Source: Arbacia lixula (Eukaryota > Echinodermata > Echinoidea > Arbacioida > Arbaciidae). From it: DNA of 64,000 bases. Positions within the stretch are counted from its first letter, which is position 1; every line of letters starts with the position of its first letter. Shown here in pieces: positions 1-64,000 of this stretch. A program made the translations under genes and the position numbers. The stretch spans positions 3,315,797-3,379,796 of the forward strand of contig OZ022591.1 in assembly GCA_963669155.1 (NCBI GenBank). The letters are read 5' to 3'. The notes under the pieces were generated by a model. The model was not told the origin of the DNA. It was given only the letters and a program-made list of their open reading frames with translations, and did not search any database.

Positions 1-3000
1 CACAATAAGAGAACGATGTGAACGAACTTTTCCTTTCAGGCATCTTTCAATACGTCCACTGACTCGACACATGTGTCTTTGGAATTATAATTTCATTTCA
101 AAAGGAGCAAAAATGAATATCAGCACTGAAATTGAATAAAACTGTTAAGATTGGTTATATCAATACATGATTAGTCACCGTGTTTGAGTCATTTATGTTA
201 TACTACACCGTGACCTAAAATAAAGAGCAATCCATGTTTTGTGGTTGTTTTGGATTGTACACATGACAATGAAGACAAGTGACAGACTCTAAATTTAAAA
301 CCCCAGCAGGTGAAAGACATAATGATCCGGGAGTTGCCAATTTGAGGAAGCAGGATAAGCACGAGGAAGCCCCATTTAAAAGAAAATAAGTAACTACACC
401 GCTCGGGAAAGACATGAGAACAATGTCGTGTAATCCGTTCACCGATGACGATTCCAGTGTCAATGTAATTATGTCATGCATATGCATCCAGGCCTGGTGC
501 GTTAATCCCTTACCCTAGATTTAGATCCGAGGTGCAAATCCCTGGGAATTAGGTAATGAGATCGCTTTGTGACGGGGGCTTAACGGTTCTAAATGGGTAT
601 ACGACTGAGGACTTACGTGTGGTCCATGCACGGAATGGGAATGTCAAACGCGAGGGATATTTGAGCAGGGGTATGTTTTGTCAGTGTCTGAGGGCTGCAA
701 GTGGATAGCTCTGGCCAGCATCCTCTTTTTATCATGTTTATAGCGCCGGGAGGAGCTCATTCACGATACTGGGGTTACCAAAAGGTGTAAATGATCTGGC
801 TGTACTAGAAGTGAGCAGCCGCTAACCCACTCTCAGTTTTACACACAGTCTGAATGTTAAGACTACATTGTATGTCTGCGCTGTAGAAAATGTTAAGAGT
901 TGTGATACGGCTACGATTGTAGTCTGATCATGGCAGACACGCTGTTGGGGACTTTGCTGCCATGGATGCACGATCGTAAAAGTCAGAGTGGCATCTGATC
1001 ACTGTCGTTGTACTAGACCGAGTCTATTCTTTCATAGAGGTGATCAGTTGCACTCGTCAAGAGAGGGGAGGTAGGGATGGGGGAGGGATGGTAACATGAA
1101 GCTGAATCTTCGGAGAGTGGGTGAAGCAAATTATTGTGCAAAATCATATAGGTGTGAGTGACTGATACGATGAAAGCATATTGGATCATCGTGGAGGTTA
1201 TACAACATCCGTGGTCGTACGTGCATTTCCTTTGCATGTTACGCTGCTTGAAGACTGGTGGAGAGGACAGGGAATGTACTTTTTCTTCGACACGCTTACT
1301 TCACATTTGGGTCCATCACCCCACCCACGTCTTCTCTAGCACCCTGTCCTTGTCATACGCTCACCCAGACTTTGCCTCTTTTTCAGGTTCTTCGACATTT
1401 CTAATTCAAACTTGACAATAGAGTCTAGTAATCACAAGACTAACCACTCTTCCTTTCTCCTCTTATCTCCGTCTGTCTCGGAGATGAAACGGAGAATGAT
1501 TAGTCTACTGCGGTTAGACCCGTTTATCGCATATTGTACTTTTAGATTGATAATCCCTAACAGCCTGGGCGAAAGGATAATCCAGACTTGGATTTTGAGG
1601 TAGGCGTACTCCTCATTGGGAACTTTCTCCCTCTATTTGCATACCGTCAACACGTCCCACCTACTTACTTTCATGTTGTCTCGCTTACACCAACACCACT
1701 CGAACTGTCCTTGCAATTATAATTGAGTGTTGGAAGTCAATCGCTTTCCAATGACCTACACGCCAGGAGATAGTTACCAGAATGAACTGATTAGATTATA
1801 ACAAAACCCTATCGAGCCATCTGGATTTTGGTAGCGATAATATGACATCACACGTTTGCAAGTTTGATGACTAGTAGTAGTACGGCGCCTGATAAGGACA
1901 AGCTGGTTTCAACCAGGTTATGAACGAAAGATGTACCTATGTGGTATACGATGCCCCTCGGCTCTGGTTAAAGTAGACATAAGAGCACGATCACAAAAAT
2001 TGACTCCAACGTTTTAGGGGAGCGAAAACGCTGCAACTGGGGCTTCAATATGATCTATTAACCTCCTTTCTGCCCCAAAGAGAGTTCAAACTCCTTTACT
2101 CCAGTTTGTAATATTTTGTGTTCATTAACCATCTTAATCGTGTTAACTTAATGGTCCATTTATTGCTCACAGCGGCTGCACAATTACTTAATGCGGACTT
2201 CAAAAATGTATCAAGGATAGGGATTCACCGATTCCTCTGTGGTAAGGAAGTGAATAGTTATACCTGTGTTGGATGGCACGTAGCGGGACAAGCGAAAAGG
2301 TCCGGCTCGTTATGGATCACCCTGGGATTTTCGTTAGTGGTCACGTGGTCACCTCAAAGAAAAAATGGTCTGGTAGGAAAGCCAAGGACCAGACACGGAG
2401 AACAATACTAAACCTCTAAGTATGTAGATGAATGAAAAGCTGTGTCTGTGGTTTGCACCGTAAACAAAAACAACCCGATTCAGCTTTGTATTCCACTAAA
2501 AGCACAGTTTAACGGTCAGAAAGATTCTAACGGTGTTGTGGTTAACGGATTAGTGTTGCGGTTATGCATGGCCTGTTTGTGTCTAATGACGAATGCATCC
2601 TTGTAACGTAACATTGACCGCTCAGGGCCAAGTCTGACGAAAAATGACGAAAATCTTCGACGTGTTTTCATCCCTTTTTACCTGTTTAAACACTTCGGGC
2701 TCTCGTGATATCCGAGTGGTGACCGAAATGTCCCGAACGCCCGAAGCAATTAATTCGGACTTCCTCTGCCACACTATTCGTCCGGCGAAGTGACCCGAAG
2801 AGCCGACCAGATCAATCATAATTTCTTGAATTACCTTTTCCCCAGCGGAGCCGTGTGGTCGAATAAAGCAATGACCTAGAAAACAAACACAGAGGCATTC
2901 ATTAGCGCCAGGGCGAAAAAAGAGAGGCAAATTCTTGATATTTTGCGGTGAAGTTGAAAGCTTTCGCACTGGCGGTAAAGTCGATCACGGCGCACGAGAA

Positions 3001-6000
3001 CGGCTAAATACGGAAATTGTTCGTTGATGGAGTCGGTTTTAACAAGGTATGGTGGATTAGGACTCTCGAATCGCGAAAGGTCAAGTCGACTGATGAAATC
3101 TAGCGTGACCTTGTTACGAATATGATCGAACATGTGCCCCATTACCTGAAATAATTTCCTTATTAAATGATGAGTGTACCAGACAGGTTTAAGACCCTAA
3201 CATCCCGCTTTTAAGACAAAACAGTAAACAGTGATTTTATAAATAGACAAAGGAAAGGGCGTAGTACTAATAGAGATCGACCTTCTATGTAAATCCGATG
3301 ATGTCAGAATATATGCGCGCGCAAGGAATAATTTTCTATAGCGGTGCGAAAACATACTACGTACTGACGTTCAATATAGATTGTTTTGCTGTAAATACTC
3401 GCCGTTTTTAATCTCGTCTGAATCTATCATGTCTATTCCGATTCTGGCATAATATTTAGAGTAACAAGCGTTCTGCCCTCCACGTCTCAGATTCCAATTA
3501 GGTGCAATTGCTATCAATTATTTGCAGACGCACAGCCGCGCGCACACCGCGATCTAAATGGAATAGTTCCTTCTAGCTCTATGCGTTCGCGGTGTAGGAA
3601 TTAGCTTGGGAATCAATCCGACTTCAGTTCGTCTTGTGTTATCGAAGAACCCTGGCAAGTGGTCGTCTGCTTTCCAGCAGCCCCGCGTCCCTACACAACC
3701 GCTGAGGTAACCACAAGCACGGTACCCACAAAGAAAAAGAAGAAAGAAAGAAAAGAAAGGAAACGTGACATTGAGATTTCTCGTTTAACGCTCTTCCCTT
3801 CCTTCCCAAACAATAAGCCGAGGCAGTTTTCTTGACATTACTTTTTGGTAACTACTGAATATCACACTGGGTGATTGTTTATAGATGTTCTGTAATAAAA
3901 ACTTTATTAGCATTAAGCAGCGGTAACATGTTAATAAGTACTAGCATTCATACCGCGATGACGTGGAAACAAGAGTGATTTTTGTCACTTTCCTTATCTG
4001 AACATTTGCTCTCTTTTGGTTTGTACTAAGCAGCCTTCCACGTGCACATCTCCGTCATACTAATTACTGTATTACTCACATGTAATACCCTGATTACTTT
4101 AAAAAGACCCCTCTTTGATTTTGAGCTGAGTTTGCGGCTTGGCAAGATTCGCCTCTGAAGGAGTCTGTCACAAGCAGAAACCACGGAAAGTACTAAGTCC
4201 CTTTTTTAATGCCTCATCTTTGCTAGCGTGACAGCTAACCATGGTCTTCGCGGTCTTTCCCACGTGCACCCGATCTTGCATGTCCCTCCCTCTCCGAACC
4301 ACGTGCTTCCTTAATCATGTTAGTTCGAGTTAACTTTCAGCTACAATGTCATATATTACATGAATTTTCCATTGTGTAAAACCGAAATAGAAACAAAGCA
4401 GCAAAGTGGGATTATTTGAGATACTTCAGACAAGTCAAAGTTACGATAGACGTAGAGGGCGGCTGGCGTTCGCCTGCCTTTTTGTTTTGTCCCTGTTATG
4501 TTTTGCGTTAGGAGGTGGGGGAATTGTCTTAGGGCATGTAGTTGCCCTACTTTCTTAATAGATTCCAGGTGCGTCGCTATCCGAAACGAACAATTTGAGC
4601 CGATTTTCCGAGCTGTTTGCCCGATGAGAATGATTATGAATTTCCTTCCAACCTCGTGAGTGGTCCATTTTCTTGAATGCGTCTCACTCGACATAGCCTG
4701 ATGTTCAGACTGTTTGGGTATTTCCAATAAAAAAATCCCGATGAATGAAGTCTGTCTGAAGACGCCGTCTTGTTCTTTAGTCCTTCTCTAGCTCGGACGA
4801 ATCGAGGAAACGAAGAAGTGCTTTCATAGTACTAGAGTAGATAACTAGAGTAAGATTCGAAATGTCCATCTTAAGATTAGAAATGTCCAACTGCCTGGTA
4901 ATTAGACTTCGCCAACCACAATTTAATTGTCACTTTCTGTACTTAATGATCAGCTGCAGATGGAAACTCCACTCACGGCTCCTTTCAGAGACATGGTATT
5001 GTGATGTTGCATCGCGAATATTAACGCGTAAATTCATTGATTAGCTTTAATAATGTCAATGTTAGCACGCTTCACTTATATTTATAGGTTAGAATGTTTT
5101 AATTTTAGAAAGTTGTTGAGTACGGACACCCTTATGTAGTCACGCGGGACCTCCCACGTGAGAAAACGTACTCACCATTTTCCCATTTTAAATTCTAATA
5201 CCGAGCGAGCTGTGAATTTTGTGGGATTATTACTGACAAAACAATCAGGTGCTGTAAGATGACTAATATGAAACACCGTGACCACAAACGTGAAGATCGC
5301 AACTTGTGGCGAGTCAAATGGTGTATCCCTTCTCTCTTATCCACTTACTTGACTTGAGAGAAATCAGTTTTAGATGTGAGAGGTAAGGCAGAAAATATAA
5401 GGCCTTCAGCCGTCTGCTAAGTGGGAGCCTTACGCCTGTCGGATAATCTCGTTAGGCGACATAGATAATAGACACGGATTAGTGGTGCCACTGCTGTAGT
5501 CACTGCATCATAATGCAGTCTGGGCAAAGCGGAAAACAGCAGGTGTAGGATGCAGACAATTCGGATGATTCTTCTTTTCTCTCTGGTCGGGAAGAAATCG
5601 TCATTTCCATCCAAGCTATCCATTGCACTTCCCCCCCAAGACAGACTCCTTTGCTTGAGGTCCGTGTATATATACCTATGTAACCACACTGTTCCGATAT
5701 GTCAATGTGTTTTCGATTATGGAAAAAGTTGGTTAAAGTCTGTCTGGTCTCGGACTAACCTTGACAATAGACCTACGCTGTGGGTCCAGACCCTCATTCC
5801 TGTCTATTATTAAACGCTTGTTAGCCTTGACTGCGAAGAGTCCCCTGCGCCGAGCAGATAATGAGCAAATACGCCCCGATCCGACTTTCAAAGAGGAACG
5901 AGTCGCTTCACTGAGGCCTCCGCGGCGAGGGACCCGCGTTCAGGTCAGAGGGGACCTTAAATGGTTCACAACAAAATAGTTTCACCTGCATGAAAATAAT

Positions 6001-6905
6001 TCGGCAACTGAGAAGTACAAGTTTAACTTCACAGCTTATGGCCCTTCCTCCTCCATGCCTGCGAGCCTGTGCGTAAAACAAAAGGCAGATGGGTGAATCT
6101 ATAGACAAACAAATCCAGAACGTTTGGGTTGTTATCCATCATTACATTGAACGTGTTTGGGCTTGATTTTAGGAGGTCAAGATCTATGATTATCGATACA
6201 TATTTAGGGAAAATGTTTATGTGCTCGTACTCTCTTGATGATTCATGATGTATGAAAAACAACGCTACACCCTACACTTCATGAAAGTGAAATGCATCCA
6301 TCTATTCGTGCTACTCCTCAAAAACACCCTTTAGGTGAGATAACGACATGCATTACTCTTCCTACTAATTTGATTGCGGCTGGCTAATTCATTCATCCTG
6401 GACTCGTTTTCAGAATGATAAAACTGGTAAAGATGCGACTAACTCAAACATTATTAGCTCAGTTTAGGAACAAGGTCTTCAAGTAATCCCGATATCCCTT
6501 GTTTGATAATGAACTTGTAAGTAACGTCGCCCTGATCTACTTTCAAATGATGATGCAGCCAAAGAAGGCCCCTTTCCCTTAAAGCAATGATATCAAAGGC
6601 GACGACAATGGCATGTACGACGGATATGACGATTGCAAGAAAGCCATCTGAATTTGGGTGCATTGACGATAGTGAAATTCGAAAGTAGAGTACAATTGCT
6701 CATTCGATTTCGCTAATTGCTGATTTGTCATCTCTGTACTTTGCCCATCTCTTACCAGGGGAAATATGGGGAGTATCATTATATTTAGGTATGACACTTA
6801 ATGCTCATTCCATATTATACCTATCCCACATCTACTCCCAGGATGCATTCATTCAAACCAGTTGCTTATCGCTTCTTTTCTCTATGTTTCCATTCATGCA
6901 TCTAG
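1..6905. other. Left flank, no recognised gene
   Basis: No open frame here resembles a known protein or continues through plausible splice sites. The stretch should contain the missing first coding exon of the carotenoid oxygenase (about 25-30 residues, ending in phase 1 before base 6906), unless that exon lies further left. I checked several GT donors (around 2370, 3710, 4898, 6316 and 6426) and none gave a family-like N-terminus in the right phase. A purine-rich tract lies at about 3730-3762. I see no TIR elements like those right of 22 kb. Confidence 0.5.
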
Positions 6906-9900
6906 GTACGCTCCCGAGCTGGCTCGTCGGATCTCTCGTCCGCATAGGACCTGGTCTGTTCGAGGTCGGAGCTACCGAGTACAAGCATTGGTTTGACGGG
7001 CTCGCGCTCATGCACAAATTCGCCATCAGGAGCGGTAAGGTCACCTACCAGAACCGGTTCCTGCGGAGCAACGCGTACAAGAAAGCCATGAAGTACAACA
7101 AGATCATCTTATCGGAGTTTGGCACCGTCGGGGTCCCCGACCCGTGCAAAAACGTCCTCGAACGGTTCGCGACGCATTTTCTACCGCTTAATGTTACAGA
7201 CAATAATTTAATAAACGTGTATCAACTAGGAGACGAGGTCTACTCAGCAACGGAGACTCACACACCAAGAAAGATCAACCTCAAAGACCTCAGTACAGAA
7301 GACCAGACGGTAGGTGGCGCTGTGACGTGGCCGTTCGTTCACATTTGAACCACCGGCAAAATGTGGTCCGACTTATAATTAGAAAATGAAGCACGATTTA
7401 GCGGGATTGAACCTTTCCTCTTGAATGAAAATGGTATCAGCATGTTCACTAATCTTGTTAAATGATCTCGTTATACCCAATCTTGCACACTCCCCATTTC
7501 CTCTGGGTTTAAGTGCGGCACGTAGTTGTAATTGATTTATCTGCTCCTTCAAGCTACGTGTGACACTGAGAATGTTTTATGGAACTGCAAATTCCATGTG
7601 GCTTTTAGATCCCTCCAAGCATTATTTACAGCCAGAAATATACAGATATTCAGATGGTTGCTATTTGGATGATTATTTGAATCAACTTTCACGTTTTCGT
7701 ATAGTAACTTGACACACAATGCACTTCTGCCGTATGTAACTTCGTGTACTGGCAATACATTTCTGAATGTGATCCTCAAGATGAAACAAACTATTTAGTG
7801 ATTTGAGAACAATAACCCACAATGAGAGGCAGACGCCATGCTAGGAGAATTTGTGGTTCCCGCGTGTTTTTGCCTAATGTTATTACAAACCCAACTCACC
7901 ATGACACGTGCTCCCTTCGTCACCCCTATGCCCATGCTCACCACAGATCGACCTGCTCAAGACGTTCGGTATGATGACTGCCTCCGCCCACGCCCAGACC
8001 GACCGAGACGGCTGCTCTTACAACATGGGGACTTCCTACCTCACTGGCTGCTTCTACAACATCATCAAGTTCTTTCCCAAATCTCACAAAGGTAAGGCTG
8101 CTGCCCACACTTCCTGGGTTCCTTGAGAAACGAAAGAGAGGAAACCGATGCTCAGACCTAGTCCGTAAAACAGCACGATATCATTACACAAATATCAACA
8201 TCTCCTTTTCAGAGTTTCATTTTTAGTTCGAGATGTAGCTCGGTGTGTATCAATACTGTCTATTCCACTGTTGTTTCACTAAAGGATGGGGGGGGGGGGG
8301 GAGTATGTTTTTTTTTTTTTTTTGGCATACTGACTCTTTTTGGAAAGGATGTTAAATCACTAAACTGCTGCGAAATAAGCTTCAGGATTCAACGAAATCC
8401 AAATGGAAAGTCGTATCTTGGACAGTTCTATCCTTACACCTGTGATCTTAGTATACCTTAAAGACAAACGAAAGGTAGCGTGAGGCCCACGATAACGGCA
8501 TGTCGTCCATAAAGCGATTCTCTATCCACTTAACCTCTATCATCTTCTCACCCTAAAATAGACCTTCCAACCAGCAATATTATTAGTACCTTACACGTAC
8601 ATGCTGTACTTCGTGTCTGTTACAATCTTCATTTCACTTCTTGAACAAACGCCTTGCTTTTTACACTGTTTCTTTTCAACAAGGTGTCTGTGGGCATGAC
8701 ATAATATTGTGTAAATTATTAAAGTGAGTGCTCTTCATAATATCTGTAATTTTGATCTGTACTTGGAGAAAACTCGTTGCAGGACGTTGATTGTTGTGAG
8801 TACTATCGAATGGGTAGGGCTCCCATGAATTTTGCGTAGGAGGAAGTTGGCAGATAACATGATATAAAACGTAAACACCTGTTCTACCGTTGTCTTTCCC
8901 TCTATCATTGTTTTACATCCTATCAAACAAACGGTCTTATTCGATTGATTACAAAATATGGTTATCCTGAAATCGGATGGTGACTGCCCTTCAGGAATTA
9001 GTCGCTATCTCTCCCGAGCTATCCAGGGCCTCAATTGAGTGGGCGAGAGGAGCAGGAAGCACTCCTACCTCATGTCGGGGGAACCCCCTTCCTGAAGTAG
9101 TTTCGGTGATGACCAATGCTTCAGCTGATACCCTACCAGGCACGCCAGGGGGCCAAGTAGCTAGGATGGGAATACCCCCTTCCAATCATCGCCTCATCCC
9201 CAACCCCCTCCTCCATAATCTGACCGTCAGCCACGTGTGTGACCTATTAACATATCCCAGGGGCAGGAAACGCAACGCTCGTCAACATGTGTAGGGCTTG
9301 TTGTTACGTAATCAAGCCGATATGGCGTCCCGAATGAGGATGATTACTGATGACGATATAATGTGTCCGATTATTTTAAGACCCCGATATGTGCACGTGT
9401 CATATGGCTGGCTACAGCGTCGCCCACACTGTCTCGTCGATACGATGATTAAGAAAAACAACATTTTTGAACTGTCTCCCTTCAATTGTGAATGACGACG
9501 CGATGTCAATTGAAAGAGAGACAGATCATTATGACTTATCTCTTCAAACCAGCTGACCAGTAAGCATAAGCCTGGTTTTCATGACGAGTAATGATTCAAG
9601 TAGAAAGCCTGTATGCACAACTACAGTAACAGGTACTTAAATGATGTAATGGAAAGGGCATTGATAGTTTTCAACTCCAATTATCAATGATTGTACAACT
9701 CTATTTTTCATAGCGGAACATTCTGAATATTTTTGTCATCATGGTCATGATTGCTTTGACCGCATGTTTTCTTATTTCAGACTTGAATACATCTACAAAA
9801 CATTCCGTATTGCGTTATCTTTTTTTACAGAATCTTCATCGGTCTCATCGGAGATGACAAGTTCTTCCACCGACAGTAGCAGTCCGGCAATGTCCGCAAA

Positions 9901-12541
9901 GCTTCTGTGTAGCATTCGCGCCAGGAACCCACTGAAACCCTCGTACTTTCACAGCTTCGGCATGACCGATAACTACATCGTGTTCTCCGAACAGACGCTT
10001 TACATCAACGTCGCCAAGCTCGCCGCGTCCCAGATGTTGGGGAAACCCGTGTCATCATGCTTCGAGTTTGACCACGACGGCTCGACGCTCTTTCACCTAG
10101 TCGACAAGCAGACGGGCGAGATCATGAACAGGAGATACCACGCCGGTCCGCTGTTCGGCATGCACGTCATCAACTCGTACGAGGACGACGGACACGTGGT
10201 CTATGATATCTGCTCGTATGACGACGACGAACTCTTAAAGAAGTTTTACCTCGATTATCTAAGGCACGGCGATCAGAATGGAAAGAGGCATTTTCCCATC
10301 ACGCAAGTTAGGAGATACGTCATCCCTCTGAGGATAGACGAGGTTAGTCAAACGCATCGTATCTTCTTATTCCTGTACTCTTTCTCGTTCCCTATCAGCA
10401 CCTATTGTTATCGTATCTTCGTCATTAGAAAGGCTTCTTCTCCGTCTATTTTCCTTACCCCCTTTCTTATCCTACCTAACTAACTCTGTATTCTTCTTCC
10501 TCTTCTCTTCATTCACTCCTTCGTCCCTGTTTTATTCTGCTCCGTCACCCGCTTCAATGGCATACTTGTGTAACTCTATGTCTGCCATAGACACCGTGCT
10601 CTGTACAACTATGCTTAATACTCGTGCATAAACACATCTATTCAGTGGCGCAATGATCAGTTAGCCAGTTCAGCTTCTTTATACATCGTTCATTGGCAAC
10701 GCTGTTGTCTTCTTTCTCGAATCATAGCTCAAAGAGCCTCCATGAAGATAGACCAATCTACAAGGACGTGTCTAGGACGTTTTAGCTTTCCTAGGACACA
10801 TTCCTTGTGCCATCTTTCTTTGAAGTTATTCGGAAACGGTTTAGAGATCTTCTCCGGGAAGCAAAGCAATGGGAATGAATTAGACGCATTGAATAATTAA
10901 TGAAGACGATAACTTAAAGAGAACAGGACAATATCCAACCACATCGCGTAGAACCAGACAATTCAACGCTCCAATGCCATATCCAATGTGTTTCCGGTGA
11001 TATCGATCGCCCTGCCCGGAATCTATAGAAGGGTGTGGTAACACTATCAACTTCCAGGTGACTTGTCACCATTAGGCGCAAGGGGCTTAGGAGTAATTAG
11101 ATTACAGTAAGGAAGTTGCGAAGTTTTATATTCTTGGATAATTGTTTAAAATTGCGATCGAGTTTGAGTAAACGGCACGATCAAGACATTGTGTAGGGTC
11201 GACCGTTTTCATTAATGTACATAAAAAATAGCTTTCATGAAAAAAACTACAGGATAGAACTCTCGACATTGGTTTGATAGTGCAGGATTGTATACGACAA
11301 TTGTGTGCTGATCATAGAGGTCAAATGAAATAAAGCATGTATATACCTTTCGATTGAGAGGCAAGGCTGAGTTTTCACGGACCGTCATCTTCGTCTGAAT
11401 CTATATAGTATTCCTTCTCATTACTCGTCTCGTGTTTCCTCTCACAGCACTTTACTCGCCAGAGGGCCTTTCGCAATCGATGCATTCCAATTGGTGATCA
11501 ATGACTAGTGCCAATCGATTAGATGTTTTGTCGGATACCTAGGGATTACCGGAACAATCCAAAAAATCTGTAATTACTGGAACGATTATGCTTCCGTGAC
11601 ACTGTCTGGACTAATCACATGGGAACGCTATTTTTTTTGGAAGATGATAACGGAGGTTCAAACGAGACCAGACAGATTGATCGATCGAGACAAGAGCGTG
11701 ACAGACTCTTTTCTTTTCAAACTTCTAGGGTAGCTACACTTCTTCGAATAAACATGTGCAAAGTATTTCGACTTACGAAAGAAAAGTGGTTCATGATCCG
11801 TGATATCACTTTACGCCTTTCTCGCGTGCAACTTAAGTGTAATCTATAGGTCATCATGTATGGCATACATAAGCCTACATAGAAGATAAGTGTATGTACA
11901 TAAGAGTGACGAATCAATACTCAACCGCCAAAATGCCCTTAATTATAGGATGGAATTCAGGCATTGCAGAACCGGTCCTTATTGGATAATAAGTATGCCA
12001 TGCCGCTGAGGGAATCAATTACCCCTTGCAGTTGATCCTTTATGTTTATAATCGCTAAATTCATGGTTCAGACCGCCTTCGAGTATTCGAGTATAGACTC
12101 CCTCACGCGTTGGATAATCAATAGATTGTTTTTTAACCCGCATACCACGATGAATGTGCGGTATTTGAGGGGAGGAAGGGGCGGGGGTTACTAGGGTACA
12201 ACTAACAAGCAAGGCCATGAGGACCCCATCCTCTTTCTACTCATCTCTTTCAAGTCTTTGATGTTGGAGAAGAGCCGAATTTCAAACAATAAGGTGTAAT
12301 TTTGTACGGATTATGAATTAAAAATCATTATTCTCTTGTTTGTGCGTTCTGTTTTAGAACACGCCCGTCGGTACGAATCTGGTCACACTTAACTATACCT
12401 CGGCATCGGCACAACTCCTCCCCGACGGGTCGGTGGAACTCACCTATGAAGAGGCGTCAGATATTGGTGAGTCCTCCATCTGTCCATTCGCGTAGCAAGT
12501 TCTTTGATTCTGGTAGAAAATGAGAGGAAAGTTTGTGAAAT

Positions 12542-12598
<57 letters not shown>

Positions 12599-15497
12599 GT
12601 GAGGGGGGAGCTGGGCAGGGGGTGGAAATAGATCACGTAGAGTGTAAGAGAGGGGAGAAAAGGAGAGAGGGAGAGACAGAGAGAGAGAGACAGAGAGGGG
12701 GGGGGGGGGGGGGTAAAGGGAATTGGGAGAGAAGGGGAAGAGACCCCTGGTTAACGTGTGGTCTGAACAGGTTGTCAGAACTAGACAAAATATGAATCAC
12801 AGAGGTAGCATGATTTTGCAGTTTACTCTGATTATTTAACAAGATAAAACTCACGATTTCCCCCTTTCTTGATCCGGTGAAGGTCCATACAGTTATAAAC
12901 AGTGTGAAAAATGGGTGGCGTGCCGCCTACCCCCGGCCCCCTCCCCCACCCCTTTCACTCAACGTCAAGTTAAACACTCCTTCACGTTAAACATTTCAAG
13001 GCTGTCATGATGTTCTATGAAATGGGGGTAGCGTCAAGTCTGGCTGGGGGTGATTCGGGGATAACCCGCCTACCACCCCTACCCTTCTTCTCCTAGTCAG
13101 GAGTGGAGTGGTGGGCAACTTGCCTCCACCTGTTAGATTCTCAACGAAAACAACTTTACTCGAATAAGAAATGCTTTCCAACGTCCGTGTAGCGTGTTTT
13201 TAAGTAGGAACTTTAGGGCAACATCTAGTCACTTCACCATAGATAGACCTTCCCTAAGGTTGATGACATGGATGTCATTGACACGATTTCTTCCTTTGCT
13301 CTCCACAGGAATCGATATGCCAAGTATAAACCAAAGGGTCAACGGCAGACCGTACACTTTCGCGTACGGGACTTCGGGGAAGTGTAAAGGCGATTTCATG
13401 AACACCGTAAGTCGACCGTAACATTTCTTGATTAGTTGATTTGCTTGTTTCTGTCAATGCTTCATCCTTTCGTCCTTTCTTTTGCTTCTTCTCTCTCTTT
13501 GTCGTTCTTTGTTTCATTTTGGCCTGGAGAGGGTTAGATAGCACAACTGCTCTGGGAAATAATTGATCTATTTTGAAATGCAGGTGCATTTAAGCGCAAT
13601 TTGATCCCCTGCAGCGCATCGACATTGTTGCATCGTCCGCGTATTTCACGCGGCTTTGGGCTTGTATCATAGTTTGTCGGAAATTGCGGTCGTAAATTTG
13701 TATAGCTTACCGCGGTTTTCTTTAGCTGCAATCCTTTGGGAGACGTGTTTGTGCAAAGTCTCTTCAAATTTTACTGATTTGTCGATCTTTTCGATCTCTG
13801 TTAGCCAATGTGTTGGCAACATTGAATACGTGGAACAGAGTTACGTTAGACATGTTCGTCGTTTTTCATTGAAAGCCCACCCTGATTGTTTACTAGGATC
13901 AGGATGACAGGGCATCTGTCATAATCTTAGAGGTAAGTCATGAATGACCAAGGCCTTCTTAAAGGCGCCATTGAACACTGCTTGGCCTTTCAAAATAGGC
14001 AACAAATCAGGTTTTATATCGTAAAACGAAACGTACATTCCGTTGTAAATTGAAATAACGCCAGAAAATACAATTTAGAGGAACAATTGTGCTAATTTTA
14101 AGAGCAAATTATGGATTAAACCGTTGCTAATAAGAAGATGTAGTGATCAATTCATCCGGGTTTTTTTTTGTTTGCTTTGCAAACAATTACAAAGGCGAGA
14201 CATATTACTACACAACATGACTGGTTTCATCTTTTGTCCCCAAAATATGCTCTTTGATATTATATATTTTAATACCGTAATACTTGCTATATCTATGTGG
14301 CCCTTGGTCCTGTATGGGGTAAATGCAAGTGGGTTTTATTCGAAAAGTTTCCTTTTAAACTGTAAAATAACGATTGTTTGGAGGAAGAGTCGCGGTGGAA
14401 TGACATATCATGTCAACCATTTCAGATAACAAGGATGGCTCTTGATAACTCCGGGGAGGTAACCGCGAAGATTTTCGGGGAGCGCCTAGCCCAAAGTGAG
14501 AGGAAAGTGTAAAGCTCTTAGATCATATCTCCTACTAGATTGTAAAATGTGAAAAGATGATCGGTATATTTTGAAGGTGACTTCATCTGAACATCAGAAT
14601 ATCACCTTGTACACAACTGAACCCTCTCTGTAGCAAAGAATGTATTGAGTGGTCCGAAAGGGGAAAAAACGAAATGATAATACAGATTATGTTATGTTCC
14701 TGTATCAGATTTGTCTGAAGTACCAATTGAGAATGGTGTGGTTTATTCAATATATTTCCAACTTATATTACTGTGTGTGAATTTTCTTTGAGGGTGGTCC
14801 TAAATTTTGTCTTCCCTTTCGTTTATGTTTTGTCACAGATTGTGAAATGCAACATGAGAACAAAAGCATGCAAGACATGGCACAGACCGAACCATTACCC
14901 GTCTGAACCCATCTTCGTGGAGGCGCCCGACGCAGTGAACGAGGACGACGGTAAGAGAACTGATACCAGTCTATTAATCATGATTATGTACAAAAAGAAG
15001 TGAGGGGTTAATGGAGAAAGAGGGGATGGATAGTGGGACATTATAATTTGCCTCTGTTAGGCGCATCCCTCTTTTGGAGAAAAAAGAAAAGTGAGTAGTA
15101 GTGTATAATTTATGTTTTCGAATGTACCTTGAATGTTACTTTAAACATCTTGAAATTGAAGAAAGGTTACAAGGCGTATAGTTATTGTATTTATGTAAAT
15201 GTAGTGAAAGTATTATCCAACATCATGTGTGGCAAAATAATCTGTCAGATAGAATTTTTACGAAGAAAGCACATCAATCTTATTTGATGATTAGCACTGA
15301 GGTTGCCAAGTGAATAAATGTTGTTCTCTCTCTTTTTACCTGGAACAGGTGTCCTCGTGTCCACAGTTATCAGCAGTGAATCACAGAGGGCGTTTTTGTT
15401 GGTGCTTGACGCAAGAACACTGGAAGAGGTGGCAGAAGCCGAGATCCCTAAAACAATGTCCTGTCCCATCACTTTCCACGGCGGATTCTTCCACTGA
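6906..15497 (+). CDS. Carotenoid cleavage oxygenase, BCO/RPE65 family (5' exon missing)
   Basis: Non-heme iron enzyme family that oxidatively cleaves carotenoids (BCO1, BCO2, NinaB) or isomerises retinyl esters (RPE65). Coding exons: 6906-7309, 7947-8091, 9831-10342, 12358-12466, 13309-13406, 14839-14950, 15349-15497. All have AG/GT borders and phases fit at every junction, giving 508 residues plus stop. The first exon opens with the family signature WLVGSLVRIGPG and carries PDPCKN, the motif palmitoylated in RPE65. All four candidate iron-ligand histidines are present: AHAQTDRDG (about 8010), YFHSFGMTDNYIVF (about 9950), MHVINSYEDDG (about 10162) and the C-terminal FHGGFF (about 15475). YPSEPIF is also conserved. 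Vertebrate relatives have roughly 530-550 residues, so only a short N-terminus is missing. Cleavage site and substrate cannot be told from sequence, so BCO1, BCO2 and RPE65 are not separated. Exons are clearly GC-richer than introns. Family assignment is firm; the 5' end is open. Confidence 0.93.
12541..12720. repeat. GA microsatellite and G-run in oxygenase intron
   Basis: A (GA)n tract at 12541-12597 is followed by purine-rich sequence and an uninterrupted G-run near 12697-12712. It starts about 75 bases after the donor of the 12358-12466 exon. Confidence 0.9.
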
Positions 15498-15713
15498 TGG
15501 GACACACCCCTACCCCAGGACACTATTTCATCCGACTCTGGAGATAATTTTGAACAACCGGCGCCACTCGTGACATAAAGGACGCAAAGAGGAGTGGGCC
15601 ATAGCCTGGGAAATGCGCGGCTGGTATCTAGGAAGAATCCATCTGAACTATCTATAATCGTCCGATGACTGTGTCAAAACACCGAATCATTTTTGAAGAA
15701 GGCAACTTCCCTC

Positions 15714-15719
15714 AATAAA
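15714..15719 (+). promoter_or_regulatory. Candidate polyadenylation signal of the oxygenase gene
   Basis: AATAAA lies about 217 bases after the TGA stop at 15495-15497, a usual 3' UTR spacing. No transcript evidence is available. Confidence 0.5.
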
Positions 15720-18700
15720 AACTATATGCTATATTGAGAGAGATCGTTTTATAACCTTGATTCCTTCTTTCCTGGAATACAATATCCAGTGCCCAAAGAA
15801 CGCGCATAAGGGTGGTGGGTTGAAAGAACATGACACACCTTTATATTCGAGTGACGCATTGCAGAGCATGCATTGGTCGTGGCGTCGCCCGTTGATATCA
15901 CGTGGTATCCTGAACGGACCAATCACATCCCCGGATGGGAGAATTTCTCGGAATAGCGGCATTTTGGCTGGCGAGAATGTGTAGCAGTTAAAAAAGTACA
16001 AAGAGAGCAAGTCTTTTTATGGAATGTCGCAAGAAAGCTGCAAACAAATTATTTATGATATTCTAGCTGCAAGGAACAGAAAATGGGAATATTGTCTCCG
16101 AAAGTGCCAGGAATTTTTTATCATTATATTGTGTGTGAGAAAGAGAAATTCACGTCTATGTCTTCCACTGATCTCATGTTTATTTGTGTTTTTTTCCGGG
16201 GGAAGGAAAGGCAACAACAATCCATCGACATGTGAAGTTATGTTGGACGATTGTTTTTTTTTTTTTTTTTCATTTTATATCTTCATCATCTTTTTTCTGT
16301 CCACGTTTTTCTTGTCCACTTTGATATGATCTACCATTATATCTTATCGATGCATCTGGGCATTATCCTTTTTATATAGAAAAAAGACCCGTCCATGTTA
16401 TACACTGCCTACTTGACTAAGAATTGCAATGAAATTTAGTATTCATTTCTTTCTGACCGGTAAATCGGAAGTTTTCTTCTTAGAAGTTTTTAAAATATTT
16501 TCTTTCCATAAAGTGAGTCCGTGCAATATAAGTCCTATTTTTTTAATAATCTCATCCTTTGTAGTTTGTATTCGTGAATGTAATCTGTTTTCCAAACAGG
16601 TCAGTGATAAATTCTTTTGAAAGTAATTTTGTACACTTAAAGGCAGCTGTGAAACCGCATTGCGTGATAGTTATGTCTCGTACTAAGGCTAAGGTTTTCT
16701 TAAATTTGTAGTTTCCTTTTTAAACAGTAATAATGTTTTCTATTATTCGTTGTATACATTGTGCTGTTGTGGTTGTTGTTATTGTAATTGTAATTATGAA
16801 AGCTATAGCGCATGGAAATGAGAAAATGCTTTCCTTACGTTAAATTATCATTTTCGCTCCATGCCGTGCACCCTACCTCACTACATTGTCTACATAAACG
16901 TATCTCGTTATTGCTTAGTATTCAGTATCGTTCTCTCTTGTTTACTTATACCTCTGTGCTCGCAAAATCGTCACCCCGGACTTTGTTTGAACACTGCATG
17001 TGGGTTATTCAAGTGTCAACGCATTTGCCACCTTTTGTGAAGTTGCAAAGAAAAATGGCCACGTAACTGTATTCCCATAGAAATGACCAAATGCGCATTT
17101 TAATTCTCTTTCTTTCACCCACTTGGACCAAATCTAAAACAAAATTATATGCATTTTGTAAAATTATAGGTTTCATTAGATCCCCGAATGTACATTATTT
17201 ATTCATCGTTTGTATTCAAGTATTATTTTTCAAATAGCAAGATAGTTTTTTTAAGTTATCAAGAACCCGTAGGGTATGTAAGGCTCTCATGAGTCACGTA
17301 TCATTTATACTGACTAGTCTTTTATATCTATATCTTCATATAAATCTTTTTTTTATGCAATAATGAGCAATGATGGGACCAAGAGCTTCCTCCTCATGAA
17401 TATATAATCAATATTATTCCAGCCTTTTAAATTGCGTCTGCAGAACTTGTGTGATAAACTATATCGCATCAACAAAGCATGCTCGTTTGCTTAGTCCCAC
17501 CACGTTTAATCATTAAATGTCTCGATAAACTCTTACGACATGTACGCTCTTTGGTGTAAATGTCGACAGCGTATTGATCATTGTGTATACGAAATGCTTT
17601 CGAGATTCAGTTTATTGTTCTGTATATCCCAATGCTTGCTATTTAGATTAGATTTAGATCACAAATTAAACAAATATATGGTAATACTGATGAAAAGCGC
17701 AAGAAGGCGCTTGAGAGAAGGCTATTTGCGTCCATTTCATTCCCAAAACCAAGACTATTTCCCCAAATATTTTCAACTTCCTTCATCATCATTTTCACCA
17801 TTAGCGTTTCCATGCGATTTCCCTGGTCTTGCTTCAAAAATCTTCATTTTTTTTAATCTATATGTATTCATTTGACATCTTTATTATCATTTATTTTTTA
17901 TTATAGGTAATTCGCGACTATGCATTAGTAGTTTGTTGTTGACTTAACAGGAGCATTACTTTTAAATTAAGTCCTTTCTTTTTGGTGACTAATCACGATC
18001 ATATTATTAGTCCATTCATCAGAAAGACGTCGTTGTGGTAGATGGCTTAATATGCAGATTTGTATCTGAAGATAGGGGCGAAATGTTTCTTGTATCGCTG
18101 CATTTAGATTTAGACTTCTATTTTCTAATTTCTCCTCAGATTACTTTTTGCAATATTTTACGATGTGGAAATGGGAGAAGGTGAACGTATTGTAAGCCAC
18201 TCGCATTATTTCATTTCGTGTTTCCTGCTTTCACTAGATGTATCGTTTAGTTCAAAATGCCTACGAAGTCCATTTTTAATCGCTGCAGGCATTTTTCGTA
18301 GAATATTCTAGTTCATTCAATATTATTATGTAGTGTATCATTCTGCAAAAGAAAGTTATAAAATGTTATTTATGCACGCCTTGCCTTCAACTCATCTCAT
18401 GCTGCGCATGAACGAAATATTAAAGTACTATGTGAGTGATTGATATCGACATGTTGATTAGTTGTCTATGATTGATAAATTATTTGCTCATTTTATGCCA
18501 ATACTTTCTGCCGTTAGCAAGCAGCAGTTACATGTATTGTTGTGTCACTTGAGTTCGTACATCGGTCCAAACAGTCGATGTCTTATATCAGGGTGGTGAG
18601 GATTCATACTGCTGGTTGTCAAGGGGGGACCAACCAGTCAGAGCTATCGTCTGTTAGGCTGTGTTATCAGACGATGACTCTGATTGGTGGTTGCGTGTTA

Positions 18701-19261
18701 GACCGCCACCCTGGTCTCGAGAGAATGACGGTGTGTTTCAACTTTCTCGACACATTCGAGCCTCTGTTTGTACGTCGCTGTTTAGACCGGCGCCGAGTGT
18801 AAGAGGTTTTCTTCTCTCATTTCGGGGTGCCATTTGGCGTTCCATACTCTTAACGAGTTTATAATCATTTTGTCCGTTTCTCACTGTATTAGCACTTACA
18901 CGTTCTGTTGCGTTTTGTTAACGTTATCAATGTCATTTGAGCGGTCTTCAAAGAATGGAGGTGATCCATTTTGCATCAGAATCAGAACCAGATTTCATTT
19001 CTGAACAACTATAGTGTGTGGTTGAAAATATATAAAGCAAACGTGTCGCTTTGTATGTTAAACAAGACAAGACAATATGGCGGGGAATCCGAAAAGTATA
19101 CATCTTGTCGACTATATTATCATAATTACTACATGAATTAACTTATTTTTCGTGAAATAAGAAATGTTGTAAATAGAAAGAATCGATATATTATAAAACA
19201 AATCCATTTGTACTGCCACTAAATCGTCGTGTTTGATGGAGTTATTATTTAAAGCTGCGAA

Positions 19262-19445
19262 AGGCGAGTTTGATGATGATTACAACAATGACAATGAGGA
19301 AGATGATGACGATAATGATGAAGATGATGATGGTTATGATGTTGGTGGTGGTGATGATGGTAATGATAAGAGTGATGATGATATCGATGGTGATGATGAT
19401 GATGATGAAGACGATGATGATGTCGAGGATCAGCGTGATGACGAC
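19262..19445. repeat. Imperfect (GAT)n trinucleotide array
   Basis: Runs of GAT, GAC and GGT triplets. Open frames on both strands (Asp/Glu-rich on +, Ile- or His-rich on -) are products of the repeat and not credible proteins. Confidence 0.9.
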
Positions 19446-22400
19446 GAAACGAAAAATTAGGAAAATGAAATGTTGCACAATGAGGATAGTGACTACAACG
19501 ACGAGGACGATTATTGATCACGCTAATAAAAATAATGATGATGGTGATAATAATAATTACAAATGATAATGATAATAACAAGACTTCAAAAGAGGAAAAG
19601 GAGATTAATAAAAAATAAAGAGAAGGATAGCGAAAAGGCACAAATAGTGGATCTCATGACTTAATGTCACCAGCTTTCATGTACAATATATAATGTGATA
19701 TAAACCCTCAAGGACAGAAATGGTGCAAATGAAGACTGGTTCATAATTCTTTATGTACCACATTATTACTCTATTATGTCATACATACAGTTTCCAGAGA
19801 ACACCATTTTATCCAGCAAATTAAAAGAGTTAATGAAAAACTATATGCGGACACTTGAAGTAACTGCGCATAGTGAAAACTTTGAGCCCATTTTGGACAA
19901 AAGGTGAATACGCGCTCGCTGCCCGAGCGCGCATCACCGGTCTCGGCTCGAATTGGGTAGGACTACTCCATTATGGCATATAGGGGTGATTGCTTAATTT
20001 ACGGATTATCCCTCCCACGGCTGCACAAGTAGGACACAGGTTCAAATGATTCCAAATGCAAACAGATAGTCATTTCGCATGCATCCTCCACACGTTCTTC
20101 AGCTATTGACCGCAAGCACTTGTGTTTCATAACATAATTTGAGATATTGGGTTGGTTACAGGGGAAACGAAGCATTGCTCTAAAATCTTCCCTTCAACTG
20201 GCGGATCCAGCTAGAGCCTAGCCAGAGCTATCAAGCCCTCATTTCAAACTCAGAGTCAGACGAATGCAAATGAAGTCAAACCTTGTCAGGTTGAAACCAT
20301 GAATTCCAACACAAGTAACAAGACTAGTAACAATTAAGGGGTCGACATGCTTTATTGAGTTACCATGTTTATTCCCACAAGTGTACGCGAGCTACCAAAT
20401 TAATCATTTCGTTATAAAGCTGCTACTATAGTACTATAAAACCAACATATATTTGCTCGCGTGGGACCAAGTCTCAGTCACCGTTCACACAATATTCTTT
20501 CCGCTGCAGAGTGCAGACAACTCCGAAAATATGCGTTTATTTCATTATTTAGCGATGTGTATGGGAAATACGCTCCATACAGCATTAAACAATGGGTGAA
20601 CTTTCAAAATCTCACCTGCATTGTTCTAAATATTCTGGACATTGTTAGAACTTTAAGTAAAGGAACACGAATGTCACAGGAATATGCAGTTCTCGTCGCT
20701 GAGTCGTGAGTCCTGCGCGTCTGCAGCGCGTACCTGATTGCGCGCAACGCTCGCGACGCCCCCGCTCTATAATGGAATCGCCGCATTACGTCATTTGCCG
20801 CGGTTCTCGTTGCCTTCTTTTCTATTATTGTCTCTCATTAGACAAAACTTTTTGGAACAAAAGTGCAACGAGATTTTACAGCCAATGAGAATAAGTCTTA
20901 TATCAAGTTTTAGTGTGAAATCTCTTCTGTCAGAAACCGCTCGCCCCAGACTGACTGCTTGCTTCCTTTGTTTTCTGTAGGCCTACACGTATGTGATGTA
21001 CATGTTTGTTCGTCGAATTCGGAGGCATTTCCCATAGACTTCCACCCCAAAAGACGAATGCGTAACAGATTTCAAGCAAAAAGTGCAACGAGACTACTTG
21101 ATATCCTCGAATTATTGTTAGTTAATCATGTGTAGAAAAGTGTTGGCTTTCAGATGCTACTCGCCCCAAGCGAGGATAATTATGCTAACATGTAAAAAAT
21201 TAGCGATTTATGACACAATGTCACGAAATCTAACATGAATTTACGTGTATATATCGACGCGCGGACATGCACACGCGCGCACGGTGAGCAAATGTCCACA
21301 ATGTTTCACTATGCGCTTTTGCAGAAAAAAAAATTCTCTGAAACATTGCACGAACCTTAAAAACAGTACGCATACTGAGTTTGTAAAACATAACGTCGCA
21401 TTCGAATAAAAGGGAAATGTACAACATTTTGCATTTCGGCTTCTCAGCCTCAGCTTCTTTTTCAAATCAAAATTGACAGTTAGAGATAACAATGGTATCT
21501 GGTACAATGTGTTTGCTTACTGATTGATATCTTAAGAAAATCAACATCATAATTGATTCAATCAGATTGTGATATAAAATATATCATTGACAGCGGAACA
21601 TCTTACGTATATGAAACTTTATGTTCGAGCTTTAGACCCGCCAAAACCCCATGGAGAGGTTAAAGTCAATAAAACCCCATTATATTTGTTTAGATAATCC
21701 TTACGAACATTTCCTCCATTTAACATTCGGTGGTTTCATGAGACACAGTTTTTAAGCACCGATTCATTCCAATGCTGACTAGTGATATGATTTATGCTAA
21801 GGCAAGCAGACCGATTTGAAACAATAAATATTAACCACTGATCTGCCACGACGTTCGAGGAAAATTTTGAGTTGATCATTTTGATGGACCTTCCGTCTAG
21901 ACTCAATCCACAGAAAAGACATTTATCACTAGCGCCCTCTAGTGACAAAATCAGTGTACCCACTGACTTTCTTTCTTGCACAAAGTGTAGTTCCGTTCTA
22001 TATCTACCTCATTATTAACAAGATTAGTGACGACATGACTGAACAGAAGAACTAGTGGAAACATATAAATGGTGAACATGGTGAAATAACATAAAAAGGG
22101 AGATGCGTGACTATGCGTAGATACCGTTATATATCTATAAATGGATGGTACCGACGCGCCTCTTTTCCAAGTTAGAGGATAAAAGAAAAACAGAGGAAAC
22201 CATAGTTTACACAAACTTGAGTTGTGGAATTTTATCAGGAATATCGTCATGAAGACTTCATGGGAGTATCAAGGTGTGGTGAATGCTGCGTTTACGGGTG
22301 ACGGGGGTGTGCCTTTGGGGTTATTTTCTGGAACAGCATACTTACACGATTTTTATATTTATTTCATTTGATTTAGTCAGGATAGTCCTTTCAATCTCGA

Positions 22401-22697
22401 GGTTTACTTTCCAAAGGAGCCCTGTTATATAAATCACTTAAATATAAACAATTGGTAACATTGAAGTACAATTAATACAAAAATAACAATAACAAAGACT
22501 AACAAACAAACACATTAAAAAAAAGAAAAGAAAAAAGAAGCCACAGACATTTGTAAGTGAATGAGTGACACCTCCCCCCCCCCCCCCCCCCCCTCCCCGC
22601 GCCAATCGCAAGTGCCTAATGAATGTATCTTTGCACGATAGACTGGTCAACCTGTCTGGCCCAACTTATTCTAGGCTAATTTTACGAGCACTGACCT

Positions 22698-22872
22698 GGG
22701 CCCTGTTGCATAAAACTACCATTGATGGTAACTTTGCTACCAATGTCAATTCATATGGACACTTTGAACACTTTGGACACTTTCATCTGCTGCCAAGCAG
22801 TGTTACCATGGTAGTTATCATTGATGGCGGAGTTACCATTAATGGTAGGCTAAGTTTTATGCAACAGGGCCC
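22698..22872. mobile_element. GGGCCC-ended foldback MITE, copy 1
   Basis: Begins GGGCCCTGTTGCATAAAAC and ends with its near reverse complement GTTTTATGCAACAGGGCCC. The inner arms contain facing copies of ACCATTAATGGTA-like sequence. Two diverged copies lie at 29556-29720 and 30640-30775. No coding capacity, so a non-autonomous inverted-repeat element is inferred. Confidence 0.8.
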
Positions 22873-23510
22873 AACCGCCCATGTCGCATCATCATAGTGG
22901 ATGAAACAGAGTCTGCACCATACAAATACGATGTGACATACACTGTGTCTATGGGATATAGACACACAGTTGGTAAGTTTCAAATGCTTATCTCTCTCCG
23001 TGTAAACTGTACATGCTTTTCATGTAATGCTCAGATGGCTTAATCGAGTGTGTGATTGCATACTAAGCTCAGCAGTACGTGTCCTATTATTTTTTGAAAA
23101 TTTACAAAAATTATGATAATGGATAAAATCGTCTGAATGAGCACCACATATAAAGATTTAAAAAAAAAAAAACCGAGCATGGCCTGGTGTAGTCTTATTC
23201 ATGAATCAGCTAGACTCTGTTTGGCGATGCAAGAAGAATATCTTCAGTTCTAAGCATAGTAGGAACAGTTCCACACCGACGGTGTTGTTTACATATTCAG
23301 TTCAGTCGAGTCCATCGAGCATAAACGGTGTCATATTTATGTCTGTATAAGTAGACTACACTACTGTGTAGTCACATGATCAGGTCGAGCTAGCTGAGCA
23401 AGATCACAAGATCAAGATTATGCGAATGGGTCCAAAGTCCATTGCCAACATTGGAAAATCATTTGATTTACCGGTGGTTTTGTCCTTGCATTGCTCTGTG
23501 TTTATTGCAG

Positions 23511-23556
23511 AAAATATGCTTGCGTGTTAGCCAGGAATGAATACAAATCCGCCACA
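23511..23556 (+). other. 5' UTR part of first coding exon, SLC12A9-like gene
   Basis: A good 3' splice site (TTTATTGCAG) ends at 23510, so the start-codon exon is probably preceded by a non-coding exon not identified here. The chosen ATG at 23557 has A at -3 (GCCACAATGA). No in-frame stop separates it from the splice site, so an upstream start in an earlier exon is not excluded, but the N-terminus from this ATG fits the family. Confidence 0.55.
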
Positions 23557-26500
23557 ATGACAGAATCAAATTCAGTGTCATTTAGAGGAGTGGATGAACT
23601 CGATGACGGAATGACTGTTGTGAATTCGGATTCGCCTAAGCCGAACAGCATTCGGCCCGTTCCCCACGGGGCAGCTTCGGCGGGCTCGGGGGACGAGAAC
23701 ACCCCTCTTCTTCGATATGAGCTGGACAGGAGCATTTCGACAATGAGCGGTGCTGCAGCAAACCCGCGGAATCTGTCCATGTTTTTTGGCTGTTTTATGC
23801 CTTGTGTTCTTTCCATATTCAGTGCTATACTCTTCCTTCGTGTCGGTGAGTTGTTTGTTTATAACCTTCTAGGTCTATTTCTGACTTAGTTGCAGCGCAT
23901 CAGTTGCGTTTGTCAAAAGACAAACAAGTCAAGACACAAATCTCATGAAAAAGAGGGTATTTTTTTTGCCACACCCGGGCCACAAAATCATGATGAAATG
24001 AATGGCCTCCTTAAAGAAAGAACAAAAGCTAAACATGCACATTCAAGAATATACACTGTACTCATAAGTTTGCTCAGTCATTAACATTGAAGAAAACAAT
24101 AAGATGAGGATACATAATTCATTGCTATACAGTAAATAAAATTTGAAATACCCCAAATTAAGCATAATGTTAATTACAGGCCATGTTTTTTTAAAAAAAT
24201 GTTGCTTTGAATTACATTCGTTAAAAAAAATGGGCATAAGAAAATCACTGGACCTGGAATAACCAGCCCCTCCATATGTATGGAACAATCAAGTTCACTG
24301 CATGTCGTATTGGATTGCACTTACATGTACGTACAGTGTCAGTAGTAGATGCTTGTTTGATACAAGATTTTAGAGATTTTCTATAATATAAATGACTGAA
24401 AATTTGGAAGTAATTCTATGTACTATGTTCCTTTATTTCTGTTTATTTATTTTTATTTATTTGTTTACATACAATAATCTGTTGAAACTAAATATTTTCT
24501 TTTTGTTATGAGAACCGTCCAGGTGTTGTTTTCATGTAAATTTGTCTTTCTTGCTTACAGGTTTTTCCATCGGTCAGGCGGGCCTGCTGGAGACCATAGG
24601 CATGTTCACTCTCGGCTACTTCATCGTTCTTCTCACCGTGCTCTCGCTGTGCGCAATCTCCACCAATGGCGCAGTGGAAGGGGGTGGAGCTTACTGTATC
24701 CTTGCATACCAGTTTGATCTGAAGTAAAAATGTACATGACAATCATTTTTTGTAGTTGCCTCTTTAAGAGTGTAAGTATTAAACCAATACACAGACATCC
24801 TCTGTAAATAAAAGTGCTTTAATAATTTTTAACGAAAGATTGAAAATAGATACCATGCTCGATCTCAATCACAAGTATTGATCATGTTTTTGAGTACCAT
24901 TTTTCCAGATCACCTGACAGTTTCTCAATCCATGAATACATTTTTTGCTGTTTATTGTTTTGAGATGAGTACAGTATTTAACCGGGCCCTGTATCACACA
25001 GAATGAGTTGCAATATATCGCAACTGCACAATCAATTACAAAGTTGCTGTATTTGTAACTCCCTATATTACAAGGCCATGACTGCTATATATTGTAAGTT
25101 CAAGCCCATGATTTTGCAATCAATCGCATAGTTTAGATCATAGGTTCTTTGTGATTCGGTTTTACGATCAATTTCGGATTCAATCTTGACTGGTGTAGTG
25201 CTGTACTTTCTTGTACTTACTGTAAACAGTTTTCATGCCCTACTTTATGACACCAATGTGACTGATATTATTTAACATGGCACAATCTATGCCCATATTT
25301 TTTTAAATTGCAAGGATGTATTTGTAGTGCAAAGATCAAGTAGAGTAATGCAGAGGACAATGTGTACTTTGAATCTTGTGCAGACTGGTTATGATTCATA
25401 CAGTAGGTACCAATCGTTACATCATTGAGATAAGGGAGAGAGAGAGGGAGAGAGAAAGAGGAACAAGAGGAACGTATGTACATGCAGCTATTAAGAGAGA
25501 GAGGGGGGGGGGCGTGGGAGCAGAGAGGGAGATAGAGAGAAGTGGTGTGGAGTGATACAGAGCGAGAGATAGGGGTGATGATAGGGACAGTGCAGATGAA
25601 GAAATGAGAAGGGAAGGAGCTTGTCAAAAGAAAAGAAAAAAAAAAGAAAGACTTATTTATAGTACTGAATGAAATGAAAGTCAAATGGCTACTAGATTTC
25701 ACAAGGGAAGTTGGAGGGTAGATCTATTTTTATGGCATTCAAAATAGTATTTCCTTTAATACATTCAATGAAAGAGTAACAAAATACATAATTGAAACAA
25801 AGTGTGACTTGTGATATATTTATTGTTCTGTATGTTGCCAAATTATTACTGTATAAGAGGAGAAAATGGGGAGATTGTAAAGAGTGAATGTTCTCAAAAT
25901 GAAAGATAGTCAAAGGGATAGTCCACCGTGAAATGAAGTTCATTTTAATAAAAGCAGAAACATGAAAGAATATTCATGATGGTTTGATGAAAATACCGTT
26001 GGAGGATAAAAAAGTTAACAATTATTTAAAGTTTTGATTTTGTGACCTCATATGCGGGATGCTTTTCCATACATATGTTGTGTACAATTTTTTTTTAGGA
26101 AAATGGCAATTTTTGAAAAAGAGCAATCTATGGAATCATACAGCACACAACATGTAAGGGAGAGCACATCACAAGTGACATCACAAAATTAAAATCTTGA
26201 AAGATCATAACTTTCTTATCCTTCAATGGATTTCTATCAAAACTCCACTAATGTTTCTTTCATTTTTCTGCTTTTATTGAAGCCAACTTAATTTTGGGAT
26301 GGACTGTGTTTTTTTATGTTTTTATAGTGTGCATCTTGGATAATAAACAAGTTCGTAGTTGCAATGTGCACATGAGTAGATAATAACTGGTACGAATGAC
26401 CTCGGGTCAATCTTACCACTCACATGAGTAAAATGGAAATTCATTAGATTGTGCACTGCGTTGATAAAATCTGTTCATGCAGATATGACAACAGTTATTC

Positions 26501-29500
26501 AGCTCTGAACAGGTCATGAAAGAACATTCCACCATGTGCACCAGTTTCTATTGTGTTGAAGAGGCTGTAAAATGTCATTACATTCATCATCCAACACAGC
26601 TTTATGAACAAATTCTAGTCGAATTTAATTCTTTGGATTGTCCGACCATGGTGTAAATATGAACTGGTACATATTACGAGAACTTTGCTTTAACGTGGGC
26701 AAAATAATGGGTGTTTTCAGAGCAGTATAGAGTACTTGATCAGAAAAGGTTTTTTTTTTCTGATTGATGAGTGATGTACATTGTAAGGTCAATACCAGTA
26801 TGTGAAATGTGATGGGTAACATTCCTGGAGCCAGGCATTCTATTCATAGTGTTGAGTCTGCCGACAGACTCAACACCCCCGTCCTTCTGAGGACAATAGG
26901 GTTAGTCATTGTCAGGTAATCATCCTGATCTGCATAGATGTGTTGACAGATGTGTTCACATTAACAGTGCTTGTAACACTGTCTGTATGTTGTATGTGGT
27001 AGGAATTTGGTTGAGTTCAATTGAACAATTTTAATAAGCCAAATTACGGAGCCTATCAGTCTGATGTGCTTTTATGGAAGCAGGAAAATCATTTCTCAAA
27101 ATTATAGTGGTAGTTGAAATCAAACAAGATTGGGACTTGTAAAAATGGTAGAACAGTTCTACCATGTACCATGAATGCAGGCTCCGTAATGGTGCCGAAC
27201 AAAATGATGTTTCTTGTAGGATCCTTTTTGAAAATGTGACAATAGCACATTATCCGTAGTCGGTGCACATTCCTGCATAAAAATTAATAGTAATGCCCAT
27301 TCATTACACAATGTTTACATTATACATTTCATTGTTCATACTTTTATGTAGGTCATTAGCTGCCTGTCTTGTAGAATATCATTGTTTGTGACTATGAACG
27401 TTATCATGGTTAATGAGCACCACAAAGTTATATCCATGCAGATTTCAATCCATCCATTATTATTCATTCAACACAGCCATCCACTCTTAATGATTAGGTT
27501 GTTCATTTGTATGCCCCTGTCCTTCCTGTGACAGATGACCACACCATGACATTAACAGGTAATCTCACATCCCATCCCCTCAACATTGTTTTCTCACTAT
27601 GAGTGACACCATGGTTAAAGGGAGTATACTGCACTGGGAAGACAAAAAGGCCTTCAAAAGGTGATTATGAGCAATGTTCTTGCCAATGGTCTTAAATTCA
27701 TGTGTTGTCCATTTTAGAAACTTGCTGAAAGTTATTTGTCCTCATATGATCCACATTTGGAATAAATAGTGATTAAATCACAAATCCTCGAAATGTTCGG
27801 CCCGAACAATTAAATGATTTGTGATTAAATCACTAATTTCTCCAAATGTGGATCATATGAGGGCAAATAACTTTCAGCAAGTTTCTAAAATGGACAACAC
27901 ATGAATTTAAGACCATTGGCAAGAACATTGCTCATAATCACCTTTTGAAGGCCTTTTTGTCTTCCCAGTACAGTATACTCCCTTTAATGATCACCACAAA
28001 AGTTAATCCAAGCAGATTAGCATCAATCCATAATCATGCATTCAACCCAGCCTTTGACTCTTGATGATTAGGTTTTAAAGATTGTCCGTCCCTTTTGCAA
28101 GCTTAAAATTTGAAATCGTCTATCACGATAATAAATTGAAGAAAGTGCGATTCAAGACCATTTCGAAGAATATAGCGTGTTGAAGCTTTCTGTGTAGGTA
28201 AAAATTTCAGCCGTTAAATTTCAAACCGACTTTTTTCGTACTACGAAAAAAGTATTAGTCTTTGTTACAGTATCTATGTGGTTATTATGCATGTGTGAAA
28301 TCCTAATTTTATGAGTAATTACCAAACTTTGGAAATGATTCCTCCTATAGAACAATTTTGTTCACAATGCGTTTTATAATTCAATCAACAGATTAATCAA
28401 TAAAGCAGATATTTCAACCTAAACTGCTAAGAGCCTGAGGTAAAGACTATTAATCAGACGTTGTTTACGTGCATTATTTGAATTTTACTCTACGTATCAG
28501 TTTCAAATTATGAATATACAGCTTGCAAACACTTCTCTATATGTTTTGCCAATGTTTTGATGGTTTGGTGGTGATCTGAAAAAGGGACGGGCTGTCTTTA
28601 ATACATGTATGCCCCTGTCCTTCCTGTGACAGATGACCACACCATGACATTAACAGTTAATCTCACATCCCATCCCCCTCAACATTGTTTTGTCACTATT
28701 AGTGACACCATGGTTAATGATCACCACAAAATGATAATCCATGCAGATTTATCATCATGCATTCAACCCAGTCATTCACTCTTGATGATTAGGTTTTAAT
28801 ATGCCCTTGTCCTTCCTGTGACAGATGACCACACCATGACATTCACAGGTAATCTCACATCCCATCCCCTCAACAGATGTTGTGAAAAGGAAATACTGAC
28901 ATCAGTTCCTGATTTCCAGGCTGTGGGATATTTCACAATTCAAATCCACCCAGCCACAAGTACATGTGGGTCTAGTAAACTGACAATACTGAGTCTTCGT
29001 AACTCCCAAGTGGATAAGACCAAGATAATGGAACAGAAACCAGACTTGTGTATTGTTAAGTTTGGACTTAAAATGAGCCCAAGAGGCTGGAAGCGATACC
29101 AATAGCATACTAGGAATCCTATATGGTTTAGTAATGATGCAATAGGTGCTCTCATTTAAGTTGATTCACACACTTTTTTTTTGCAAGATAGAGCAACAAA
29201 CATTTGGGAGATTGTACAATGTAAGCTTAATGATACTGTCGTGTCATACATGTACATGTATACATCATAAAAATCATTAAAGCTAGCTTTCAATTTACTT
29301 GTGACACCATGTACAGTACATATTTAATGATGATATTTAACCATGGGCACGCCTTAACTACAGAAGCATGCGATATTGCTACATGTAGCTCCTACGTGTG
29401 TGGTGTACTGATTTTGTGATTGAGGTGATGATTTGTCAATGTTATAATGGGTAATGATATACAGTGTCAGTAAATATGACAGGTTTTTAATGTTTTGACT

Positions 29501-32500
29501 TCTCTGGAATTGCCCAATTGAAAAATTGCTCTAACCTGTACTGTAATGTTGACCAGGGCCCCTTTGCATAAAACTTACCATTAATGGTACATGTAACTCT
29601 GCCATCAATGGTAACTTCCATGGCAACACCATTCCACAGCCAATCAAATTCAAGGTTTCCATAGAAGTTGCCATTGGAAGCAAAGTTACCATTAATGGTA
29701 AGTTTTGTGCAACAGGGCCCTGTACTGTAACATTGATCAGATTTCAACTTTTGGGCCCTGTCTTATAAAGAGTTGTGATTGATCTGAATCGATCACAAGT
29801 CCAGTCCCCGATCAATCGCAATTCTTGAAGCCAGGGCCCTGAGCTCCTGATCCCATAGGGGCGTCTTCATTAGCCCGATCAGACGAAATAGCGAGCTATT
29901 TTTCTGATCCGGGGAACTAGCCTGAAGTTGCAATCGCGTCTTCATTAGCTCGAAACTCGGGATACGTAAGCTCGAGCTCGGGTTGCATAAATTATCCAGA
30001 GTTTCGCACATACCAGCAGTGTGCGACAGGATTAGGCCATGACCGCGTGCCTTCGGTTGTGAGCTCGCATTCACGCATGTGTAAAAACCTATTATGTAAA
30101 CAATGCCTCGTGGGCGCTGATGCATGCCGGGATTGAGAAATTTTTAGGCTAATGAAGACGCTCCAAACTAGCTCGAGCTAGCTCCATCTATCCCAAGATT
30201 TCTTGGGAAATTTTCTCGACCAAATAGCTCACTATTTTGCCTGATCTGGCTTATGAAGACGCAAATAGCTAGCTATTTCGTGATCTGGCTAGCTAACCCG
30301 ATCAGAACAAGCTCGCTATTTTGCCCAGCTCGGGCTAATGAAGACGCCCCTAAAGAGAGATGTTTCCTTGACGAACTGTGGTTATCCAGTCATGATCAGC
30401 CGGGCCCTGGGGCCGGAGCTGGGTGGAAGCATCGGCTTCATCTTCTATCTAGCCAACGTCTTCTCCTGCGCCTTCAACTGCAGCGCCTTCACAGAGATCT
30501 TGGAGGACAACTTTGGCTCTTCAGGTCAGTCACCCATTGTTGTGTAGCCTTGCCTTGCTGTGGCCTTGTGGAGGACATTGTGGTTTAGTGGTGAGAGCTG
30601 TTGACTCTCACAGAGAGATCCCTGGTTCAAACCCAGCCTGGGCCACGTTGCATAGATTTTCAATTATTATAGCTTACCATCAATGGTAACTTCCATGGCA
30701 ACAGCCAATGAGCTTTCATTGTTGCATGTTTTGCCATGATAGTGATGGTTAAGTTACAATAATTGAAAATCTTGGTGTGTAAACCTGGGATGAGATGTTT
30801 TGCTCAAGTTTGTCAATCTCAACCCAGGTGAAATAAATGGCTACCTGGCAGGAATATAATATTCCTGATCTAATTTTTTCCCAGTTTTGGGATATATGTT
30901 GAAGTATTGCCAGAGAGAAACTTGACTGACCATATGATTGTTGCGATTACCGAATTGTATCAGAGGTGCAACATTATAATATTCTTTTTCCGTAATATTG
31001 TTTTTTCCGTAATATAATGAAAAACAAGTCAGAAAGAAATCTTGGAACCAGAAGGATTTGAACCTGCAATGTACTTCGTACCAGACAGCGACTTAACCAC
31101 GCAAGCTATTTCTAGTTTACGGATCAAGATGCGATCCTGCCCTATGGCAAACTACGCTCTACAGCTCCTTCATGGTGCTCTTCTGTTCCATTAAACTACC
31201 CAGGCCAATAGTGCACTACTGTTCTCCATGTAGTCCCCCAAAGGCACTCATTGTAATCTTCAATTGCATTATGACAGGTACAATAGCGCAAGCGCTCCCG
31301 ACTGGTGGTGAGTTCAAGCGTTGGTGGACCCTTCTCTACAGCTCCTCCATCCTCCTCTTCTGTTTCCTCGTCTGTGTGGTTGGGGCGCAGATGTTCGCCC
31401 GCACCACTGGTATAATCTTCCTGACTGTTATGGCGGCTATCGTCACCGTCATCGTCAACGCCTTCATTCAGGACTTCAAGTTCATTGAACTGCCTGAGGA
31501 CAACCACCTGGTTCCGCCCAACTCAACTGCCAACTACACTGGCCTTAGTCTTGACACACTCAAGGGCAACCTCTATCGTAAGTTGGTTTGTTTTGGGTTG
31601 TTTTGGGGTGCATCTTTCGATTCTCTGAATTTTTAATCAGCATTTCTAAACATGCTTTCAATACAGTATGTCAACTCTTAGACACACATTTTTCTGCATT
31701 TCAAAATGGCATGGCAAATTAAAAATTGCAATTGTGTTTATCGACTGTAAACATAAACCCCAGTCATGATTGAAAACCCTTATAATGGCTAGCAGAGTTG
31801 ATAAATGTACCCCATCAGGAAAACCATCTGAACAATATTAAAACTGTTTGAAAATTGTTTTTATGCCTTAGCCATGAAGTGGCAGGAGGCATTATATTTT
31901 TGGATTGTCTGTCCATTCGTCCCCAAATCCTTGATATCCATATAACGGATACGCTTGAAGATCAAAGGGCAATGAACATTGGCAATAATTGGGAATTCAA
32001 TGGTCCAATTGCTACCAAACAAGCTTTCTGAGCATACAGTAGATGAGTATCAATTCAAATAAGGTGAAGCTCACATAAAGACGCAGCCATATTTATTGAC
32101 TGTGTGGTAGTCAAATTGCTCTAGGTCCTTTGGGGGAAGGCTTTTCGTTTCCTTTCTGTGAGCCCATTCATAATTTTGTGTCGTCATGTTTGTGATATGT
32201 TTTCCCCCCACATAGCTAATTATACGATTGACTACACGACCTCGGAACCGCAAACCTTCCTAACTGTCTTCGCCATCGTGTTCAACGGCATCACAGGAAT
32301 CATGGCTGGGGCGAACATGTCAGGTGAGTGTCAGATTGAGAGTCAGTTCAAGAACTGTCAGACTGATACATGTGATAAGTTAAAGATTGTCCGTCCCTTT
32401 TGCAAGCTTAAAATTTGAAATCGTCTATCGCGATCGTAAATTGAAGAAAGTGTGACTCAAGACCATTTCTAAGAATATAGCATGTTGAAGCTTTCTGTAT

Positions 32501-35500
32501 ATGTAAAAAATTTCAGCCGTTAAATTTCAAACCGACTTTTTTCGTACTACGAAAAAAGTATTAGTCTTTGTTACAGTATCTATGTGGTTATTATGCGTGT
32601 GTGAAATCTTAATTTTATGAGTAACTACCAAACTTTGGAGATGATTCCTTCCATAGAACATTTTTTTTTCATAATGCGTTTTATAATTTAATAAACAGAT
32701 TAATCAATAAAGCAGATATTTCAACACAAACTGCTAAGAGCCTGAGGTAAAGACTATTAATCAGACGTTGTTTACATGCATTATTTGAATTTTACACTAC
32801 GTATCAGTTTCAAATTGTGAATATAGAGCTTGCTTACACTTTTCTATATGTTTTGCCAATGTTTCGATGAATTTGTGGTGATCTGAAAAAGGGACTGGCT
32901 GTCTTTAAAGGTACTACATGAAGGTGTTAAAAAAAAAAATTGCCACTTTTGCAAACTGATTTACAACCAATTCACATCTCAAGTCACGCTAAAATTTTAA
33001 CATGACAAGTTAAAGGATGTCAAATTTGTTAGAATTTTTAGAAATTTCATTTATTATATAGTATTATTCTTCTCTTGAACAAATTTATGTCTAAAAAATT
33101 GTGTGTAACAGATCATTAATTTAGAACACAACAAGGCCCTATGTACATCACACCTCTCAATCCACTAGCAACTGCCATCACAGTGTCATTTTCTGGCTGA
33201 AAAGACATTGTGGCTTGATACATAACTCTACTGTTAGTTTGAAGTACCCTATGAGGGTGGAGATTCACTTACGTGATGATGACCTGACTTGACCTTTCTG
33301 ACGCATGTGCACAGCTTTTGATTTAGAATTAGTATCTGTTATGCTGATCACTCTCGCGATAGGAGGAAGTTGCCAGGAACTGGGAGCATTTATTAACCCT
33401 CTTAGCACCAAGGTGTGTGTAAATCATAGATGTAAAACACAGGGAATGAGCCCGTGGATTAAGGGGGCAATTAGACCTTCATATTGATATGATTTAACTA
33501 AAATACAGAGACGTTACACAGACAGATTGGTGACAGTTTGAGCAGAAAAGGCAGATTACAAGAAAGTTTTGTTTTAAAAACTGTAGGCATTAACCCCCAA
33601 AAGCCATCATAGGCAACTTCATTTGATCCATAAAGCCACACGCATTACATGGTGCATGTAGTTATCGTATGAGTTTCCCATGTAACTCATTATGCAGGTT
33701 GATAGTTCTTGTGCACTTTTAACCCTTACCATGCCTGACAAAATAAAGCTCTATGGGTTTTCTATGAGTTACTTGTGGTAAAAGAGTTGAAGAACTCAAA
33801 GCATAGCACAAGTGCGTCATGCTACTTCACTAGTCAAATTGACAATGCAAGATGTTATGGTTCACTCATCATTTAAACATGTCCAAGCCCTCTAAACCTT
33901 TTTTTTGTTTAGCCTTCTCTCTCCCAGATAAAATGCAACTTAAGTGGTGTCATCACACCCATTGCTTTGCTGACTTCTGGTTCTAAACAACATAGTTCAG
34001 CAGATAGTTTCACTGGTCTGACATTGCCTAGAGGGCTAGTGTCCAAATAAAAGTGTTCGCTTGGATCACCAACGGTTGCTTTTCCTACATAGTTTAGAAC
34101 CAGTTGTCTTGACAACATGCTCATATGACATCACACTTCGGTACTCTAGATAGAAATTGTGTGTATTAATTGTGCAAAATTGCATCCATGACGCATACAG
34201 GGTTGATATGTCAGCTTTTTCTCTGACTTTTTTGCCAGTCAGTTTTCTTTTTTTTTATTGCGCTTGTATTAAATTCAATTTCAAATTCAATTCACTTTGT
34301 ATTAAATTCAATTTTATATACACCGCTTATCTGCCAAAAAGGCGCAACATTTGTGGCAATTTTGCTGATGCAGTACCGATAGCTGCATATATGAATGGGA
34401 ATCGCGCAAATAGTGTGGTATTTGCTTCCTCCTTTTTTCATTTATTTTGCTGATCACGACCTAGTAATAATATCACAATATTGCGGTTAGCGAATCTTAT
34501 AAACTGCATCCGCAAAATAGCTGTAAATGTTGTGCCTTGTGCATCGCACTCTGGCATGTGGGTCGCTAATCCCACCGCTCGTATGGCTGAGCGGAACATG
34601 TCACCATCAGTTTGGAGAGAGTCCAGCTGTCCAAAACACCGCAATATTACGTTTTTTTGGGTGTATATGAACGGTGCTTTTGCGGCTCACTGGAAACTTG
34701 CTTACCGACGTGCATCTGTAATAATAGCGGTATATGAACGGGGCTTATAGCATTCTAAGTTGGGTGGAAACTAGAAGAGGGAAGGAGAGGAGAAGTGGGC
34801 CAAGCTTCAAACAAAACTTTCTTGATGGGCTTTAATATATGTGCACTAACAGCTTTAGGGTGCGTTTCTTAAAATCATGATTATTGACATGGCATTCTCC
34901 TCCTAGAATCCCATAGAGTACCGAAGTATAACGTCATTTGAGTATTATTTTCAAGACAACTGGTTCTAAACAATGCAGGTAGAGCAAACAGCGATGATCA
35001 CAGCGTGGAATGTAATTGGGAATGCCCGACACTAGCCCGATAGACAATATTGGATCGCTAAACCTCTCACTGGAGTGAGTTTAATAACCAAATGTCTTGA
35101 CAACATGCTCATATGACACCACTTCGGTACTCTATATTCGTCAAAGTCTAGGTTACCAATTTTCTTCACGGTGACAAATAGTATCGCTTTTACATGTACA
35201 GTAGAAGGTGTACTATATCCGCTGTTTTCTACATTGTTTGTGTTAGTGTGTCTACATATTCATGTAATAGATAACAGCATGTCCTCAAAACAGGTTAGGA
35301 GATTATTTACTTAACTTATCACTTATTTTCACATTTCGTACAGAAAGAGTGACATGGGTATTGTTTTTGTTTACACTGTTATGGGAAAAACAAGTTTGTA
35401 GAAGAAGATTCCCTACACTGTTAATTTTTGTTTGTTTAGACTTTGACCAATTATACATGCAATAGAGTATAATGTACAGAGCCCTCTATTGCCCTTGTAA

Positions 35501-38500
35501 CGCTTGTAAAATAGCTTGTTATATATAGCTCATGTTTTCAAGGTTCAGTGTAAGTAGAAGGTGTATATTAGAATGTCTTTTCAAGAACAGTGGACTGTTA
35601 ATGCCAGTTTTGACAGATTTAGGCAATACTTAAAGAAGTTAAATATTTACGGACAGCTGATAGAACTTGAAATCTTCCATATTTTTTTTTATTGACTACT
35701 GCATCACAGAGTTTAGCAAACTCAGTTTCAATGGGTAACAACATGGTGCATACGCTTTTGTTATCTGCTTGCCCAACAAAGCAACACATATCATGTTGTT
35801 ACCTATTGGTCAAACTCTGTGTTGAGATGGCTCTGTCCATCATAATGTACATGTATAGAGCTAGCTAATGATAGATTTTCAAAAGTCAACTGCTCCTCTG
35901 TGATTAATGGCCATAATCATCTGTTTATTATCATTTTAAGGTGATTCTTTTACCACACAAATAAATAATAGTTCTATAAAACTACAGGAGCCAGATTTCG
36001 AGTCTACCGCTTCATTACCTATGAATGAAATCGTTGGGATGAACAACTTTACTTTGTGATCCATTTTTTTCTTCATCTGCCTTTCACAAGGGCTCTTCAT
36101 TTTTTCGTTGGGGGCCCTTCTTTTATTTGTAGAGCTCTGTTTTGCATTTTGAGGGCTAAATCCTCTTGAGCCCTTATCTTATATTTTCATGAGGTTAGGT
36201 ACTATACTGTACTGCTGTGTGATATCACATTCCTCGCTACCTAAAGACATACCTGTATAATGGTGCTTTGACATACAACCATATTTTTAACTTGTAAAGT
36301 TCATATCTGTATTGTATTTTTTTTTCTTTCTTTAATTTGCTGTAAAGTGCCTTGAGCATCTAATTAAGATGGAAAGTGCGCTATATAAATTCTATGTATT
36401 ATTATTATTATTATATCTGATTGGCTTCTATGGATCTGTTATCTATTCGTGTGCCAGGTGTGCATTTTGTCACCAATGATGCACACAAATGTCATTGCAA
36501 ATTACATTCCTGGTACAGGAAGGGATATGTTTTTCTGTGAGACAAAATATCATTATCCCTGTCCTCTGTTTGTCGCCCTCAGGAGAGCTTCGTAATCCTG
36601 GTCGTGCCATCCCTCTGGGCACCCTGGGAGGCTGTGCCTACACTGCGGTCATCTACATCATCGTCTTCCTTCTCGTAGCAGCTACCTGCTCCAGGTGAGA
36701 TTTAGTCTTAAAAACGCAGACTCAATTTGAGCTTTTTTAATGCTACGTGGTTTAAGAAAAGGGCTATAATTTCATATATGAAATTATAATTCTTTCAATT
36801 CTGTTGTCTCGGTGACGAAACATGTCTGCAAGACCAGCCTAGAACGTAAAGGGATAGTTCACTTGGAAGATAAGTTTTAATAAAGGAGAAACATGAAAGA
36901 AACATGTTAGTGATGGTTTGACCAAAATCCATCATAGGATAAGAAAGTTTTTTTCAGGGTGAACTATCCGTGATGGTTTTAATAGAGGCCTGTACAACAA
37001 ACTGGGAAGAAGTCTTCAGAGATCAGACTCATTGACAGACTGACAAGGGGTTGTGTCTGCACAGTAGGAGAGATCCATACTGCATTTCACATCCCAAATA
37101 TTAAACCATTAATGACATAAAAGCAAAACAAGTCATTTATCTGGTTTTATATGCAAATGGGTTATAAGCTCAATTGCGTCATGTGAGCAATTGCATAATA
37201 TTGATTCCACAGATTTTTGCCAAGGAAGTGCCGTTGTAAAATTAAGTGGATAGATGGCCTTGCATTCATTGCAGAAACCAACAGCATACATGTAATTGTC
37301 ATTTGATCATGATGTTTACGTAAACATGTCTATGAGGATCAGACTAGGAAATACACTTGGCACTTGGCCTGATCATGCGATGTAAAACAAACATTTATCC
37401 TTGTCATGAAAGAGCTTGTTAACCCCCTCATTACCATGGGCACAATAGTGTATCTGAGAGCGAAATGACCTTTGTTCAGGCTTGGCATGGAGAGGTTTAA
37501 TACTGGGGTAAGTTTCAAATGGATGTCTCAAGATGACCGCGTGGCTTGTCCTTTTACCTGATCATGTGATGATCATGTGACACAGCCAGACAAGTCATGC
37601 GATGTGGTGTCTTACAGGAAAACGGGCGGTTATGGTTAAGAATTAATTTGGATGACTAATGTATGCAACTGCAACTTCTAAAGGGAAGTAGTTCTTCGAT
37701 GAAGCCTTGCACACATCCATGCATACATGTTTGTTCATACATACATGCGGTATGCCATTATACATACTGAATATATGTTGGCACAGTTAGCCTCGGTTCC
37801 ATGCTTATTGAGTCTGTTTCTCTCTCTACCTTTCTGCCGCAACCAGAACTTAGTTCGTACACATGTACTATTGCTGCCTTTCTCTGAAGAAAAGGCCAGA
37901 GTTTGCAGGTGTCCAGACATCAGTTGTGGTTGCTGAAGTGCATGAGAGATAAACAGACTCCACAGCCTACAACCCAGGCTATATAAGAATAGCAAGAACT
38001 ATACCAAAAAAAAAAGGAGAGGGGTGATGTGTCATTTTGGCACCTCATCACATGGCTCTGAATGTGACAGGATATACAGTGTTTACAGACACCCCAAATT
38101 ACAAAAAGAAACACAAACAAAAAAGTAATAAAAATTACATTTTTGGATACTATCCTTAGCCTATGGTCGTTTTAGGACCAAATCAAATGTTCATTCACAG
38201 CTTTTTTTTCTTCTTCCAGAGATCTACTGATAAATGACTACAACTTCCTGGAGCATGTGAACGTGGTGGGCCCGCTGATTGCTGTTGGGATCATCGCAGC
38301 CACCCTGTCTACCTCCCTTAGCACCCTGATAGGAGGATCAAGGGTGCTGGTAGCTCTGGCCAAGGACAGGGTGTTTGGTGAGGATTATAAACCCTGTTCA
38401 TACAACATAATCATGATCATTTGGCTTTTATTCCCAATGCACGCCGGTAAGAATGTTTACAGTGAGCCCCTAAAAAGACGATCATATTCACCAAAAAAGC

Positions 38501-41500
38501 TGTAATATGATGGTGTTTTGGACAGATGGACTTTCTCCACACATCTAGTAAGAGCGAACATTCGATGGTGACATGTTGCTCTGAGCTATACGATTGTTGT
38601 GATAAGCGTATCACATATCAGAGCATGTTGCATGAGACACAACATTTGCGGCTATTTTGAGGACACACTTTATAAGATCCGCTTTCCACGATGTTGCAGT
38701 ATTATTTACTAGGTCTCAATCCGCAAAATAGGCTGAAAAAAGGAGAGAGCAAAACGGCATTATTTGAGTGATTTCCTTTCTTATATGCAGCTATGAGTTA
38801 TGCATTGGCAAAATTGCCGCAAGTGTTATTTTGCTTATATTCTATTTATTGAAACCACTTTATTTGTCAATGGTGGGATAATACAAAGATAAGCATACCG
38901 TTACCTATAACATCCAAAACACAAGAATGAAAATATAAACTGTTATTAATGCCAAATCACATCATATTGCACTGAAATATGGCAATAATTTTAGGTAAGT
39001 TTATAGCTTTCTAAGGTACCATGTAGCATATTGTAAAATCTGAAATAAATAACCAAATTGAATCTGCATTATAATATTGTTAAACTATATACAGTATACT
39101 ACAATAATGAATGGATATAAAAGTAGCTAATTAACATGATTAACATTAATCTGATTATTAATCTACAATTTTACATTGTTTCTGTGGAAATAATGGGGGC
39201 TCTTTGTTAAGCATTTCGGGGATGAAATGGCCCCAAGCCCCCATGTATTTTTTCCCCTGCTACAGACCATTAGCCCCCACCATACTACTTGTGCTCTTCA
39301 GCTGCTAAGATTGATAATCCCTCACAATTTTACTCCTTCATACATGTACCAATTAAAAACACACACCTACATATGTGTATTTTGCACCATTGGTTGACTA
39401 TCACACTTTTCCAAAGGCCCTGTGACTATGTGCATGCACAGCAGCGATAGATCACATCGCACATGACTATGCACCTTAAGTTGACTATTGCACTTAGCGC
39501 ACCCTTTCACACGTGTGTTGTTACATACTATGTACATTGTCTGTGACCTATATAATGTCACAGAGTGCATGCGCAGCAATGATAGATGTACATCATATCG
39601 TTTATCTTTAGGTTGACTATCGCACTCTCACACGCTCCACACTCTTTCCCACAGGCTCTCTGACCAACCGCACAACCAGGTTTGGTGACTCTTTCACACT
39701 GGCTCTCTGACATATAATCTCACAATGTACATGCGCAGCAGCGATACATCGCATCCTTCATCTTTATGCACCATTGGTTGACTATCGCACTCTCACACGT
39801 TCCACACTCTTTCCCACAAGCTCTGTGACCAACCACACAGCCAGATGAGTGACTCTTTCACACTGGCTCTCTGACATATAATCTCACAATGTGCATGCGC
39901 AGCAGCGATACATCGCATCCTTCATCTTTATGCACCATTGGTTGACTATCGCACTCTCACACGTTCCACACTCTTTCACACAGGCTCTGTGACCAACCCA
40001 ATAGCCAGGGGAGTGACTAAGGGAGGCAACCCCATTGCGGCTCTGATTGTCTGCTGGTTCATGGTGCAGGTATGTCATCATATGCTTTACATTATTATAA
40101 TGACTGCTGTGAGGGATATAGTTTCACTATTTCCATAATACCCGAGCAGTCTATATTTGTTTTATATATACAGTACTACCAACGATAATTAGATATTTTG
40201 TTTTACCCTGCAAGCATTAAAATACATTTTTCCAGGGCAAAAATATATTACTCTAAAATAAAGGCTGATGATTTTTGAGAGCACATACACCGGGCATGTT
40301 TGCAATTTTAGTTTTGCTGCAAAAATGCATGCAGACAAACACTGTTCAAAGTGCTGATCATGGTATTCGTGTAAATATTCATATCACACCCTAATCCAAA
40401 AGAGATGTTGATCACACAGTCTGGTGATTAAAATGGTCAAAAATCGTGCTGTGACTTTCAACCAACTAGAAAACAGGATTGTTTTAGAATAAGGAATATG
40501 ATTTTTTTTATTGTGCATTGAAAAACCTGGCATGGGGATTCATAGCAATTAATGAATATGCTAATCAATCAATCCTCATGTGATCAATCAATCAATCTCA
40601 GCTGGTGCTGTTTATTGGAGAGCTGAACGCGATTGGTCCGTTGGTATCCGTCTTCTTCCTGCTCTCCTATGCGTGCGTCAACCTCGCCTGTCTCGCTCTA
40701 GAAGTTGCATCTGCTCCAAATTTCAGGTAATCTTCAAAGCTTGTGAATTCCTATTGTAGCTTAAAGACATAAAGTTGTGTGATCATAACAGTAAAAACTA
40801 GAAGAAAACCATGAGAGAATATCACACAGAATTAAGGAATTGAACCATGACTTTTCGTTGAGTTATATCATGGACCTATCATGGATGGACTGCGCTCGGA
40901 TAGACTTCCTTTGATCTATGATGACCGCCACCTCATAACAATTCAAGACATTCAGGTGTTTCAAACAATATGCTGTATTTCTAATTAGGCAGTGCCTTCC
41001 TCTGAATAACAAAAGAAAATCTGGTAGGAATAAATTACACTTTGTGCTGACTCCATTCCTTACACCTCTCTGGTTATATTGACTGCTACATTTACCCCTA
41101 AAATGGCCGGGGGGGTGGTTGAATCAACCCCCCCTCGACGTTTCATGCAATAATGTCGCAACGCAAGAACGACTCATCACGACACTTCTTGACTTTTTTC
41201 TTTCAAGTCTTGCGCATGTTTTGAGACCAAATTCCCGACATCCACGCATACCATTATGGAGCCACACCCGTTTTCGTAACGCATGTCATCCCAAAACGTG
41301 CACAATTTTGTCATTTTTTTGTGCTTTTCCTATCAAAAACACTGCTCGTTCATAAAACTACTAAAAGCCTAATCATTTTTCCATTTGATAATTTTGATTG
41401 ATTAATTTGATGCTAATCATGGCTGAAAAGTGGTCAGTGACAATTTTCAATAAAAAACAAAAACAAAAGTAAAAAAAACAAAGAAATACATAAGAAATTC

Positions 41501-44500
41501 CAAAAACAATAAAGTACATAAGAATTAAAATGAAGTTTTTTTGACGACCAATTGTTAAAAATATTATAACCGATATACAAGCCAAAAGTTAGACTCTAAA
41601 TGTTTTTATTTAGTGTTTTGCATAGTTTATTAATTAAAATTAGCAATTAACAATTTTGAAAAATATATAACAAAATAATCTTGTAAATTATGACACAGGT
41701 ATCGTGCGTGCCAAATTTTGTCGCAATCGCACGACCAATGGCCGAGACCCTTAAATGTGCATTGTCATCCTGTGTAATTGTTATCATTATGAACATCATG
41801 GAATCTAATCTAATCTGATCCCATCAGACCATCTTTCAAGTATTTCAGCTGGCACACTGCTCTGATCATCATGCTGTTTATCATCACTGTTATTATTATT
41901 ATCACTATGCTCAGTACTGAAATCTCCATCCATCTAAGTGCCATAGACCATCGTGGAGTGCCACAACTCTCTGTTCCATGTCATGTTTAACAGCCCCTTG
42001 ATCTGCTAACCACTCAGGAGGGCTGTTTACCCTAGTAATGCTCCATTCTTTTCCTTTAAAGGGCATATACTGTACTGGGAAGGCAAAAAAGCCTTCAAAA
42101 TGTAATTGTTAGCAATCTTCTTGCCAATGGTCTTAAATTCATGTATTGCCTATTTTAGAAACTTGCTGAAAGTTATTTGCCCTCACGTGATCTATATTTG
42201 GAGTAATGAGTGATTAAATCACAAATCCTCAAAATGTTCGGGCCGAACATTTTGAGGATTTAATCATTAATCATTAATTACTCCATATGTGGATCATTGG
42301 AGGGCAAATAAAATTTCAGCAAGCTTCTAAAATTGGCAATACATGAATTCAAGACCATTGGCAAGAAGATTGCTCACGAGCACCTTTTGAAAGCTTTTTT
42401 GCCTTCCCAGTACAGTATATGCCCTTTAACAGATTTTCGTCAAACCTTCACTAATATTTTTTTTTTACATGTGTCTCCTTATATTGAAAACAAAATAATT
42501 TCAGGGTGAACTATCCCTTTAATATATTCTAATCTTATCTTCTCCTATCCCATCAGACCGTCTTTCAAGTACTTCAGCTGGCACACGGCCCTGTTGGGCA
42601 TGGTTGGCTGCATCGTCATGCTGTTCTTGATCGAGACCATCTGGGCCTTCGCAGCCATCGCTCTCTTCATCTTCCTACTCATTGTCGTCATCGTGTGGGG
42701 GCCTGAGAACGAGTGGGGCTACGTCACCCAGGCTCTCATCTTCCACCAGGTATGGGGGAAGCTTGGGGGTGCTTCTCCCAAATGCCGACTTAGCAGAAAT
42801 GTTGTCCCAAGTCTAGATTTTCTCCTGAGTAATAGTCCAGAATCTCTCATAACTTTCTTCCAACATGAGAGGTTATCGACATGCCCACTGGCTGACTCAC
42901 AATAGGTTAAAACAGGGTGTCTCCTTCAAATACTCTATCTTTCCTTGCTCATAATTTTATTGAGATTATGCAAATGAGCAAGTTAGGAAGATATGTAGTC
43001 CAGAATGCATATACGGAAAGAATCTGGAGAATGTTTTGAAGGATATTTTGGAGGGCCACCCACTCCTAAGTCCTTCACAACATTCGCAAACATATGAGCT
43101 GCAATCATCTCAGATAGGATGTGAAAAAGGAATATGTCAAGTTCTGTCTATATGTCCATTTGTCCAATCACATTTGTCTATCTCTCCTTGTATCCATCCA
43201 TCCATTGATCTATCCATCTATCTACATGTATTTGTCTTGAAAGCAATTATCTATCCATCCGTCTATATATATATATATATATATATCTTTGTCTATAAAG
43301 CTCTTTAATCGCCCATCTACATGTCGAGATCTTTCAGCAGGACATGAGGAAACAAACATATCAAGTTCTGTCTATCTGTCTGTCCATTCATCCAATCCCA
43401 TTTGTCTATCTCTCCTAGTATCCATCCATCCATTGATCTATCCATCTATCTATCTACTTATCTATATGTCTATATAGCTGTTTATTCACCCATCTGTATA
43501 GCTGTTTATTCACCCATCTATATAGCTGTTTATTCACCCATCTATATAGCTGTTTATTCACCCATTTATATAGCTGTTTATTCACCCATCTATATAGCTG
43601 TTTATTCACCCATCTATATAGCTGTTTATTCACCCATTTATATAGCTGTTTATTCACCCATCTATATAGCTGTTTATTCACCCATCTATATAGCTGTTTA
43701 TTCACCCATCTATATAGCTGTTTATTCACCCATTTATATAGCTGTTTATTCACCCATCTATATAGCTGTTTATTCACCCATCTATATAGCTGTTTATTCA
43801 CCCATTTATATAGCTGTTTATTCACCCATCTATATAGCTGTTTATTCACCCATCTATATAGCTGTTTATTCACCCATCTATATAGCTGTTTATTCACCCA
43901 TCTATATAGCTGTTTATTCACCCATCTATATATCTTTCTATCTGACTAATCAATCAGGTTCGGAAGTATCTTCTCCTGCTGGATGTGAAGAAGCAGCACG
44001 TCAAGTTCTGGCGGCCACAGATGCTGCTCCTTGTCTCCAACCCCCGCGCCTCCGCTAACCTCATCCGCTTCGTCAACGACATGAAGAAGAGCGGCCTCTA
44101 CGTGCTGGGCCACGTCAAGACGGGTTTATTCGACGAGTGTCCCTCCGACCCCGTGCAGCGGGAGTACCCCGCCTGGCTGTACTTGGTAGAGTCCCTCAAG
44201 GTCAAGGCCTTTGTGGAGCTCACGTTAGCTCCGACCGTGCGGGAGGGCGTGGCACACCTTATACGCATCTCAGGCCTGGGCGGTGAGTTATACACTGATT
44301 GTTTGTGTGACGATGTGTGTACTATAACTTCATTACAATTGAATACTCGGAATATAATCCTTCTTAGAATATTGTGTACTTGTTATATTTGTTTGTTATT
44401 GAATATCTTGTACCTGAATTTATTTAGAGTTATTTTAGTGGGCTTCATGCAATCTAGCTTTTTCTCTTCCTCATTGTATAAAGGGTATCAATTTAAACAG

Positions 44501-45368
44501 TAGTCCCTCTGTCATTTTGTGCCCACCAGGTATGAAACCAAACACTGTGATCATGGGTTTCTATGACGATAGCACCCCCCAGAATTCCCTGGAGTTAAGC
44601 CGGCCCGACAAGCCGACCAAGCGGCTGCGCTTCAACACAGACCCCCGGGAGGAGGAGGAGATGGGTAACGTGCTGACCCAGTTTCCTAAGCTGCGGTCTG
44701 GCAACGAGTCCAAGGCGCTGTCGCCAGACCAGTACGTCCTCATGATCCTGGACGTGGTGCGTCTCCGAAAGAACATCTGCCTGGCGCGCCACTTCTCCCT
44801 GCTGGACCGAGAGGCCGTGCTCAGCAGCCCGCGGGACAAATTCATCGATGTCTGGCCGATCAACTTCTTGAAACCTGAGCTGGCTGGGTATCTTGATACC
44901 ACTTGTATCTTTCTGCTGCAGCTGTCGTGCGTCTTGCACATGGTGTCCAAGTGGAACCGGCACACGCGGCTCCGTGTCTTCCTGTGCGTCGACTCGGACT
45001 ACCAGGCGACGACCAAGAAGAAAGCAAAGCTGAATAAGTTCCTCCATGACCTACGCATCCACGCGGAGATTGTCACGGTGCCCTGGAACCATATCACGTC
45101 TCTCAACTCGTACCAGATGGATACGCCGCATGGGGATGCCGCGCCGAGCCTCGTCGTGTCCGTATCGGAGGAGTACCTACTCGCACTGAACCAAATGGTA
45201 CGGGACTACACATCCTCGACTGCGACAGTCTTCTGCTATCTCCCGTTACCCCCTGCAGACCCACAATATCACATGACCTACCTGCATCATCTTGACCTAC
45301 TTACGCGTGACCTTCCTCCGACCGTTTTGGTGCACGGCTTCAACGAAGTTACCTCCACTGTACTATGA
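23557..45368 (+). CDS. SLC12A9: SLC12A9-like cation-chloride cotransporter family member
   Basis: Polytopic membrane transporter of the SLC12 branch of the APC superfamily. Human SLC12A9 has been tied to lysosomal ion and ammonium handling; the substrate here is inferred only by family. Coding exons: 23557-23845, 24561-24695, 30390-30524, 31278-31577, 32216-32323, 36583-36694, 38220-38377, 39984-40069, 40602-40726, 42557-42749, 43958-44282, 44530-45368. All junctions are GT-AG and phase-consistent, giving 934 residues; human SLC12A9 is similar in length. The N-tail carries ENTPLL; TM1 is about residues 74-96. APC-type [15 protein letters not shown] spans exons 2-3. [11 protein letters not shown], the hallmark SLC12 loop, spans exons 5-6. 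A luminal/extracellular loop has sequons at N268, N272 and N288. The soluble C-domain runs from about 548, with [33 protein letters not shown] and DVWPINFL, and ends in [16 protein letters not shown]12A9 subtype is favoured over NKCC/KCC by these C-terminal motifs. Confidence 0.95.
25914..26309. mobile_element. AGGGATAGT-type foldback element, copy 1
   Basis: Left end AGGGATAGTCCACCGTGAAA and a diverged mirror-image right end ending near GGGATGGACTGT. Facing internal segments include ATGGTTTGATGAAAA and its counterpart TTTCTATCAAAACTCCA. Related pieces lie at 36850-36970 and 42430-42518. Non-coding; lies in intron 2 of the SLC12A9-like gene. Confidence 0.7.
27619..27983. mobile_element. TTAA-flanked foldback MITE, family A copy 1
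   Basis: A 365-bp near-perfect inverted repeat starting AGGGAGTATACTGCACTGGG and ending CCCAGTACAGTATACTCCCT, flanked by TTAA at 27615-27618 and 27984-27987. The arms meet near 27800 around the palindromic core TGTTCGGCCCGAACA. TTAA target duplication is typical of piggyBac-related elements; the ends differ from the classical CCY terminus, so superfamily is inferred. No coding capacity. Confidence 0.93.
28079..28597. mobile_element. TTAA-flanked MITE, family B copy 1
   Basis: A 519-bp element with imperfect TIRs (AGATTGTCCGTCCCTTTT on the left, AAAAGGGACGGGCTGTCT on the right), flanked by TTAA at 28075-28078 and 28598-28601. Contains a short palindrome, CTTTTTTCGTACTACGAAAA. A second copy of nearly the same length lies at 32384-32904. 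Non-coding. Confidence 0.93.
29556..29720. mobile_element. GGGCCC-ended foldback MITE, copy 2
   Basis: Starts GGGCCCCTTTGCATAAAACT and ends AGTTTTGTGCAACAGGGCCC, with internal facing ACCATTAATGGTA motifs, the same plan as 22698-22872. Located in intron 2 of the SLC12A9-like gene. Confidence 0.8.
29753..29839. mobile_element. Small GGGCCC foldback element, distinct family
   Basis: About 87 bp, from GGGCCCTGTCTTATAAAGAG to GAATTCTTGAAGCCAGGGCCC-like sequence, with facing GTGATTGATC and GATCAATCGC inside. A larger diverged relative appears at 57697-57846. Confidence 0.65.
29858..30350. mobile_element. TA-flanked TIR element beside exon 3 acceptor
   Basis: About 493 bp with 21-bp perfect TIRs (GGGGCGTCTTCATTAGCCCG plus A), flanked by TA at 29856-29857 and 30351-30352. 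Further inner copies of GCGTCTTCATTAGC and its complement near 29938 and 30150 make a compound foldback. GC-richer than its surroundings. It stops 39 bases before coding exon 3 (30390). TA flanks suggest a mariner-like or similar TA-targeting element; no transposase frame seen. Confidence 0.85.
30573..30645 (+). mobile_element. tRNA-like SINE head
   Basis: Has an A-box-like TGGTTTAGTGGTGAGAGC and a B-box-like GGTTCAAACCC at tRNA spacing, but no good seven-base acceptor stem. A tRNA-derived SINE fragment is more likely than a working tRNA gene. It lies about 50 bases after the donor of exon 3. Confidence 0.55.
30640..30775. mobile_element. GGGCCC foldback MITE, diverged copy 3
   Basis: Facing ends GTTGCATAGATTTTCAATTA and TAATTGAAAATCTTGGTG with central ACCATCAATGGTAACTTCC, recognisably the 29556-29720 family but more decayed. 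Lies in intron 3. Confidence 0.6.
31008..31112 (-). mobile_element. tRNA-derived SINE, minus orientation
   Basis: On the minus strand an A-box-like TAGCTTGCGTGGTTAAGTCG is followed by the B box GGTTCAAATCC and then TGGTTCCAAGATTTCTTTCT. The tail matches a fragment at 57522-57568, so it is a dispersed repeat and not a tRNA gene. Confidence 0.65.
31866..32124. repeat. Dispersed repeat ending in AATTTGACTACCACACAG-type sequence
   Basis: Starts near ATGCCTTAGCCATGAAGTGG and ends with GACTGTGTGGTAGTCAAATT. The end recurs in the opposite orientation at 60811-60850 (GCAATTTGACTGCCACGCAG, then ATATGCCTCCGC). Element type unknown. Located in intron 4. Confidence 0.5.
32384..32904. mobile_element. TTAA-flanked MITE, family B copy 2
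   Basis: A 521-bp copy closely matching 28079-28597 along its whole length, flanked by TTAA at 32380-32383 and 32905-32908. It starts 60 bases after the donor of exon 5, in the same orientation as copy 1. Confidence 0.93.
33909..35140. repeat. Composite inverted repeat in intron 5
   Basis: The sequence around AGTTGTCTTGACAACATGCTCATATGAC (34095-34125) and TTCGGTACTCTA (34138) recurs inverted at 34908-34977 (AGAGTACCGAAGTATAACG, then GACAACTGGTTCTAAACA) and direct at 35095-35138. A decayed foldback element with internal rearrangement is inferred. Confidence 0.55.
34330..34745 (+). repeat. Dispersed repeat, inverted partner of 38385-38835
   Basis: Shares GGCAATTTTGC, AGCTGCATATA, CTGTCCAAAACACC and GTGAGC-type blocks, in order and on opposite strand, with 38385-38835 in intron 7. 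Diverged; no coding frame recognised. Confidence 0.55.
36850..36970. mobile_element. AGGGATAGT-type foldback element, short copy
   Basis: About 120 bp from AGGGATAGTTCACTTGGAAG to TTTCAGGGTGAACTATCC, an internally deleted relative of 25914-26309. Lies in intron 6 of the SLC12A9-like gene, about 155 bases after the exon 6 donor. Confidence 0.75.
38385..38835 (-). repeat. Dispersed repeat, inverted partner of 34330-34745
   Basis: Reverse-strand relative of the intron 5 repeat; begins just after the donor of exon 7. Block order matches the partner, with substitutions and small indels. Confidence 0.55.
39387..40018 (+). repeat. About 164-bp tandem array running into coding exon 8
   Basis: Landmark ATGC[GA]CAGCA recurs at 39434, 39569, 39731 and 39895. 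Landmark ACTCTTTCCCACAG recurs at 39641, 39806 and, as the true splice site, 39970, giving a period of 164-165 bp in the last three units. The last unit overlaps the 3' splice site and about the first 35 bases of exon 8 (39984-40069). Confidence 0.9.
41800..41890 (+). pseudogene. Decayed duplicate of exon 10 with pseudo-acceptor
   Basis: ATCCCATCAG followed by ACCATCTTTCAAGTATTTCA and CTGGCACACTGCTCTGATCA copies the acceptor and first codons of real exon 10 (42557 onward), encoding [12 protein letters not shown]. It then loses six codons relative to the real exon and runs into ATC repeats and a stop, with no good donor. Part of the intron upstream is also alike. A partial exon duplication now degenerate is inferred. 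Confidence 0.8.
42060..42425. mobile_element. TTAA-flanked foldback MITE, family A copy 2
   Basis: A 366-bp inverted repeat, AGGGCATATACTGTACTGGG to CCCAGTACAGTATATGCCCT, flanked by TTAA at 42056-42059 and 42426-42429, with the same palindromic core GTTCGGGCCGAAC. It lies between the exon 10 duplicate and exon 10. Confidence 0.92.
42430..42518. mobile_element. Right-end fragment of AGGGATAGT-type element
   Basis: Ends TTTCAGGGTGAACTATCCCT followed by TTAA (42519-42522), matching the right end of 36850-36970. It abuts the right TTAA of the family A copy at 42060-42425. Only the right half is present. Confidence 0.65.
43170..43470. repeat. CTAT/CCAT-type microsatellite block with (TA)n
   Basis: Diverged tetranucleotide repeats with a (TA)n run near 43264-43286, leading into the minisatellite that follows. 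Also holds two related copies of TATCAAGTTCTGTCTAT-type sequence about 220 bp apart. Confidence 0.85.
43473..43935 (+). repeat. 24-bp minisatellite, about 19 units, next to exon 11
   Basis: Unit TATAGCTGTTTATTCACCCA plus TCTA, nearly invariant, with TCTA changed to TTTA in four regularly placed units. The open frames over it on both strands arise because 24 is divisible by three and are not proteins. The array ends about 22 bases before exon 11 at 43958, leaving only a short stretch with CTGACTAAT and CAATCAG for splicing. Confidence 0.95.
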
Positions 45369-45704
45369 GGACATTTTATACTGACGGTCGTGTCTGCTTG
45401 ATTTTACTTCATAAACAAGACATATTTACTACATAGGGATTAATGATGGCAATACTTGACTTCTAATTTAACTCAATAATGATTGAAATAACTTTTTACG
45501 CTGATTTTTATATGGATTGTAACGTGGTGATTTTCTTCTTCTAAAATTGTATGTTGTGTACATGTGATGTTGATGGTGGATGATGTATAGTTAGGCTTGG
45601 AATATGGGGAGAGTACCTACTAGCTCTGATGGCTTCATTTAATGTTGATTACTGGAAGCCCAAACAATGAAGAGTTTCAATGAAATGTTTTAAATGTTGT
45701 TGCT

Positions 45705-45710
45705 ATTAAA
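45705..45710 (+). promoter_or_regulatory. Candidate polyadenylation signal, SLC12A9-like gene
   Basis: ATTAAA about 337 bases after the TGA at 45366-45368; the commonest variant of AATAAA. Not confirmed by transcript data. Confidence 0.4.
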
Positions 45711-46484
45711 CGTTGACTTAAATGTTAGCTTGTTTTGTACTATTATAAATGTGCAGCAAGGAGATCTGTATAGACTTTGCATTGTCATAAAAACTGGCAA
45801 AAACTTGACTCACAAGAGTTTCAGGACCAGTGAAAGTTACTGTTTTGACTGAATGTCACTCCCTTTATGCCCATCTCCCTCACACATATTTCTTATGCAT
45901 GTATAGGCCTCAAAATACGAATATGAAATGTCTTACATCTGCACTTAATGACACAATCAAATGAAGCAATATATGTTGTACTGTTAAACAATGAATCAAT
46001 ACTTGGCATATGCCACAAGTTGAATTTTTACTTTGAAATTCCCAGAATGTATGCTTGCCAGTTTACATGTAGATTTCTTCTTAATGCAATTTTTAAGTGA
46101 TCTGTTGCTGATACAGGTTTCATGCCTGGCTTTGACCCATTTACTACGGGAGCCCGGTAAACCTGGTTCCTAAGCTTGTTCCCAAGCTTGTTTTAAAAAC
46201 TTTGTCATTATATTTGGATGCAGTTGATATGTGCAATCTGTAGTTGAATTGTTTTGATACTGTTCAAGATCAAATTTGTGAAAATTCCTTGAAGAAATGT
46301 TGTTTAAGAAAGCTTTTACTCAAACTTGTTTTAAATTCATCTCTGAAGTTACCACATACCACATAAGACATTGCATGCACTAGCGGCACCTTTGAGTAAC
46401 AAGGTGGTTCACGAACCAAGAGTATCGCCTGATTTCGCAATCAATATAGAGTGCAGAGTTGTTTTCCTAATACCTAAGATGGTG

Positions 46485-46882
46485 CCTAGATTACCTTTGA
46501 CCTCATCATCCTCATGAAGACACGCGTGGTATTTTTGTACCAAGGATCATTTGTACCAAGTGTGATCATAATTGATGCAGAAATAAAGAAATGAGAGCAA
46601 GTCAAACGAAAACTTTGAGAAAAATTATTCACACGGCGTCATATCATTTGACCTTTTGACCCCTAGATGACTTTTGACCCCATCACCTTCATGCAGAAAC
46701 ATGTGTTAATACCCAAAGATCATTTGTACAAAGTGTGATAACAATTGATGCAGAAATAAAGAAATGAGAGCAAGTTAAGCAAAAACTTTTAACATTTTTG
46801 TAACAGACCAACAGATAAACAAACTAACAGGAAAAGTGATTACTAGGTCTCTGCCGAACTTTGCTCAGGCGAGACAACAATG
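46485..46882. repeat. Dispersed repeat with two internal units
   Basis: Two units about 177 bp apart share CCTAGAT, TTTGACC, ATCATTTGTAC and GATGCAGAAATAAAGAAATG. The right end reads CTGCCGAACTTTGCTCAGGC then GAGACAACAA. This looks like a dispersed family element, perhaps a non-autonomous one; class not determined. Confidence 0.65.
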
Positions 46883-47021
46883 CAAAATTTCCAGTGGATA
46901 CACAATGGTTATGCTCATGAGTAACCAGTTATGATCGATATTCACTCTTTGTTTATCAATAGTGTGACACACACTGTACACATGCACAGTGGTTGGGTAC
47001 CCCAAAATAATCTTGCTTTAA

Positions 47022-47491
47022 AGGAATTTCGACCCGGAGCTCAAGAGGGCGCTGTTGGATGACGTCACAATCATCGCCATCTTAGTTCCGAAGTTTGACG
47101 AGTAACGCTGTCCATCAAACTGGTAGATTGCGGATATGCGTTGCTTGCCCTTTCACGTATTATCGTGCATGCACAATGCACAGCCAGCTAGCTACATACG
47201 CATGCAAGCACATACGAGTACTACTACTAGTACTAGTCTACGTACGTGAGTGCTAGCTGGAAGTACCGTATGCAAGTGGGCGGAGCTAGCAGGGAACAGC
47301 CGCCGAATCATGAGCCGAACTGTATTTCGGCATACCTAGATTGAGAATCGACATTCTTCGGGCATTCGGAACATGGCATTTGCGTAACCGGTGAAATTAT
47401 CGAATAACATTGCCGTCATTGGACAACACGTACTGTCCGCTCATGCGCTTACATGGAATAACGCCCTCTTGAGCGCCGGGTCTGATTCCCT
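47022..47491. mobile_element. TTAA-flanked TIR element, family C
   Basis: A 470-bp element with imperfect TIRs: AGGAATTTCGACCCGGAGCT on the left, AGGGAATCAGACCCGGCGCT read inward from the right, both followed by CAAGAGGGCG. Flanked by TTAA at 47018-47021 and 47492-47495. GC-richer than its surroundings. Non-coding. Confidence 0.85.
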
Positions 47492-49751
47492 TTAAGCTGT
47501 GAGCACTGGTCTAAATATTTTGGAGCAAAGGGGTTCAATGTACTCCTTTTATGCATAGTAGAAGAAGCACAATGGAGGTTTGAGCTGAAAGATAAAGGTA
47601 ATTAGTGGTAAAAATTAGAGGAAAAGTGCAAAGGCATTCTGCTGTGTTTTTAGTATAGATGGTGGCTTTTATTGACAGTGGTCTTTATAGACAGGTTTTA
47701 TTGCTCTAAAGGGATTAAAGTTGAGTGCTTATTATACTGTAGATACATGATTTTATTTTGAATAGATTGTGGCTTTTAAATATGATGGTCTTTGTAAGCT
47801 GGTACAAATGCTCTGAAAGAATTCCACCTGAGTGGCCTAACAGACGTTTTTTTTTTTTTAATGGTTTTTATTGACAGTTGTCTTTGTAGACATGTTTGAC
47901 TGTATTAGACCGGGACACATTTCTACATGTACTTGTGTAAATATCTCCATTGTTTTATTTTCTATTAGAGGAGTTAAACATTATTGGAAAATGTTAGATA
48001 TTGGATACTGTAAAGTTAAATTGTACTCCCTGTAAAAATTAAAAAGAGAGATATATGTTCCTGCAATTAGGTGCAGAAATGGGAAACTCTTTGTGTGAAG
48101 AGCATTGTGATTGTATTTTTGCCTATTCAATTTTTATATAGATATATGTAATGTTTTTAAGGGATTTTATATGTTTGTCTTTATACCACTTTTGCACAAA
48201 ATTTGATTACACTATGTAGAAGTTACTTAGTCAATAGCACCAGAAACGATCATAACCCATTTAGGGCAAAGCACACAAATATCTGGTTTAGGGCTATAGT
48301 TTTTTATATAACGCATTAAAACTAGTAAAACACAGGAGTGCAAGTTCATGCCCAAAATTATTCACCTTTTGTTATTGAGTAATATGTATTACTTTTGCAA
48401 TGATTTTGAAGCTACAAAAAAAAAAGGGGGGGGGGATGTGAGGATTAAATTTTCACTTTGGCCACACACTGTTATGTTAAAATACCGCTGTCATTTTGAA
48501 TTTTGAAAGCCAAATAATGATTACATTTGCATTAAAAGTCATATGAGGTCACTATTACTGTTCTAGTATGATAATTATAAAATGCCAATCATAAAATCTG
48601 AATGCTGATGCAAATCAAAGAAAAATGACTTAAGATGTCTAAGAAATCTGAATGCTGATACAAATCAAAGAGAAATGACTTAAGATGTTGTTACTGATCA
48701 AGTTATTTTTTGTAACCAGTGCTACAGAGAATCAAAGTTTTTCTTCCAAAATATGTGTATTAGAAGTGTAACAACAGACATCAGTTGAAATTCTCTAAAA
48801 AAAATACTGTAGGGAAATTGTGTATGATCTGTAACCATGATTTCATATTTGTGACTCTCAAATCCAACCGTAGGATGCCTCACGATATTTGAATGAAAGT
48901 AGATGCTATTGTGCGAAAACAAATGTCAGCAGAAAATTGGAATTGACCACATAATACTTAATTAATGTATGTAAAGTTTTACATGTATGCCTTACTCAAA
49001 TGTCATCACTTATTACATTCACAAGCTACTTATTCCAAACTACTTCCACTGAATAATTACTGGGAGAACCTTCAATGCATTGTCATTTGTAGTGAATCTA
49101 TGTGGTGGGTTGCAGTTCAATATATGTGCAAAAATATGGATTTTGAGTCTCATCATGTAATTGTACAGCTGTAGTAATGAATCATATTTATTTTATTAAT
49201 AAATAATGGAGGAAAGAGCTATTCAGATCTGCATTGTTTTTACATGTGTCCTGGGCTGCAGGTTATGGCCATTGGAGAGGTACTTTTTAGAGGCAAACAT
49301 TTAACGAACGGCTAGTTGATCCTACCATTATTAATATCTATCACATTCAACAACTTCTACCCTCCCACCACACGTGCAAACATACACACACCCAAACACA
49401 GATACGTACACACATATACACACACACATACAGACACGCACAGGAATATTCACACACAAGCACATACGCACTATTTTGTGTATACAGGTTGGCCTGTATG
49501 AGTGAACATATATTGATTACTACCATCGTGTGTAATTCGGTAAATTCACAATAAGGTGCGCCATCAATCGGTTGCAGCGGAAAGCCCCAAACCCGCAATG
49601 CCTCTTGGGAAAAGGTCGATATCGAAATAATAAGGCCGTACCGTATACATGTGCTTAGATATTCTACCTGTGCACTGAATGCCACATACTTCCTTGCAAT
49701 ATATGTCAATATCTGCTATGATACCAAGCACTGATCTGTTAACCTGGTTAA

Positions 49752-50027
49752 AGGGCATATACTCTACTGGGAAGACAAAAAAGCCTTCAAATGGTGATTG
49801 TGAGCAATCTTCTTGCCAATGGTCTTAAATTCATGTATTGTCCATTTTAGAACCTTGCTGGAAGTTATTTGCCTTCAAATGATCCACACTTGGAGAGGTT
49901 AGTGATTTAATCACAGATCCTCCAAATGTTCGGGCCGAACATACATGAGTTTAAGACCATTGGCAAGAAGATTGCACACGATCACCATTTGAAGCCTTTT
50001 TTGTCTTCCCAGTACAGTATATGCCCT
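49752..50027. mobile_element. TTAA-flanked foldback MITE, family A copy 3, internally deleted
   Basis: Starts AGGGCATATACTCTACTGGG and ends CCCAGTACAGTATATGCCCT with TTAA at 49748-49751 and 50028-50031. Only 276 bp: about 90 bp of the right arm next to the GTTCGGGCCGAAC core is missing. Confidence 0.92.
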
Positions 50028-50775
50028 TTAAGCTCAGTGGTGCTAAGCTGTGATGTCCATCCCATGGATGGAAATTGGCCTGTCCTCTGCAACCGATTGG
50101 TGGAGCACTGTACTGTGAACCCACTGAATTCTTCATACCAAATAAAGGGGAAAGTTGTCAAATAACGCACTGCACAGGAACATTCAGAATTTTTCAGATC
50201 CTTTTTTGCAATCGTGTCCGCTCATACACCTGTACACTAGACTGGAATTGGACATGATTACAAACAAAAAACAAATGTGACTGCACAGTGCATCATGGGA
50301 ACTTGTCCTCATAAGCAGTATAGAGAAATGGCATAACAACTGATCATCAACGAATAAGCACAAAAACACAGAAATAACATCAATAACATGTTACAGAAAC
50401 ATTATTTATATTCAATAATGTATGTTGACCTTTATTGCGCTCTGACAAATAACACACTTCTCAGGATGATTTAATTGAAGTTAATGTGACAGTTAGTATC
50501 GATTCCTTCATAAAAAATGCAATTATATAGTACTGTATGGGTGTGACAAAAAAACAATTAACACCTTGAAAATATATTTTCAAGTTCAAGTTGTAGCTTC
50601 TTTTTGTTTTTTAAGTAAATCTTTTGTTAGCAAACCATTGATATAATACACATGATTTTCCCATAAATGTAGGAATGTTAACCTTTAAATTACAAAATAA
50701 ATATTTTGTTTAGATACAATTACATTGAAGTAGCATTTATTTTACATATCAAGCACAAATGAATATTACTTTACC

Positions 50776-50810
<35 letters not shown>

Positions 50811-50870
50811 CCATCACCATCATCATCATCATCATCATCACCATCACCATCATCATCATCATCATCATCG
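50776..50870. repeat. (CAT)n microsatellite
   Basis: About 32 CAT triplets with CAC interruptions in a regular pattern. Open frames on both strands are repeat products. Confidence 0.95.
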
Positions 50871-53146
50871 TCATCTTCAATGTTATTATTGCCAGGCTAA
50901 AGTCTACTAGCACAGACTTAATTGAGCCACTTTCGCGATACATGTGTCTGTAGGAGAGTGTGTCCAGCCCAGCTACAGTACTTGACCTATTGTAGTCTCA
51001 TGATTCAGACTCTGCTTTGTGCCCTGTGGGACAGCCATGGGTAACTGCAAGTACAAGAATGTTTTCTATGTCGAGAGGGTTCGACTGTAATGATGACGCT
51101 AATGTGAAGTCCATGGTGTCGGTGTGAATTCATCAGGGATTTTTTTATGTGAATTTTTAAGACCGGGTAACCCTTTTGCAGGTCAAAAAAAGCAAATGAG
51201 GTAAAAACCACAGAAAGAAAGAACTTCCTTTATGATATTAGAACCGGAAAGTGACTTGAAGCAGAATTACATTATCACAGATTTCATGGAGGTTTTTGGA
51301 TGGGTCTTCTGAAACCTACCGGTTCTTGTAACACAGAGACCAAAGACCAGTGTCCACACCAGCAATGCATGCATAGATGCATGCGATGCCCGCTGACACA
51401 TGCATTGCGCACTGACGGGGCATGAATGTAGACTAAGGTTGCTACGTTTCAAGTTCACCAAATGATAATTTTTGGCTTTTTCTGAAAAGCTCCGCAAAGC
51501 TTTGACTGTGAATCTTTTTAGACGATATCGCTCAGGAATTCTGCTGATTCAAACCAAGTTTCATCACTTTTATTTTTTAAAGGGGCTTCCTTGTCTAATA
51601 ATTGCAGTACATGTATAACAGACCTGTGATGATATGTAAAATGCATAATCATGGCTCACTAGAGACGAACAGAACAGAAAAGTTGGATGTACATGTACCA
51701 AAAGGAAATGAATTATGCTAATCCAAGGATTTACAAATATTTTCATTTTCCTAACTCACCAAGACTTCATTCGCAGATAAAGATATATGAACTCTCTGTA
51801 CCTAACATGAGCCAATTTCCTCCTTGCATGACATGTACCATTAGAAACTGAATTTTATTGCCTCTTTCAGGTTTCTTCCACATCAGTGTTCTACATACTT
51901 ACATGTATCTACAATCCTGTTAATCAAATATAACAGACCCAGAGTAGATAACTAGCAAAGAGCCTTCAAGAATGACACATGGTTACCGTACAGTATAAAG
52001 GTGCAGTGCATTCGCTTCAGGACATCAAACTGGAAAAAAAATAAGTCTAATTTCAACTTACAATGAAATTTTAGGCATACACCCAGTAGTAAGGATGGCG
52101 TGCGCCATCCTGTAAATAAATGGGGAAAAAATACATTTGTTTCTATGTCTCCCTTTAATTCTACGTCTCATCATAATGATGTCATGGTCACATGACCATG
52201 GAAATGAGATGTCATGCTGCAGGTACCTGGTTACTGTTTAATATGTAGGGTATACATGACACACAACTAAAAACAGGTGATGCACCTGCCATTCAGTGGC
52301 AGAGGCATTTAACAATTGAGCCTCAAATATTGAAGTTACATAACCAGTACTCTATACACCATATATTCTATCCATGGTCTTAATTTTTTTGTGAATCAGG
52401 ACTTCTCGTCAATTTTCCAAATTGTTAAATTCATGATCGTGAAGTACTAGTACTATTGGCTATTATACTGTATCTGTGCTTGTGCATGTCGTTTACATAG
52501 TTTTGTGTGTTGTTAAATTCGGGAATAGCATCCGACTCGAGAAATTCGCGAGAAAAAAAAACACCGCGAAATATATGGCGTATACAGTACATGTATTTAA
52601 TTTGAAGAAAGCAATATGCTCTTTCTTTCTTTATATATATAATTTTTTTTCTCTCTCTCTCTCTAATAATACTGGCCAAGCCACTCCAATAACCTACTTC
52701 GTAATTGCAATTTGCGTCAATTTCACCGAAAACATAATTTGGGGTGTAAATGGACGAATGAGACATGGCATCATAAGATGTCCATTATTGTGAGGTCCTG
52801 ATGCCCTTCTCCAACCTCCCGCTTCCCGTGTTTCATTATGGCAAACCTGTTGGGTCCGTCCACATATTTGCGTTAGATCGCCCTCACTTGGTGGCTAGTA
52901 GCTACCTATTTGTTTGCTGTTCCAGGACGAGAATATGCACTAGCAGCAAACAGCAAATGTTGAGGCAATTTGTCCGCTCTGATGTGGTAGGATCCTGGGC
53001 GTCCCCATTACAACGGCAAATAGCTCCCGTATCAAGCTTTCTATACCCAGTCGATCAACGCCGCGGTCTGCCAGAACCGAAAGATGCCCTCTCGCTCCGA
53101 GATGATCTTCTCATACAGTATTTCCAGTCTCAGATCTACAAAGTTC

Positions 53147-56100
53147 TCATAGTTCCCTTGCAGCATCATAGCACTCGGCTTTCCACAATGCCTCCGCAAG
53201 TACCTTTCTGGTGCAACGCTGCCCATTCATCTCTAACCACAACATTAGAAGCTTAATGATCTGCTCAGTGCTGTTTTCATACCGATTCTCATATAGGAGA
53301 TTCTCAATACTGAGTTCACTTAACCTCAGACACCTTCCAAGTTGTTTGAGGTTTCCAATTGGAATGAGGTGGGCAATGTCCAGGAATTCATCACGTGAAA
53401 CTCGACCCGTTGATTCTGTATTCAATGGAAACATTAAGAAATAGGAGAGGAGGAAATGGATGGACAGAAGAACAGATAATGGAAAGTAAAGAGGACGAGA
53501 TTAGGAAGGACATGAAAAGGAAGATGAGAAGGAGGAAATTGAGAAGAACCGATCAAACTTTCAACATATTCTGTATCCTGTTTGTGAGGTAATTTAGTTT
53601 GTATGAGATGTTTATTTTTTTTTTTTTACTGCAGTACGATTTTAAGAAGTGATCAAAGTATAGTCGATATTTTACACTTATATCTATGAGATAAGATTTG
53701 TTGTAAATAAATATATTTTTTATATACATATATTCATCAATGCTAAATATGTTATAATGATATATATTCATCATTATCATTACATGTATTAGTGTTTATG
53801 GTAATTTAAGCAGTCACTTGCCAAAGATATTTTTGTTATTGCTGTACTAAAGAATTTAAGGAATCATTTAAGGACTAGCACTTGTGCTAACTTTGGATTC
53901 CCATTAACAACTTCATTATCAACCTTGACTTTTGTACAAAATTGTTCAAACATCACAATCATCACAAGCAACATGCATTATTTCTACATTCATTGTTAGA
54001 GTCTAGCCAGTTTTTGATTCTTACTGATATTTCTTTTGTGAAACACATGTTTTCTTCCTCTCTTTGTTAAATCAGTCATGTAAGTTTTTGTATTTCGATT
54101 GTTGTTTTTAATATATAAAATCATATAAAATTCAATTCAATAATTCTCATTCCTCTTTTGACTGAATGGGTGTTAACCTATTATTCAGGTTCAGAATATG
54201 TGGGAGTCACACTGCTCAGTATATGAGTAGAATAAAGAATGGGTTAAAAGCTCAAGGTTTATTACAGTAAGATGCCTTACGACTTAGCTGGGGTTTCTTG
54301 GGTTCCTGCTTGATTGATGAGTGACTATTGGACGGAGTGTGGCCGCTTGGCACTCGTGTCCCTCCATAAAAGTGATTTGTGACAGTTTTGTCTCCAATAT
54401 GGATGTTTCCCTTGAGTGACTTGACCGTCATCTCCATATCACCTGTTAAAGCAATAAAAAAACAAAAGCAAACACAAAATTCAAAAATTAATCTTTTCTT
54501 TTTTAATCTGCAGCAAAGATGCGAATGCTATTGTGATGAAAGATGGATATATACAAACACTGGTATGCCTATCCAGTGATAGAGCGCCCCCCCCCCCCCC
54601 CCTCGAGACAGCGAGGAGTCACAATGTAAGCAACGTGTTACGGTGAGGCGTATCTGGGTTACGGATATTTCACCAGAATTTTTTGCTGCTTATTATCCTC
54701 TGACCTGACCTACATTGTGTCGCCTCACAATAGTATCCCACAATAAGATACTTTCAGAAATGATAAAGATACTTTCAGAAATGTATAAAATTACGGGAAT
54801 GTTCTAGTGTTTTCATGTCATAAAAAAAGTAAATCCAGAGAACAGCAGACAGCATTGTCAGACTACATGGGTGCTATGAAAAATCCAGTCTGGATCATTC
54901 GCGCGATGCAAAGCATCATTGGCCAGGTACTGGCAGGAATCATACAGTTCATCAACATTACTTGAGAACAATTAGAGCTCCCACATATCATGATACTTTA
55001 CAATTATTAGTGATGGGGATAATTGCTGTAGCTAGGATGACGAGTGTGTGTAAGTTAGCCTGAACATGACTTTGCTGTAAGATTTCATGGTCTTGGAGCC
55101 TTGTACCTTTCTTGATGTAGATATCTTCACCAGAAGTACCACTGAGTGCTTGTTTTTTCTGCTTTTTCTTGTTACCTAGTAACAAAGAGAGGGAGAGAAA
55201 CAAATTAAGGGTGTGTGGTGGGGGGAGGGGGGCACGGAGAGAGCGAGAAGGAAGAAGAGAAATGGTGAAACAGTTATAGAGAGATAGATGGTTAGATAGA
55301 AAAATATAGACAAACTGATACATGAATAGAGATACAGAGTTGAGACAGAGGAAAATCAGAGGTATAGAAATAGAAATTTGGATAGATATATAGTAATATA
55401 TATATAAATATATATCAAAAAAGAAAGAAAGATAGGTAGATTGGTAGATATACATGTTTGGATTTAGAAAAAAACATGTGAATGAAGCAGGTGCATCACA
55501 AAACATACAGAGTTACAGTGAGACACAAAAATCAGAGATATAGAGGTAGATATGTGGATGGATGGAAAGATAAAAATTTACATAGATAGAGATAGAGATA
55601 TATAGATAGAGAGAGATAAATGGATTTATAAAGACACATTTGAATGAAACATACATAACAAAAGAAACAGAGTGACAGTGAAACAGAATCAAATCAGAGA
55701 TATAGAGATAGATGGTTGTGGCGGAGGCATACGAATAGGTGGAGAGATGGGTATATAATGAGAGAGAAAGCCACACAAAGAGATAGAGAGAGGTGTACAG
55801 AAAGAAACAAGGATTGCACACACTTTTGAGTGAAGCGCCATATCAAGGGAGTTTTTTGTTTTAATTACCAGCACCAGTTTTCTTTGTCGACTTCCTCTTG
55901 AAATGTATTTTGGCCTTTTTGAGCACATCGTTCCAGGGTTTCAGTGTGAGTTGTACAGGCTCCGCGACAGAACTACAAAGCTGTCTCATCTCAGCATCCA
56001 CAAACTTATCCATCAAGAGTTCGGGCAACTGCGGAGTGAGCTCCTGCAGCTCTGACAGGTGTTTCTCCTGGTTCACCCGTACAAGCAGCGTGAACTCACT

Positions 56101-59100
56101 ACCGCTCTCACTTTCTGGCAGGAAGATCTTGCACAGATTCAAGTGTTTCATCTCAAAAATACGTCGAAGAGGTATGCTTCCCGCCCACCATTCATGTCTT
56201 GTACACCGTTGAAGGAGCTGAGATATTTGGGAAAATTGGGGGCTCAAAGAGACATCTAGTGGCAGTGAAAGCGTGATGGTGAGACGGATATCTGGAAAGT
56301 CAAGGAAAGAGAGGATCATTTAATTCCATAAGGCCTGCTTTATCAGTAATGAGTATTACACATGAAGTTATAGCTGAGCCCTGACGTCCCATAACTACCA
56401 CAAAGTTCTACAATATAAGGGCTAGCCCAATCTAGACATTGAGAAAAAGAAAGTTGGGTTGTAGTTCTGCCCTGAGGTCCTATATCTACCATAAAGTTCC
56501 AGAATCTAAGGGCTAGCCCAATCTAGACATCTAGAGAAAAAGAAAGTTGGGTTGGAGTTCTGCCCAGAGGTCTTATAACCTACCACAAAGTTCTACAATC
56601 TAACGGTTACCCCAATCTAGACATTGAGAAAAAAAAGCTGGGTTAGAGTCCTGTTTTTAGGTGGGGAGGTCTTACCGTAGGAATCTCCACTGGGCGAAGA
56701 CTGGTCAAACACTACGGTGGTTTCCCTTTCCCGCTGTGCTGAGAGAGGGCGCTGTGCTGGAAGATGGCTTGGTAGCTGTTGTCCTGCAATCGAGAATGAA
56801 TTCTTATTCTGAGGATGACCATATGCAGATCAATTATAATGTGAAACACATAATACAACAAGGAGCCAAAGAAACACTAGCCAATGCCCATTGTATACTG
56901 AGTTCGCTACTTGCGTGATGGCTTTTCTCCATTCAGATACTGAGCAGCATGACTCCCGCACAATCTGCTGTGCAGACAATAACCAACAGGCTATGAATAA
57001 ACTCTACTCTCCCTTTTGGGCACAATCAAGCCACCCCTTTGGTCACTGCAGTTCTATGACATCCTAACTGGATCAGGGTTTACACAAAAGCACAAAAAAT
57101 CTAACAAGCAATGGGTCAAATAAAGAACAAAATACCAAAGAGAGGTTCTCCTTAGTTGAATGCGCACAAAATAATAGTTCATACACCTAAATATAGTACA
57201 TTAAAAAAAAAAGAAATCGGACTGCACAAAGTCAAGTTGTATTCCTATTCGCTTTTTCTCCCTTATGACTTACCACCCCTTCCTTCCCCTCCCCCCTCCC
57301 TTCCTGCCCCTCCCCCCCTCCCTCCCTCCCATCCCTCCACCCTCCTATCCCTCCATCCCTCACTCTCACCATGTAAAACTTGTTTCTACAGTGCACAAGT
57401 CCCATCACAACTAGTTATCTGTGAATTGAGTAGCTTTTGACCTTGCAGTGGTGTAGGGTAATTAGCCCAGCAAGATAGACATACAGACATGTTTTTTTTT
57501 CTTTTTCTTTTTTTGAGCCCATCTGGTTCCAAGATTTTTGTCTGACTTGTTTTTCATTCAATCACTGGTTGGGGCACGCTATCCTTACTACTGGGTGTAT
57601 GCCTAAAATTACTTTGTAAATTGAAATTAACACAGAAAGCCCTTTCACTAAAATCTAGATTTTTCATTGTTCTGAAGTCCTTAAAGCAGCTAGACTACCA
57701 GGAAACCAGGATCCTATCTTCTATAGAATTATGATTGATCACAAGATGCCTTGCAATTTCAATCAGTCACAACTCTGTATTTAGATATAGGGCTCAGACT
57801 CGCGATCACTTCAAATAGATTGTAACTCTTTACCAGATGGGGCCCAGCTTTTTGAAATAAAGATCACAGTGTTTACATACTTTTTGATTGGTCAACCCCC
57901 ACTGCATACTCTGCCCCGGCCTGGTTCTCGTCCACAGGGATGGGCTGCCCACATTCCATCCCAGTGAAGTGGATGGGCCCCACACCTCCGTCGTCATGAG
58001 GACGGGCCCCTGCGCTGCTTGTTGAGGGCCTGGCCCCGTTCTCTGAAGACTTCAGGGAGCAGAACGTGCGTCCAGATGGATGAGGCCCACCCCCGTTAGT
58101 AGGTGTCGGTGTTAGAACTGCGAGCGAGACAGAGGTTTCCACAGGTGGAGTCACTCTTCCTCCGTTCAGCTCCCCAGATGGGGGGGCGGCATCACCCCCT
58201 CCTGTGAGAGGAAGAGGGTCGGCATCACCCCCTTTTGTGTGAGGAGGAGGGGTGTTCACTTCATCCCATTCGCTGAGACCATGCAGAGGCTGTGGTCGGC
58301 CACTATCGTTGATGGTCAAGTTCTCCACTTTTTGACCCAGCTGCCTCACATCTTGCTCGGCCACGCCAGACCCTCTCGGAGCATTCTGGGCAGAGAATGT
58401 TGATCAGATTTTGAGAAACACTTGATAAATAAACTAACTGATGATATCATCCTTGCTTTTGCTCTTACTACCCATAGAAACAAGATAGGTTGCAATCTTC
58501 CTCCTATCGAGAGTAACAGCAAAAACAAAGGTGATATAATTTACTGTCTCTTCCCGAAACATTCAAACTTTTTAATAAACTATTTCAAAATAAACTGACT
58601 TTAATCAAGTGGGAATCACTAGCTCTGAAGCATCACACTTACTTTGTTGTCAGAGTTTTCATTATAATGTGTGATCCCTGAAGTTTGCCAAGACATCTAG
58701 AATGGCCAAAAACACGCTTTTTGTATACATTTTGCAGCACTGATGATTTGAAAGAAACAAACATTGACACCGTGTGTACAAATTGTATTGATCTCTACTA
58801 TAGAACCATTTATGTTGAAAGGCAAAGAAGGGAAATCTGTCAAATGGCAAAGAAGAAGGACGTCTTGCAGATTGTGGACAATTTTGGAGACCTTGTAAAT
58901 TACATTCTGGCAGATGCTATCCTTGCTACTACTTCTTAAAATTAAAATTAGCCCAGAAAGCCCTTTCGTTAAATTCTTGCTGAAACCATTGTGTTTCTCC
59001 GGTCCACCTCCTTTATTTAATTGGGCATAAGGGTCCCAAAGAATCTCCATCGATTATCTCTACTGCTTCAGGTAAGGCTTTACGTTTACGGGTGTCAACC

Positions 59101-61968
59101 TTCACTTGGTGTATTTTACAAACTAACCTGTCCATGAAAGATCAGCAATGATTGACAATACATTGCTTCTTGCTCATCATACAAGCTTTCCAGTGACTGC
59201 TCGATCTCTGGTACACACAGAGTGAAAAAGGCATCGCTATTCGTTAATTAACAAATCTCAATCATGCTACAAATCCTTGATGATGAAAGACAGGGTGTCC
59301 CATTTGCAAAAGTCATGAAACGAGGCAGGAACCAGCATTATACCCTTACAATAACATGAATGAAAGCTCAGTCATACCTTCAAGAAAAGTGAAAAATAAT
59401 CTGTATGTTTGAAACACACCGGCCATTGTCTACATTCATAATTCTATTGTCCCTGTCAGTGCGTGATGCGCTCATTGAACACATGCACTGTGGAGCAGAT
59501 TGTTGCGGACCATAGTGCACAGCGGTCACCGGTCTCTCAGCCAAAGTTTATGAATGACCCGCCCAAAACCTCCTCAAAATCTAGCTTTCACTATATAAGT
59601 CAAGTTCCAGTTTTATTTTTGGGAACGAAGTTTTGATACTGTATCTTCTTTTATTTTCCGAGGTTTTGTATGGTTTTAACAAAATTGTATTATTTTAACC
59701 TGCAAAAGGGAAAGCATGTCTTTCAGTATAAATCAAAACCTATCAACCCAAATTTTGTTATCATCAAATTGAACTAGTAGCAGACATTAAACCCATACTT
59801 TTAGACGAGAAATCAAACAATGACAATTTATGCTCATAAAATGAATAAAAGGCATTTGGTTAAATCACAGAAGAAAATTAAAGTCTGGGGTGAGTGTTCT
59901 CCAAACAGCAGTTATAATCAATTCCTTTATTTCATTTTGCAACAACCAACAAAGCAAGTTTACCTTCACACCGGAATAGCAATACATTGCATCCCCTGAA
60001 ATGTTCCATTTGTAAATAACAACACCACATTCACATTGTGGATAGATATACCTTCAGAAAACATAATTAACATCTGTTTATGAATAACAGAATCGCAACA
60101 TCCACAGAAGACATTGGGTATACATGCAAAAATGTCTTGTTCTACATTACCTGTAGTTCTGGGACGGTCATCTGGAAAAAAGCTCAAACCCTTTGTCATC
60201 ATTTCCATCATCTTTTGGGGGGTTTCCCTGGGCACCCTATCCATCGGTGGGGTACACTCTTCATCGCATTTGAACACCATTATCATGGATTCTTTGTGAT
60301 CTAGTTTCAAAGACAATTTGGAAGAAAATGAAAAACATTTTCCCAAAATAATCAGCAATACATCACTGTCAGGACCAGGAGTACTTGGTGTTTAAAATTT
60401 TTTTGGCTCTTTTAAAAAAGATTTTAAAAATGTTACAATTCAAATCAAGCTGGAATTTACACATTATACAGTCAAAGGAAGTCAATTTTTTTCATTAACT
60501 GTTATCCTTATAATAATCCTTTGAATATTAAATGAGATTTTCACTTTTGCAACAAATTTATGTGTATTACATAATCAATTCAGAACACATCATGCCCATT
60601 GTGCATCACACATGGTAACCCACTATGTCTTTTCTGCTTGTTGCATCATGCACTATTGATGAATCAGTAAAAGCAGTTGCTAGTGGATTGACAAGTGACA
60701 CAAACAGGCATTGTTTTACTATGAATTACATGTAATTATTTGATTTACTACAAAAGTGAAGAACTCATTAATTATTCAAAATATTATTTCAAGAACTAAT
60801 TGATAAACTAGAGCAATTTGACTGCCACGCAGTCAGTATATATGCCTCCGCTTCTTTAGTAGCGTCATTTGCTCTTCTAGGAAAATTTGTCGGTTTGGTT
60901 GACAATTAATGAACCCATTCAATTTCTAGTATTTGCACAACACATCTTTCTCTCTTTTTTTACCATGTTTTGCCAACTTTGGCAATGTTGATCTCTGACC
61001 TCTTAGTTCTTTGACTTCCAATCTCACCAGTCTATCTTGAAGGGAATTTGTACTGGGAAGGCAAAAAGCCTTCAAACCGGTGACCATGAGCAATCTTCTT
61101 CATAGCCTTCATTAATATTATTCCTATAAGAAGGTTCAAATGGTGCACATCAATCCAAATTTGATTCCCTGTGCTGTCCAGCTGCCAGCCCCTGTTGTGG
61201 ACTTAAGGCAAAACGCACATACACAAAGCCATGAAGCACAGAAATAAACAGTTTCAATAATGCAACAATAAATATAAACAAAAAATTATCAACCCCCTTA
61301 AGGACAATCTGGGAACCATTTATTCATGGTTGGACATAATAAAATTTTTATTGAGTTGAAAATCACAGAGAAAAACAATTTGAAATAAAGAGATGGACAC
61401 ACACACACACACACAAACACACAACATAAGCCAAACCATAGGAAGATGTATGCAAATATTATGCGTACATTTTAAGCAATAAATCAATTACCAATGGTAA
61501 CCCCATAGCTTCTCCGAGGTTTATCCGCCTCGCATCAACTTATAGGTTCAATGGGTATTCCACCAAAGAAAAATGCATCATGAGATACAGGTGAATGTAA
61601 AAAAAAATGTCTGGTTCCTGGTTCGGATCAGAAACCAGAAAACAATTAAGAAACATAAAGAAAATTGTTGGTTCCTTATTTAAATTTCTTCTCAAATGTG
61701 TCTTTTACTGAGAAACAATGATTCTGAGCTGAACTATGGAGGGAATAAAGTCGAGATGAATGTTTTGAGAACTGTTCATGAACTAACTAGAAATGTCTTC
61801 TAGAAATTATTTGGTCAAACTTGCACTGTTCGATTTTTTTAGGACAGGGTAGAACAATTTGAGAACTACATTGATGTGATCCAGGCTTAACTTGTTACCA
61901 TGGAGTCAATTCACTTACGTGCATACGGATGGATTCCCGTCAAAAATTCATACACTGTCATCGAAAAG
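53147..61968 (-). CDS. RIPK1-like kinase with RHIM-like motif and death domain (5' part outside window)
   Basis: Coding exons in transcript order: 61968-61919, 60300-60151, 59207-59128, 58385-57881, 56783-56676, 56291-55869, 55175-55107, 54442-54281, 53415-53147. All have AG/GT borders and compatible phases, giving 604 visible residues plus stop. Residues about 1-66 are a kinase C-lobe end: FSMTVYEFLTGIHPY (helix F region) and MTKGLSFFPDDRPRTT with the conserved Arg of subdomain XI. Then come a helical stretch (67-93), a Pro/Gly-rich linker (94-261), a segment of alternating strands and helices (298-438, unrecognised), a Lys-rich stretch, a RHIM-like NIHIGDKTV (474-482) and a C-terminal death domain (about 521-604) with LGRCLRLSELSIENL and MLWLEMNG. 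RIPK1 has kinase, RHIM and death domain in this order and acts in TNF-family receptor and necrosis/NF-kB signalling; that role is inferred. IRAK/Pelle is unlikely because its death domain is N-terminal; DAPK is unlikely because no ankyrin repeats are seen. Catalytic-loop residues are not visible, so kinase activity is unknown. Confidence 0.85.
54360..54407 (-). other. RHIM-like motif in the death-domain kinase
   Basis: Encodes NIHIGDKTVTNHFYGG. The core I-H-I-G fits the RHIM tetrad pattern [IV]-[QH]-[IVL]-G; RIPK1 has IQIG, and the fly cryptic RHIMs include IHVG. RHIMs form amyloid-like assemblies between partners. Assignment rests on this short motif plus its place just before a death domain, so it is an inference. 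Confidence 0.55.
55380..55790. repeat. GATA-type microsatellite block in death-domain kinase intron
   Basis: Diverged GATA, AGAG and ATATAT repeats, including two roughly 180-bp stretches with the same order of CAGAGATATAGAG and AAACATAC blocks. Lies between exons 56291-55869 and 55175-55107. Confidence 0.8.
57270..57362. repeat. CCCTCC-rich polypyrimidine tract
   Basis: Nearly pure C/T on the plus strand with CCCTCC and CCATCCCT motifs. Lies in the intron between 58385-57881 and 56783-56676 of the minus-strand gene. The short plus-strand Pro/Ser-rich frame across it is not credible. Confidence 0.85.
57522..57568 (+). mobile_element. SINE tail fragment
   Basis: TGGTTCCAAGATTTTTGTCT followed by GACTTGTTTTTCATT matches the tail of the tRNA-derived repeat at 31008-31112. 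The tRNA-like head is absent. Confidence 0.55.
57697..57846. mobile_element. Decayed GGGCCC/GATTGATC foldback element
   Basis: Contains ATGATTGATCACAAG, CAATCAGTCACAACTCTG and GATGGGGCCCAG arranged as inverted segments, resembling 29753-29839. The ends are degraded. Confidence 0.45.
60811..60850. repeat. Fragment of repeat also at 31866-32124
   Basis: GCAATTTGACTGCCACGCAG and the following ATATGCCTCCGC are the inverted counterpart of the end of 31866-32124. Confidence 0.45.
61040..61105. mobile_element. Family A MITE, left-end fragment
   Basis: AGGGAATTTGTACTGGGAAG, then GCAAAAAGCCTTCAAACCGG and GAGCAATCTTCTT, match the first 70 or so bases of the family A elements. The rest is absent. Confidence 0.75.
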
Positions 61969-62076
61969 CTGGGGAAAGTAAAAATATACTGGTACATTGA
62001 CTGATCAAAATTTAGGACACAAAATAAATGCATACGTATCAAGCTTACAGATTTAGAGATAAACATGAGAAACAGT

Positions 62077-62252
62077 GGGTGCGTTTATTCTCATTTTGGG
62101 GGGCCAAAATTAGCATTTTGATACGGATTTAGTTCAAATCGCGGTTGCATTCAAGCTCATATCAAAGTGAGCATAAACACCACCATGTTTTGATCTAAAT
62201 GCGTATCAAAATGCTCATTTTGGCCCCCAAAAGTTGAGCATAAATGCACCTA
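62077..62252. mobile_element. Foldback MITE with CATTTTGG arms
   Basis: The arms begin GGGTGCGTTTATTCTCATTT and end with the diverged complement AGTTGAGCATAAATGCACCT. Facing AGCATTTTGATACGGATTTA and TAAATGCGTATCAAAATGCT are inside. About 176 bp, non-coding. Confidence 0.8.
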
Positions 62253-63748
62253 GTATCTGTTGCTGGAGACCAGACATGCTTTGATCCGCACGGTGTCCAA
62301 GCTACAGGCTCCAGTAGTTGAACCCATCATTAACTAAAGATGTATGACAGAAGTGATGCACCATATTCAAGGATTTCACAAAACCCCTACGAGCAACAAT
62401 GCGCTGTAATTACGTGAACATGTCTCGAATGTGGACGAGTAATTATGATGTCAAATCATTTTAATCATCAAAGATCAGTTCGCTTGAGTCAATGCTTTAT
62501 ATGGCCATACTTAAACCAGAAAATAAAGGAGTACCGGTATAGAATAGGAAGACACAGTCAGGTAGTCCTTACTCCTATGTAATTGGTTGATCAACATTTA
62601 ATTGTTAAGTCTTATATATTCTGGAAAAGCTTAAATGACTTTGTATCAATCAAAGAAATGCCACAACACATATATCATAAATTGCTTTGAATGAATGTAA
62701 TTCGTTAGCAGCCTACATTTTATACGCAAATGCCTATTCATTAATCCCTCTTATACTACACACGCATTTTCATTTTCAACCCGTTGATATCTGCGATAGG
62801 TTTGTGAGCACACTAATAATTGCAATGGGTTAGTTCAGTTGTGCATAATTTGGACCCTTGTGATGGGTTAACTATGCGTCGCAAGCCTAAATTTTCTTTG
62901 ATCTGCGGCGTAGAGGGCATATACACGAGACCGTAACACGTATGCATTTACCGCCATCTCGTGGAGATCAAAGAAACTATGGCGGCCTCCGTCAAATGGA
63001 GTTTGCTAGTTTGAGACTAAGCTTTCTCATGAGCGGTATCTTAGAGTTGTCTCGGACAAATACTAGTCCTGGTGCTTTCTTAGTACAGGTAATTATGCTG
63101 GTGATATGATTAAGATCGTATTACCTGTACGTCAATTGTGTCACACTGGATGGCTATCAAAACCATCTATTTGTTGTTGAATGTTGTCACACAATGCATA
63201 GAGTCCCATGTGCTGCGATTTCCAGCTTTTTTTTTTTTTTTTCAAATTGGGTGCTCAAAGTCGAGGTGCGGCTTATAAACAATTGCGGCTTATCTGCCGG
63301 CCAGTACGGTATTAGTAAGTAGACTCTACCCATGGAAACATTCAAACAATATTGACGACTGTTGTAACGAGTGGTGCAGTTAATTGATGCGTGGCTCATA
63401 AGCACTTTCTAAAGCCGACATGTTCTGTTGCCTGCTCACAGGGCATAATTACACCAGGCTGTCCCTGATATGTGATATTACATGGAGCTCCCATATATGA
63501 GCACACTCTATGCACATTAATAACCCAACTTCATTTCTCGATTTCCCATAAAAGCAGAGTGAAAACCCAGTGGAGTAGACAGAAACTGGATAACGGGTGA
63601 GAGATGCCGACTCCTTGTGGTTCTCCCCAGAAGACTATCAAACCCACATTAACCCTTTGTGTGCCAGCAGACTACTGCTCTATGGGATTTGTGTGTATTA
63701 CTGGTGTAGAAATGAATCTATGGCCCACAAGGAGTTAATACCATAGTC

Positions 63749-64000
63749 ACACTAGAGGCGGAATAAGCCAGAATGCCGTCGGAATGAAAATTCTTGGCAC
63801 ATTCCTGGATATTTGAAGTGCATTCTGAGTGCATTCCAATCATTCGGGCCCATTCTTGTGTCCGGCCCGAATGTTTTGCTCATGCTCAAAACTTAATATG
63901 AGGTGCATTCGAACTGGAAAAATATCAAAACGCATTCTATGTGCAGTCCAACAGCACTCTGACTGCATTCCAAATATTCTGATGACATTTCAACGACATT
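63749..64000. repeat. GCATTC-rich repeat cut by window end
   Basis: From about 63749 (GTCACACTAGAGGCGGAATA) the motif GCATTC or CATTCC recurs every 10-30 bases, with an inner near-palindrome ATTCGGGCCCATTCTTGTG / GGCCCGAATG near 63842-63870. Looks like the left part of a short dispersed element; its right end is outside the window. Confidence 0.5.

Follow-up and report, generated by a model that had tools for sequence, protein, structure and literature searches.

A RIPK-group kinase gene with a death domain and an additional module in the echinoderm Arbacia lixula

The window, a 64,000-nucleotide stretch of Arbacia lixula DNA, contains a gene encoding a RIPK-group kinase and a death domain in a RIPK1-like build, with an extra, probably alpha/beta module between them; we assign this reading a probability of about 0.7. 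By its sequence, the gene is classed as a RIPK-group kinase with a death domain and not as a strict RIPK1: the RHIM tetrad is absent, and the death domain scores nearer to that of TRADD. A preliminary description had labelled it a RIPK1-type gene of an invertebrate. The source is indeed an echinoderm, and the kinase group, the death domain and the domain order agree with that label, but the lack of the strict RHIM tetrad and the lean of the death domain toward TRADD do not. The 15,740-base contig C590 of the assembly is mitochondrial (COX1 by PF00115, its other genes named by eye). Its COX1 is open under codes 9 and 5, and code 9, that of echinoderms, is preferred since AAA and ATA codons occupy expected Asn and Ile sites. 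ND1 and ND2 share the COX1 strand, an arrangement matching sea urchins or sea cucumbers; a starfish source, for which this block is typically inverted, was set aside, leaving an echinoderm that is probably an echinoid. Searches of the assembly (607 Mb, 590 contigs) indicate that the gene is single-copy, the best matches elsewhere in the genome reaching 59 bits and 34% identity for the kinase and E=0.02 for the death domain.

Gene model and kinase domain

The gene lies on the minus strand, and nine of its exons fall within positions 53147–61968, with GT-AG inner borders and a frame that is kept at each junction, which confirms the nine phase-consistent exons proposed earlier. Since the window cuts the gene, exons 1–3, with the rest of the kinase, fall beyond position 64000. 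In about 28 kb of DNA examined past this edge, exon 1 (67476–67729 in extended window coordinates; C16:3383272–3383525), exon 2 (65978–66284; C16:3381774–3382080) and exon 3 (64330–64469; C16:3380126–3380265), all on the minus strand, complete the kinase and supply the ATG. The full predicted model comprises 12 exons and 838 residues, and proceeds from a short N-terminal tail through the kinase, a Pro/Gly-rich linker, a 141-residue segment, a RHIM-like site and the death domain to the stop codon. Within the window, exon 4 (61919–61968) encodes part of the kinase C-lobe (FSMTVYEFLTGIHPYA), and exon 5 (60151–60300), which lies inside the PF07714 match of the joined kinase, encodes the end of that domain (DDRPRTT). 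The short post-kinase linker of exon 6 (59128–59207) is without homology, the Pro/Gly-rich and probably disordered linker of exon 7 (57881–58385) gives no Pfam match at E≤1, and exon 8 (56676–56783) continues the linker. Exon 9 (55869–56291) encodes the 141-residue segment, exon 10 (55107–55175) a lysine-rich linker, exon 11 (54281–54442) the RHIM-like site, and exon 12 (53147–53415) the death domain with the stop codon.

The splice borders were picked by eye with the reading frames known beforehand, so the phase agreement constitutes modest evidence. Codon use ranked the coding frame best among the three sense frames in 10 of the 12 exons when stop codons were penalised, a count that is biased because the exons had been chosen open. 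With stops ignored, the coding frame was best in six of the 12 (exons 1, 2, 9, 10, 11 and 12; four expected) and was not favoured in exons 3–8; in exons 7 and 8 it was not best under either scheme. This pattern, a model drawn from genomic sequence and exons 6–8 that hold no homology to tie the two halves together are all compatible with two neighbouring genes wrongly joined, one for a RIPK-like kinase and another for an adaptor that carries the module and the death domain. However, the exon 5 donor is in phase with exon 6 and all later junctions are in phase, no stop codon closes the kinase half, and the combined domain order is the same as in RIPK1; we regard such a misjoining as quite improbable. 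The in-phase exons and the three upstream exons that finish the kinase support the coherent single gene that had been proposed.

Other features of the window were recorded alongside this model. Plus-strand exons of a carotenoid oxygenase/RPE65-type gene are located at 6689–10480 (PF03055, E=1.3e-30 and 1.2e-27), and plus-strand exons of an SLC12-type transporter at 42510–45365 (PF03522, E=1.3e-10; PF00324 just below the cut-off). The latter adjoin a long tandem repeat at ~43348–44055 that is open in several frames. A 30-base stretch, noticed by eye, occurs in inverted orientation at 52067–52096 and 57581–57610, one copy lying within an intron of the RIPK-like gene, and is probably a dispersed repeat. 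Scans of the window for tRNAs and Rfam families returned nothing.

The kinase domain spans residues ~52–310 and contains a glycine loop (GGGSFGDV) and the motifs VAVK, HRDLKAEN, DIGLA and PPE; its catalytic residues (in VAVK, HRDLKAEN and DIG) are intact. The joined kinase matches PF07714 (E=4.4e-42) and PF00069 (E=7.7e-42). When the PDB was searched with phmmer, one EGFR entry ranked first (105 bits, with no single stretch passing), followed by RAF (93 bits) and RIPK1 (90 bits). Against a set of 17 human kinases, of which the RIPK3 sequence was verified, phmmer gave 93.1 bits for RAF1, 92.0 for BRAF, 89.4 for RIPK4, 86.7 for RIPK1, 86.5 for RIPK3 and 85.2 for RIPK2. A best match to RIPK1, named in the preliminary description as potential support, is not borne out: these scores are approximately equal, with RAF slightly ahead of the RIPKs, and the phylogeny gives no RIPK1-specific placement. 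ML trees with RAF, IRAK, MLK, TAK1, DAPK and TK as contrast groups joined the query to RIPK1–4 at 94/98 (18 rows, the query and the 17 human kinases) and at 93/96 (14 rows, four long rows having been dropped), in both cases just under the tool's starred level. A grouping with RAF1/BRAF was disfavoured, although the test stopped short of rejecting it (p-AU 0.060 and 0.074), and one with RIPK1 was not rejected (p-AU 0.196 and 0.417), while the best trees placed the query toward RIPK2/RIPK4 at 74/68 and 60/52. These comparisons, with the upstream exons included, support the assignment of the kinase to the RIPK1–4 group, as had been anticipated; its place inside the group is not fixed by the tree.

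A second, spliced RIPK-like kinase gene is present at C12 ~16,947,000–16,953,400, with one exon 42% identical to the kinase described here over 97 residues. It was considered as a module-carrying paralogue and rejected, as 50 kb contained no convincing module or death domain and the best module match was E=0.26.

Death domain and RHIM-like site

The C-terminal death domain recognised in the preliminary description stands, exon 12 scoring 26.9 bits against PF00531 over a cut-off of 22.6. Nine PDB sequences matched it at E≤1, of which a designed repeat protein came first, followed by FAS and TRADD, tied at E=0.0026 as the best natural matches. The RIPK1 death domain was absent from these nine, though present in the library searched. 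Direct comparison gave 22.3 bits with TRADD and 9.1 bits with RIPK1, and the TRADD and RIPK1 death domains score 31.5–31.9 bits with each other. The query is therefore farther from both than they are from one another, and its sequence leans toward TRADD over RIPK1. Elsewhere in the genome, C17 shows a local expansion: among 87 listed death-domain matches, a set that omits the gene's own, 29 fall within 18.0–21.0 Mb of this contig, and three of them lie 6 kb apart.

The RHIM-like motif is the weak point of the preliminary description. Exon 11 holds GNIHIGDKTVTNHFYGG, in which IHIG at residue 709, shortly before the death domain, differs by one residue from the tetrad V/I-Q-V/I-G; the strict tetrad is absent from all 838 residues. 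The looser pattern [IV][QHN][IVL]G has a single instance, at this site, but when the linker was shuffled 3000 times, 8% of the shuffled versions contained at least one, as did 14% of shuffled whole proteins. The Pfam RHIM model gave no match to exon 11 at E≤10, and even a fragment of human RIPK1, beginning partway into the model, stayed below the curated cut-off (E=0.013). Local alignment of the linker as a RHIM was rejected, as its scores were matched by 1519 (RIPK1), 1824 (RIPK3) and 1342 (TRADD, before the death domain) of 2000 shuffles, and the best alignments with all three fell off the IHIG site. The TRADD stretch, human residues ~199–214 (TFLFQGQPVVNRPLS) just before its death domain, appears faintly RHIM-like by eye; the linker aligns with it no better than shuffles do, by the count just given. 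A genome search for other proteins with the same site returned only the gene itself. With its sequence at chance level, the site is at most a weak candidate. Some natural one-residue RHIM variants are described in the accessible text of PMC12119088 as losing NF-kB activation while keeping cell death.

The 141-residue module

The extra segment claimed between the kinase and the RHIM-like site is present: it begins at residue 532 and its 141 residues correspond exactly to exon 9, where the coding frame is the best by codon use with stops ignored. It gave no match at E≤10 to PDB sequences or, as a whole or as its N-terminal half, to Pfam, and the C-terminal half matched only PaaX_C at E=0.14, which was taken as chance; membership of a known family was thus rejected. 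A repeated family was likewise rejected, as a search of the genome recovered, besides the module, a single match at E=4.2. That the segment "looks folded", as first described, agrees with two AlphaFold models that give a sandwich, but their mean pLDDT values are just 49.6 and 51.5. The first model runs strand-helix-strand-strand-helix-strand, and in the trimmed model strand 2 is nearly lost. Many ferredoxin-like proteins are among the structural matches of the models, and the absence of TRADD structures from the best 50 matches of each of three fold comparisons excludes nothing. The models indicate that the module is probably alpha/beta and suggest a ferredoxin/RRM-like sandwich, the fold class of TRADD-N.

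These observations raise the possibility, which we hold tentatively, that the module is a diverged TRADD-N and the protein a composite in which a TRADD-like half is carried on a RIPK kinase, could bind TRAF itself and would need no separate TRADD. The strand-helix order of the first model is the RRM-like order of TRADD-N. A Gly-Ser at module residues 64–65 stands just before the model strand at 66–73, and Kaur et al. (PMC8195603) locate a conserved small-Ser motif of TRADD-N in the turn between strands 2 and 3, just before strand 3. TRADD-N usually sits between two other domains (PMC8195603), as the module does here, and the adjoining death domain scores TRADD above RIPK1. Nonetheless, ferredoxin-like folds are commonplace and Gly-Ser turns common by chance, and the models that supply this topology are of low confidence.

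Genome scans with PF09034 and PF20694 found no separate TRADD, only a DEDD locus and two NCOA6 loci passing, and TRADD was not found in P. lividus, with the same cited for S. purpuratus, in the portion of PMC6394757 available; both results fit a composite. The DEDD-type TRADD-N exon (C12:5519018–5519383) is 76% identical to human DEDD over 122 residues and so is very slowly evolving. The two NCOA6 TRADD-N matches (C11:5165299 and C11:5188690) are near-equal and 23 kb apart, representing a tandem duplicate or an assembly artefact.

Every sequence comparison of the module with TRADD-N was null. Neither the module searches nor the genome scans gave it a match to PF20694, PF09034 or PF13820, and a four-sequence TRADD-N HMM did not match it. 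The hhalign probabilities were 0.19 with DEDD and 0.99 with TRADD, and 1.16 for the DEDD–TRADD control. HMM scores of the module were equalled by 815 of 2000 shuffles with the DEDD model and by 970 of 2000 with the TRADD model; in the controls, TRADD was beaten by 15 and DEDD by three of 2000. In global alignment with TRADD-N, shuffles placed the module at Z between -1.3 and 0.25. Control pairs of TRADD with urchin DEDD (Z 2.5–2.9) and DEDD with NCOA6 (2.3–3.2) passed, and those of TRADD with human DEDD (0.5–1.2) and with NCOA6 (-0.3) failed. The composite is kept as a rival, since the same test also misses certain accepted TRADD-N pairs.

The same null comparisons, together with a module that is without relatives in Pfam, the PDB or its own genome, are what a lineage-specific domain of another family would produce, whether ferredoxin-like or unrelated. 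Such a domain could serve as a partner-binding or autoinhibitory insert with no kinship to TRADD. Its position ahead of a TRADD-leaning death domain and the TRADD-N-like topology of the first model speak against this origin, for which we see an even chance.

Putative role and relation to known systems

The gene model, the kinase group and the death domain are read directly from the DNA, and the mode of working is proposed by analogy with RIPK1. Recruitment to a complex at a receptor or adaptor would run through the death domain, and clustering there would allow the kinase to act in trans. The linker and the module may hold downstream partners, for example TRAF-type ubiquitin ligases, and the IHIG stretch might conceivably extend the assembly like a RHIM. 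By analogy, the output could comprise regulated cell death alongside NF-kB/MAPK signalling, both in immunity; in human cells, NF-kB is reported to be activated by the C-terminal part of RIPK1 taken from species ranging from mammals to the zebra mussel (PMC12119088). From this likeness, we infer a possible relevance to the necrosome. A further reading, which we consider unlikely, is that the gene keeps an ancestral one-chain TNF-receptor signalling core made of a RIPK kinase, a TRADD-N, a RHIM and a TRADD-like death domain. If so, TRADD and RIPK1 of vertebrates would both descend from a single ancestral protein, and TRADD would be missing from echinoderms because the composite does its work.

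RIPK1 is known from vertebrates, with homologues also reported in lancelets and in spiralians, the zebra mussel among them (PMC12119088). The gene resembles it in an N-terminal RIPK-group kinase, a long linker and a RHIM-like site just before a C-terminal death domain. It differs in the extra 141-residue module, in IHIG in place of V/I-Q-V/I-G and in a death domain nearer to TRADD, and its kinase is not placed with RIPK1 in particular. With TRADD it shares a death domain, which scores higher with TRADD (22.3 bits) than with RIPK1, and possibly an alpha/beta module before it; TRADD, however, has no kinase, and none of the comparisons made linked the module's sequence to TRADD-N. The DEDD/DEDD2 and NCOA6 TRADD-N proteins, which represent the fold class proposed for the module, contain no kinase, and the genome's own DEDD and two NCOA6 copies are separate loci without a match to the module.

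Among echinoderms, a 2025 survey, in the sections available, records no RIPK1 combining kinase, RHIM and death domain (PMC12119088), and earlier echinoderm RIPK1 reports lack the death domain according to the introduction of PMC11507063. The Acanthaster planci RIPK1 is likewise an echinoderm RIPK1-type gene, said to be without a RHIM, and the part of its description consulted mentions no module (PMC11507063). The openly accessible literature searched did not describe a comparable module in any echinoderm RIPK. A single-copy echinoderm gene that joins a RIPK-group kinase, this module and a TRADD-leaning death domain may bear on how the TRADD–RIPK1 signalling pair arose and makes the origin of that pair testable. 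Since the RIPK-like genes of amphioxus also mix domains, carrying LRR, ZU5 and Zalpha in the text seen of PMC9573974, this novel echinoderm domain mix represents a variation of a sort already known.
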